43,257 bases of DNA, taken from the NCBI GenBank assembly GCA_017462915.1, contig JAFTQG010000007.1:1-43257 (forward strand). The letters run 5' to 3'. This stretch comes from Prevotella sp. (GTDB taxonomy: Bacteria; Bacteroidota; Bacteroidia; Bacteroidales; Bacteroidaceae). Position 1 is the stretch's first letter; each line of letters begins with the position of its first letter. The translations under genes and the position numbers were made by a program. This document shows, piece after piece, positions 1 to 43,257 of this stretch. The notes beneath the pieces were generated by a model, which had not been told where the DNA came from, did no database searches, and saw only the letters and a list, made by a program, of their open reading frames with translations.

Positions 1-87
1 AAAACTATGAGTAGGGCCATTATGATAGCCTTTCTCTAATTTGAGGCGATCAACCTCTGATAATTCAAGTATTTTTATTGGTTTCAT
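1..87 (-). CDS. IS630-like transposase, N-terminal fragment (runs off the left edge)
   Basis: The first 29 codons of a gene read leftward out of the window, starting MKPIKILELSEVDRLKLEKG. This opening, followed by a short helical segment before an HTH, resembles the start of IS630-type transposases of Bacteroidetes; that is recognition by eye. The rest of the gene lies outside the window, so it is unknown whether it is intact. The upstream 90 bases are AT-rich and contain a TAAGTAAGT motif on the minus strand (155-163) that may be the element's end. It lies directly downstream of the disrupted STAND gene, so mobile elements both flank and interrupt this defence island. Confidence 0.6.
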   Translation of the reverse strand, partial: MKPIKILELSEVDRLKLEKGYHNGPTHSF

Positions 88-143
88 AATTCTATTTTTC
101 TATAAAACGGAAAATGAACCATATTAGTACTGATATATATAAA

Positions 144-163
144 TAATTTAGATCACTTACTTA
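144..163 (-). repeat. Candidate IS terminal repeat beginning TAAGTAAGT
   Basis: On the minus strand this reads TAAGTAAGTGATCTAAATTA and sits about 70 bases upstream of the IS630-like start codon, where an element end is expected. The first bases (TA followed by AGTAAGT) match the ends of the two MITEs near the MATE gene and of the element at the right edge of the window. TA is the usual target of IS630/Tc1-mariner elements. The exact end cannot be proven from one copy. Confidence 0.45.
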
Positions 164-242
164 CAATTTATTTTTTCTCTTTTGGCAACCATATGAGATG
201 ATGCAGATGAAGCCACAATAAAGATTTGTCTGACTGTTTTTT

Positions 243-2456
243 TTACAGAGTCTTAAATCTCTTACGCTTCTTTTGGAAGTCTGATGGCTCGTAGCATCTA
301 AACTTCTGATGAATCATACCTTGTTCATCCATATAAGCCCATCCACCATTCTGATGATGATTGGCATATCCCATTCCCTTGGATTTTATCATTCTTTCTG
401 TGAGAATTGGCCAGAACATAACCTTGTTTGTTGTATTAAGATAATTCAACAATATATCTTTACGAACCAACAAAGCACTATGTTCACCAGAATACATAAA
501 GTTATCCAATATGGCAATATCCCCTTTATTGTCTAACCATATTCCGTCGTCATAACTATATTTTAATTGAAGTCCATCGTATAGCCATTCATTTGGCATT
601 AGCATGGAGATGCCACCCTCAGTCGAAACATCATCATCCGTTGATAACGTATATTGCAAGTATGCAGGTTCCACAATAATATTTTCATGTACTTTATGCC
701 CAACAGAGAACGGAATCTTTTTGTAATACTCATCACATACCGTTTCATTGTACACATGAGACCAATAAAATTCTCGAGAAAAAACATTGTATATTTCATG
801 ATTTTCATGAAAAGAACGACCTTGAATACCGATTTCATACAATTCATTACATACTGTTTCCAGATTAGCTCTATCAACGATGTAAGCTTGTATAAAAGTC
901 CACAAATCTCTTACAAGAGCTTTGTCATCATCTGGTTCATAAATAATCGTGCTGTATGAAAATAGATTTACCCATTCCACACCATTTTCATCAATTACAA
1001 GAACATAGTTTTTTGTCTTTGGCATATTTTTCCATGACTTTAGCCATTTGATATCGTCCTTTGGTACTATGATGTCAAAAGTTGGCAAAACGTATTTGCT
1101 CTGATGTTTCAAGGGTTCGCGTCCTGGATAAATAGTCGGATCAATGTTTCTGGCACTTCTTACTGGGTCAGACCATTCCTCGCTCCAATCCTTATTTGGG
1201 TATCTGTCCGTCATTCGGGCCATTATACGATACATGGCTATCCACTGATACTTCTTTCCGATACGTTCAACCTTACTATGAGAGCGACCTCTGCTACTAT
1301 TGTTTCTGTCAAAATGCACGAATACAGTCGGATTATAACCAAACTCTTCAAAAATCATGTGTATAGCCCAATTGGAGAGCATTTCAACATCTTCACCAAA
1401 ATTGTATAGATTAGCTTGAAAGACATAACGGCCGAAATCGCCGTAAGCTCTGACTCCATGTTCTGGTGCCATGGACCTTAATATATCATATTGAACCCAA
1501 TATACATCTCTTTCGTTTTCAGGAATTGCCTCCCACTCTCGTTCATATTTTGAAGTAATTTCTTCATTTGAGGGGATATCATCAGGTAAAGAACCATCTG
1601 TAAACGGACCATTGAGGACTGATTTATCTATTTTGCTATCAAGCCCCATATAGACTCCGTATTCCACAACATTACGAGCATAATCTCTCACAAGAATGTG
1701 CTCTGGGACACATTTTTTACAAAAAACATTGTCATATGTCCATTGTGCGACACGCTGAGAGACTTCATTATCTTGCTTTAGTAACAATGCTCCATATACA
1801 GCACACCACAATCGCTCTTGAATATATGAATCATTGACATTGTGGTATTTATCCAGCAACGGAATTATTAAATCGGAATGCCACATTAGGATATTGACAA
1901 TGGCATGAGTTGAAAGATCTCTCAGTTCTCTCCATGTAGTCGTAAGACTCCAAATTAGAGTTTCAACACAAGCATTAGTAGCATCATTACATATAGACTT
2001 AATAGACTCGGAAGATGCCTCACAACCCCATTTTGCCAAATTATACAATCTTTCTCCTTGCTGTGACCAAGAATTCGATATATTGACCGTCCAAACAGCA
2101 TCTCTTTTTGCCATAGACAAGTTCCAGAGAATGTCATACAATGCAAGTCCATTCGAGCTGATATTCATTCTGTATGGGCGTGACAGTATAATATCGAACA
2201 AGACATCATATTCTTTGTCTTCTTTTAGTTTTGCTATATATTCTTTACCTTTTTCCGTAAAATCATCACGCCATACAGCACTTTCTATAAATCCTCTAAA
2301 AGCTTCGTTTTTTTGTTCTTCTCCAACAACTTCAACTAATTCTTTGTTTTTGAGTAATGGAACTAGAACTGACAACGCTTCCGTCAAATCACCCCATTGA
2401 TAATTAAGCCAATCATTGGATTGGCTGTTGTTAATAATCAATACTCTGTTAATTAA
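243..2456 (-). pseudogene. C-terminal part of an IS-disrupted STAND/Avs-type NTPase
   Basis: This open frame of about 737 codons continues, in the same strand and frame, the protein whose N-terminal half is encoded at 3819-5640. Joining the halves at the shared TTAA gives ...INGSL-INRVLIINN... with no frame loss and a protein of about 1,340 residues, the size typical of Avs antiviral STAND ATPases. This part is the helical and repeat-rich sensor-type region, with many Trp and Tyr residues and no P-loop. In the family this region recognises a phage component; that is family knowledge. The only start near its 5' end is an internal TTG at 2441, so it is probably untranslated or makes an inactive fragment. 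AT-rich composition sets it apart from the core genes further right. Confidence 0.75.
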
Positions 2457-3818
2457 TTAGATAATTATCACAAAATCAATAACTTATATTATGAATTGTT
2501 TATAGAGCCTTAACTATTAAAAGTTGGTCAAGTGGCTGATTGTCAGTACCTTTATAGTGTACTAAGCTGTAAAAGAATGACATCAAAACCACTCAACCAA
2601 TATACGGAAATCTGTAGAGATGCTATCAAAAGTACGTCTGCAAAGTTAAGCAAAAATTTCGAGAATCTACTCTTGGAGATACTTTTATTGTACATGGTAA
2701 TACAAAGAAAGGTTAATTTCACACAGATGGAGAGGTATGGCTCACACGATGAGCAGACCTACCGCAACAACTTCGGGCTTAAAAGGCCGAAGTGCATAGA
2801 CTGGCTTAAATTCAACGTTGCGCTTGCAGACCGCTACTTTGGCAAGTCCGGAAGAAAGGCCATAGCCATCGATCCCAGCTACATCAGCAAGTCTGGAAAG
2901 AAGACTCCGCACGTCGGCAGTTTCTGGTCGGGCTGTGCAGGGGCGGCAAGACACGGACTCGAAATCATGGGCATTGGCCTGATTGACATTGACGTCCATG
3001 ACTGCATCATGCTGAGGGCGCACCAAACTCCAAATTCTAAGGAGTTGAATCTTAGAAACAAAAGCATGGTTGACCATTACATCAGTGTCGTCAAGCGCTA
3101 CCGGAAGGAACTTCTCAAGCTCTCGACCATCATAGTGGCTGACGCTTACTTTTCCACAAGCACTTTTGTCAATGGGATAAAGGAGCAGGGGTTCTCTCTG
3201 ATAAGCCGTTTCCGGGACAATGCCTGCCTGTTTTATGTCTATGACGGGCCTCGGACAGGAATGCGTGGAAGACCAAAGGTCAAGGATGGAAAGATAGACC
3301 TGGAGAACCTCGACTACGCCCGGATGGAGAAGATGGAGATGAAAAGAGGCGAGGGAACGGCGCACACACTGATTGCCTATTCCAAGGCACTCAAGTGCAA
3401 GGTCAGGCTTGTCATCTGGCAAATGCCCAATGGCAAGAAGAAACTGTTCTTCTCGACCGACATCACGCTTTCGGGCGATGAGGTGCTGCTGTTCTACAGA
3501 ACCAGATTTCAGATAGAGTTCTGCTTTCGCGACGCAAAGACATACACGGGACTCATGCACTGTCAGGCGCGTGACAAATGGAAACTCGACTTTGCCTTCA
3601 ACGCTTCATTCGCCTCTCTCAATGTAGCAAAGGTAATGATGAAGGAGATTGGAATGGAATATTCCATGTCTTCATTTAAGTCGCTGATGGTCAACACTTA
3701 CCTTGTGAAGCGAATTTTTGACGCATGTGGATACAACCCGAACCGAACTTTAATTAGTAAGATTTTCAAAGAACTCTTCTGCTTGCAGCGCAAGGCTGCT
3801 TAGAACTATGTTGATTTT
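2457..3818 (+). mobile_element. IS4-family insertion sequence interrupting the STAND gene
   Basis: Boundaries are inferred from reading-frame restoration. The flanks both carry TTAA (2453-2456 and 3819-3822), and removing the element plus one TTAA restores one continuous frame across the STAND gene. The element is about 1.36 kb and carries one transposase gene in opposite orientation to the host gene. Clear tip inverted repeats were not found. AAAATCAA occurs near both ends (2472-2479 and, inverted, 3811-3818) but at different distances from the inferred tips, so the exact ends and the length of the target duplication remain uncertain. Confidence 0.7.
2532..3803 (+). CDS. IS4-family DDE transposase
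   Basis: Cut-and-paste transposase of the DDE_Tnp_1 type. The three acidic positions are visible in AIDPSY (about residue 113), VADAYF (about 203) and IEFCFRDAK (about 328). The last block fits the IS4-family YREK signature: Y, two residues, R, three residues, E, six residues, K. At 423 codons it is full length for the family and has no internal stop, so the element may still be active. The longest frame starts with GTG at 2532; an ATG at 2577 (MTSKPLNQY) is a plausible alternative. The gene runs antisense to the STAND gene it interrupts. Its last codons overlap the reading of the truncated STAND half on the other strand. Confidence 0.85.
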   Translation: MADCQYLYSVLSCKRMTSKPLNQYTEICRDAIKSTSAKLSKNFENLLLEILLLYMVIQRKVNFTQMERYGSHDEQTYRNNFGLKRPKCIDWLKFNVALADRYFGKSGRKAIAIDPSYISKSGKKTPHVGSFWSGCAGAARHGLEIMGIGLIDIDVHDCIMLRAHQTPNSKELNLRNKSMVDHYISVVKRYRKELLKLSTIIVADAYFSTSTFVNGIKEQGFSLISRFRDNACLFYVYDGPRTGMRGRPKVKDGKIDLENLDYARMEKMEMKRGEGTAHTLIAYSKALKCKVRLVIWQMPNGKKKLFFSTDITLSGDEVLLFYRTRFQIEFCFRDAKTYTGLMHCQARDKWKLDFAFNASFASLNVAKVMMKEIGMEYSMSSFKSLMVNTYLVKRIFDACGYNPNRTLISKIFKELFCLQRKAA

Positions 3819-5640
3819 TTAACGAACCATTGATAATGTATTCTGCAATAAAATAGTCTCCTATACGTTCAAATCCATAATTTACAAATGTCTTTCCATT
3901 ATAATCATCTGTTCGAAGCAGTCCTTCATCAATCAAAAGATCCATGAATTCGTTTGGACTTTTAGTGAATTGAGCATCCCGTGACAAACGGTTCATTACA
4001 GACTGGTAATCAATACGCCACCTACTACGAGATTGGACCATTAACTCTGCAATTGACTTCATAGCCTTACGCACAAGATTTTGGGAATCATTGTAATCAA
4101 ACTTTATTGCCAAGTCATGATTAGTGTCTTCACAATACTCTTGTATAGTTGTCCAGAAATCAGCAAACACTAAAGGCCTATTTTGTCTTACATGATTTCT
4201 ACAATATTTTATCAAAAATAAAGGGTTTGAGAATTCTGTTCCATAAACAGGCCATGTAGGTTGGTCAATACCAAAAGAAGAAAACATATATTCACATGCT
4301 TTACGTTCATGCCCTTTGAACCCTTGATGATGATAAACTGCGTAGGCAGAATTAGGATTATATGCAAGGTCATAAAACCAATTTTTACGCTTGGAGATTC
4401 TAAAACTAATAACGAGTCTAAGATATTCGCACGACTCAATTTTATTAATAAAATCAGTGAGGAAGTTTCTCCACAACTCTTCTCCTGCATTTTCGTTCAA
4501 TGCATCAATAAACAAAACAACAGGCTCACCTATTAGAGTTCCATAATTATTGAGTTGAGATAGAAGTCTTTCTTTTTTACATTTTACATCCAACAATTCT
4601 TTTATCTGCGAGAGTGGATCAGATGCATTTGTAAAGTGTTGTCCAAGAAGCAATATAGATGGCTTTCTTTCTCGTTTACGATGAGTCACAATATCTCCTA
4701 TTAAGTGAGACTTGCCTGTACCAGCTTCACCCGTGATAATAATAGTGTGATGCTCTTTAAAATCTATCCACTTGTTTGACAATATAATTTCGAGATTATT
4801 TGCTTTTTCGCGAATTGAATATTCGTAACTTTGGATATCGTGTCTTTTATAGTTCTCTGAGCTGTAATAAAAATCCTTAAATTTAGACATAAATTTTCCA
4901 ACAGAGTCGAATAAATGCTTGTAAGCAGCTACAGAACCATCCAAAGACGAAATTTCGTCTATAACAGCTTTACTATTCTGTATTATATCAGAACAGGTTT
5001 TATCATTAGAGAAATTTCTATCAAAAGACTGTAATGATTCTTTAAAATCATTGATATCCTTTTTTAATAAAGGCCAAAAGTTATCAATTTGTTCCAATGC
5101 AGCCAATGCAAAATTCATATCATCAAATGGAAAGTTTCTTTCCTCCGAGTATCTCTTATCCAAATTCTTAATTTGCTTAGCATTCTGTTCTTCAAACCAT
5201 TTCTGAGTAGGGACAAAATTATACTCTTCATCTATCAACAAACATGTCTCTACAACCTTTTCCCAATCCTCTGGATTGTTTTTGTAAGACATCAATAGAT
5301 AAAGAAAATAACCAATTGCAATTACAATTGCTATACACAAACTTAGCCATTCTGAGTTTTGACATAAGTTCAACCAGAAGTTAACCTTTGTATCATTATT
5401 CACAATAGTGACATTAGCCTTCATAATTTGTGGAAACACTCCAGCAAGGCCTGCCTCAGTAGTTATAAATGCAAGGAATAATTTATATTCTGCACGCTTT
5501 TTTAGGAAGGCACATATAATAGGCAACCACTCTTTGTGATTTACTTTTCGAATTTCCTTAACCACTATGACAAGTGACACTATACGTATCACAAGCCATA
5601 AGATAAGGGCTAAAGCTATCGTTATTATTACTATAACCAT
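3766..5640 (-). pseudogene. N-terminal part of an IS-disrupted membrane-anchored STAND/Avs-type NTPase
   Basis: The open frame has 624 codons, of which about the last 17 come from IS sequence; the authentic part ends near position 3820. The N-terminus has hydrophobic segments at about residues 3-26 and 98-117, with a weaker one near 55-72, implying a membrane anchor as effector or localisation module. The P-loop GEAGTGKSH is near residue 304 and the Walker B block VVLFIDALNEN near 372. The FIDALNE form is typical of Avs/STAND antiphage ATPases. The family is expected to oligomerise on sensing phage protein and to trigger an N-terminal effector; here that effector would be membrane-acting (inference). 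The IS removes the whole sensor region, so the locus is probably inactive unless the IS excises precisely. No convincing promoter was seen upstream. Confidence 0.8.
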
Positions 5641-5781
5641 TCGTTATATCATTTTTTAGTCCTAATCATTGTTTCAATCCTCAAAATCGTCAGATGAAGA
5701 TCAATGCTAATTAATCGTATTTGTTAGTTTGCAAGAATTCCTTCTCCTTCTTCGTATGTTGATGATACGACTCGATATATA

Positions 5782-6393
5782 TTACCCTTCCAAACCCTTT
5801 AGTTCTCCCATCAACCTACCCTGCTCAGAATATGTATAATCCCGACCTTCCTTTTGCATCTCGTCCATTGAGCGATTGGCATTGGCAATAGCCTTTTCAA
5901 GACTTCCTCCGTTGCGTTCAAAGTAACCATGCAAGCCTTTGGTTTTGATGAAGAATTCCATGGCTTTCTTGTATTCTACACATTGGTTCAAGTCTTTGAG
6001 CAAAGGCTCTTGTGAATCGTACGGGCGTGAGGTGTAGCGGAAATAGTAGAGGAAGAATAGCTCGGTGCAGCGGTGAGTCTCGAAGAACTCCACCTCGCAG
6101 TAGATGCCTTTCTTCGGTCTGTTGATAGGCTTTGTATATTTTGCCTTTAACTTCTGATATTGTGAACGCTCTGGCTCCACGTCCTTCGTGTCCATGTCGA
6201 TAATGCAGAAGATATGGCTGTAGCCCATTGCCACACCCTCAGCTATTTTCAAATCAAGTTCCTTGATATTTGTATGCTTTGGATAGTCTGGCTTGATGGT
6301 CAAGCGTTTGAACACATCGCATAAGGACTTGAAGTAGAAGAATTCCGTAGGTCCTTCACCCAATATAAGTGCTGCTTGTCGTAACTTGCCCAT
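5782..6393 (-). CDS. rloB: RloB/AbiLii-like TOPRIM-type protein
   Basis: A 203-residue protein resembling the RloB family, the small partner of RloA/AbiLi-type ATPases. Visible TOPRIM-like elements are an N-terminal acidic block LILGEGPTEFFYF (residues 9-21) and FCIIDMDTKD near residue 62-71, with two conserved aspartates that would bind metal. Later residues (FFETHRCTELFFLYYF) resemble the family's conserved EVEFFE..ELF block. It starts one base after the stop of the ATPase gene (TGA-T-ATG), so the two are translationally coupled. In related OLD, PARIS and AbiL systems the ATPase senses infection and the TOPRIM partner cuts nucleic acid; the precise activity of RloB is not known to me. Confidence 0.75.
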   Translation of the reverse strand: MGKLRQAALILGEGPTEFFYFKSLCDVFKRLTIKPDYPKHTNIKELDLKIAEGVAMGYSHIFCIIDMDTKDVEPERSQYQKLKAKYTKPINRPKKGIYCEVEFFETHRCTELFFLYYFRYTSRPYDSQEPLLKDLNQCVEYKKAMEFFIKTKGLHGYFERNGGSLEKAIANANRSMDEMQKEGRDYTYSEQGRLMGELKGLEG

Positions 6394-6394
6394 A

Positions 6395-7675
6395 TCAATC
6401 CTCCAGATTTATAAAGATACTACCTAACTCTGGTTTTGCTCCCAAACGTCCAATGCGGTAAGAGTTATAAAGAGACAGATTCTTGTGCAGCCCGAAAGAG
6501 TCACCGCGAGAATACTCGGAAGAAGCCGTTTCTTTGTTCTTCTCAACAAACCACACAACACCTCTGTTTTCATTGATAAGGTCTTGTGACAACAGTGTCG
6601 TTTCCTGGCTGGTGATAATCAACTGTGATTTTTCTGAGTTGAATATAAAGACATTGAGATAGTAGTACAACAAGTCATTGTGTAAATCTTCACCTAATTC
6701 ATCAAGATAATACACATGAGAACTTGTTATCATGTCATATAATGCCTCTAGAATGCGTATGTATTTTTGAGTACCTTTTGACTGCCATTTGAGAGGAATG
6801 TCAAAATCTCCATTTATAGAGTGATTGACAAATGCAACGGAGTCGGAAGTGGGTTTAAGCAGTGCCTCTTTCATTTCTTCCGGTATATTCTCCTTCTGGA
6901 TACGTTCTCGGAATTCATTAGGCACAAAGCGATCTTCTACGATAGGTTTATATTCCAAGATGTTCAAATCAGCCTTTTGAAGCATGGTGTTGTAGAACTT
7001 ACGCTTTTTAGAATTATTATAAGCATCATTTAGAATTTCCACAAGTCCCTTTTCACTGTCCCCATCCACATCGTGATAGTTTTCCATAATCCAACTATGA
7101 AGAATATTGAATTGAACAATATCTTCTTTCAAAGCAGCCTTTCTACAAACAGACAATACGCTATGATTATTCAAGGTGTTCTCACGAATGCTCTCTTGCG
7201 TTTTTACGAGCAGTTTGAGACTTGAGCCAAACTTGATTTCAGCCTGTACATTATCTCCGACAAATGTGCGTTCATAGAACAACGACTTTGATTTGTTCGG
7301 ATAATAATACAGTGCTTCACTCAATATGTACTTATCGTTGAACTTCACATCATAGTCGTATCTGATGCTATTGGCATAGAATGAAACGTGCATTTTGGTT
7401 GGCTCATCCTTTGTGAGTACGAAAGGAATACTTCCGTTTATTCTTTGGGCCGTGTCTGATTTTGGCAGAACTAACAGACGAAAAACTTCATTCAAGGCAA
7501 TCAGCATATTGGATTTCCCAGAAGCATTAGAACCATACAGAATTCCTAATTTGTATAAGAACACCCCTTCGGCAACCTCTGTAACAAGTTCCGAAGAAGG
7601 TCCCTTAGCCAAGAAACTCAACTCCTGTTTATCTCGAATGGAAAGATAATTCTTTACCCAGAAATCTCTTATCAT
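6395..7675 (-). CDS. rloA: RloA/AbiLi-like AAA/ABC-type ATPase
   Basis: A 426-residue SMC/ABC-like ATPase with the AAA_15/AbiLi look. The N-terminus MIRDFWVKNYLSI is the usual first strand of this class. Walker A is YGSNASGKS (about residues 49-56), an ABC-signature-like WQSKGTQKYIRILEAL lies near 298-313, Walker B is YYLDELGEDLH near 321-331, and the switch region LIITSQETTLLSQ is near 356. The LDELGEDLH form in place of a DEPE or DEI block is normal in such OLD-like ATPases. It is first in a two-gene unit with the RloB-like protein. A -7 box (7713-7720) lies about 40 bases upstream of the ATG. Likely role: sensor ATPase of an abortive-infection or phage-restriction pair. Confidence 0.8.
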   Translation of the reverse strand: MIRDFWVKNYLSIRDKQELSFLAKGPSSELVTEVAEGVFLYKLGILYGSNASGKSNMLIALNEVFRLLVLPKSDTAQRINGSIPFVLTKDEPTKMHVSFYANSIRYDYDVKFNDKYILSEALYYYPNKSKSLFYERTFVGDNVQAEIKFGSSLKLLVKTQESIRENTLNNHSVLSVCRKAALKEDIVQFNILHSWIMENYHDVDGDSEKGLVEILNDAYNNSKKRKFYNTMLQKADLNILEYKPIVEDRFVPNEFRERIQKENIPEEMKEALLKPTSDSVAFVNHSINGDFDIPLKWQSKGTQKYIRILEALYDMITSSHVYYLDELGEDLHNDLLYYYLNVFIFNSEKSQLIITSQETTLLSQDLINENRGVVWFVEKNKETASSEYSRGDSFGLHKNLSLYNSYRIGRLGAKPELGSIFINLED

Positions 7676-7712
7676 AGGATTATGTATTTATGTCATTATT
7701 GTAATTTGGGTG

Positions 7713-7720
7713 CAAAATTA
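7713..7720 (-). promoter_or_regulatory. Bacteroidetes -7 box (TAATTTTG) for rloA
   Basis: On the minus strand TAATTTTGCAC matches the TAnnTTTG -7 consensus and lies about 37 bases upstream of the rloA start codon. The -33 region is AT-rich without a sharp TTTG. Confidence 0.55.
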
Positions 7721-8022
7721 CAAATTATTTTCTTTAATAAAGAAATATATTCTGTAAAATCCGTATTTAAATTACCATTTAACCATATTTTAACTATATT
7801 TTATATAAAATGCCCCTATCAGATTTGAAATATCGAAACTTCATTAGATTGCATGATAGTGTATAAATAAAGGTTATTGACAATATTATCAGTACGGAAC
7901 TTGCACACTTATATAATTATTGTGGTTTACAAAAGTTAAAGTCGTTAAAATTCAGCTATAATTATGTTTCCAAAGAAAAACCGCTCCACTTTTCTATCGT
8001 ATCAACTACAAATAACTGATAA
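7721..8022. other. AT-rich intergenic region without a supported gene
   Basis: About 300 bases between the rloA promoter and the leucine-rich-repeat remnant. It is strongly AT-rich, has stops in all frames, and shows no hairpin, repeat or RNA gene I can support. It is probably the left junction of the remnant that follows. Confidence 0.5.
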
Positions 8023-8574
8023 TCAGTAATATCTACATACTACGGCTGCAGTGGTCTTGCGAGTATTGTTATTCCGAACTCCATCACTTCTATAGGTGAT
8101 AGGATGTTCTATGGTTGCAGTGGTCTCACGAGTGTTATTATTCCAAATTCCGTCACTTCTATAGGTGTTGGTGCATTCTTCAACTGCAGTGCCCTTACTG
8201 ATTTGACAGTGGGGAGTTCTGTGAAAAGGATAGATAGTTTTTTTGATCAGGGCTTTCTTAACTATTGTGGTGCTCTTACAAACCTATATATGCTTAATCC
8301 TGCTCCTGTATTCATAAAAGATGATTTTTTCACTAACAATCAATACATGACACTGAATGTCTTTGTCCCGGAGGAAGCAGTGGCTGCCTATCAGAGTGCA
8401 GATGGCTGGAAAAACTTCTGGCATCTGCAAGGTTTTACGCCGACGGGAATAGACAATGTAAAAAGCACAAACATGAATGTCGCTGGCAGTTATTATGATC
8501 TCAGCGGGAGCAAGCTTGATGCTCCACGACGAGGCGTCAATATAATAAACGGCAAAAAGGTTATTGTGAAATAA
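8023..8574 (+). pseudogene. C-terminal remnant of a BspA-like leucine-rich-repeat surface protein
   Basis: The open frame runs from just after a TAA at 8020-8022 to the stop at 8572-8574. It contains two and a half LRR_5 (BspA/Treponema type) repeats of about 23 residues, recognised by YGCSGLASIVIPNSITSIG and its near copy, followed by a non-repeat region and a C-terminus with YDLSGSKLDAPRRGVNIING. This tail is common at the end of Prevotella secreted proteins. There is no signal peptide and no promoter, and the first in-frame ATG (8104) falls inside a repeat, so the gene has lost its 5' end. It probably encoded a secreted or surface adhesin. Confidence 0.75.
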
Positions 8575-8637
8575 AAGACAAGTACGCGGTTAGCCTCGGA
8601 CTGCGTATTAAAAATGTCGAGGAAATGTAGATATGAT

Positions 8638-8645
8638 TAGTTTTG
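8638..8645 (+). promoter_or_regulatory. Bacteroidetes -7 box (TAGTTTTG) of the 5S-like RNA unit
   Basis: TAGTTTTGCAG fits the TAnnTTTG consensus and lies about 40 bases upstream of the 34-codon ORF and 170 bases upstream of the 5S-like fold. Transcription from here would cover the ORF, the 5S-like RNA and the terminator at 8992-9042, giving an RNA of about 390 nt. Confidence 0.55.
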
Positions 8646-8685
8646 CAGATACATCAATTATACATTGAAAAAATGGAGGTGAAAC

Positions 8686-8790
8686 ATGATGAATATTTAT
8701 TCATTTGCTTTCTGCCTTGGACGCAAGAAAGAGGTACACAACAATTATTACTTTGGTGATGATTGGAATGTATTCAAGAACAATGGCTAA
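8686..8790 (+). CDS. Small ORF with strong Shine-Dalgarno, 34 codons, unknown function
   Basis: Starts ATGATGAAT and encodes MMNIYSFAFCLGRKK followed by a polar, aromatic and acidic tail ending FKNNG. A near-perfect Shine-Dalgarno GGAGGTG (8675-8681) stands 4-5 bases before the ATG. Such sites are unusual in Bacteroidetes, where A-rich leaders dominate. I do not recognise the peptide. It lies between a -7 box and a 5S-rRNA-like RNA on the same strand, 27 bases upstream of the RNA fold, and could be a leader peptide for it. No membrane segment is evident. It may also be a chance ORF; the ribosome-binding site is the main argument for it. Confidence 0.45.
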   Translation: MMNIYSFAFCLGRKKEVHNNYYFGDDWNVFKNNG

Positions 8791-8817
8791 TGCCGTTAAG
8801 ACTATTAGATCAACATT

Positions 8818-8934
8818 AAGTCAAGGCGACTATGGCGACAGTGGAACGTCTCTTGTAACATAGATGTCAATACTGCCAGCGCCGATGGTACCTCCAGCGA
8901 TGTTGGAGGGAGAGTAGGACGTTGCTGATGGCTT
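8818..8934 (+). ncRNA. Divergent 5S-rRNA-like RNA
   Basis: About 117 nt that align with the whole of 5S rRNA. The 3' half has GCGCCGATGGTAC and GGAGAGTAGGACGTTGC, nearly canonical. All five helices can be drawn. Helix I pairs AAGTCA and GCGAC (8818-8830) with GTTGC and TGGCTT (8921-8934). Helix II pairs GACAGTG with TACTGCC. Helix III pairs ACGTCT with AGATGT. Helix V is a perfect CCTCCA/TGGAGG stem. The universally conserved loop C around CCGAAC is missing and replaced by a shorter sequence. No 16S or 23S gene is nearby. It is either a decaying 5S copy or a 5S-derived RNA with a new role; the compensated stems favour recent or continuing constraint. Confidence 0.65.
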
Positions 8935-8940
8935 TGCAGA

Positions 8941-8989
8941 TAGAATGTTACATCGCTTACTGTGCATTCTATTAAAAGATTAGTAAGCG
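8941..8989 (+). other. Possible H-type pseudoknot downstream of the 5S-like RNA
   Basis: TAGAATG (8941-8947) pairs perfectly with CATTCTA (8965-8971). CGCTTACT (8954-8961), inside that loop, pairs perfectly with AGTAAGCG (8982-8989). The order allows either a pseudoknot or two mutually exclusive hairpins, immediately before the terminator. Confidence 0.5.
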
Positions 8990-8991
8990 TT

Positions 8992-9042
8992 GAGGGTGTG
9001 TCAAGTCTAAAGCTATGCTTCAGATTGTCACACCCTCTTTTC
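8992..9042 (+). terminator. Intrinsic terminator of the 5S-like unit
   Basis: GAGGGTGTG (8992-9000) pairs with CACACCCTC (9029-9037), and the stem continues inward with mismatches (AGTCT/AGATT). It is followed by a T-run at 9038-9041. It ends the plus-strand unit that begins near 8645. Confidence 0.75.
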
Positions 9043-9120
9043 TGTTCCTTTTTATAGAGGTTGATAAGCCTAATTGGTCTTCATGTTGCAATCAGGTAGA
9101 CCTCCATATTTGTTGGCGTA

Positions 9121-9348
9121 TCATTTATGTTTGCGGTTAGCACGCTGCTGACGGTACTTGGCCTTCTGCATGGCAGAGCCGGAACCGTGAGCGCCGGTGA
9201 CGTATTTCTTCTTCTTGGCTTTTGTCTTCACCTTGCCGTCATCCGTGCTTTTTCGCTGACCGCCACGGCCGAAATTGATGCCGTTCTGTAGTATCAGGTC
9301 AAAATCATCCATAGTGCTTTGGCTTTTAAGGAGTCTGTCGGCAGACAT
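9121..9348 (-). CDS. Small basic protein, function unknown
   Basis: Up to 75 residues, very rich in Lys, Arg, Gly and Gln in the second half (KTKAKKKK, ending RQQRANRKHK), with an acidic start MDDFDLIL. The composition suggests RNA or ribosome association, but no domain is recognised. The start is uncertain: ATG at 9348 lies in the loop of a 14-bp hairpin, while ATG at 9312 (MDDFDL) would give 63 residues and keep the natural-looking N-terminus. It follows the AICAR transformylase gene on the same strand by about 85-120 bases. Codon use matches the core genes. Confidence 0.6.
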   Translation of the reverse strand: MSADRLLKSQSTMDDFDLILQNGINFGRGGQRKSTDDGKVKTKAKKKKYVTGAHGSGSAMQKAKYRQQRANRKHK

Positions 9349-9380
9349 ATTTCCTGTCCCTGCCGACAGACTCGGTTTTT
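9331..9380 (+). terminator. 14-bp perfect hairpin with T-run, overlapping the start of the small basic protein gene
   Basis: GAGTCTGTCGGCAG (9331-9344) and its exact complement (9360-9373) enclose a 15-base loop and are followed by GGTTTTT on the plus strand, the form of an intrinsic terminator for rightward transcription. On the minus strand the same hairpin would hold the ATG at 9348 in its loop, so it could instead act as an attenuator or translational control element. Confidence 0.5.
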
Positions 9381-9390
9381 ATAAGATATG

Positions 9391-9421
9391 CTTGCAGGGG
9401 TGCGGTATGCCCGTCTGCAAG
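9391..9421 (-). terminator. Hairpin downstream of the AICAR transformylase gene
   Basis: CTTGCAG (9391-9397) pairs with CTGCAAG (9415-9421), 13 bases beyond the stop codon of the gene at 9434. There is no strong T-run on the minus strand, so termination would be weak or partial, leaving room for read-through into the small basic protein gene. Confidence 0.35.
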
Positions 9422-9433
9422 GCTTAGGGTTTA

Positions 9434-10615
9434 TCAATGATGGAAGAGGCGCACGCCTGTGAATGCCATAGTGATGCCGTACTTGTCGCAGGTCTCTATG
9501 ACATTGTCGTCGCGTACCGAGCCGCCTGCCTGTGCTATATACTCCACGCCTGACTTATGGGCGCGCTCGATATTGTCGCCGAACGGGAAGAAGGCGTCTG
9601 AGCCGAGAGCCACTCCTCTGTTCTCGGCTATCCATGCTTTCTTCTCCTCACGTGTAAGAGGTTCCGGCTTCTCGGAGAAGAACATCTGCCATGTTCCCTC
9701 GGCAAGTACGTCCTCATAGTCGTCGGAGATATACACGTCTATGGTGTTGTCGCGGTCAGCACGGCGTATGCCCTCCTTCCATGGGAGGTTCATGACCTTC
9801 GGACACTGGCGGAGCCACCAGATGTCGGCCTTATTTCCTGCGAGGCGTGTGCAGTGGATACGTGACTGCTGGCCGGCACCGATGCCTATGGCCTGTCCGT
9901 TCTTGACATAGCATACAGAGTTTGACTGTGTGTATTTCAGTGTGATAAGTGCTATGATGAGGTCGCGCTTTGCCTCTTCTGTGAAGACCTTTGCCTGTGT
10001 AGGGATATTCTCGAAAAGGGCGTCATCGGCGAGATTCACCTCGTTGCGTCCCTGCTCGAATGTGATTCCGAAGCACTGCTTCGTCTCTACCGGTGCAGGC
10101 TTGTATGCTGGGTCTATCTTTATTACGTTGTATGTACCTTTCCTTTTCTCCTGGAGTATGGCAAGAGCCTCTGGAGTATAGTCTGGGGCGATGACACCGT
10201 CAGACACCTCACGCTTGATGATGAGTGCTGTCGCCTCGTCACAAGTGTCGGACAGGGCGATGAAGTCGCCGTAGCTTGACATACGGTCAGCACCTCTTGC
10301 GGCGGCATAGGCGCAGGCTATCGGTGTGAGAGGCACTTTGATGTCGTCCACGAAATACACCTTCTTGAGAGTGTCAGACAGTGGAAGTCCTACAGCGGCG
10401 CCGGCAGGGCTTACGTGCTTGAAGCTGGCGGCGGCAGGCAGTCCTGTAGCCTCTTTCAGTTCCTTGACGAGCTGCCATGAGTTGAAGGCGTCAAGAAAGT
10501 TGATGTAGCCAGGGCGGCCGTTAAGCACTTCGATAGGCAACTCTCCTTCTTGCATGAAGATGCGTGAAGGCTTCTGGTTCGGATTGCATCCGTACTTTAA
10601 CTGTAATTCTTTCAT
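9434..10615 (-). CDS. purH: Stand-alone AICAR formyltransferase (PurH transformylase domain)
   Basis: 393 residues corresponding only to the AICAR transformylase domain of PurH; the N-terminal IMP cyclohydrolase (MGS-like) domain is absent. The enzyme transfers a formyl group from 10-formyl-tetrahydrofolate to AICAR in the penultimate step of IMP synthesis. The catalytic Lys-His pair is in SFKHVSPAGAA (about residues 65-75). KYTQSNSVCYVKNGQAIGIGAGQQSR is the conserved nucleotide-binding region near 228-253, and the C-terminus SDAFFPFGDNIERA is typical. The length agrees with the short form found in some bacteria including Bacteroidetes, so this is probably not a truncation. IMP cyclohydrolase would have to be encoded elsewhere. 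Divergent from the 71-residue ORF at 10754. Confidence 0.88.
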   Translation of the reverse strand: MKELQLKYGCNPNQKPSRIFMQEGELPIEVLNGRPGYINFLDAFNSWQLVKELKEATGLPAAASFKHVSPAGAAVGLPLSDTLKKVYFVDDIKVPLTPIACAYAAARGADRMSSYGDFIALSDTCDEATALIIKREVSDGVIAPDYTPEALAILQEKRKGTYNVIKIDPAYKPAPVETKQCFGITFEQGRNEVNLADDALFENIPTQAKVFTEEAKRDLIIALITLKYTQSNSVCYVKNGQAIGIGAGQQSRIHCTRLAGNKADIWWLRQCPKVMNLPWKEGIRRADRDNTIDVYISDDYEDVLAEGTWQMFFSEKPEPLTREEKKAWIAENRGVALGSDAFFPFGDNIERAHKSGVEYIAQAGGSVRDDNVIETCDKYGITMAFTGVRLFHH

Positions 10616-10655
10616 TTTTTATATCTGTAGTGGTTGGTATTTCGGATAAATTGCG

Positions 10656-10728
10656 TACCTTTGCATAAGATAAGCTGCGCCTCAGCAATTCCAAGCGAGC
10701 TTGATTGCATTCGGCTTGCATTATCTTT
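10656..10728 (+). repeat. Dispersed 73-bp promoter-bearing repeat, copy 1
   Basis: Begins with the -7 box TACCTTTG (10656-10663) and ends in a second one, TATCTTTA (10722-10729). Between them lies CTCAGCAATTCC plus a CAAGC...GCTTG palindromic core. A second copy at 27448-27520 has the same length and orientation with about seven differences. Both sit directly upstream of short genes on the same strand, so the repeat probably supplies a promoter. Confidence 0.7.
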
Positions 10729-10753
10729 ACACTCGATAACCATCATTAATGTC

Positions 10754-10969
10754 ATGAAGAAAGATATCAGCCGGCTACTTGCGGAAGTAGAGAGCAAGTT
10801 GCTAAAACGCATTCACGAGCGCCCCTCTAAAGAGGCTCTTGACCGTCTTGCCTTGTTTGTGGGTTTCCAGGACTGGGAGAGTTTCAGGAAGGAACTGCAT
10901 GAAGGCGAGGACATGTACCAAGAGAACGGCAGTGCCGACGACGCGACGCCGGACACGAAACGTCAGTGA
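10754..10969 (+). CDS. Small conserved-looking helical protein, function unknown
   Basis: 71 residues starting MKKDISRLLAEVESKLLKRI, with a predicted amphipathic helix at 4-25, a central FVGFQDWESFRKELH block and an acidic C-terminus. I do not recognise it. ATG at 10754 is preferred because the upstream extension lies in the promoter repeat. Two -7 boxes (10656 and 10722) precede it. It converges on topB, with only two bases between the stop codons. Base composition matches the core genes. Confidence 0.6.
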   Translation: MKKDISRLLAEVESKLLKRIHERPSKEALDRLALFVGFQDWESFRKELHEGEDMYQENGSADDATPDTKRQ

Positions 10970-10971
10970 TG

Positions 10972-12864
10972 CTATTTCTTTTTCTTCTTCTTTTTCAGGT
11001 CATCTTCGGTCGTTATGGCGATGCGTCGGTTGCTGTTGTCGCGCAATACTTGCAGGACAATCTCCGAGACCTGCTGCTTCAGTTCTGAGATAAACTGCTG
11101 TGCATCATATTTATGGTGCTCTATATCGCGCAGTTTCTTCTCCCAGATGCCAGTCAGTTCGCAGGATTTCAGCAGTTCCTCGCGTATTATGTCTATCAGG
11201 TCGATGCCCGTCGGCGTGGCGAGCAGGTTCTTGCGTTCACGGCGTATATAGTGCCGCTTGAACAGAGTCTCTATTATTCCGGCACGCGATGACGGCCTTC
11301 CTATGCCGTTCTCTTTCAGTGCGGCGCGCAGAGACTCATCCTCAACGAACTTTCCTGCTGTCTCCATGGCGCGGAGCAGTGTCGCTTCGGTATAGTATTT
11401 CGGCGGAGTCGTCTGCTTCTCCGTGAGCGTCGGCGTGTGCGGTCCGCTCTCTCCCTTCACGAAATTAGGCAATGTCCGTTCCTCATCCTCTTTTTTCTCG
11501 CCGTCAGCAGAGGTGTTGTTGTCGCCGGTTCCTGTCTTCTGTTCTTTCGAGAAGACGACACGCCAGCCAGGCTCGAGTATCTCCTTGCCGCTGACCTTGA
11601 ACTCCACCTTTTCCTTTTCTCCCTGCACCTCTCCGTTTACCGTGGTGGTGCTTATGATGCAGTCTGGATAAAAGACGGCAATGAAGCGTCGTGCAATGAG
11701 GTCAAAGACACTGCGCTCGGCATCGTTGAGCCCCTGCGGAGGCACTCCCGTAGGGATTATGGCATGGTGGTCGGTAACTTTTGAAGAGTCGAAGATACGC
11801 TTAGACTTCGGCAGTTTCTTGCCGCCCAAAGGCCTTACGAGGTCTGCATAAGGAGCCTGTCCTGCATATTTCGTCTGGAACAGTCCGTTGAGCGTCTGCG
11901 GACATTTTGGGTAAATGTCGTCAGAGAGATACTGTGTGTCGACGCGCGGATATGTCGTGAACTTTCTTTCGTACAGAGACTGTATCGTCCTCAGCGTCAT
12001 GTCTGCCGAGTAGGAGAACTTCTTGTTACATTCCACCTGCAGGGACGTAAGGTCGAAAAGTTGCGGACACTGCTCCTTGCCCTTCTTCTTCTCCACCTTT
12101 GTCACGGTGAACGGCCTGCCCTCTATGATGGAGAAGGCCGCCTCGCCCTCCTCTTTCTTCAGGTATTTGCCTTTCGTGGCAGTGAATGTCGTGCCGCGGA
12201 ATATGGTGGAGAGCACCCAATAAGGTTCCGGGACGAAATTCTCTATCTCCCTTTGCCTGTTCACTATCAGTGCGAGAGTAGGGGTCTGCACTCGTCCTAT
12301 GGAGAGAATCTGCCTGTTCTGTCCGTATTTCAGGGTGTACAGGCGTGTGGCATTCATGCCGAGCAGCCAGTCGCCGATGGCGCGCGAGAGCCCTGCGAAG
12401 TACAGCGACTGATACTCGCTCTGGTCCTTAAGGTTCTGGAAGCCTTCGCGTATGGCATCCTCTGTCAGCGAGCTTATCCACAGTCGCTTGACAGGACACG
12501 TAGCACCGGCTTTCTGCATGACCCATCTCTGTATCAGTTCGCCTTCCTGTCCGGCATCTCCGCAGTTTATTATGCCGTCGGCAGCCTTCATCAGTTTTTC
12601 TATTACGGCAAACTGTTTCTCTATGTGTTGGGCAGGGATGAGCTTTATGCCGAATCGCGGAGGTAGCATAGGCAATGCCGAGAGCGACCACGCCTTCCAA
12701 CGGTCGGTGTAGTCGTTCGGCTCTTTCAGTTCGCACAGGTGGCCGAAAGTCCATGTCACCTGGTAACCGTTGCCCTCTATATATCCGTCCTTCGCCTGTG
12801 TCGCCCCTATCACTTTGGCGATGTCACGGGCGACGGACGGTTTCTCTGCGATGCAAACTATCAC
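10972..12864 (-). CDS. topB: DNA topoisomerase III (type IA)
   Basis: 630 residues. The N-terminal TOPRIM domain starts IVCIAEKPSVARDIAKVIG and includes the acidic metal-binding block NCGDAGQEGELIQRW (about residues 100-114). The strand-passage domains follow, with the catalytic tyrosine in FTTYPRVDTQYL near residue 305. HHAIIPTG and YTEATLLRAMETAG...GIGRPSSRAGIIETL are the further conserved blocks. It lacks C-terminal zinc fingers and ends in a run of seven lysines, probably a DNA-binding tail. The role is decatenation of replication and recombination intermediates. It lies 20 bases downstream of rmlB on the same strand and may be co-transcribed with it. Confidence 0.92.
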   Translation of the reverse strand: MIVCIAEKPSVARDIAKVIGATQAKDGYIEGNGYQVTWTFGHLCELKEPNDYTDRWKAWSLSALPMLPPRFGIKLIPAQHIEKQFAVIEKLMKAADGIINCGDAGQEGELIQRWVMQKAGATCPVKRLWISSLTEDAIREGFQNLKDQSEYQSLYFAGLSRAIGDWLLGMNATRLYTLKYGQNRQILSIGRVQTPTLALIVNRQREIENFVPEPYWVLSTIFRGTTFTATKGKYLKKEEGEAAFSIIEGRPFTVTKVEKKKGKEQCPQLFDLTSLQVECNKKFSYSADMTLRTIQSLYERKFTTYPRVDTQYLSDDIYPKCPQTLNGLFQTKYAGQAPYADLVRPLGGKKLPKSKRIFDSSKVTDHHAIIPTGVPPQGLNDAERSVFDLIARRFIAVFYPDCIISTTTVNGEVQGEKEKVEFKVSGKEILEPGWRVVFSKEQKTGTGDNNTSADGEKKEDEERTLPNFVKGESGPHTPTLTEKQTTPPKYYTEATLLRAMETAGKFVEDESLRAALKENGIGRPSSRAGIIETLFKRHYIRRERKNLLATPTGIDLIDIIREELLKSCELTGIWEKKLRDIEHHKYDAQQFISELKQQVSEIVLQVLRDNSNRRIAITTEDDLKKKKKKK

Positions 12865-12884
12865 GTTTTCTTCTGTTTTTCTAT

Positions 12885-14018
12885 TTAGCGGTTAGAGTAC
12901 ATGGACTCGTAGTATTTCTCGTATTCGCCGCTTGTGATGTTATCCATCCAAGCCTCGTTCTCGAGATACCACTTGACAGTCTTCTCTATGCCCTCCTCAA
13001 ATTGCAGTGAAGGCTCCCATCCGAGTTCCTTCTGGAGCTTTGTGGAGTCTATGGCATAGCGTGCGTCATGGCCGAGACGGTCAGTGACATAGGTGATGAG
13101 GTCGAGGTCAGCACCCTCAGGACGGCCGAGCAGACGGTCTACAGTCTTGATGACGGTCTTGATGATGTCGATGTTCTTCCACTCGTTGAAGCCGCCGATA
13201 TTATATGTCTCGGCGATTTTCCCGTTATGGAATATCACGTCTATGGCACGTGCGTGGTCTACGACATAGAGCCAGTCGCGCACGTTCTCGCCCTTGCCGT
13301 ATACAGGGAGAGGCTTGCGGTGGCGTATGTTGTTGATGAAGAGAGGGATGAGCTTCTCAGGGAACTGGTATGGGCCGTAGTTGTTCGAGCAGTTGGTCAC
13401 TATCGTCGGCATACCGTAAGTGTCATGGAAGGCGCGTACGAAGTGGTCAGAACTTGCCTTTGATGCCGAGTATGGAGAGTGTGGATTGTATTTTGTCGTC
13501 TCGTAGAAGAAGTCCTTTCCGTATGCGAGATGGTGCTCAGACGACGATGCTGTAGTGGTGAACGGCGGTTCGATGCCCTCTGGATTTGTCATCTCGAGTG
13601 CCCCGTAGACCTCGTCTGTAGAGATATGGTAGAAGCGCTTGCCCTCGTATCCCTCAGGCAGAGACTCCCAGTAGAGCTTTGCTGCCTGCAGGAGTGTCAG
13701 TGTGCCCATGACGTTTGTGCGTGCGAAGGTGAACGGATCCTTGATGCTGCGGTCCACATGGCTCTCTGCGGCGAGGTGTATGATGCCATCGATATGCTCT
13801 TCCTGCATGAGCTTGTAGAACGCGTCGAAGTCGCAGATGTCCATCTTCACGAACTTGTAGTTAGGTTTGTCCTCGATGTCCTTGAGGTTGGCGAGGTTGC
13901 CTGCGTACGTCAGTTTGTCAAGGTTGATGATTTTGTACTCAGGATACTTGTTCACGAAAAGTCGGACAACGTGAGAGCCGATAAATCCGGCACCGCCGGT
14001 GATTACAATCGATTTCAT
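12885..14018 (-). CDS. rmlB: dTDP-glucose 4,6-dehydratase
   Basis: 377-residue extended short-chain dehydrogenase/reductase. The NAD-binding motif GGAGFIGSH is at 8-16, LAAESHVDRSI near 83, the catalytic STDEVYG near 135 and YSASKASSDH near 183. The motif GPYQFPEKLIPL is diagnostic of RmlB. The enzyme converts dTDP-glucose to dTDP-4-keto-6-deoxyglucose for rhamnose and other deoxysugars in surface polysaccharide. It is slightly longer than the usual 350-360 residues because of an insertion after EVYGAL. No rmlA, rmlC or rmlD is adjacent, so the pathway is scattered. Confidence 0.93.
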   Translation of the reverse strand: MKSIVITGGAGFIGSHVVRLFVNKYPEYKIINLDKLTYAGNLANLKDIEDKPNYKFVKMDICDFDAFYKLMQEEHIDGIIHLAAESHVDRSIKDPFTFARTNVMGTLTLLQAAKLYWESLPEGYEGKRFYHISTDEVYGALEMTNPEGIEPPFTTTASSSEHHLAYGKDFFYETTKYNPHSPYSASKASSDHFVRAFHDTYGMPTIVTNCSNNYGPYQFPEKLIPLFINNIRHRKPLPVYGKGENVRDWLYVVDHARAIDVIFHNGKIAETYNIGGFNEWKNIDIIKTVIKTVDRLLGRPEGADLDLITYVTDRLGHDARYAIDSTKLQKELGWEPSLQFEEGIEKTVKWYLENEAWMDNITSGEYEKYYESMYSNR

Positions 14019-14067
14019 GATGTTGCTTTTTAGAGAATGTTTGAAAATATGTAGAAATGTTTTTTTA

Positions 14068-14086
14068 TAAGTAAGTCACTAAAATT
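14068..14086 (+). repeat. Solo MITE terminal repeat abutting MITE copy 1
   Basis: TAAGTAAGTCACTAAAATT immediately precedes an identical start of the full MITE at 14087, so one terminal repeat is duplicated in tandem. It could be the relic of a nested or abortive insertion. Confidence 0.6.
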
Positions 14087-14176
14087 TAAGTAAGTCACTA
14101 AAATGAATGTATACATACAAGATGCAAGTATCTGCTTTATCATAGATATTATCGTCTGATTTTGGTGACCTGCTTA
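14087..14176 (+). mobile_element. 90-bp MITE, copy 1
   Basis: Starts TAAGTAAGTCACTAAAATG and ends in the partly degraded inverse (GGTGACCTGCTTA). The interior, including ATGTATACATACAAGATG and CTGCTTTATCAT, matches copy 2 at 15905-15994 at most positions. It has no coding capacity and lies 18 bases beyond the stop codon of the MATE gene. Confidence 0.75.
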
Positions 14177-14194
14177 CAATAGTTTTCATCCGTG

Positions 14195-15700
14195 TCAGCT
14201 GTCCAGCGACGAGTAGCGCGGCGTGTTCGTCGACCATGGTGCGACCTGCTTCGGAGCCTCTGCCGCGTTGCGGTTGACATGTTTCGAGAGCTCTTTCTCT
14301 ATCCGCTCGCTCTCGGAAAGCTCTACGGCAGGAGTATTCATCGGGTCTCTCTCCATGCGGCGGAAGCGACGCATGTATATGCCCATTATCACGGCGGTCA
14401 CGACAGCGGCTATTGCGTCGCTTGCAGGGAGTGCCGCCCATACGCCGTCAATGCCGTATATCGGTGGCAGTATTACTACCAGCGGTATGAGGAAAAGCAT
14501 CTGTCTCGAGAGAGAGAGGAATGCGCTTATCTTAGCCTTTCCCAATGAGAGGAAGAAGTTTGTCACCACTATCTGATAGCCGATGATGGGGAACAGGAGC
14601 ATATTGATGCGCAGTCCGTATGTCGCCGCCTCTATCAGATCGCTGTCGGTGGTGAAGAGGCGTATTATGGTTCTTGGGAAGAACTCTCCCACAGTCCAGC
14701 CCACGAGCATCACGAGCGTGGCGCTTGTTATGGCGTAGTTGAGGGTCTTGAGCATACGTCCGTACTGTCTTGCGCCGAAGTTATAGCCGACAATAGGTTG
14801 CATACCCTGGTTTATGCCGATGCATATCATGACGAACATGAACGAAATCCTGTTGCCTATGCCGTAGGCACCCACTGCCATATCGCCGCCGTAGGACACG
14901 AGGGCGTTGTTTATGAATATGATGACGAGACACGCGCAGGCGTTCATGAGGAACGGCGATATGCCAATCCCGATGATGCGCCGCACGAGGTCGCCCTTCA
15001 GACGGTAGATGCCGCGGTGGAGATGCAGCAGCTCGTTTTTGTCAGACATCAGCTTGAACTGCCAGCAGAGCGCGAGAAACTGTGCGAGGACCGTTGCCAG
15101 TGCCGCTCCGCGTATGCCCATATCGAGGCCGTAGATGAATATCGGGTCGAGTATGGTGTTTGTCACCACGGTGAATATCGTGGCGTACATCGCCATCTTT
15201 GGCTTCGAGGCGGCGCGCAGTACGGCATTCATGCCGAAGTAAAGATGGGTGATGATGTTTCCGCACAGCAATATCTCCATGTATTCGCGGGCGTACGGCA
15301 GAGTCTGGTCTGACGCTCCGAAGAACCGCAGTATAGGGTCGAGGAACGTGAGGCATACTATGGCGAAGACTATACCTATGATGGAGTTGAGCGTGACATT
15401 GTTTCCGAGGATGTTCTTCGCACCCTCATAGTTCTTCTGTCCGAGGAATACGCTGATGAGAGTCGACGAGCCGAGACCTACCGCTGCGCCGAATGCGCCC
15501 GACAGGTTCATGAAAGGGAATGTTATGGCAAGTCCTGCTATCGCCATCGGGCCGACGCCTTGGCCGATGAATATGGAGTCCACCATGTTGTACAGAGAGC
15601 TTGCCACCATCGCCACGATGGCAGGCAAAGCATACTGCGCCAGCAGTTTGCCGACAGGCTTTGTGCCGAGTTCAAGTGTCTTCTGTTTCTGTTGCATCAT
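14195..15700 (-). CDS. MATE-family multidrug/Na+ antiporter
   Basis: About 501 residues with twelve hydrophobic segments arranged as two homologous halves. Family landmarks are LAQYALPAIVAMVASSLYNMVDSIFIGQ in the first helix region, the GLGSSTLISVFLGQ loop, and GINQGMQPIVGYNFGARQYGR in the second half. Such proteins export cationic drugs or metabolites in exchange for Na+ or H+; the substrate cannot be told from sequence. ATG at 15700 (MMQQKQK) is chosen because the longer TTG start lies inside the -7 box. The last 60 residues are a polar cytoplasmic tail. The gene is flanked by two MITEs in the same orientation. Confidence 0.88.
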   Translation of the reverse strand: MMQQKQKTLELGTKPVGKLLAQYALPAIVAMVASSLYNMVDSIFIGQGVGPMAIAGLAITFPFMNLSGAFGAAVGLGSSTLISVFLGQKNYEGAKNILGNNVTLNSIIGIVFAIVCLTFLDPILRFFGASDQTLPYAREYMEILLCGNIITHLYFGMNAVLRAASKPKMAMYATIFTVVTNTILDPIFIYGLDMGIRGAALATVLAQFLALCWQFKLMSDKNELLHLHRGIYRLKGDLVRRIIGIGISPFLMNACACLVIIFINNALVSYGGDMAVGAYGIGNRISFMFVMICIGINQGMQPIVGYNFGARQYGRMLKTLNYAITSATLVMLVGWTVGEFFPRTIIRLFTTDSDLIEAATYGLRINMLLFPIIGYQIVVTNFFLSLGKAKISAFLSLSRQMLFLIPLVVILPPIYGIDGVWAALPASDAIAAVVTAVIMGIYMRRFRRMERDPMNTPAVELSESERIEKELSKHVNRNAAEAPKQVAPWSTNTPRYSSLDS

Positions 15701-15715
15701 AAAGGATATTTGGTG

Positions 15716-15723
15716 CAAAATTA
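15716..15723 (-). promoter_or_regulatory. -7 box (TAATTTTG) of the MATE gene
   Basis: The minus strand reads TAATTTTGCACC and ends only about 15 bases before the ATG at 15700, predicting a very short leader of roughly ten bases. Confidence 0.55.
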
Positions 15724-15904
15724 CAAAAAATCTCTGTCATAACAGCATAAAATCAGGAAAAATGATTTTAACGTCTGTTTCTCTTGACATAATTGGCTGA
15801 TTATCCTGTCTTGAGAGCGATTTGTCAGTCTGTTGCGGTCGTGGATTCAAGTCTTTGCATATTGATGATGAAACAGCCGGAACATCTGTAGAAAATCAGC
15901 ATGT

Positions 15905-15994
15905 TAAGTAAGTCACAAAAATTAATGTATACATACAAGATGTAAGTGCTTGCTTTATCATGGATTGTATCGTTTAATTTTTGTGACTTACTTA
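15905..15994 (+). mobile_element. 90-bp MITE, copy 2, with perfect 21-bp inverted ends
   Basis: The left end TAAGTAAGTCACAAAAATTA is matched by its exact complement at the right end (21 bp perfect). The ends begin with TA, in line with insertion at a TA dinucleotide. On the minus strand its first 32 bases match 28 of 32 bases of the transposon end at 43085-43116. It lies in the intergenic region between the MATE and giant adhesin genes and is less degraded than copy 1. Confidence 0.85.
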
Positions 15995-16136
15995 TACCCT
16001 CTCCCGTGGTGAGCATGAAGCTAACGGATTTTCCTTTTTCGCTACAATATTGTTCCTTATGACCGCTTGGAATGTCTTTTTGACACGAATATGTCAGAAA
16101 ACTGTGCAAAAATGTCCTTAATACAGAAAATTTACG

Positions 16137-16144
16137 TAACTTTG
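16137..16144 (+). promoter_or_regulatory. -7 box (TAACTTTG) of the giant secreted protein gene
   Basis: TAACTTTGTCC matches TAnnTTTG and lies 69 bases upstream of the ATG at 16213. The leader in between is AT-rich, ending TTTAATTATTACA just before the ATG, the usual form in Bacteroidetes. Confidence 0.6.
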
Positions 16145-16212
16145 TCCTCGCTGAGCACAGCAGAAAGGGTCAGCAATCAAATATTTTCTATATAAAAACT
16201 TTAATTATTACA

Positions 16213-19200
16213 ATGAAAAGATTATTCAAGTTGCTCCTGACATTATGCGTTTTGGGAGCATCTGTCAAGACGATGGCGTCTGATGTGTCTTCGGCCATTC
16301 CGAAGATGAACGGCATGGTGGTGTCGTCAACGTCAGGTACGGTCACACCGGGTCTGTGGGCATTGCCCTCTTCACCCGATGAGGCTTGGTCCATGAATTT
16401 CGAGATGCCTCCAGGCTATGCGTCATTCTATGGCGGAGTATTGTACAATAATGTGTACTATGCCACACGAGTCAACGCGCAGTACGGTATTGTAGTGTAT
16501 GTTGACGCCTACTCTATGGAGGACGGCACGAAGTTATGGACCAACTATCCTGACCTTACGGCTCTTCCGTACGACCTCACTCTCAATCCCTATGACGGCA
16601 AGATATACGGATTTTTCTCGAACAAGAAGAATACAGGCATGGTGCTTGCTACAATCACCTACGGCCAGTCTGGCGAGACCGTGACGCCTATCAAGGAGAT
16701 GGAGGGCGTGTGGGTGGCTATTGCCGCTGACGCTTCAGGACAGCTTTACGGCATCTCTTCTGATGTTGAGATTGTCGGCACATCGGTTAAGGTGAACTCT
16801 TCATCGCTTCATAAGATAGACCGCCTGACAGGCGAGACGACATTGATAGGCGAGACAGGACAGCTTCCGCTCATCACCGGCTCGGCAACCATTGACGCCC
16901 GCAGCGGACGCATGTTCTGGACTGTAGGCCCTGGTGACGAGCAGACATTCTTGTGTGAGGTAGACCTCACTACCGGCGTTGCCACAAGAGTCCTGGACTT
17001 TGACCAAGGCCAGCAAGTAGTAGGTCTCTATGTCCCGACTCCTCCTGCAGAAGACGACGCTCCGGCAGAGGTCACGGATGTTGTCACGACGTTTGACGGC
17101 GGTTCGCTCAGCGGTTCTTTGCAGTTCAAGGCTCCGAGGACCCTTTACGATGGCACACCGGCATCGGGACCTCTGACATACACTGTCCTGCTGAATGGCA
17201 TCGAGCAGGCGACAGGCGAGACATCCTTCGGTGCGACAGTCAGCACAGATGTCACAGTGCCCGAGCGCGGCAACTACGAGTTCATGGTGTCTGTCGCCAA
17301 CGACAAGGGCTCTTCTCCTAAGGTCAGCGTCGACCGTTTCATCGGATTCGGCACACCTATGGCTCCTGAAAACGTGAAGGCGGAGAAGGGTTCCGACAAG
17401 ATAAAGGTATCGTGGGATGCCGTGACAGCGGCTTCCGACGGCGGATATGTAGACGCTGCCGCCGTGACTTATACCGTAAAGCGTATGCCGGGCGACGTTG
17501 TCGTGGCAGAGAATACTACAACCACCTCTGTGGAGGACACCCCTGACGTGTCAGGCGGCATGGCCTCTTTCTGCTATGTTGTGTCGGCAGACAACCATGG
17601 CTGTGTCTCCGCAACAGCAGAGTCCAACAGGGTCGTATGCGGCACAGCGTCTCTTCCGTGGCAGGAAAACTTCGCTGCCTCAGAGTCTTTCAACTTCTTT
17701 ACCGTAATAGACGGCAATGACGACGGCAAGACATGGGAGTATGCATCTGGGCTTGCACGTGTGAAATACGGAAAGGTGAAGATGGATGACTGGCTGATAT
17801 CCCCTCCTCTGCAGCTGGAGGCAGGAAAGGTATACCAGGCGACATTCAAGGCACACAGCTCCAATGCACGTTTTCCGGAGGCAATAGAGGCGAAATGGGG
17901 TGCAGGCAATACAGTGGCAGACATGACGAACACGCTTGTCGAGCCTACTACTTTGTTAGGTGACTATGAGACTCTCGGCGGATTCATCCAGCCTGCCGTC
18001 TCCGGCGTTTACTACCTGGGTCTCCATGGTATCTCGGAAGCCGATATGTATAACCTTGAGGTTTGCGAGATAAAGGTCGAGGCAGGGCTGAATGCAACTG
18101 CTCCGCAGATGCCGGAGAATCTTTCCGTCACAGCCGACGCCAATGGCGAATACAAGGCTACGGTCACACTGACCGCTCCGCAGACAGACCTGTCGGGCAA
18201 TGCTCTTGCTGTGATAGAAAGAATCGAACTGCTCCGTGACGGTGTGCTCGTGAACACCTTCGCCAATCCTCAGCCAGGCGAACAGCTGACATATAATGAT
18301 GTCCTCGAGAAGGGCGGCGACTATACTTATTCGGCTGTTGCCGTGAATGGTGACGGTGCAGGCATACCGACAGCAGTGACAGCCTTTGTCGGTACTCCTG
18401 TAGCTGCTGCCCCTGCTGCGGTCAAGGTGTCAGAGACCGCTCCGGGCGAGATAAGCCTCTCATGGGAGAAGGTCGCCCTGTCTGCCGACGGAAAGGCGAT
18501 AAATCCTGATAAGGTGAAGTACAATATCTACGATGAAACAAGGTATGGAGCCCTCATAGCAGAGAATGTGACGGAAATACCGTACACGTTCAAGGGTGTG
18601 GAAGACGGCAAGCAGCAGTTCGTGCAGTATTCAGTCTCTGCAGTGACCGACCGCGGAGAGGGCGCGAAGACCTCCACTAAGCGTCTCCCTGCCGGCACGC
18701 CATACGCCGAATACCATGAGTCTTTTGCCGACGGAAAGGCTTCTACCATCTATGATGCGGAGCGTATCTATTACGGCAACTGGGCGATACAGACAGACAA
18801 TGCTGACATGACATCGCAGGATGGCGACGGCGGATACATGGCGATGAACGGCTATTTCTCCGACTATTGCGGCTCTCTCACCACGGGCAAGATAAGCCTT
18901 GCAGAGAAGAACGCTCCTGTATTGCGCTTCTACAGCTATACACCGGACGACAGCGGTCAGGACCTCAACAAGCTGGAGATACTCGTAAGTGCCGATGGCG
19001 GCGAATGGGAAGAGGTGCTCAACAAGACTGTCGTGGAGCTCGGTGCTGAGCAGGGATGGCACGAAGTGTCTGTCCCGCTTAAAGAGTACGCCGGCTCAGA
19101 CATAAGCCTGCGCTTCATAGCGACCACCTCACAGAGACCTTATACAGCGACATATATCGACAATATCAATATCGACAATGTAGAAGGCGTGGAGCTCGGC

Positions 19201-20556
19201 ATTACCGGCATCAGCGCACCTTCACACGTAAGGACCGGCGACGGCTTCACCGTTGCCGTGGCGATGGTGAACAACGGTTCGGAGAATGCCTCCGATGTAG
19301 AGGTCGAGCTGTATGCCGATGATGTGCTCTGCAAGACCGTAAATGCCGGAACCATTGATGCTGGCGCGGCGACAACCGTCGAGTTTGAGATGGAGATGAG
19401 TGCCCTCTCCGGCAAGGCTGTCAGCTACAAGGCTGTCGTCTCTTATCCGGGCGACGCCGTGACGGACAATAACAGTTCGGAGATTGTCACAGTAAGCCCT
19501 GTCATTCCGTCAGTACCTTCTCCTGTAAACCTTACGGCGAGAAGTGCCGGAACAGATGTTGTACTTAACTGGGACGCACCGGACCTCGTCGCGGAGAAGG
19601 GGAAAACCGTCACCGACGACTTTGAAAGCACCGCGGCATGGAGCCACTATGCCGACGGATGGGTGATGAGAGACCTTGACAAGTCTGCGATAATCAGCTT
19701 CGGCAATGCGGATATACCTGGCATAGAGGCAGGCAAGACACTTGCGTCTTACTTGATGTTCAGCACGACAGGCGCGTTTGAAGGCAATCCTACTCTTGTG
19801 GCACATTCCGGAAAGCAGTATCTTGCCGCCATGGCACGCTTCGACAACGGCACGACAGACGACTGGGCGATATCCCCTGAACTCAGCGGCAAGGCGCAGA
19901 CAGTGTCGTTCTATGCACGCAGCTACGGCGCAGATTATCCTGAGCACATACAGGTGCTGTACTCTACAGGTTCGCTTGAGCCGTCAGATTTTGTCCCTTC
20001 AGACCTTGATGTGGAGAGAGTCCCGGGCACATGGACACGTTACGAGGTGTCGCTGCCGCAGGGCGCACGCTACTTCGCGATACGCTCTTATGCCACAAAC
20101 TCGTTCATGCTGATGCTCGACGATGTCACTTACGCTCCTCTTGCGTCGGGCGACCTCGTGCTCACGGGCTACAATGTCTACCGTAACGGTGAGCGTGTCA
20201 ACGAGACACCTGTAGCAGGCACGACATATACCGACAATGTTGAGGCTCCGGAAAACTGCACATGGGTAGTCACCGCTGTCTATGAGCAGTGTGAGTCGCA
20301 GGGCTCTAACGAGGCAACGGCAGTGGCTTCTTCCGTTGACGGAGCATGGTCAGCAGGTGTGGGCATAAATGTCGTGGCTGGCAACATCAGGATTACAGGA
20401 TGTAACGGCCAGCCTGTGTCTGTCTCTTCTGTAGGCGGAAAGCTCGTATACAACGGCATCGGACAGGCGGTAACAGAGATTCCTGCTGCCGACGGCGTAT
20501 ATATCGTCAAGGCAGGAGGCGTTGTCCGCAAACTTATCGTGGGCTCTCGCCGATAG
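16213..20556 (+). CDS. Giant secreted multidomain adhesin-like protein with Por-type C-terminal sorting signal
   Basis: 1,447 residues. The signal peptide is at 1-22 (MKRLFKLLLTLCVLGASVKTMA). Residues about 60-275 look like a repeated beta-propeller-type region (YDLTLNPYDGKIYGF, ASGQLYGISS, DARSGRMFWTV). Fibronectin type III-like repeats follow (APENVKAEKGSDKIKVSWD, PAAVKVSETAPGEISLSWE, PVNLTARSAGTDVVLNWD), alternating with three cleaved-adhesin or choice-of-anchor J jelly-roll modules (DDWLISPPLQL, GSLTTGKISL, DDWAISPELSG). A CARDB-like segment lies near 1000. The last 70 residues (ITGCNGQPVSVSSVGGKLVY...GVYIVKAGG) resemble a type IX secretion sorting domain. It is probably exported through the T9SS and kept on the surface; the ligand is unknown. 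Confidence 0.85.
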   Translation: MKRLFKLLLTLCVLGASVKTMASDVSSAIPKMNGMVVSSTSGTVTPGLWALPSSPDEAWSMNFEMPPGYASFYGGVLYNNVYYATRVNAQYGIVVYVDAYSMEDGTKLWTNYPDLTALPYDLTLNPYDGKIYGFFSNKKNTGMVLATITYGQSGETVTPIKEMEGVWVAIAADASGQLYGISSDVEIVGTSVKVNSSSLHKIDRLTGETTLIGETGQLPLITGSATIDARSGRMFWTVGPGDEQTFLCEVDLTTGVATRVLDFDQGQQVVGLYVPTPPAEDDAPAEVTDVVTTFDGGSLSGSLQFKAPRTLYDGTPASGPLTYTVLLNGIEQATGETSFGATVSTDVTVPERGNYEFMVSVANDKGSSPKVSVDRFIGFGTPMAPENVKAEKGSDKIKVSWDAVTAASDGGYVDAAAVTYTVKRMPGDVVVAENTTTTSVEDTPDVSGGMASFCYVVSADNHGCVSATAESNRVVCGTASLPWQENFAASESFNFFTVIDGNDDGKTWEYASGLARVKYGKVKMDDWLISPPLQLEAGKVYQATFKAHSSNARFPEAIEAKWGAGNTVADMTNTLVEPTTLLGDYETLGGFIQPAVSGVYYLGLHGISEADMYNLEVCEIKVEAGLNATAPQMPENLSVTADANGEYKATVTLTAPQTDLSGNALAVIERIELLRDGVLVNTFANPQPGEQLTYNDVLEKGGDYTYSAVAVNGDGAGIPTAVTAFVGTPVAAAPAAVKVSETAPGEISLSWEKVALSADGKAINPDKVKYNIYDETRYGALIAENVTEIPYTFKGVEDGKQQFVQYSVSAVTDRGEGAKTSTKRLPAGTPYAEYHESFADGKASTIYDAERIYYGNWAIQTDNADMTSQDGDGGYMAMNGYFSDYCGSLTTGKISLAEKNAPVLRFYSYTPDDSGQDLNKLEILVSADGGEWEEVLNKTVVELGAEQGWHEVSVPLKEYAGSDISLRFIATTSQRPYTATYIDNINIDNVEGVELGITGISAPSHVRTGDGFTVAVAMVNNGSENASDVEVELYADDVLCKTVNAGTIDAGAATTVEFEMEMSALSGKAVSYKAVVSYPGDAVTDNNSSEIVTVSPVIPSVPSPVNLTARSAGTDVVLNWDAPDLVAEKGKTVTDDFESTAAWSHYADGWVMRDLDKSAIISFGNADIPGIEAGKTLASYLMFSTTGAFEGNPTLVAHSGKQYLAAMARFDNGTTDDWAISPELSGKAQTVSFYARSYGADYPEHIQVLYSTGSLEPSDFVPSDLDVERVPGTWTRYEVSLPQGARYFAIRSYATNSFMLMLDDVTYAPLASGDLVLTGYNVYRNGERVNETPVAGTTYTDNVEAPENCTWVVTAVYEQCESQGSNEATAVASSVDGAWSAGVGINVVAGNIRITGCNGQPVSVSSVGGKLVYNGIGQAVTEIPAADGVYIVKAGGVVRKLIVGSRR

Positions 20557-20569
20557 AACACATCCCAGT

Positions 20570-20602
20570 CTGCCTCACATGGGTTGCACTCATGTGAGGC
20601 AG
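20570..20602 (+). terminator. Hairpin after the giant secreted protein gene
   Basis: CTGCCTCACATG (20570-20581) and its exact complement (20591-20602) enclose a nine-base loop, 14 bases after the stop codon. There is no T-run, so it may protect the mRNA 3' end as much as terminate. Confidence 0.5.
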
Positions 20603-20642
20603 TGGCAAGAAGAGGCGGATTCTTCCTGCTTGCTTACAATAG

Positions 20643-20681
20643 AAGAGGGTCACCTTTCACATGATGAAAGGTGACCCTCTT
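20643..20681. repeat. 17-bp perfect palindrome with AAAGGTGACC arms
   Basis: AAGAGGGTCACCTTTCA and its complement flank a five-base loop (CATGA). A third, imperfect AAAGGTCACC follows at about 20715. It lies between two convergent genes and may terminate both strands. The arms resemble those of the 18-bp palindrome at 39873-39913. Confidence 0.7.
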
Positions 20682-20752
20682 GCGTATAAAAGGTAAGCCT
20701 TTGCAGGGCGAAAGGTCACCTTCTGTCTTGTATGCCGATAACCGCCTGACGG

Positions 20753-21832
20753 TCAGGACTGTTTCCTGTATGTCAGGGCGGCGGTCAGGCATGTCGCCAA
20801 GGCGAATCCTGCGAGACACAGATACTGCATCCAGAGGTCGGAGAGGGTGCTGCCCTTAAGGTATACGGCACGCATTATCTCGTTGAAATAGCGCGGAGGC
20901 ACGGCATAGGTAATCATCTGCGCCCACCGTGGCATGGAACTTATCGGAGTGAACAGTCCACCCATGAGCTGGAATATCATTATCACGGCAAACATGACGA
21001 ATATGCTCTGCAGCAGCGTCTCCGACTTATTGGCGATGACGACCCCTATCCCCGACATGACCAGTGTGAAGAGTATCGTGGCAAGATAGACCAGTCCGAC
21101 TGCTCCGGCAGGGGCAAGTCCGTAGACGGCTCTTGCCATGATGATGCCTTCCGTCACGACTATCAGTCCGGCAAGCCAGTAGGGTATCAGCTTTGACAGC
21201 ACGAACGACAGGCGGCTTACCGGCGTGACGTTCATCGCCTCGATAGTGCCGCTCTCCTTCTCTCCCACGAGATTGAGCGTGGGGAGGAAGCCGCAGATGA
21301 TGATAATCAGCACGACCATTATGGCAGGAAGCATGTAGTTGCGGAAGTCCAGGGTAGGATTGAAGCGGTTCACGACGCTTGTCTCCACGAGCCTGCGGTT
21401 GCCCTGCCGCCCCACTGTGCGCATCACAGACTGTGACACATATTGCGCGCCGAGCATTCCCTTCGTGGCATTGACGCCGTTGGCAGAGATGTCTACGGGC
21501 GAGAGACCCTTGGAGAAGCCGTAAGGGATGGTGAGCCTCACGTCCGCCTCGCCATCCTCGATGGCCCTCAGCGCGTCGTCGTCCGTGGCTGCCAGCTGCC
21601 TTACGGTGAGCCATTCTGAAGCGTCCATGTCGGCTATGATGCGCCGTGACAGCTGACTTCTGTCATGGTCGACGACAGCCACGCCGACATTCTTTATGTC
21701 AAGGTTCGCCACATGGGGTATCACCAGCATCACCATCACGGGGAATACGGCAATGATGATAGGGATGAACCGTGTGCGGCGCATCAGCAGAAGCTCCTTG
21801 CGGAGCAGTGCACAGAGTATTCTGAGTTTCAT
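20753..21832 (-). CDS. ABC-2 type permease (YbhR/YbhS-like), second of two
   Basis: 359 residues. There is one N-terminal membrane segment (FIPIIIAVFPVMVMLVIPHVA), a large periplasmic domain at about 45-170, then five membrane segments, with the ABC-2 signature around LVGEKESGTIEAMNVTPVSRLSFVLSKLIPYW. It would form the heteromeric channel with the permease encoded just upstream (one-base overlap), powered by the two ATPases of the same operon. It is the last gene of the operon; the palindromes at 20570-20681 lie beyond its stop codon. Confidence 0.87.
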   Translation of the reverse strand: MKLRILCALLRKELLLMRRTRFIPIIIAVFPVMVMLVIPHVANLDIKNVGVAVVDHDRSQLSRRIIADMDASEWLTVRQLAATDDDALRAIEDGEADVRLTIPYGFSKGLSPVDISANGVNATKGMLGAQYVSQSVMRTVGRQGNRRLVETSVVNRFNPTLDFRNYMLPAIMVVLIIIICGFLPTLNLVGEKESGTIEAMNVTPVSRLSFVLSKLIPYWLAGLIVVTEGIIMARAVYGLAPAGAVGLVYLATILFTLVMSGIGVVIANKSETLLQSIFVMFAVIMIFQLMGGLFTPISSMPRWAQMITYAVPPRYFNEIMRAVYLKGSTLSDLWMQYLCLAGFALATCLTAALTYRKQS

Positions 21833-22878
21833 TACTTACTGTTAAATTTACGTGTAGCCATAGCGAGGATGCCCAAGGTCATTACGCCGAGCACCGCCAG
21901 TTCCTGCAAGATATAGTGGAGAGGCAACTGCTGTATCATCAGTTTGCGCATCGCCGAGATGTACCACCGTGCCGGGATGATGCCTGAGACAAACTGGAGC
22001 GGCAGGGGCATGTTGTCGACAGGGAATATCATGCCCGAGAGCATTATCACCGGAATCATGAACACCACAGCCGAGACTATCAGTGCCGCCACCTGCGAAC
22101 TTACCAGTGTGGAGACGAGAAGGCCTATAGCCAGCGACAGGACTATGTAGAGCAGCGACACCGCCACTACCGTGAAGACGCTCCGGGAGACAGGCAGTCC
22201 GAGGACGGTGTATGCCATTGTCAGCATCACGGCAAGTATCACGCACGACAGAAGGAAATAGGGCACGAGCTTCCCGAACACAATCGTACCGGGCTTCACG
22301 GGAGACACGAGCAGCAGATTCATGGTCCCTGTCTCCTTCTCGCTGACGATGGAGACAGAGGTCATTATGGCGCATATCAATATGAATATCATCCCCATGA
22401 TGCCGGGGACGAAGTTGTACGCGCTCTTCAGCTGAGGGTTGTAGAGCGTGCGGACTGTCACGGGGCTGCCTGCACCGGCTTCCTGCAACACGCCCTGTAT
22501 GTACATTGTCGCTGCCTGTGCCACGACGGTATTGGAAGCGTCCACGATTATCTGCGCCACCTCTCGCCCTCCGTCGTCGCGCAACAGCAGGGCGGCGTCT
22601 GTCTCCCCTCGCATCATCATGGAGTTCACTGTGGCGGCATCAGAGATTCCAGTGAATGTGAAGTACGGATTGACACGGAATCTCTCGAGTATCCGTGCCG
22701 TGGCGTCGTTGTGGCGTTCCACTACTGCCGCTATCCGCACATTGTTTACCTCAGTAGATATGGCGAAACCGAACAACAGGAGCAGGACAAGCGGCATGAT
22801 TATGGCTATGACTACCGTACGGGTGTCACGCACGAGATGAAGCATCTCTTTCCTTATCAACGAATATAATATCCTCAT
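21832..22878 (-). CDS. ABC-2 type permease (YbhR/YbhS-like), first of two
   Basis: 348 residues with the same layout as its neighbour: an N-terminal membrane helix, a periplasmic domain to about 165, then five helices with the signature VSEKETGTMNLLLVSPVKPGTIVFGKLVPYF. It starts four bases after the stop codon of the ATPase gene upstream. The two permeases are only distantly alike, suggesting an obligate heterodimer. Family members export drugs or envelope components; this substrate is unknown. Confidence 0.87.
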   Translation of the reverse strand: MRILYSLIRKEMLHLVRDTRTVVIAIIMPLVLLLLFGFAISTEVNNVRIAAVVERHNDATARILERFRVNPYFTFTGISDAATVNSMMMRGETDAALLLRDDGGREVAQIIVDASNTVVAQAATMYIQGVLQEAGAGSPVTVRTLYNPQLKSAYNFVPGIMGMIFILICAIMTSVSIVSEKETGTMNLLLVSPVKPGTIVFGKLVPYFLLSCVILAVMLTMAYTVLGLPVSRSVFTVVAVSLLYIVLSLAIGLLVSTLVSSQVAALIVSAVVFMIPVIMLSGMIFPVDNMPLPLQFVSGIIPARWYISAMRKLMIQQLPLHYILQELAVLGVMTLGILAMATRKFNSK

Positions 22879-22882
22879 GATG

Positions 22883-23629
22883 TCAGTCTCCTCTTGTCGC
22901 GTCTCTTGCCACGATACGGAACACCTCGTCCATCGTGGCGGCGCGGTAACTTTCCTTTAGCCGTGCCGGTGTGTCAAGGGCCTTGATGCGCCCGTCGACC
23001 ATTATCGACACGCGGTTGCAATACTCTGCCTCGTCAAGGTAATGGGTGGTGACGAAGACTGTCATCCCTTCTGACGAAGCACGATAAATCTGTTCCCAGA
23101 ACTTGCGGCGCGTCACGGGGTCCACGCCTCCTGTCGGCTCGTCGAGAAACACCACGTCAGGGCGGTGGAGCGTGGCGGCAGCGAAAGCGAGCTTCTGTCT
23201 CCATCCTACGGGTATCTCCCTGACGAGGGCGTCTCTCATTGAGGTCATGTCAAGGAGCCGGAACAGACGGTCAGCCTCTGCCGACAGGGCTTCTCCCGAC
23301 ATGCCGTAGATGGTGGCGAAGAGGCGGAGGTTTTCCATTACGGTGAGGTTCTCGTAAAGCGAGAATCTCTGACTCATATAGCCTATCTGCCGCTTTATCT
23401 GCTCTGCCTGCGTGGAGATGTCACATCCAGCCACCGTCCCCTTGCCCGATGTCGGGCGGCTCAGTCCGCAGAGCATACGCATGGCGGTAGTCTTCCCGGC
23501 ACCGTTTGCGCCGAGGAAGCCGAATATCTCGCCACGGCAGACATCAAAGGATATATTGTCGACGGCCGTGAACGTCCCGAACCGCTTTGTCAGTCCGGTG
23601 ACGGAAATAACAGTGTCGTCAGTGTTCAT
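22883..23629 (-). CDS. ABC transporter ATPase with variant signature motif
   Basis: 248 residues. Walker A is GANGAGKTT (about 40-48), the Q-loop is in GYMSQRFSLYENLTV, Walker B is VVFLDEPTGGVDP and the H-loop is VFVTTHYLDEAEYC. The signature motif is not LSGGQ but IPVGWRQ, a variant also seen in one half of the fused double ATPase YbhF. It therefore probably corresponds to the C-terminal half of YbhF, encoded here as a separate polypeptide. It overlaps the upstream ATPase gene by 11 bases. Confidence 0.88.
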   Translation of the reverse strand: MNTDDTVISVTGLTKRFGTFTAVDNISFDVCRGEIFGFLGANGAGKTTAMRMLCGLSRPTSGKGTVAGCDISTQAEQIKRQIGYMSQRFSLYENLTVMENLRLFATIYGMSGEALSAEADRLFRLLDMTSMRDALVREIPVGWRQKLAFAAATLHRPDVVFLDEPTGGVDPVTRRKFWEQIYRASSEGMTVFVTTHYLDEAEYCNRVSIMVDGRIKALDTPARLKESYRAATMDEVFRIVARDATRGD

Positions 23630-24518
23630 CGCGTGTGAGTTTTATAAACAAATCTTCTATGTCACCCTTCGCCGGATATATCCTTGCTCCCGGGAAACCG
23701 CTCTCTGCCTCTTGCGGACGGAATCCGTCTCCGGCAACGATATGGAGAGTGGCGCCGAATGTGTAACAGTCTGTGACGCAAGGCAATGAGCGCAGATAAC
23801 CGAGCAGGCCGAACATGTCGGGAGCCGTCGCGTTGTAGAGGTTTTCGCCGATGCCTTCTACAAGCCTTTGCGGAGTATCCGTCTCGAGTATCCTGCCGTC
23901 GTTTATCATGGCGATGCGGTCACACCGTGTAGCCTCGTCCATATACGACGTGGATACAAGGATTGTCATCCCCTTTTCCCGCAGCGTGGCAAGCATGTCC
24001 CAGAACTCGCTGCGCGATACTGCATCGACACCGGTTGTCGGTTCGTCGAGCAGAAGTATCCCGGGACGGTGTATCAGTGCACAGCTCAACGCGAGTTTCT
24101 GCTTCATGCCTCCTGAGAGACGTCCTGCACGGCGGTTCGGGAAGCGTTCAAGCTGGGAGAAGACAGGGGCTATAAGGTCGTAGTTCTCTTCTACTGTCAC
24201 TCCGAAGATAGAGGCGAAGAACTCGAGATTTTCCCTCACCGTCAGGTCGGGATAGAGCGAGAAGCGTTCGGGCATATAGCCTATGAGGGTGCGTAGCTTC
24301 TTGAAATCCTTCACGACATCGAGCCCAAGAATCTCCGCCTTGCCGGAATCCGGCGGAAGGAGGGTGGCGAGTATTCTGTAAAGCGTGCTTTTCCCTGCTC
24401 CGTCAGGTCCGATAAGGCCGAATATCTCGCCCTCTCTGACACTGAAACTTACGTCGTCGAGCGCGGTCAGTGTACCGTAACGCTTTGTTATGCCGGCAAT
24501 GTTTATCGCGGTAGTCAT
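23619..24518 (-). CDS. ABC transporter ATPase (YbhF N-terminal-half-like)
   Basis: 299 residues. Walker A is GPDGAGKST (about 38-46), the signature RLSGGMKQKLALS is canonical, Walker B is ILLLDEPTTGVD and the H-loop is ILVSTSYMDEATRCD. After the nucleotide-binding domain there is an additional region of about 70 residues (to 299). GPDGAGKST instead of GPNGAGKST is typical of the N-terminal half of YbhF-like proteins. It would pair with the variant ATPase encoded next. It overlaps the MFP gene by four bases. Confidence 0.88.
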   Translation of the reverse strand: MTTAINIAGITKRYGTLTALDDVSFSVREGEIFGLIGPDGAGKSTLYRILATLLPPDSGKAEILGLDVVKDFKKLRTLIGYMPERFSLYPDLTVRENLEFFASIFGVTVEENYDLIAPVFSQLERFPNRRAGRLSGGMKQKLALSCALIHRPGILLLDEPTTGVDAVSRSEFWDMLATLREKGMTILVSTSYMDEATRCDRIAMINDGRILETDTPQRLVEGIGENLYNATAPDMFGLLGYLRSLPCVTDCYTFGATLHIVAGDGFRPQEAESGFPGARIYPAKGDIEDLFIKLTRDEH

Positions 24519-25399
24519 AGGCGCACTTCTCCATATTGGCCGAGCTTCAGCCGTCCGTCATTCTTCACAGCCACCTTCACGGCATACACAAGATTGGCGC
24601 GCGAGTCGTCGGTCTGTATGGATTTCGGCGTGAACTCGCTCTCCTGTGCTATCCATGTGATGGTGCCTGGGTATTCATATTTCCTGTCACCGAAATCGGC
24701 GATGACCGTGACTTTCTGGCCTATCCTTATCTCCGCAAGCTGCGAGACGGTGAAATAGCTGCGGAGATAGACGCTCCCGAGGTCTGCCACTTCCAGCAAA
24801 GGCTTGCCCGGCGTGGCATATTCTCCTGTCTCGGCATATTTCACCAGTACCGTTCCGGTCAGCGGTGATGTTATCTTGCTCTTCGCAATCTGCTCGGCTA
24901 TCTGTCTCTTCTGGTACGCCATGGCGTCTGTATTGTTTGCTATGGAGCTGCGGTTCTTGCCGAGAGTGGAGAGCAAGGCCTCAAGCTGACCGCGGAGAGC
25001 GGCAAGCTGTGCCTGGGCGTCGTCGTATGTCTTCTGTGTCGTTGCCCCGTCGGCAAGCAAGCGTCCGAAGCGTTCACACTCATGTTTCTGATGCTCTATC
25101 TGCGAGCGCAGTGCTGAAGCCTGTGCCGTGATGTCGGGCGACACGGTCTTTGTGGCTGTCTGCTGATGCATTATCTGTCTCTGCTGGAACGACAGCATCG
25201 TTGTGTCGATGACTGCCAGAAGCTGGCCTGAGACGACGCTGTCTCCCTCGGAGACGTTGAAACCGTGGATTTTGCCTGCTGTCTCGGCAGAGACGATAAC
25301 GGTCGTGGCTTCGAAGATTCCTGTTGCATCGTAATCGGGTTTGCTGCTACAAGAGACCAGCACGGAGATTATTACGGAAAGAAGATATGCCTTTTTCAT
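24515..25399 (-). CDS. HlyD-family membrane fusion lipoprotein (YbhG-like)
   Basis: 294 residues. The N-terminus MKKAYLLSVIISVLVSCSS has a lipobox (LVSC), so the mature protein is anchored by Cys17. The sequence then has a biotinyl-lipoyl strand (IFEATTVIVSAETAGKIHGFNVSEGDSV), a coiled-coil hairpin at about 75-170, the second lipoyl half (ITSPLTGTVLVKYAETGEYATPGKPLLEVADL) and a beta-barrel domain. It links the inner-membrane ABC exporter to the TolC-like protein encoded immediately upstream, with four-base overlaps on both sides. Confidence 0.9.
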   Translation of the reverse strand: MKKAYLLSVIISVLVSCSSKPDYDATGIFEATTVIVSAETAGKIHGFNVSEGDSVVSGQLLAVIDTTMLSFQQRQIMHQQTATKTVSPDITAQASALRSQIEHQKHECERFGRLLADGATTQKTYDDAQAQLAALRGQLEALLSTLGKNRSSIANNTDAMAYQKRQIAEQIAKSKITSPLTGTVLVKYAETGEYATPGKPLLEVADLGSVYLRSYFTVSQLAEIRIGQKVTVIADFGDRKYEYPGTITWIAQESEFTPKSIQTDDSRANLVYAVKVAVKNDGRLKLGQYGEVRL

Positions 25400-26679
25400 C
25401 TGTTAAGAGTATATTTCAGTTGGTGAATATTTTGTAGAAGTTGTATCTCGTGATAGCGGGCATTGAGCTGTGCCTGGTTCTCGTCGGTTATCTTGCCGAG
25501 AAGGTCGGCAGCGTCGATGATGCCGTTCGCGAGCTGTGACTCGGCGGCCTTGCGTACACGGCCTCGCAGACTGACTATGCGGCTGTCCTCGCTGATTACC
25601 TGTCTAAGGCTGTTGATGGACGACCGCCGTGAGGATACCTCCACGTCTGTATTGAAAAGGAACAGGGCGCGCTCGGCCTCTATGCCGGCATTGTCAACGG
25701 CAATCCTGCGTTTCATGTTTCGCTTGAAATAGAAGGCGTCGATATCCCATGACAGCTTTATGCCGGCAACGGCATTGAAAGACATGTCCCTGTCTCTCAT
25801 GCTTTCAAAGTAATTCAGACCCGGATAGCCGTAATAGGCCTGCGCAAAGAGGCCCACCTTCGGCATTACCGTGGCGTCAACGGCACGGAGACGGGCATTG
25901 TTCATGCTGGTCTGCGCGCTGAACATCTGTAGTTCGGGACGCCCGGAGGTCATCGTCGCCGGCATTTCTCCTGAAGGTCTCTCCAACGTATGGCCGGCAA
26001 GAGACTTGCCGATATACAGCTCGAGCATACGCCTGTAACCGTCTGATGCGTTCCGTGCCTCGGCAAGCTGTTGGCGCATGGTAAGCACCTGTGCCTCAAT
26101 CATGTCCACATCGCTCTGCATGGCAGTGCCATTGGCAAGCATGGACTCCAGCCTGTCCTTGTTGACCTCCAGCAGTTTCAGTGCGGATTGCGTCTGCTCT
26201 ATCTGCTCGTCCAGCAGGAGTATGCCGAAAAAGAGGCTCTGCACCTTCCCGTGCATGGCATACATCTGGACATCAAGGGAGGCGGAGGAGACCGTGGAGC
26301 CTGCACGTTCAATCTCACGTTGTGACTTTGCCGCACCTCCGTCCCATATCTTCTGGTTAAGGTCTACGCCGACTTTATACTGCACATGTCCCATGCCGTC
26401 GAAGCTCTGGCCGTAGCTTGAGAGCATTCCCGTAAGGGCTTCCGGAAATTCCGGCACTGTATTCTGAAGCGAGACCTGTCCGTAGACACCGATTTTCGGC
26501 AACCATCCTTTGTTTATATCGGCAAGGTTCAGGTCGCGTGTCTTGGCAACAAGGTCGTATTTTCTTATCACGGGATAGTTTCTGTCGGCAAGCTCGATAC
26601 ATCGGGCAAGCGTGACTTGCGCCACGGACGACAGCGCAGGCAACGCCGTGGCAAGGATTATTGCAAGAAGTTTCTTCAT
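25396..26679 (-). CDS. TolC-family outer-membrane efflux protein
   Basis: 427 residues with a signal peptide (MKKLLAIILATALPALSSVAQ) and the two OEP repeats of TolC-like channels. The first opens TLARCIELADRNYPVIRKYDLV, and the later segment runs from about 235 to the end (NNARLRAVDATVMPKVGLFAQ, LSWDIDAFYFKRNMKRRIAVDNA). Long helical stretches form the periplasmic tunnel. It is the second gene of the operon after the TetR regulator and overlaps it by four bases, placing exporter synthesis under that regulator. Confidence 0.88.
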   Translation of the reverse strand: MKKLLAIILATALPALSSVAQVTLARCIELADRNYPVIRKYDLVAKTRDLNLADINKGWLPKIGVYGQVSLQNTVPEFPEALTGMLSSYGQSFDGMGHVQYKVGVDLNQKIWDGGAAKSQREIERAGSTVSSASLDVQMYAMHGKVQSLFFGILLLDEQIEQTQSALKLLEVNKDRLESMLANGTAMQSDVDMIEAQVLTMRQQLAEARNASDGYRRMLELYIGKSLAGHTLERPSGEMPATMTSGRPELQMFSAQTSMNNARLRAVDATVMPKVGLFAQAYYGYPGLNYFESMRDRDMSFNAVAGIKLSWDIDAFYFKRNMKRRIAVDNAGIEAERALFLFNTDVEVSSRRSSINSLRQVISEDSRIVSLRGRVRKAAESQLANGIIDAADLLGKITDENQAQLNARYHEIQLLQNIHQLKYTLNR

Positions 26680-27299
26680 GGTCTGAGCTTTTGCATGATG
26701 GTTTCTATGTTCTCCCTCTTCCGCCGCTCGGCGAAGTTCTCTGCCTTCATGGCTCCGTTGAGGAGTGTATTTATCATTGGTGCTGTCACGAAACAGAATA
26801 CGTTGAGCGACAGGATGTCGAGCAACAGCATGGCGGCATCGACCTTACGGCACTCGCCACGGGCGGCATATTCGTCTATCTGCCTTTGCAGGGAAGCGAT
26901 AAGCCAAGGCCCATGTCTCTTGAACTGTTCCTTTATCAGTGTCAGACGCTCCTCGTTATATAGCACTTCCATGACAAGAAATCTCGGCAAATCGGGATTT
27001 GCGGCAAAGAAATCGAAATGCTGTTCTATGGTTTTCGTCACGCGCTCGAAAAGAGGAAGCCTCTCGTCGCCTGCCGATCCTAACATTATATCACGGACAA
27101 GGGAGATTTTCTCCGAGAGAATCTTCTCGAACAACTTGTCTTTTGTACGGAAATAATAGTGCATCATGGCATGGGTAACACCGGCAGCCTCGGCTATGGA
27201 CGATGTCCTCGCACCGGCATAACCCTTCTGCATGAACTCTCGCTCGGCAGCCTGAAGTATCAGTTGCTCTGTAGTTTGCGTAGTGGTTTCGCTCTTCAT
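26676..27299 (-). CDS. TetR/AcrR-family transcriptional regulator of the export operon
   Basis: 207 residues. The N-terminal TetR helix-turn-helix is at about 10-56 (ILQAAEREFMQKG, TSSIAEAAGVTHAMMHYYFRTKDKLFEKIL); the rest is the ligand-binding helical domain. It is the first gene of the minus-strand operon tetR-tolC-mfp-abc-abc-perm-perm, the same combination as E. coli cecR with ybhGFSR. A 16-bp palindrome (TTAACAA-GA-TTGTTAA) lies just downstream of its -7 box, suggesting autorepression relieved by the exported compound. Confidence 0.9.
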   Translation of the reverse strand: MKSETTTQTTEQLILQAAEREFMQKGYAGARTSSIAEAAGVTHAMMHYYFRTKDKLFEKILSEKISLVRDIMLGSAGDERLPLFERVTKTIEQHFDFFAANPDLPRFLVMEVLYNEERLTLIKEQFKRHGPWLIASLQRQIDEYAARGECRKVDAAMLLLDILSLNVFCFVTAPMINTLLNGAMKAENFAERRKRENIETIMQKLRP

Positions 27300-27333
27300 G
27301 GTTATAGTAATGACAGGTATTTAAGGATACGGT

Positions 27334-27349
27334 TTAACAAGATTGTTAA
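27334..27349 (-). promoter_or_regulatory. Candidate TetR operator
   Basis: TTAACAA-GA-TTGTTAA is a perfect palindrome with 7-bp arms, placed at the expected transcription start of the tetR operon, immediately downstream of the -7 box at 27352-27359. A repressor bound here would block initiation. Confidence 0.55.
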
Positions 27350-27351
27350 CG

Positions 27352-27359
27352 CAAAGATA
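27352..27359 (-). promoter_or_regulatory. -7 box (TATCTTTG) of the tetR-export operon
   Basis: The minus strand reads TATCTTTGCG, a perfect TAnnTTTG, about 53 bases upstream of the tetR ATG, with a TTG about 16 bases further upstream as a possible -33 element. Confidence 0.65.
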
Positions 27360-27447
27360 CGGCTACATCCATCAACCGCCAAATTTATGTCTGTTTTTTA
27401 ACAAATATTTTAACGGCCGTTTGTCAGATTATTCCATAATAATTTAG

Positions 27448-27520
27448 TATCTTTGCATAAGGTAAGCTGCACCTCAGCAATTTCAAGCAAGCTTGATTGC
27501 GTTCGGTTTGCATTATCTTT
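27448..27520 (+). repeat. Dispersed 73-bp promoter-bearing repeat, copy 2
   Basis: Same length and order as the copy at 10656-10728. It starts with TATCTTTG (27448-27455) and ends in a second perfect -7 box TATCTTTG (27514-27521). Directly after it, GCAGAAAACAAGCTACGTCTCAGCAGCTTGGA looks like the start of a third, diverged unit. It precedes the truncated yhcG and the restriction operon. Confidence 0.7.
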
Positions 27521-27585
27521 GCAGAAAACAAGCTACGTCTCAGCAGCTTGGAATAAGTTTAATGATATTTTCATTGGGATGTCGT

Positions 27586-27981
27586 ATGAATAGCATAAAA
27601 CAAAGCAACTCCGCTCCATATACTGATAATAATCTGTTGTCGGAGATACGTCAGTTTATCGATGCCTCCAAAGCACAAGTCGCGGTAGCTGTAAATTCTG
27701 CCATGACCTTACTTTACTGGCATATCGGCGAACGAATCAACAGAGCAATTTTAGGAGGCGAGAGGGCTGCATACGGCAAACAAGTCGTGGCAACTCTTTC
27801 GCGGCAGTTGACTGAAATATATGGTAAGGGTGTGTTCTCCGAAAAACATCTGCGCCAGATGACACGGTTTGCTGAAGTTTTTTCTGATGAAAAGATTGTA
27901 TACACAGTGTGTAGACAATTAACATGGTCGCATCTTAGATTGCTTGTCCCGATGGAAGATAATATTCAGCGTGAGTTTTAA
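27586..27981 (+). pseudogene. Truncated YhcG/DUF1016-type nuclease, N-terminal domain only
   Basis: 131 residues that match the DUF1016 N-terminal domain by eye: LLSEIRQFIDASKAQVAVAVNSAMTLLYWHIGERI, GKQVVATLSRQLTEIYGKGVFSEKHLRQMTRFAEVF and QLTWSHLRLLVPMED. Full YhcG-type proteins are about 340-370 residues and carry a C-terminal PDDEXK nuclease domain, which is missing here. The frame stops right after IQREF, at the point where the second domain normally begins, and composition becomes much more AT-rich beyond it. This looks like a gene cut by acquisition of the restriction operon. The ATG at 27586 (MNSIKQ) is preferred over longer starts. Confidence 0.75.
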
Positions 27982-28044
27982 TATAGATTAAATACAAATG
28001 TTTGAATTAATACAAGTATTTACAAAATATTATTGATAATTTAT

Positions 28045-28680
28045 ATGATAAAAAGATTCTTTAAATCATCTTTAGGTATATCTGTTTTGGCAGGTTTAAT
28101 TGTTGCATTCATTTGCTGGATTGCTTCTTGTATATATGCGTCAATAAATAGTGTAAAACTTTGGCAAGCATTCGTTTTGTTGATGAATTACCAAATTAAT
28201 GTTGGGTGTGTAATATTCATTTGTATATTATTCATTATATGTTTCAGTATTATATTACATAAAGCTCAAAATGAAATTCAAAAAAAATATTACACAAAAC
28301 AGGAAATCAATCAAAAACTTAATAACAAGGTTGAATGTTATGCTTGTCATGGATCATGGGATGCACTTTTTGCTATGATTACTCCATATCATCCTCTTCA
28401 TGAATGGTATACAGATAAATCTTATTATATTAATTCTTTTAAATCTATGATTTCTAATGGTCTCTCCCATAAGCCTAGTCCAGATTATTATGAAATCGAA
28501 TATGGAATAGACGGATTGTATAACGTCTTAAAAGAATCTCAATATATTTCTGACACAGATTGTGATTCCATTCCGTTTTATCTGAAACAATGTTCAGATA
28601 AAGAAGTGGGGGCAAAAAAAGAGCGACTCTTAAAATTAATAGAACAAATGCACAGATATGGCACAGAACAAGATAAATAA
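28045..28680 (+). CDS. Two-helix membrane protein of unknown function, first gene of the restriction operon
   Basis: 211 residues. Two hydrophobic segments lie at about 9-31 (GISVLAGLIVAFICWIASCIY) and 52-72 (VGCVIFICILFIICFSIIL). A soluble C-terminal domain of about 135 residues follows, containing CYACHGSWDALFAMITPYHPLHEWY and many Tyr residues. I do not recognise it. It is very AT-rich. Its 3' end overlaps the methyltransferase gene by 23 bases, so it is co-translated with the type III and PtuAB-like genes and could be a membrane effector or regulator for them (inference from position only). ATG at 28045 is chosen over an upstream TTG. Confidence 0.7.
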   Translation: MIKRFFKSSLGISVLAGLIVAFICWIASCIYASINSVKLWQAFVLLMNYQINVGCVIFICILFIICFSIILHKAQNEIQKKYYTKQEINQKLNNKVECYACHGSWDALFAMITPYHPLHEWYTDKSYYINSFKSMISNGLSHKPSPDYYEIEYGIDGLYNVLKESQYISDTDCDSIPFYLKQCSDKEVGAKKERLLKLIEQMHRYGTEQDK

Positions 28681-30517
28681 ATTGGAACTGACGTGGATAG
28701 GTAAGGATGAAGAGCCTCTTGCCGTCGAGCCACGTTTGCTTATAGAAACTCCCAAGCATAGTTTTGGGGAGGTTGAAACTGGAACATTACCTAATGGAAA
28801 ACCGTGGAAAGGCAATATGCTTATTCATGGAGATAACCTTCTTGCGCTCAAAGCACTTGAACAAGACTTTGCAGGGCAAGTAAAATGTATTTTTATTGAT
28901 CCTCCATATAACATAGATGCTGCAAATGAACATTATGATGATTTTGTTGAACACAGTAAATGGTTATCATTAATAAAGCCTCGTCTTGAAATTTTGAGAA
29001 ATTTGTTGGATGATAGGGGAGCTATTTTTATACAAATCGGAGATGAGGAACAGGCATATTTAAAAGTACTATGCGATGAAGTTTTTGGTCGCAGTAATTT
29101 CTTAAATATGATTTCTGTGAATATGAAAAGTGGAGCAGGAGCATCTGGAGGCGGTGAAGATAAGCGATTAAAGAAAAATTGTGAGTTTATTCTTGTATAT
29201 GCAAAAAAATACGCTGAATTAGTTCCTTTTATACCAATATATGATTACAGAGAAATGTATAATGTTGTTGAATCTTATCGTAAATTAAAGATTTCATGGC
29301 ATTACAATTCAGTCCTTGTAGACGAAGGGGAACGAGAATATGTTACTTCCACATACGATGGAGAGGGTAATGAGATTAAAATATTCAGCAGAAAAAATGC
29401 AATTATAAAGTCCATCCGTCAGGTAATGGCTGACGAGAATATAACAGAAAAGGAGACATATTATAAATACGCTAATCGCATATTCGAAGCAAAAGATGCT
29501 CAAAGTTCAATACGAACAAGAGTAAAAGATGCAAAAAAGGAAAAAGGTATATTAGATGATGTAGTATCAATAGAATATATACCTCGCAGTGGCAAAAACA
29601 AAGGCAAGGTATATGAACAATTCTATAAAGGAGATAGTTGTCGGTTATTTGCTTGGTTAGGAGATATAGGTGAGTTTATTGATGGCATTTTGTATAAGAA
29701 AGAGCGACAAGGTACGTATTGGAATATGACCTCTTATCTAAATAACCTAACAAAGGAGGGAACAGTATTATTTCCCAATGGTAAAAAACCGGAAGCGTTG
29801 ATAAATAGAATATTTGAAATGTGTACGGCTTCCGGCGACCTTGTCCTTGACAGCTTCCTTGGAAGCGGCACTACTGCTGCAGTTGCTCATAAGATGGGGC
29901 GCAGATGGATAGGTGTGGAGCTTGGAGACCATGCCTATACACATTGTGCTGTACGTATGCGAAAAGTGATTGAGGGAGAGCAAGGCGGAATATCAAAATC
30001 ACAAAACTGGAGAGGTGGCGGCGGATTCAAATTCTATGAGCTTGCACCGAGCCTTCTCAATCATGACAAGTATGGTAATCTTGTTATCAACAAAGAATAT
30101 AATGCAGATATGCTTGCCGCTGCCATGGCGAAGCATCAGGGCTTTACTTATTCGCCCGATGCTGAGCTCTACTGGAAGCAAGGGCACAGCTCGGAGCACG
30201 ATTTCATCTTTACAACAACCCAGCTGCTTACCGTTGAAATGCTTGAAAGCATTCACGAACAGTTGGATGAAAACGAGTCGCTGCTTATCTGCTGCTCAAA
30301 GTTCCAGCCCGGATGCCGCGACAAACATGCTAATATAACCATAAAGAAAATCCCCAAGGTGCTGCTCGATACCTGCGAATTTGACCGCGACGATTATTCC
30401 CTCAACATCGTTTCAATGCCTGACGGCATAGAGGATGAAGAGTGGGATGATTCGCAGGATAGTTCAGAGACTGAGATTTCGGAAATAAATCTAAAGGAAA
30501 AAACATTGTTTGATTAA
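28658..30517 (+). CDS. mod: Type III restriction-modification DNA methyltransferase (Mod)
   Basis: 619 residues. Motif IV FIDPPYN (about 78-84) precedes motif I LDSFLGSGTTAAVAHKMGRRWIGVEL (about 396-422), the beta-class order of type III N6-adenine methyltransferases. The region between, about 130-370, is the target recognition domain. It is distinctly more AT-rich than the motif I region and the C-terminus (after about 29820), which suggests replacement of the specificity region. The enzyme would methylate one strand of an asymmetric site and guide the Res subunit. The next gene (PtuA-like) starts 14 bases after its stop codon. Confidence 0.9.
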   Translation: MAQNKINKLELTWIGKDEEPLAVEPRLLIETPKHSFGEVETGTLPNGKPWKGNMLIHGDNLLALKALEQDFAGQVKCIFIDPPYNIDAANEHYDDFVEHSKWLSLIKPRLEILRNLLDDRGAIFIQIGDEEQAYLKVLCDEVFGRSNFLNMISVNMKSGAGASGGGEDKRLKKNCEFILVYAKKYAELVPFIPIYDYREMYNVVESYRKLKISWHYNSVLVDEGEREYVTSTYDGEGNEIKIFSRKNAIIKSIRQVMADENITEKETYYKYANRIFEAKDAQSSIRTRVKDAKKEKGILDDVVSIEYIPRSGKNKGKVYEQFYKGDSCRLFAWLGDIGEFIDGILYKKERQGTYWNMTSYLNNLTKEGTVLFPNGKKPEALINRIFEMCTASGDLVLDSFLGSGTTAAVAHKMGRRWIGVELGDHAYTHCAVRMRKVIEGEQGGISKSQNWRGGGGFKFYELAPSLLNHDKYGNLVINKEYNADMLAAAMAKHQGFTYSPDAELYWKQGHSSEHDFIFTTTQLLTVEMLESIHEQLDENESLLICCSKFQPGCRDKHANITIKKIPKVLLDTCEFDRDDYSLNIVSMPDGIEDEEWDDSQDSSETEISEINLKEKTLFD

Positions 30518-30531
30518 AATATTATATAATT

Positions 30532-31665
30532 ATGGCACGATACATAACGAATATTCATGTCAATAAACTCTTTCATTTGAGTAACTTTGACATACCGGTG
30601 GCAGATGATAATGCTCCACATCTCATTTTGACAGGTAAAAACGGTAGCGGTAAGACAATCACCCTTAACGCTATTGCGGACTTTCTTGATAAGATAAAGA
30701 GATATGAAAATACAGTACAGGATGGAGTTTTATTAGACGAAGTTAATGTGGATTTTATTGATGGGCATGACTATACGCTTGAACATCAAGAAGGAAACTT
30801 TATCATTGCATTTTATGAGGCTGCTCGTAAGCCTAAAATTTTAGAGCCGATAAGTCCTGTGAAGCCTGATCTACAGGAAAAGGTTGATTCCCGCAAAATA
30901 TTGACCAAGAAATTGCTCTTTTTCTTGTCAGACTTAAAAATACAGGAGGCTCTTGCAAGAAATGAGCAGCAGAATGCTGATGCTGATAGGATAAAAGATT
31001 GGTTTGAGAGTTTTGAGAATGTGCTTAAAGGTTTCTTTGAAGATAAGAATCTGAAACTTCGATTTAATTATCGTGACTATACTTTCCATATTGAGACACA
31101 GGGTAAGTCGTTTAAGTTTACAGAACTGTCAGACGGTTTCTCTGCTATAATTGACATCGTAGCAGATCTTATCTTGAAGATGCAAAAGAAGGATACGCTT
31201 GTGATGGATTATCTGAAACCAGGTATCGTTCTGATTGACGAAATAGAAACACACCTACATCTCCAGCTCCAGAAGACAGTGCTTCCGCTTCTGACTAAAC
31301 TGTTCCCAAACATTCAGTTTATCGTCACTACGCACTCCCCCTTTGTGCTCAATTCGTTGCCTAATGCTACGGCATTTGATATGGAGCATCGTGAGACCAT
31401 CGTCAATCTATCAGAGTATTCTTATCAGGCTCTTACAGAAGGCTATTTTGGTGTATCGTCGGATTCTGATTATATCAAAGCACGATTGGAGCAACTTCGT
31501 GAGTTGCTCGCAAAGGAACAACTTACTGATGATGAGACCGAAACGACAAAACAAATTATTGCTGATTTCCGCAATATGTCTGAAGCTGCATCACCTGCAA
31601 TTACAGGGCACTTTAACAGCCTGTTAGTAGATTATTCGGAAAAGATAAGAAATATACTTGAATGA
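30532..31665 (+). CDS. ptuA: PtuA-like AAA/ABC-type ATPase (Septu)
   Basis: 377 residues. The N-terminal strand ITNIHVNKLFHLSNFDI and Walker A LTGKNGSGKT (about 33-42) are followed by a signature-like FTELSDGFSAIIDIVADLIL near 198-217. Walker B is IVLIDEIETHLH near 232-243 and the switch block FIVTTHSPFVLNS near 263-275. This is the SMC-like ATPase class of PtuA from Septu and of retron effectors. Its stop overlaps the start of the HNH gene (ATGA), as in Septu operons. In Septu, PtuA forms a multimer that controls the nuclease PtuB in response to infection (family knowledge). Unusually it sits between mod and res. Confidence 0.8.
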   Translation: MARYITNIHVNKLFHLSNFDIPVADDNAPHLILTGKNGSGKTITLNAIADFLDKIKRYENTVQDGVLLDEVNVDFIDGHDYTLEHQEGNFIIAFYEAARKPKILEPISPVKPDLQEKVDSRKILTKKLLFFLSDLKIQEALARNEQQNADADRIKDWFESFENVLKGFFEDKNLKLRFNYRDYTFHIETQGKSFKFTELSDGFSAIIDIVADLILKMQKKDTLVMDYLKPGIVLIDEIETHLHLQLQKTVLPLLTKLFPNIQFIVTTHSPFVLNSLPNATAFDMEHRETIVNLSEYSYQALTEGYFGVSSDSDYIKARLEQLRELLAKEQLTDDETETTKQIIADFRNMSEAASPAITGHFNSLLVDYSEKIRNILE

Positions 31666-32312
31666 TACGAATATATAAACATCTTACAGAACCTGCATCT
31701 TTGGCTACACATCAATCATACAACGGTGAAGATATCGTACGTCAACTAAGGGCAGACCAACATGGAAAGTGTTATCTGTGTGAACGCTTTACTGTGACTG
31801 ACTTTCAGGTTGAACACCATAAAAGCCAAGCTAAGCATACGGATTTAACTTATTGTTGGAATAACCTTTTTTTGAGTTGCAGTTACTGTAACGGTAAGAA
31901 AAGTGATTCATTTGACAACATGGTGAATCCACCAGAGAATAACATTGAGGAAAATATTGAGCAGAGACTTGATTTTAATAACTCAAAAGCTGTGTTCAAG
32001 TATGTTGGAGAAGAAGCAATAAATGAAGAATATAAAGAAACAATATCCTTCCTTAATCGTGTCTTTAATGGTACGAATAAATTAAGAACAGTACGGGAGC
32101 AGCAGTTTTATAATTATGTACTCAGAGGCATCAATTCTTTTCAGAAATTGGTTGTGGACTGGCTACTTGCCCCGACAAAAGAACTTGATGATGCTATAAG
32201 GCAAAGTCTCGGTATTGATAAAGAATTGTTGGGCTTTAAATATTGGATAATAAAATCTAATGGGCAACTTTTGAAGGCTTTTGGTGAAAACATAAAATGG
32301 AATAAGCAATAA
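31662..32312 (+). CDS. ptuB: PtuB-like HNH endonuclease (Septu)
   Basis: 216 residues. The HNH core is visible with two zinc-binding pairs: CYLCER near 37-42 and CSYCNGKK near 71-78, flanking VEHHKSQ (about 50-56), the catalytic His block, and WNNLFLSC. This is the pattern of PtuB and the related TIGR02646-type proteins. The C-terminal half is helical and probably contacts the ATPase. The gene overlaps the PtuA-like gene by four bases and ends in TAATG with the res start, so all three are translationally coupled. The expected action is cutting of DNA or tRNA once released by the ATPase; the target is not predictable from sequence. Confidence 0.82.
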   Translation: MIRIYKHLTEPASLATHQSYNGEDIVRQLRADQHGKCYLCERFTVTDFQVEHHKSQAKHTDLTYCWNNLFLSCSYCNGKKSDSFDNMVNPPENNIEENIEQRLDFNNSKAVFKYVGEEAINEEYKETISFLNRVFNGTNKLRTVREQQFYNYVLRGINSFQKLVVDWLLAPTKELDDAIRQSLGIDKELLGFKYWIIKSNGQLLKAFGENIKWNKQ

Positions 32313-35005
32313 TGAACTCACAAGTAAACTACATACGTCAACGTCTTTCGCTCCGCAAACCATTGGCAGAGGCATTGGAGTTGACATCCCGTCTGACAGA
32401 TGTACTCTCTTTGCAGAAGCCGCCTAAAGTGGAAGACAATGACAAAGAACAGAATGAGGCTTTTATTGCGGCAGAACTCGCCAAGGTGAAATCAATAGTG
32501 CCTACGGTCAAGAGTTTTGACCGTGAGTTCCCATCGCTTGCCTTTTCGATAGCCACAGGCATCGGCAAGACACGTCTGATGGGAGCTATCATTGCCTATC
32601 TTTATCTGAAAAAGGACATCAAACATTTCTTCATTCTTGCGCCGAATCTGACGCTCTATGAGAAATTGGCCAAGGATTTCGGTGATACCTCATATTCTAA
32701 ATATGTATTCCGAGGTATTAGCGAGTTTGTCGCCCACCCTCCGAAGAAAATAACCAGTGAGGACTACGCTGACCGTACAGGTTATCTGTACTCTGATATT
32801 GAAATCAACATTTTCAATATATCCAAGTTCAACAAGGACAGCAGAGATGGTGGGAAGGGTACACCGCGTATGCGTCGCCTCTCGGAATATCTTGGTCAGT
32901 CGTATTTTGACTATCTCGCTTCATTGCCAGACCTCGTCATTCTGATGGATGAGGCACACCGTTATCATGCCGATGCCTCAAAGAAAGCTATCAACGAGTT
33001 GCGCCCGATACTTGGCTTTGAGATGACGGCTACACCGTTTGACGAGAAAGGAAAGGCGTTTAAGAATATCGTTTTTGAATACAACCTTGCCCAGGCTCTT
33101 GATGATGGGCTATATGTGAAGATTCCTACCGTCGCCACAGCCCGAAATTTCAATAAGGACAATTATACTCCCGAAGGAATAGAAATGCTGAAACTTGAAG
33201 ATGGTATAGCTTGCCACGAGCGCACAAAACTTGCTATCGAACTATATGCTCAGCAGAACGGCCTTCCTGTAGTAAAGCCGTTCGTTCTTGTAGCTTGTCG
33301 TGACATCGAACATGCCAAGTCTGTCAGAGAATTTATCGAAAGCGACCAATTTTACCATGGTGCATATCGTGACAAGGTGCTTCAAATAGACAGCTCCACC
33401 AAAAAGGATGATAATATCGAACGTCAGTTTGTTGCGCTTGAATCACCTGGCAACAATATAGAGATTGTGGTACACGTGAATATGCTGAAGGAGGGATGGG
33501 ATGTGAACAATCTTTATACTATTGTTCCTCTCCGTGCGTCTGATGCTGTCGTCCTTATCGAACAGACCATAGGGCGAGGTCTGCGTCTGCCATACGGTGG
33601 CCGACGCACGGGAAATAAGGAGGTAGATACCCTCACTGTCATTGCCCACGACAACTTCCAAAAGGTTATTGGTGAGGCACAAAAGGGCAACTCTATTTTG
33701 AAAAGAGTATCTTACATAGAATTGGAAGAACGCGATAACCGTGACAAGGGCTATATAGAAAAGTCTTCAACCTCAACAGAGTTGCAGATACAGCAATATA
33801 TAGAAAAGTCACAACCTGATATCAGCAATCAGGCAAAGTTGGATATCATTCAGTTAGGCAAGGCTATTGAGACTGTCATAGCCAGCATTGCCGCCGATAT
33901 TGTTTCTTACAATGACCTCCAAAAGACAGAAATTAAGGAAAAAGTCTGTAAACGGGCAATTGCCATTATCAAAAAGTGTGATAAAAATGATATTTTTGTT
34001 GAGCAGGCAATACAAATTTATGAGGTTTATGACATTGTTGTCAAGAACCATATAAGCAATGTTATCGAGATACCACGCGTCATTATAGAGCAACAGCCCA
34101 TTACTGCTGTCTTTGAAGACTTTGAACTGGACACATCTCAGTATAGTATTGAAAAATTACAGCGAGAGATTATTCGTCAGGACTTGCATGACATAGCAGA
34201 TACAGAAGTCTTCACAGGAAAAATAGGCAGTCCTAAGCGACCAGCCTTTGAGCAACTCATTGATGCTTTAACTGATTTTGACGATATAGATTATGACGAA
34301 ACTTCCGATTTGCTTTATAAACTGGTCGGCCAAGCATTAGACGCCGCTCGTCGCAGCATACCAGGTATTACAGAAGACGACTTGAGCGAACTGGTCGGTA
34401 CTCTTAAGCAAAATCTTGCCAACAACATTTATAAGCAAATGAAGGAGCACTATCATATCATTTCAGGAGATTTCAAAGTCAATAAGGTGCTCCCGTTTTC
34501 AAGAATGCTTGACCAGTCTATTGTAATCACCAATTGGGGAATGCTTGATTATCATGAACCTTTGCCGACACAGAAGTCTATGGTCGTAAAATATGTGTAT
34601 ACAGGCTTCAAGAAATCTTATTACACCGAGTATCGCTTTGACAGCAGTACCGAACTTGATTTCGCCTTTATCCTTGAAACGGACAATGATGTTCTCAAAT
34701 GGCTTAGGCCTGTGCCTCGCCAGTTACATATATATTGGGCGAATAGTGCAAAGAACTACGAACCGGATTTCATTGTGGAGACTGCATATTCCATCTATCT
34801 ATGCGAAATCAAGCGAGAAGATCAAGTCAATTCCAAAGAAGTGCAAGACAAAGCGGCAGCCGCTTGCGAATATTGTCGATATGCTTCTGAATTTACTTGT
34901 AAGAATGGTGGCAAGCCGTGGCGGTATGTAGTCATTCCTCATACATTGGTTGTCAGAGGATATACCTTCGATTATGTACTTTCACAAACAAAATTACATC
35001 TATAA
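32312..35005 (+). CDS. res: Type III restriction endonuclease subunit (Res)
   Basis: 897 residues. A superfamily 2 helicase core: Walker A SIATGIGKTR (about 79-88), DEAH box VILMDEAHRYH (about 208-218), motif III EMTATPF (about 237), and motif VI EQTIGRGLRLPYG (about 416-428). The C-terminal PD-(D/E)xK nuclease is visible as YEPDFIVE and IYLCEIKRED (about 813-835). It translocates on or slides along DNA together with Mod and cuts after convergence of two complexes (family knowledge). The length is normal and no frame damage is seen. The start codon overlaps the ptuB stop in TAATG. A hairpin follows at 35053. Confidence 0.92.
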   Translation: MNSQVNYIRQRLSLRKPLAEALELTSRLTDVLSLQKPPKVEDNDKEQNEAFIAAELAKVKSIVPTVKSFDREFPSLAFSIATGIGKTRLMGAIIAYLYLKKDIKHFFILAPNLTLYEKLAKDFGDTSYSKYVFRGISEFVAHPPKKITSEDYADRTGYLYSDIEINIFNISKFNKDSRDGGKGTPRMRRLSEYLGQSYFDYLASLPDLVILMDEAHRYHADASKKAINELRPILGFEMTATPFDEKGKAFKNIVFEYNLAQALDDGLYVKIPTVATARNFNKDNYTPEGIEMLKLEDGIACHERTKLAIELYAQQNGLPVVKPFVLVACRDIEHAKSVREFIESDQFYHGAYRDKVLQIDSSTKKDDNIERQFVALESPGNNIEIVVHVNMLKEGWDVNNLYTIVPLRASDAVVLIEQTIGRGLRLPYGGRRTGNKEVDTLTVIAHDNFQKVIGEAQKGNSILKRVSYIELEERDNRDKGYIEKSSTSTELQIQQYIEKSQPDISNQAKLDIIQLGKAIETVIASIAADIVSYNDLQKTEIKEKVCKRAIAIIKKCDKNDIFVEQAIQIYEVYDIVVKNHISNVIEIPRVIIEQQPITAVFEDFELDTSQYSIEKLQREIIRQDLHDIADTEVFTGKIGSPKRPAFEQLIDALTDFDDIDYDETSDLLYKLVGQALDAARRSIPGITEDDLSELVGTLKQNLANNIYKQMKEHYHIISGDFKVNKVLPFSRMLDQSIVITNWGMLDYHEPLPTQKSMVVKYVYTGFKKSYYTEYRFDSSTELDFAFILETDNDVLKWLRPVPRQLHIYWANSAKNYEPDFIVETAYSIYLCEIKREDQVNSKEVQDKAAAACEYCRYASEFTCKNGGKPWRYVVIPHTLVVRGYTFDYVLSQTKLHL

Positions 35006-35052
35006 AATCCTGCAACCGTAATTCATGCGGTATAAAAGAAACATGACCCAAA

Positions 35053-35092
35053 AGCCGGACACATACAGCTGTATAGCCATACGTGTCCGGCT
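35053..35092 (+). terminator. Hairpin terminating the restriction operon
   Basis: AGCCGGACAC (35053-35062) and its exact complement (35083-35092) flank an inner palindromic segment, about 50 bases beyond the res stop codon. It lies between convergent genes and may serve the trmB side as well. The downstream run is mixed A/T. Confidence 0.6.
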
Positions 35093-35183
35093 CTATATAT
35101 TACAGGAGTCCTGCCTTACATTATTATAATAATAAGAAACAGTATCATCATGGTTATCGCGCTGCATGATGACAGCAAGGCGT

Positions 35184-35954
35184 CTATTTCGCTTTCTCCA
35201 ACGATGAACGCTTGTCACGGTGATATGAGCGGTAGTCGTCAAGCTCTATCTCCACATCCGGCTCCTGTAGTACGGCGGTACGCGGAAGGCGGAATTTCTG
35301 GTACTTGATGTTCAGTCCGCGCGCTATCCACATCGACTCGTAATAAGTCTGTATGGAAAGTATGCGCCTTGTCTCCTCGTCCAGCCCCTCCTGATGATAC
35401 AGGTCGGTAGTGCGGAAGAGCAGAGGCAGGGAGTTGGTGTCCACCATATACGATGTATATGTGAAGAGGAAGTTGGAGTCTGTCTTCAGATGGACTATGC
35501 CTCCGTCGACAAGGAAGCGGCGGTAGCGTTCCATGAAGTATGTGGAGGTGAGACGCTTGCGCGGGTTCTTCATCTGCGGATCGGAGAATGTCAGCCATAT
35601 CTCCTGCACCTCATCCTCGGCAAAGAAGCGGTCGATGATTTCTATCGAGGTGCGCAGGAATGCCACATTCTTCAGTCCGTCCTGCAGAGCCTGTGTCGCG
35701 CCGGTCCACATCCTCGCTCCCTTGATGTCCACACCGATGAAGTTGCAGTCGGGATACAGCCGTGCAAGTTCCACGGTGTACTCGCCTTTGCCGCAACCGA
35801 GTTCAAGGATTATAGGATTGTCATTATGAAAGAACTGCTCTCGCCAATGGCCTTTCATGTCGAAAGGCACATTGGCGACAACAGAATATGGATACTGGAA
35901 CACATTCTCATAGCGTTCCATATCAGCAAATTTCGCCAGTTTTCCCTTTCCCAT
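35184..35954 (-). CDS. trmB: tRNA (guanine-N7-)-methyltransferase
   Basis: 256 residues. The SAM-binding motif [16 protein letters not shown] is near 48-63, [13 protein letters not shown] near 71-83, and the TrmB-specific [19 protein letters not shown] near 119-137 with [14 protein letters not shown]. The enzyme methylates G46 in the variable loop of tRNAs. It follows the DUF975 gene by 19 bases and ilvE further upstream on the same strand. There is an extra C-terminal segment of about 40 residues compared with E. coli TrmB, normal for Bacteroidetes. Confidence 0.92.
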
Positions 35955-35973
35955 CTGCGTCTGTTGGAGAGGG

Positions 35974-36606
35974 TTAGATGACTTCTTTCATACACTCGCC
36001 ACGCTCAGCCTTCAGCTCTTCGTAGAATGTTGCGCGTGCTGTGTTCATATAAGGAGCAAGGAGCAGGATTCCGATACCGAGAGTCAGTATCATAAGAATT
36101 ATCCAGCCGATGAACGAGAGGTCAAGGAGGAAGAGCTTCAGCTTGTAGCCCTTCATCATCTTCATGCTCTCCACGATAGCCTCCTCGGCACCCATCTCCG
36201 GGTTATCCTTCAGGATATAAGGCGCCATTGCGTATGAATAAGACTTGATTATGCCAGGGATAAGCAGCAGAAGAGCCCAGAGGAGGGTGTATATAGCTGT
36301 CAATATGCTAAGTATCCACACACGTCCTGACGGATAATACTTGAAGAGGCCTTTCACTTCCAGTTTCTCTCCACGCAAGAAATCGAGGAAAACCACTGTT
36401 ATGGCGTAGCCCATCGGGATGAGCAGTAAGGAAGACAGGTTGCTGAGAGCCTTCCAGGAATTCTCAAGAGATGAGACACAGACATTTCCGCCGGTCGAGA
36501 GAAGGATACTCAAGGCCATATACACTAACATTAAAATAGCGGCATTGCCCCAGTTGCCGTCAAGAGCTTCCAAGCTCTTTTTACGAATTTGGCTGTTTTG
36601 TAACAT
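35974..36606 (-). CDS. DUF975-family integral membrane protein
   Basis: 210 residues with about five membrane segments: [70 protein letters not shown], and [25 protein letters not shown]. The arrangement [24 protein letters not shown] followed by [12 protein letters not shown] and [16 protein letters not shown] is the DUF975 pattern. Function is unknown for the family. ATG at 36606 ([15 protein letters not shown]) is chosen because it gives the usual DUF975 N-terminus; a longer frame to 36693 would overlap ilvE. Confidence 0.85.
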
Positions 36607-36668
36607 AATATTTGTTTTTAAAAATGAGTAAATGACGTTTCCTGCCTGGCCTGCCTGCGTGGCCGATG

Positions 36669-37691
36669 TCAGTCTATCACGACACGGGTCCATCTGTGCA
36701 CGTCCGGCTCTATGCCATACTGTATGTTGCGCAGCTTGGTGTACAGGCGTTCGGATACAGGTCCGGGCTTCTCGCCGAAGTCGTATGTCTTGCCTGTCTC
36801 CACATCGTCTATCCTCGAGATAGGCGATATCACGGCAGCAGTGCCGCAGGCACCGGCCTCCTCAAACGTGTCGAGCTCCTCCTCAGGTATCTGTCGGCGC
36901 TCCACCTTCATGCCCATATCCTCGGCAAGCTGCATGAGCGACTTGTTGGTGATGGACGGCAGGATGGATGTCGACAGCGGAGTGACGTATGTGTTGTCCT
37001 TTATGCCGAAGAAGTTTGCCGCGCCACACTCGTCGATGTATTTATGCTCCTTGGCGTCGAGGTAGAATTCGCAGGCATAGCCCATCTTGTGCGCCCGGTC
37101 GTTGGCGTAGAGCGATGCAGCATAGTTTCCGCCCACCTTATATATACCTGTGCCGAGCGGAGCGGAGCGGTCATGGTCGCGCACGATGACATAAGGATTG
37201 GTGGAGAATCCGCCCTTGAAATAAGGTCCCACCGGCGTGACGAATATGAGGAACATGTATTCCGTGGCAGGATGCACTCCCACCTGTGCCGATATGCCCA
37301 CGAGCAACGGACGGATATACAGCGTGGCACCGCTCTCGTAGGTAGGTATATACTGCTGGTTGAGCTTCACGACTGTGTCTACCATGTTGTTGAACATCTC
37401 CGTGCTCACCTCCGGCATGAGTATTCCGCGGCAGGTAGACTGCAGGCGCGCGGCGTTCTCGTCAGAGCGGAACACGCGGACCTTGCCGTCCGGGCAGCGG
37501 TAAGCCTTCAGTCCCTCAAACGCCTCCTGTCCGTAGTGCAGGCAGGTGGCGGCCATGTGCATATTGATATACTCGTCGGAGCAGATTTCCATCTCACCCC
37601 ATTTCCCGTCGCGGTAGTAGCAGCGTACATTGTAGTCTGTCTTGTGATATCCGAATCCAAGGTTTGACCAGTCGAAGTCCTTTGTCTCCAT
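36669..37691 (-). CDS. ilvE: Branched-chain amino acid aminotransferase
   Basis: 340 residues, class IV PLP aminotransferase of the larger type II (BCAT) form. Visible blocks are LHYGQEAFEGLKAYR near 50-64, the PLP lysine in GIYKVGGNYAASL near 184, ECGAANFFG near 220, and GTAAVISPI near 295 for the cofactor phosphate. It interconverts leucine, isoleucine and valine with their 2-oxo acids using glutamate. ATG at 37691 (METKDF) is chosen over an upstream in-frame ATG at 37721 because it gives the usual N-terminus. A -7 box and a TTTG at the expected spacing lie about 60 bases upstream. Confidence 0.93.
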   Translation of the reverse strand: METKDFDWSNLGFGYHKTDYNVRCYYRDGKWGEMEICSDEYINMHMAATCLHYGQEAFEGLKAYRCPDGKVRVFRSDENAARLQSTCRGILMPEVSTEMFNNMVDTVVKLNQQYIPTYESGATLYIRPLLVGISAQVGVHPATEYMFLIFVTPVGPYFKGGFSTNPYVIVRDHDRSAPLGTGIYKVGGNYAASLYANDRAHKMGYACEFYLDAKEHKYIDECGAANFFGIKDNTYVTPLSTSILPSITNKSLMQLAEDMGMKVERRQIPEEELDTFEEAGACGTAAVISPISRIDDVETGKTYDFGEKPGPVSERLYTKLRNIQYGIEPDVHRWTRVVID

Positions 37692-37749
37692 ATTACAATC
37701 TTTTATTGTTTGTAGTTTCAATTCTCAAGCGTTTCACCTTATTAAATTG

Positions 37750-37757
37750 CAAAAGTA
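37750..37757 (-). promoter_or_regulatory. Promoter of ilvE (-7 TACTTTTG with -33 TTTG)
   Basis: The minus strand reads TTTG, about 20 bases, then TACTTTTGC: a complete Bacteroidetes promoter, 59 bases before the ATG at 37691. It lies between ilvE and the convergently placed end of the xse operon. Confidence 0.65.
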
Positions 37758-37796
37758 CATTAAATCCTGCATATATGCAAACAAATTGTGACAAAA

Positions 37797-37991
37797 TCAC
37801 GCTTCCCCACCTAATATTTTCTGTATTTCGCCGTCAGTCTCCGTGAGACGCTCCTTACAGTATTTTATCAGTTTCTGAGCCTTCTTCAGCTTCTCGGCGA
37901 CAGCGTCGAGGTCCATCTGCCCTGACTCCATCTGTGTCACAACCCTTTCGAGCTCTGCGACAGCCTCTTCATATTTCATTTCCTTTTCCAT
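37797..37991 (-). CDS. xseB: Exodeoxyribonuclease VII small subunit
   Basis: 64 residues, the usual size. The coiled-coil sequence YEEAVAELERVVTQMESGQMDLDAVAEKLKKAQKLIKYCKERL is the XseB family pattern. It binds the large subunit to form exonuclease VII. Two ATGs are possible, at 37991 (MEKEMKYEEA) and 37979; the second would overlap the xseA stop as ATGA, the first by 16 bases. Confidence 0.9.
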   Translation of the reverse strand: MEKEMKYEEAVAELERVVTQMESGQMDLDAVAEKLKKAQKLIKYCKERLTETDGEIQKILGGEA

Positions 37992-39145
37992 ACCTTAGAT
38001 TTTATTTTTCCTTTAGCCAGCCGCGTCTCCATGACATCGCCGTCGGCGAGCAATCTGGCGTCTGTTACTATCTTTCCTCCGCAGAGCGTCATCGAGTAGC
38101 CTCTTGCCAGCACCAGCTTTGGGTCGAGCGCCGCAGCCCTGTGCGAGAGGATATCTATCGTGTGGACACGTCTCTGCACACTCTGGCGCGCCGCCATAGG
38201 CAGTTTTGCCGTCAGTGTGGCAAGGCGCATGCGCTCTATCTCAAGACGATGTCTCACGGACTGCGCGGCACGCTCCGCAAGCGAGAGGATATGGTCGTAG
38301 ACCGCCGCAAGATGGTCCACGAGGAATGCCGCAGCCGCCGTAGGGGTCTTGACGCGGAGATGAGAAACCATATCCAGCACACACTCGTCGCGGTCGTGTC
38401 CGATGCCCGTTATTATCGGCAACGGAAAGTTGGCGACATTCTCCGCAAGGGCAAGAGTGTCAAACCCGGACATATCGCTCGTCGCTCCTCCTCCACGTAT
38501 TATCACCACACAGTCGTACTCCTCCTGCACGGCAAATATCCTGTCAAGGGCGGCGATGATGGACTGCTCCACCTTCTCTCCCTGCATTATGGCAGGGAAG
38601 AGCCTTGTGCGGAACGAGAAGCCGAAGTCGTTCTCCGCCAACTGGTTGCAGAAGTCCCCGTATCCGGCGGCAGTCTCGCTGGAGATGACCGCTATGCGTC
38701 GGCAGAGCATAGGCAGGCGAAGTTCTTTCTGCAGGTCGAAGATGCCCTGCTCTTTCAGTTGCCTCACGATTTCCTGCCTGCGTCGCGCCATATCGCCGAT
38801 GGTGTATGTCGGGTCGATATCGGTCACTATCCACGAGAATCCGTATGCCACATGAAACTGCGGATAGACCCTCAGCAGCAGTTTCATGCCTGCCTCGAGA
38901 CGCTGTCCCGTGACCCTCTCGAAGTGCGCCTTCAACGGCATCCATGTCGATGCCCAGCATCTTGCCGAGGCACGCGCCACAGGAGTATTGCCTCTCCCGT
39001 CCTTCTGCACGAGGTCGAGATACAGGTGTCCGCGGCGCTCGTTGGCTTCGGCGAGCTCCGCCTCCACCCAATACTGCATGGCCATGGACTCCTCTATGGT
39101 CTGCTGCACAAGGCTGTTGAGTTCGTATAGTGAGAGATGTTCCAA
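37976..39145 (-). CDS. xseA: Exodeoxyribonuclease VII large subunit
   Basis: 389 residues. The N-terminal OB-fold is at about 5-105 (YWVEAELAEANERRGHLYLDLVQKD) and the catalytic domain contains IAVISSETAAGYGDF near 154 and VIIRGGGATSDMSGFDTLALAENVANFPLPIITGIGHDRDE near 230-270. The C-terminal ALDPKLVLARGYSMTL block is also family-typical. Together with XseB it degrades single-stranded DNA to oligonucleotides in both directions. A possible -7 box lies at 39369-39376 with a long leader. Confidence 0.92.
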   Translation of the reverse strand: MEHLSLYELNSLVQQTIEESMAMQYWVEAELAEANERRGHLYLDLVQKDGRGNTPVARASARCWASTWMPLKAHFERVTGQRLEAGMKLLLRVYPQFHVAYGFSWIVTDIDPTYTIGDMARRRQEIVRQLKEQGIFDLQKELRLPMLCRRIAVISSETAAGYGDFCNQLAENDFGFSFRTRLFPAIMQGEKVEQSIIAALDRIFAVQEEYDCVVIIRGGGATSDMSGFDTLALAENVANFPLPIITGIGHDRDECVLDMVSHLRVKTPTAAAAFLVDHLAAVYDHILSLAERAAQSVRHRLEIERMRLATLTAKLPMAARQSVQRRVHTIDILSHRAAALDPKLVLARGYSMTLCGGKIVTDARLLADGDVMETRLAKGKIKSKVWKRK

Positions 39146-39368
39146 TGTTTTCTTAAATCAGATATTCACGTTTATGAGAGCGTATATATGGATAAGCATC
39201 AGGTATCGTGCCCATTTTATTGCGAATGCAACGCATTCATAGTTGGGCAAAGCCTGTAGAACTGACAGGTTTTGTGGTCGAAATTTTCGACTGCAACAAC
39301 AGTCACTTCTTCAGAAGACAATACAAATATATAATCATCTGGAAATCTGTCAGCATTATTACACCCTG

Positions 39369-39376
39369 CAAAAGTA
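39369..39376 (-). promoter_or_regulatory. Possible -7 box (TACTTTTG) upstream of xseA
   Basis: The minus strand reads TACTTTTGCAGG. It would give a leader of about 215 bases before the xseA ATG, longer than usual, so the assignment is tentative. Confidence 0.4.
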
Positions 39377-39612
39377 ATAAAAATATGACAAAAACAAGCA
39401 CGAAACGGTTACAATTATCGGGCGTAGCGCAAAAAAGCGCGTCAAGGGAGCCTGTCTGCACTGTCATGCGGAAACTTGCGGATGGTGTTTGCGGGAGAAG
39501 GCGCGATACAGCGACACTCTGGACAACGCTGCGCTATGCTTTGGGCTTTGTGCTCACTGTGCAAAAACAGCCCGTTCGTCGGTATCGCTAAAATGTAGGA
39601 CAAACAAAAAAG

Positions 39613-39690
39613 TCTGCCGAATCTGTTGAATCTGCGTGCCATAGATACACAAAGGGTAATATATCACGCAGATTCAGCAGATTCGGCAGA
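39613..39690. repeat. 26-bp inverted repeat built from GAATCTG units
   Basis: The arms at 39613-39638 and 39665-39690 are complementary at 25 of 26 positions and enclose 26 bases. Within each arm, (G)AATCTG occurs twice. It lies downstream of the PL11 gene, about 400 bases past its stop codon. It may be an extragenic palindromic element. Confidence 0.7.
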
Positions 39691-39872
39691 TTGATCCATA
39701 AAGATATGCACGGGTTTTCTAATCCGCTATTTATCATAATCGGAGAAGACGCTCTCATGTGGTCTCGTCGTATCGGTTTTCAGGGCTGCTTATGGCGTTT
39801 TTCATGTCGTTTCATGCAGGGTAACGTGGGAGAAGTCCACACTTCTGTATGCAATCCGTGACCGTATATACA

Positions 39873-39913
39873 GAGAAAGGTAACCTTTTGCTGTACAAAA
39901 GGTTACCTTTCTC
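39873..39913. repeat. 18-bp perfect palindrome with AAAGGTAACC arms
   Basis: GAGAAAGGTAACCTTTTG and its exact complement surround a five-base loop (CTGTA). The arm itself is nearly self-complementary (AAAGGTAACCTTT). It resembles the palindrome at 20643-20681. It lies about 180 bases downstream of the PL11 stop codon and could act as its terminator. Confidence 0.7.
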
Positions 39914-40089
39914 ATGCTTGATTGTGTCACTTGTCTGTGTGATGTTGTATATAATGCTGGTTTTTAAGCTGTTGCAGAAAATGCGAAATTTCGCGTTTTT
40001 CAGAGAAATTCCACGCCGTCTCGTTTTTCCGCGACTATCCGCGACCGGGAACACCTTGGGTTTTCGGCGTGTCGCGTGTCACTGCAGGC

Positions 40090-42963
40090 TCACCACATCT
40101 GTTTCTTGCCGTTGCGTATGACGATGCCGCCCTTCTTTGCGAACGACGGGGTGATGCGCTGTCCGGCAAGGTTGTATGCCGGAGAGTCAGACCTCTCCGT
40201 GTCAATGCCGGCGTTTATCTCCCTTATGCCCGTCATGCTGTCCTGCAATTCTTTCCAGTAGAGCACAGGAGAGTAGGAGAGATGCGGCGGTTGGTTGTAT
40301 GTGCTGTTCTGCCATACGATGGCGTTGTCATACACATGGTCGTCGCGCAGATACGGGAGCATGTACTCGCTCGGGTAGTTTGTGGTGATGATGTTGAGGC
40401 CGAACTTGCCTGCGGCGGCATCGATGTCATAGTAGTAGACGACCTCTTCGCGCCAGTCTCCGAGCATATCCGCCTGCAGTGAAGGCACGCTCTTTGTGCC
40501 GTTGATGGCCGTTGCGCCGGGAGCTATGTTGTAGAGGGTCGTCTGTCGCTCCCATGACTTGGACGTGCTGTTCCACTTGTCTATATGCTGGCGGTCGTGA
40601 TATTCGTCGTAGAGGTCGCCGTCCCAGTATATGCGGTAGTTGATGGCAGACGATGTAGTGCTTCCAGCCTGCCAGTCGCTGATGGCATTTCCCTTGCTGT
40701 CGAAGAGGCTCGTTGAGGCTGCGCACATCGATTCCGCACCGTCGTGCCGGTCGTCGAAGTCAGCACAGAGGCCGCGTCCGCAGTCCTTCTGGGCTTTCGG
40801 TGTGCCCCAGAGCAGTGTGCCCGTCTTCGCGTCGCGCATGTCCTGTGCGTAGTGCACATTGGACTGCTCCCAGTCTTCCATCACGGAGTATATCTCCATG
40901 CCCGGATTGTCCCAGTCGAAGTCGCCGATATGGAGAGCGTCGCCATGGCCCTCGCCGCTCCTCCACAGCACTGTCGCTCCGTCGTGGTCGAGCACTGCCG
41001 AGCCTGCTACTACTTCGTCGAAGCCGTCACCGTCGACATCGGCAGACTGGAGGGTGTGGTATCCCTGTCCGTACATGCCCTGTCCCTTTGTCGTCGACGA
41101 GTGGCGCCATAGCTCGTGAAGCTCCTTTCCGTCGAAGTATGCCGCCATATAGTATGCCTGGTCGTAGTAGCCGTGGTTCATTACGGCACACGGCACAGGC
41201 TTGCCGTTCACGTCAAGGCGTGCCATTGTGGCGTTGTATCGTTCTATGCGTGCCTGCGAACCGTAGGCCGCCTCGTTGTTGCTGAAGTCGTCGTGTGCCG
41301 GCCAGTAGTGTATGCTGCTGACGGCACCGCCGGTGATGCCGTCGAATACGGTCAGGTATTCAGGGCCGCTCTCTACACGGCCGTTGGCTGCGATATAGCT
41401 TGCGTAAGGGTCATCATCGCCCATGAGCACGAAGTTTCCCTCTCCGTCGATTGTTCCCGGAGCAGTGCGGACGATCATCTCGCCGTAGCCGTCACCGTCG
41501 AAGTCATAGCAGAGGAATGTTATTGTATGCTGTGAAGCCCACATGTTCTTGCCGAGATTGATGCGCCAGAGGTGTGTGCCGTCGAGCTTTACACAGTCGA
41601 AGAACACCGCGCCCGTGGCACCTGTGCTTGCGCCGTCGCGCACATTGGACGGTTCCCAGCGGATGACGATTTCCTGTTCGCCGTCGCCGTCCATGTCGTA
41701 GCATGAGGCATCGTTAGGCGTGTAGGTAGCTCCCGTGCCGTTAGTGTCTGTCGGAGCCTGCGGCAAGGCAAAGTGGCGGTTCTGCGCGTCCCATGTCGCG
41801 GTCTCCTGCGTCTCCAGCACCTTGTCCTCGCTGTCGCACACATCTATGCGGTAAGTCGTGCCGGCAGCCTTGCCGCTGTCCATGAAGTTTGTCTTCATGA
41901 GCAGAGTCTGTATCAGTTCGCCGTCGCGGTAGAGCTTGTACTGTGTCTTCCCCGGCACGTCTGCGGCACGCATTCGCCAGCTTACGAGGTTACCCTCGTC
42001 GAGATGTACGGCGAGGAGGCCGCGGTTGAGGGGCTGTGCCTCGCCGCGGTTGCCGATATGGCTTATCATGAAATGCACGGCAGAGGTGTACACCGTATTG
42101 TCGCCCTCCTTGATAGTCACTGTGGCGATATTGTCGGCATACTCCACATCGGCGGTATACCCTTCGGCAGGTACGGCATTGAAGTCTGTCGGAGCCTCCG
42201 TCAGTTTTGAGCGGTAGAGCTTCTCCACACCGTTGCCGGAATCCTTTATGAGAGGGTAGAGGTCTATGGTCTTGTCTCCCGAACGGCAGGTGAAGGCCGA
42301 GAGATAGTGCTCCATGGTGTAGACAGGTTCGTCGACAACACCCTCGAGTGTCACGCTGCCGAGTGCTATCTGCTTGGTGTTGCCGATACCCATGATGTAG
42401 ATGTTCACGGTGTATGACGTGCCTTCGACGATGACATCGTTGATGTTGTACTTATGTGTGCTGAAGCCGGTGGAGTTGCCAGCCGTAATCTTGTTGCGCA
42501 GAGGAGTCACTCCTTCGGCAAAGATATTGGCCGTGGCAGTGCCCTCCTGCGTGGTGATGCTGATGGTGCCTTTGTCCGTTCCGCAGCGTGCGGCGTCAAA
42601 GGAGAGGAGTGTCGGCTTGAAGGTATGCCCCTCTGCCACCTTTATGCAGAATGATACGGAATATCCGTCGGTGATTTTCTTCACCTCTGCGGCAGGCTGT
42701 AGCTTTATCATCGGGCGTTCGTAGGTGACGCCGGTGTAGCCCGCGTCTGCGCCGGAAGATGTGAGCAGTCCGGGAGTTGTGAGTTTGCTGCCGATGGTAA
42801 ATTCAGTGTTCAGGAGTCCGACGATGTCCTGCTCGCCGGAGAGTTGTACTGACGATAAGTCGTCTGCATTGTCAAGAGCCCACACAGCTGTGACCTTCTG
42901 TGCCCATGAGGCGGTAGAGAGGACGAGCAGGGACAGTAACAGTGCTCTTCGTAAGATAGTCAT
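40090..42963 (-). CDS. Secreted rhamnogalacturonan lyase, PL11 family, with extra N-terminal module
   Basis: 957 residues. The signal peptide MTILRRALLLSLLVLSTASWA is at 1-21. Residues about 22-225 form an extra beta-rich module. The catalytic eight-bladed propeller of PL11 lyases (YesW/YesX type) starts near 300 (QPLNRGLLAVHLDEGNLVSWRM). It has the recurring calcium-binding DxDGDG loops (CYDMDGDGEQEIVIRWEPS, CYDFDGDGYGEMIVRTAPGT, SADVDGDGFDEVVAGS) and LQADMLGDWREEVV near 840. The enzyme cleaves the rhamnose-galacturonate backbone of pectin. The C-terminus YNLAGQRITPS...NGKK matches other Prevotella secreted proteins. No SusCD pair is adjacent. Confidence 0.88.
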   Translation of the reverse strand: MTILRRALLLSLLVLSTASWAQKVTAVWALDNADDLSSVQLSGEQDIVGLLNTEFTIGSKLTTPGLLTSSGADAGYTGVTYERPMIKLQPAAEVKKITDGYSVSFCIKVAEGHTFKPTLLSFDAARCGTDKGTISITTQEGTATANIFAEGVTPLRNKITAGNSTGFSTHKYNINDVIVEGTSYTVNIYIMGIGNTKQIALGSVTLEGVVDEPVYTMEHYLSAFTCRSGDKTIDLYPLIKDSGNGVEKLYRSKLTEAPTDFNAVPAEGYTADVEYADNIATVTIKEGDNTVYTSAVHFMISHIGNRGEAQPLNRGLLAVHLDEGNLVSWRMRAADVPGKTQYKLYRDGELIQTLLMKTNFMDSGKAAGTTYRIDVCDSEDKVLETQETATWDAQNRHFALPQAPTDTNGTGATYTPNDASCYDMDGDGEQEIVIRWEPSNVRDGASTGATGAVFFDCVKLDGTHLWRINLGKNMWASQHTITFLCYDFDGDGYGEMIVRTAPGTIDGEGNFVLMGDDDPYASYIAANGRVESGPEYLTVFDGITGGAVSSIHYWPAHDDFSNNEAAYGSQARIERYNATMARLDVNGKPVPCAVMNHGYYDQAYYMAAYFDGKELHELWRHSSTTKGQGMYGQGYHTLQSADVDGDGFDEVVAGSAVLDHDGATVLWRSGEGHGDALHIGDFDWDNPGMEIYSVMEDWEQSNVHYAQDMRDAKTGTLLWGTPKAQKDCGRGLCADFDDRHDGAESMCAASTSLFDSKGNAISDWQAGSTTSSAINYRIYWDGDLYDEYHDRQHIDKWNSTSKSWERQTTLYNIAPGATAINGTKSVPSLQADMLGDWREEVVYYYDIDAAAGKFGLNIITTNYPSEYMLPYLRDDHVYDNAIVWQNSTYNQPPHLSYSPVLYWKELQDSMTGIREINAGIDTERSDSPAYNLAGQRITPSFAKKGGIVIRNGKKQMW

Positions 42964-43001
42964 AGTCTCTTTTATTGGTTAAGTTGTTAATTTATGCATT
43001 G

Positions 43002-43009
43002 CAAATGTA
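43002..43009 (-). promoter_or_regulatory. -7 box (TACATTTG) of the PL11 lyase gene
   Basis: The minus strand reads TACATTTGCAA, matching TAnnTTTG, about 40 bases upstream of the ATG at 42963. The -33 position is occupied by TTTC rather than TTTG. Confidence 0.6.
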
Positions 43010-43084
43010 CTCATTTATTTTGACATACGAAAGACTGTGTATCATTTTTTTGCTGAAATAATGTAACATAGTGTCAATAACATG

Positions 43085-43116
43085 TAAGTAAGTAAACAAA
43101 ATTAAACGATACTATC
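43085..43116 (+). repeat. Transposon end related to the MITE termini
   Basis: It starts TAAGTAAGTAAACAAAATTA and matches the inverse right end of MITE copy 2 at 28 of 32 positions without gaps. It lies 20 bases outside the stop codon of the transposase fragment that follows, where an element end is expected. Confidence 0.7.
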
Positions 43117-43136
43117 ATAACGTGAGTTCGATGAAT

Positions 43137-43256
43137 TCAAAATAGACTCAGCTGTGTGTCTAATGTACGTTGTACATTGATACACGGCTTTTTGGGAAAC
43201 ATACAATAAGCGGCGATAGCTCCCAACAGGTTCACGATGAAATTGTCAAAGCACCT
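43137..43256 (-). CDS. Transposase, C-terminal fragment (runs off the right edge)
   Basis: The last 39 codons of a minus-strand gene, ending in FDNFIVNLLGAIAAYC, FPKKP and LDTQLSLF. A hydrophobic helix followed by a (F)xxKKPxxN block and a QLSLF-like end is familiar from DDE transposases of Bacteroidetes, but the family cannot be fixed from so short a piece. The stop codon is followed by a TAAGTAAGT end (43085-43116), supporting an IS whose main body lies to the right of the window. Confidence 0.55.
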   Translation of the reverse strand, partial: RCFDNFIVNLLGAIAAYCMFPKKPCINVQRTLDTQLSLF

Positions 43257-43257
43257 G

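Follow-up and report, generated by a model that had tools for sequence, protein, structure and literature searches.

According to the available portions of the cited sources, tRNA-Tyr is what PtuAB acts on in retron-Eco7 and in one Septu from E. coli (PMC11555353, PMC13096335), and another Septu PtuAB has been reported to target nicked DNA (PMC11555353). Septu has also been described inside larger defences: in the accessible text, PMC12255303 names Septu embedded in Hma systems and PMC8565338 states that Hma frequently occurs with Septu I. Furthermore, dyads of an ABC ATPase and an HNH protein located within BREX and BREX-related operons have been proposed to act as back-up effectors (PMC12839542, available in part). 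Effectors nested between restriction genes are on record as well: PrrC occupies type IC loci in this way, and DarTG2 a type I locus (accessible parts of PMC12707154 and PMC12255303). Literature searches returned no description of Septu inside type III restriction in the titles and abstracts listed or in the passages available, and the Payne 2024 preprint (10.1101/2024.01.29.577857), known here through reference lists and citing passages, may already list the combination. Because Septu inside Hma is already in print, a Septu within a type III operon is to be regarded as a variant and not as the first case of such nesting.

A locus of this kind is present in the window, by which we mean the whole analysed stretch of 43,257 nucleotides from Prevotella sp. 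With a probability of about 0.6, it represents a modular anti-phage operon with a type III-like Mod-Res core, in which a complete Septu pair occupies a cassette slot separating mod from res. Its features are as follows.

27448..27563, + strand: two promoter-like TATCTTTG boxes (27448 and 27514) at the operon head, each opening one copy of a 50-nt direct repeat
27493..27981, + strand: cut-down DUF1016_N (YhcG-type) gene, N-terminal domain only, without the nuclease domain
28045..28680, + strand: orphan membrane protein of 211 aa in the slot before mod, with an in-frame TTG upstream at 28033
28658..30517, + strand: mod, type III DNA-adenine methyltransferase, with DPPYN and FLGSGTT motifs in the translation
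30532..31665, + strand: ptuA, ABC-type ATPase of Septu, with Walker A GKNGSGKT and Walker B LIDEIE
31662..32312, + strand: ptuB, HNH nuclease of Septu, in which H52, N68 and two CxxC pairs do not vary across a 6-row alignment
32312..35005, + strand: res, type III restriction subunit, with helicase motifs and the C-terminal PD-ExK-like residues D819, E832 and K834
35053..35092, no strand assigned: hairpin with 18-nt arms, 83% complementary, after res (inverted-repeat search)

The type III identity of mod and res, proposed in a preliminary description of this DNA, was confirmed by PADLOC and Pfam profiles. Mod matched MTase_III (PDLC03636, E 1.2e-153) and N6_N4_Mtase (E 1.1e-42), with the EcoP15I modification subunit among its solved relatives. 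Res matched REase_III (PDLC03648, E 7.5e-155), Pfam ResIII above the cut-off and RE_endonuc below it; the EcoP15I restriction subunit is a solved relative, and D819, E832 and K834 are invariant in a 7-row alignment. Mod and Res are homologous to those of the classical type III system EcoP15I, from which most of the relatives compared here differ by an added SNF2 helicase gene and cassette slots. With the ptuAB cassette set aside, the window's mod and res are neighbours. The assignment of the two central genes to PtuA and PtuB was likewise upheld by profile search. PtuA matched PADLOC PtuA1 (PDLC00268, E 1.6e-104) more strongly than retron ATPase_I-A (E 2.8e-35), both of its Walker motifs are conserved in a 9-row alignment, and no reverse transcriptase, the mark of retron I-A, was found among the six frames scanned by profile. 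PtuB matched PtuB1 (PDLC00323, E 3.1e-81, residues 1-216) and Pfam HNH above the cut-off, and the spacing of its H52 and N68 equals that of the essential H75 and N91 described in the available part of PMC13096335; solved relatives were found for PtuA as well as PtuB. The pair resembles Septu type I in its adjacent ptuA and ptuB genes, their 4-nt overlap, the Walker and HNH motifs and the lack of a reverse transcriptase in those six frames, but differs in that it is not free-standing and has mod on one side and res on the other. No PtuB relative was found in viral contigs; two phage records carried a partial HNH match, and two partial matches were found in plasmids.

Comparison with the larger systems revealed both likenesses and differences. 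As in Hma with Septu and in the embedded defences of the PADLOC HEC and PDC families, a defence cassette lies within the operon of a modification-type system; however, Hma consists of a helicase, an m5C methylase and an ATPase (a DUF499 ATPase in the accessible part of PMC12839542), whereas the host operon here is of the SNF2-Mod-Res, type III kind. Membership of Hma was rejected, there being no DUF499 match when the five proteins of the window were searched against Pfam to E 1, and no SNF2 helicase of the system in the genome. DISARM was considered from the best PADLOC match of the relatives' SNF2 protein, DrmD (E 1.1e-202), and was provisionally rejected together with Hma, DUF499 being missing in the window. 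The dyads of BREX-type operons share the same ATPase and HNH module within a larger system, and no BREX core gene was found in the five window proteins or in ten typed proteins of relatives, apart from a general SNF2 helicase likeness to BrxHI/BrxHII. PrrC and DarTG2 share the nesting of an effector between restriction genes, and PrrC has an ABC ATPase and targets tRNA (PMC11555353, available in part), PtuA of the window being an ABC ATPase too; on the other hand, their host system is type I, and PrrC is one protein whereas PtuAB is a pair.

The open-frame listing gives a train of five genes on the + strand, in the order membrane protein, mod, ptuA, ptuB and res. This order and the four junctions given previously were all reproduced from the open frames: a 23-nt overlap ahead of mod, a 14-nt gap between mod and ptuA, a 4-nt overlap (ATGA) between ptuA and ptuB, and a 1-nt overlap (TAATG) between ptuB and res, distances that bear out the tight packing already described. 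The 23-nt overlap ahead of mod also occurs in one other locus, L054, with a membrane protein in which no kinship to the present one was detected. TAnnTTTG is the Bacteroidota -7 box. The two copies of the 50-nt repeat at the operon head that begin with TATCTTTG are 70% identical (repeat search), and the second box sits within the opening bases of the DUF1016_N frame; the listing begins this frame at a TTG, but a downstream ATG may be the genuine start codon. The window holds 33 such boxes against 24 expected, and the box on its own is weak evidence because 2 of 100 shuffles yield as many matches. A pattern search for the longer two-box promoter gave no match at the operon head and one full promoter-like match inside the start of mod (28735-28766, + strand), which, as a sequence pattern, counts against a single transcript. 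The hairpin 3' of res is a possible transcript end.

The DUF1016_N frame matched Pfam PF17761 (E 5.7e-33; residues 51-162 against profile positions 1-111 of 137) and, in PADLOC, PDC-S02. Over a length of 132 residues it shares 45% identity with the opening third of a DUF1016 protein lying between mod and res in locus L103, and the C-terminal part of that protein has no match beside the window's frame. Since the frame ends on the same strand, 63 nt short of the membrane protein's ATG and 51 nt short of the TTG, the transcript may begin with this gene. The membrane protein is, by sequence comparison, a family orphan: two N-terminal transmembrane segments are predicted by hydropathy (5-37 and 42-76), its family matches are weak (the best being the PADLOC 4TM effector at E 0.0011 and Pfam DUF6057 at E 0.0013, the latter below the cut-off), and among 199 genomes searched it was found in its own genome only, with none in the plasmids or viral contigs searched. 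Kinship with a membrane protein family found ahead of mod in L054, L057, L059, L065 and L081 was rejected (profile comparison probability 2%); the last letters shared with the L054 protein stem from the 23-nt overlap with mod.

Recurrence was addressed in a census of loci from the best 80 of 562 relatives, which is not a random sample and to which all census counts given here refer. It comprised 88 loci in a first count that included L061 and 87 later, 79 of them with both Mod and Res; L061, whose contig matches that of L044, was omitted from later counts, and L088, with a longest Res frame below 700 aa, was omitted from the Res tree. In this census ptuAB lay between mod and res in 5/79 Mod-Res loci (the window, L043, L054, L056 and L065), that is, in four of the 78 others, with L043 and L056 being close kin; in L082 ptuAB lay upstream of the SNF2 helicase. 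Thus, the nested order is not confined to this strain, and neither of the refutations foreseen in the preliminary description, restriction to this strain or profiles outside PtuA/PtuB, came about. Together with the second 23-nt overlap, in L054, the recurrence suggests more than chance. Of 393 genomes drawn evenly from the window's order, 10 carried this Res, three of them coinciding with census loci (G590 with L061, G734 with L112 and G753 with L074), and PtuAB accompanied it only in the window's genome.

Judged from these sequences, the wider system is a modular operon that usually reads SNF2 helicase, slot A, Mod, slot B and Res. Within the census, slot B was filled in 31/79 loci when same-strand frames of at least 90 aa were counted and in 33/78 by another rule (either strand, tree rows). 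Of the 62 SNF2-bearing loci, 40 had slot A occupied. Among 132 slot frames, 24, including the window's two, were typed by profile and the rest by likeness to those 24. Slot B contained DUF4276 with its ATPase (HEC-01), DUF3800 with PDC-M04B, SIR2, Fic, YhcG and AAA_15, while BRO-N, Schlafen-AlbA and AIPR were found in slot A, and these other cassettes often have junctions as tight as those of ptuAB. Annotated transposases lie inside the operon at L045 (an Aeromonas plasmid) and L049 (a Salmonella plasmid). SNF2 was present in 62/65 census loci when any locus where it was seen was counted, a rule that favours SNF2, and with at least 400 aa in 53 of the 58 loci having at least 4 kb upstream of mod (two fragments, three with none). 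The window, trimmed to 26001-36000 in the census, is absent from both counts; its genome holds no SNF2 partner beyond two weak, short matches, and SNF2 is likewise absent from G683 and G756, two further loci from the same taxonomic order for which upstream sequence is available.

PtuAB relatives stand alone in 14 loci, without Mod, Res or SNF2 in the stretch examined, and one of these, L142, branches among the embedded sequences in the PtuA tree (support 99/97); PtuB matches in G014, G071, G124, G125 and G146 and weaker second matches elsewhere were left out of this context comparison. L043 and L056 are 97% identical in Res, 99% in SNF2 (for the part present in L043) and 97-99% in HEC-01, but only 56% in PtuA and 56% in PtuB. 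Their DNA identity breaks within the first ~40 nt of ptuA and resumes in the last ~110 nt of ptuB, and the Mod recognition region broke separately. This pattern indicates that ptuAB was replaced between them while the restriction core was kept, with breakpoints in coding ends as in homologous recombination. L058 looks, by sequence, as if it had lost ptuAB and kept a scar, a ptuA start and a ptuB-like end remaining between mod and res; the ptuB half is weak by ungapped match (20/30 nt, next best 19, among 48 empty slots). Insertion of ptuAB on a transposon was rejected, with no transposase in the six frames scanned and no repeats at the ptuAB ends; between 30200 and 32700 a repeat search gave one direct pair of 73% with both copies within genes, and one inverted pair, also of 73%, with one copy in ptuA and the other in res. 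Embedded PtuA sequences nevertheless group together on the PtuA tree (2 changes, with 1 of 500 shuffles giving so few), and the same holds for PtuAB loci on the Res tree (4 changes where shuffling gives 5.9 on average, and so few in 0 of 500 shuffles), so that this PtuAB lineage keeps to this host lineage, an attachment that could reflect a functional fit.

The tight junctions and the recurrence of the gene order would be compatible with the strong form of the preliminary description, in which the five genes make up one obligate machine with PtuAB as the effector of Mod/Res recognition. This is very improbable: the same slot takes unrelated cassettes, PtuAB stands alone, has been swapped and apparently deleted, and the membrane protein is restricted to its own genome among the 199, so that the single integrated PtuAB-Mod-Res system proposed at first is not supported. 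It has also to be considered that the locus is in decay, having lost its helicase and part of the DUF1016 gene, a copy on its way out whose nesting has no present function. The missing SNF2 partner and the cut-down DUF1016_N gene point that way, as does G060 (trmB protein 99% identical; 12.6 kb compared), which lacks the trmB-adjoining segment, homology ending at 35186; however, all five frames are open with intact motifs, and G683 and G756 are likewise without SNF2, which leaves decay quite improbable.

A PrrC-like guard, in which the restriction complex would silence PtuAB and phage inhibition of restriction would free it for tRNA cleavage and abortive infection, has the matching anatomy of a nuclease controlled by an ABC ATPase and nested between modification and restriction genes. 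PrrC itself, in a type IC locus, is activated upon restriction inhibition (PMC12707154, available in part), the tRNA-Tyr activity of PtuAB in retron-Eco7 and one Septu (accessible parts of PMC11555353 and PMC13096335) would suit such a role, and the clustering on both trees is consistent with it. Close PtuAB relatives that stand alone, the swapping of PtuAB independently of the Mod recognition region and the acceptance of unrelated cassettes in the same slot speak against it, and the guard is unlikely. By analogy, it is similarly doubtful that PtuAB in the mod-res slot is a type III guard that invented the PrrC arrangement a second time independently, as a nuclease gated by an ATPase and perhaps specific for tRNA, to which the membrane protein would add a third layer acting at the membrane.

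A modular operon with a cassette slot remains the preferred explanation, resting on what the sequences show of the gene families, the undamaged motifs, the close packing, the recurrence of the order, the exchange of cassettes and the copies that stand alone. Within it, PtuAB most likely works autonomously as a back-up effector and shares the expression and mobility of the restriction operon, not a dedicated part of a machine, and the arrangement fits the known packing of back-up defences together rather than a new type of machine. Mod would mark host DNA and Res would cut unmarked phage DNA, while PtuA would keep PtuB inactive in an ATPase-nuclease complex and free it on an infection signal, whereupon PtuB would cut tRNA or DNA and halt phage growth. 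Acting on its own signal, PtuAB would form a second layer against phages that survive restriction, and would gain from nesting in that it is transcribed, translated and transferred together with the restriction genes. The membrane protein ahead of mod, occupying slot A, is a candidate third effector. As the window copy is without SNF2, its restriction core may be impaired; this weighs against the preferred explanation, as do the clustering on both trees, the promoter-like match inside mod, the weak ptuB half of the L058 scar, the non-random census and the single PtuAB case in the even draw.

The SNF2-Mod-Res operon with its two slots appears to be a natural trap for defence genes, the same two places being filled across several phyla by unrelated cassettes, some of them of unknown function. 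In this regard, L043 and L056, where ptuAB was swapped, and L058, where it was apparently deleted, are natural experiments that set the sharing of a promoter against the sensing of the state of the restriction enzyme. The preliminary description had envisaged HNH attack when restriction is inhibited; should this be right, tRNA may be attacked instead of DNA, because in the sources as available tRNA-Tyr is acted on by PtuAB from retron-Eco7 and from one E. coli Septu, although nicked DNA is the reported target of another Septu PtuAB. If embedded effectors do sense the restriction state, they would constitute a type III counterpart of PrrC.

The five-gene order proposed in the preliminary description, with a Septu-like pair between the two genes of a type III restriction-modification system, was borne out on the forward strand, with computed junctions of -23, +14, -4 and -1 nt:

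28045-28680, forward strand: membrane protein
28658-30517, forward strand: mod
30532-31665, forward strand: ptuA (Septu ATPase)
31662-32312, forward strand: ptuB (Septu HNH nuclease)
32312-35005, forward strand: res

The proposed PtuA/PtuB and type III Mod/Res identities were likewise upheld by PADLOC profiles, which named all four proteins with E between 1e-81 and 1e-155, in agreement with Pfam (N6_N4_Mtase, AAA_21/AAA_15, HNH and ResIII). The Walker A and B motifs of PtuA are conserved across nine aligned relatives, and H52 and N68 of PtuB, invariant in six alignment rows, are spaced by 16 residues, as are the essential H75 and N91 of an E. coli Septu (passages of PMC13096335). Given the tight gene packing, the operon is likely to be read as a single transcript, a claim tempered by a match to a longer two-box promoter pattern, which lies inside the start of mod; this pattern had no match at the operon head. 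A hairpin is located 3' of res.

A Res-alignment scan using one genome per species yielded at least 562 relatives. The best 80 of these were combined with the window, five plasmid loci and two more genomes; once duplicate L061 is removed, the set comprises 87 loci. Within this set, resting on those best 80 of at least 562, Mod and Res are both present in 79 loci, while an SNF2 helicase gene occurs in 53 of the 58 loci with at least 4 kb upstream of mod (window excluded; fragments in 2, none in 3); slot A, the stretch from SNF2 to mod, is occupied in 40 of the 62 SNF2-bearing loci, and slot B, which separates mod from res, in 31 of the 79. Slot B of the same selection contains PtuAB, an ATPase with DUF4276 (the PADLOC family HEC-01), DUF3800 with PDC-M04B, AAA_15 with a partner, SIR2, Fic or YhcG, and slot A contains BRO-N, Schlafen-AlbA, AIPR, an HTH-peptidase protein or proteins with transmembrane segments; 24 of the 132 slot frames were typed by profile, and several profile-typed frames gave no family match. 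The window's genome has no SNF2 gene of this system except for two short weak matches.

The nested arrangement was also seen outside the window, ptuA-ptuB lying between mod and res in 5 of the 79 loci of the set built on the best 80 of at least 562 relatives (the window, L043, L054, L056 and L065); in locus L082 the pair is placed before SNF2. In a second sample, evenly drawn from the window's order (393 genomes), this Res and a PtuB of the wider family each occur in 10 genomes, and the two lists share the window's genome only. The other nine Res genomes, G590 included, had no PtuAB in the stretch read (in three, 4-6 kb only), and SNF2 is present in four and absent in three of the seven with upstream sequence, window and G590 among them. 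The nested order thus recurs, though it is not common.

The 211-aa membrane protein, which has two hydrophobic segments, had no convincing family match in profile searches, was found in its own genome only among 199 searched, and is absent from the plasmids and viral contigs searched. In L054, a membrane protein gene also overlaps mod by 23 nt and comparison detected no relationship between the two proteins, so this junction is not peculiar to the window gene. A recurring family of 268-311 aa with N-terminal transmembrane segments lies before or near mod in slot A of L054, L057, L059, L065 and L081; it had no Pfam family in L054 and L065 (the two scanned), no PADLOC match in these or L057, a weak DrmC match in L081 (PADLOC), and a weak phrog_16113 match in the three scanned.

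Further upstream, a DUF1016_N frame without nuclease domain (27493-27981) ends 63 nt before the membrane protein ATG. Its head carries two TATCTTTG boxes, of which the second falls within the frame as annotated here. Each box opens one copy of a 50-nt direct repeat (70%; 27448-27563), perhaps a duplicated promoter and leader. The frame is of YhcG type; genes of this type often fill slot B in relatives, and the window's genome has two YhcG_C genes elsewhere. The left neighbour of the operon is a TetR regulator (Pfam TetR_N) and the right one a TrmB-type methyltransferase (Pfam Methyltransf_4), whose gene we take to be trmB. In the near genome G060 (12.6 kb compared), the trmB protein is 99% identical, the operon segment is missing beside it, and homology ends at 35186, beside a rearrangement. 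Comparing window positions 14384-43083 with this genome (locus L179), a block of ~35.2-39.9 kb is inverted, and the window carries ~19 kb extra (15.8-35.2 kb).

Proteins of L043 and L056 are 97% identical in Res, 99% in SNF2 (L043 part only) and 97-99% in HEC-01, against 56% in PtuA, 56% in PtuB and 67% in Mod. At the DNA level, the two loci diverge within the Mod recognition region, match again at ~90% or more through the remainder of mod, lose identity a second time ~40 nt into ptuA and regain it for the final ~110 nt of ptuB. This was read as a replacement of ptuAB between the two relatives. L043 has a slot-A gene that is absent in L056. Slot B of both holds two cassettes, PtuAB followed by HEC-01 AB. 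L058, which sits close by on the Res tree, has no cassette, and its 88-nt mod-res gap contains a frame starting MNYFIKN, like ptuA of L043, L056 and L065, and ending WNKQ, like the window PtuB. Among 48 empty slots its ptuA half scores best (21/24 nt, next 17), and its ptuB half leads slightly (20/30 nt ungapped, next 19); since the latter barely beats other slots, deletion of ptuAB from L058 is likely rather than proven.

Fourteen further loci, read because a genome search had found PtuAB there (L033-L038, L137, L142-L148; L037 and L137 on contigs below 5 kb), lack Mod, Res and SNF2 alike over the sequence examined. One of them, L036 (genome G099), has two ptuA-ptuB pairs in tandem, and the PtuB frame of L144 (G843) has two in-frame stops. 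On the PtuA tree (21 rows; 9 of 18 inner branches weak), the embedded state of six rows takes 2 changes, a value as low arising in 1 of 500 shuffles, with stand-alone L142 nested among these rows. The Res tree (86 rows, of the set built on the best 80 of at least 562) needs 4 changes for PtuAB, a value reached in 0 of 500 shuffles, and 5 each for HEC-01 and DUF3800.

Judging from family knowledge, Mod and Res would perform restriction. Passages of PMC13096335 describe one Septu that needs both ATPase and HNH residues and cleaves tRNA-Tyr on infection, and those of PMC11555353 report tRNA-Tyr depletion by retron-Eco7 PtuAB and nicked DNA as the target of another Septu PtuAB. The genetic independence found here favours a PtuAB that would act autonomously, sharing its expression with the restriction operon. 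PtuAB may instead be a guard, kept silent by the restriction complex and freed when restriction is inhibited, given that embedded copies group together on the PtuA tree as well as on the Res tree; inhibition of restriction is what releases PrrC, whose gene lies within a type IC locus (passages of PMC12707154). Passages already in print describe Septu embedded in Hma (PMC12255303; PMC8565338) and ATPase-HNH dyads within BREX loci as back-up effectors (PMC12839542), and the titles, abstracts and passages searched contained no description of Septu inside a type III locus.
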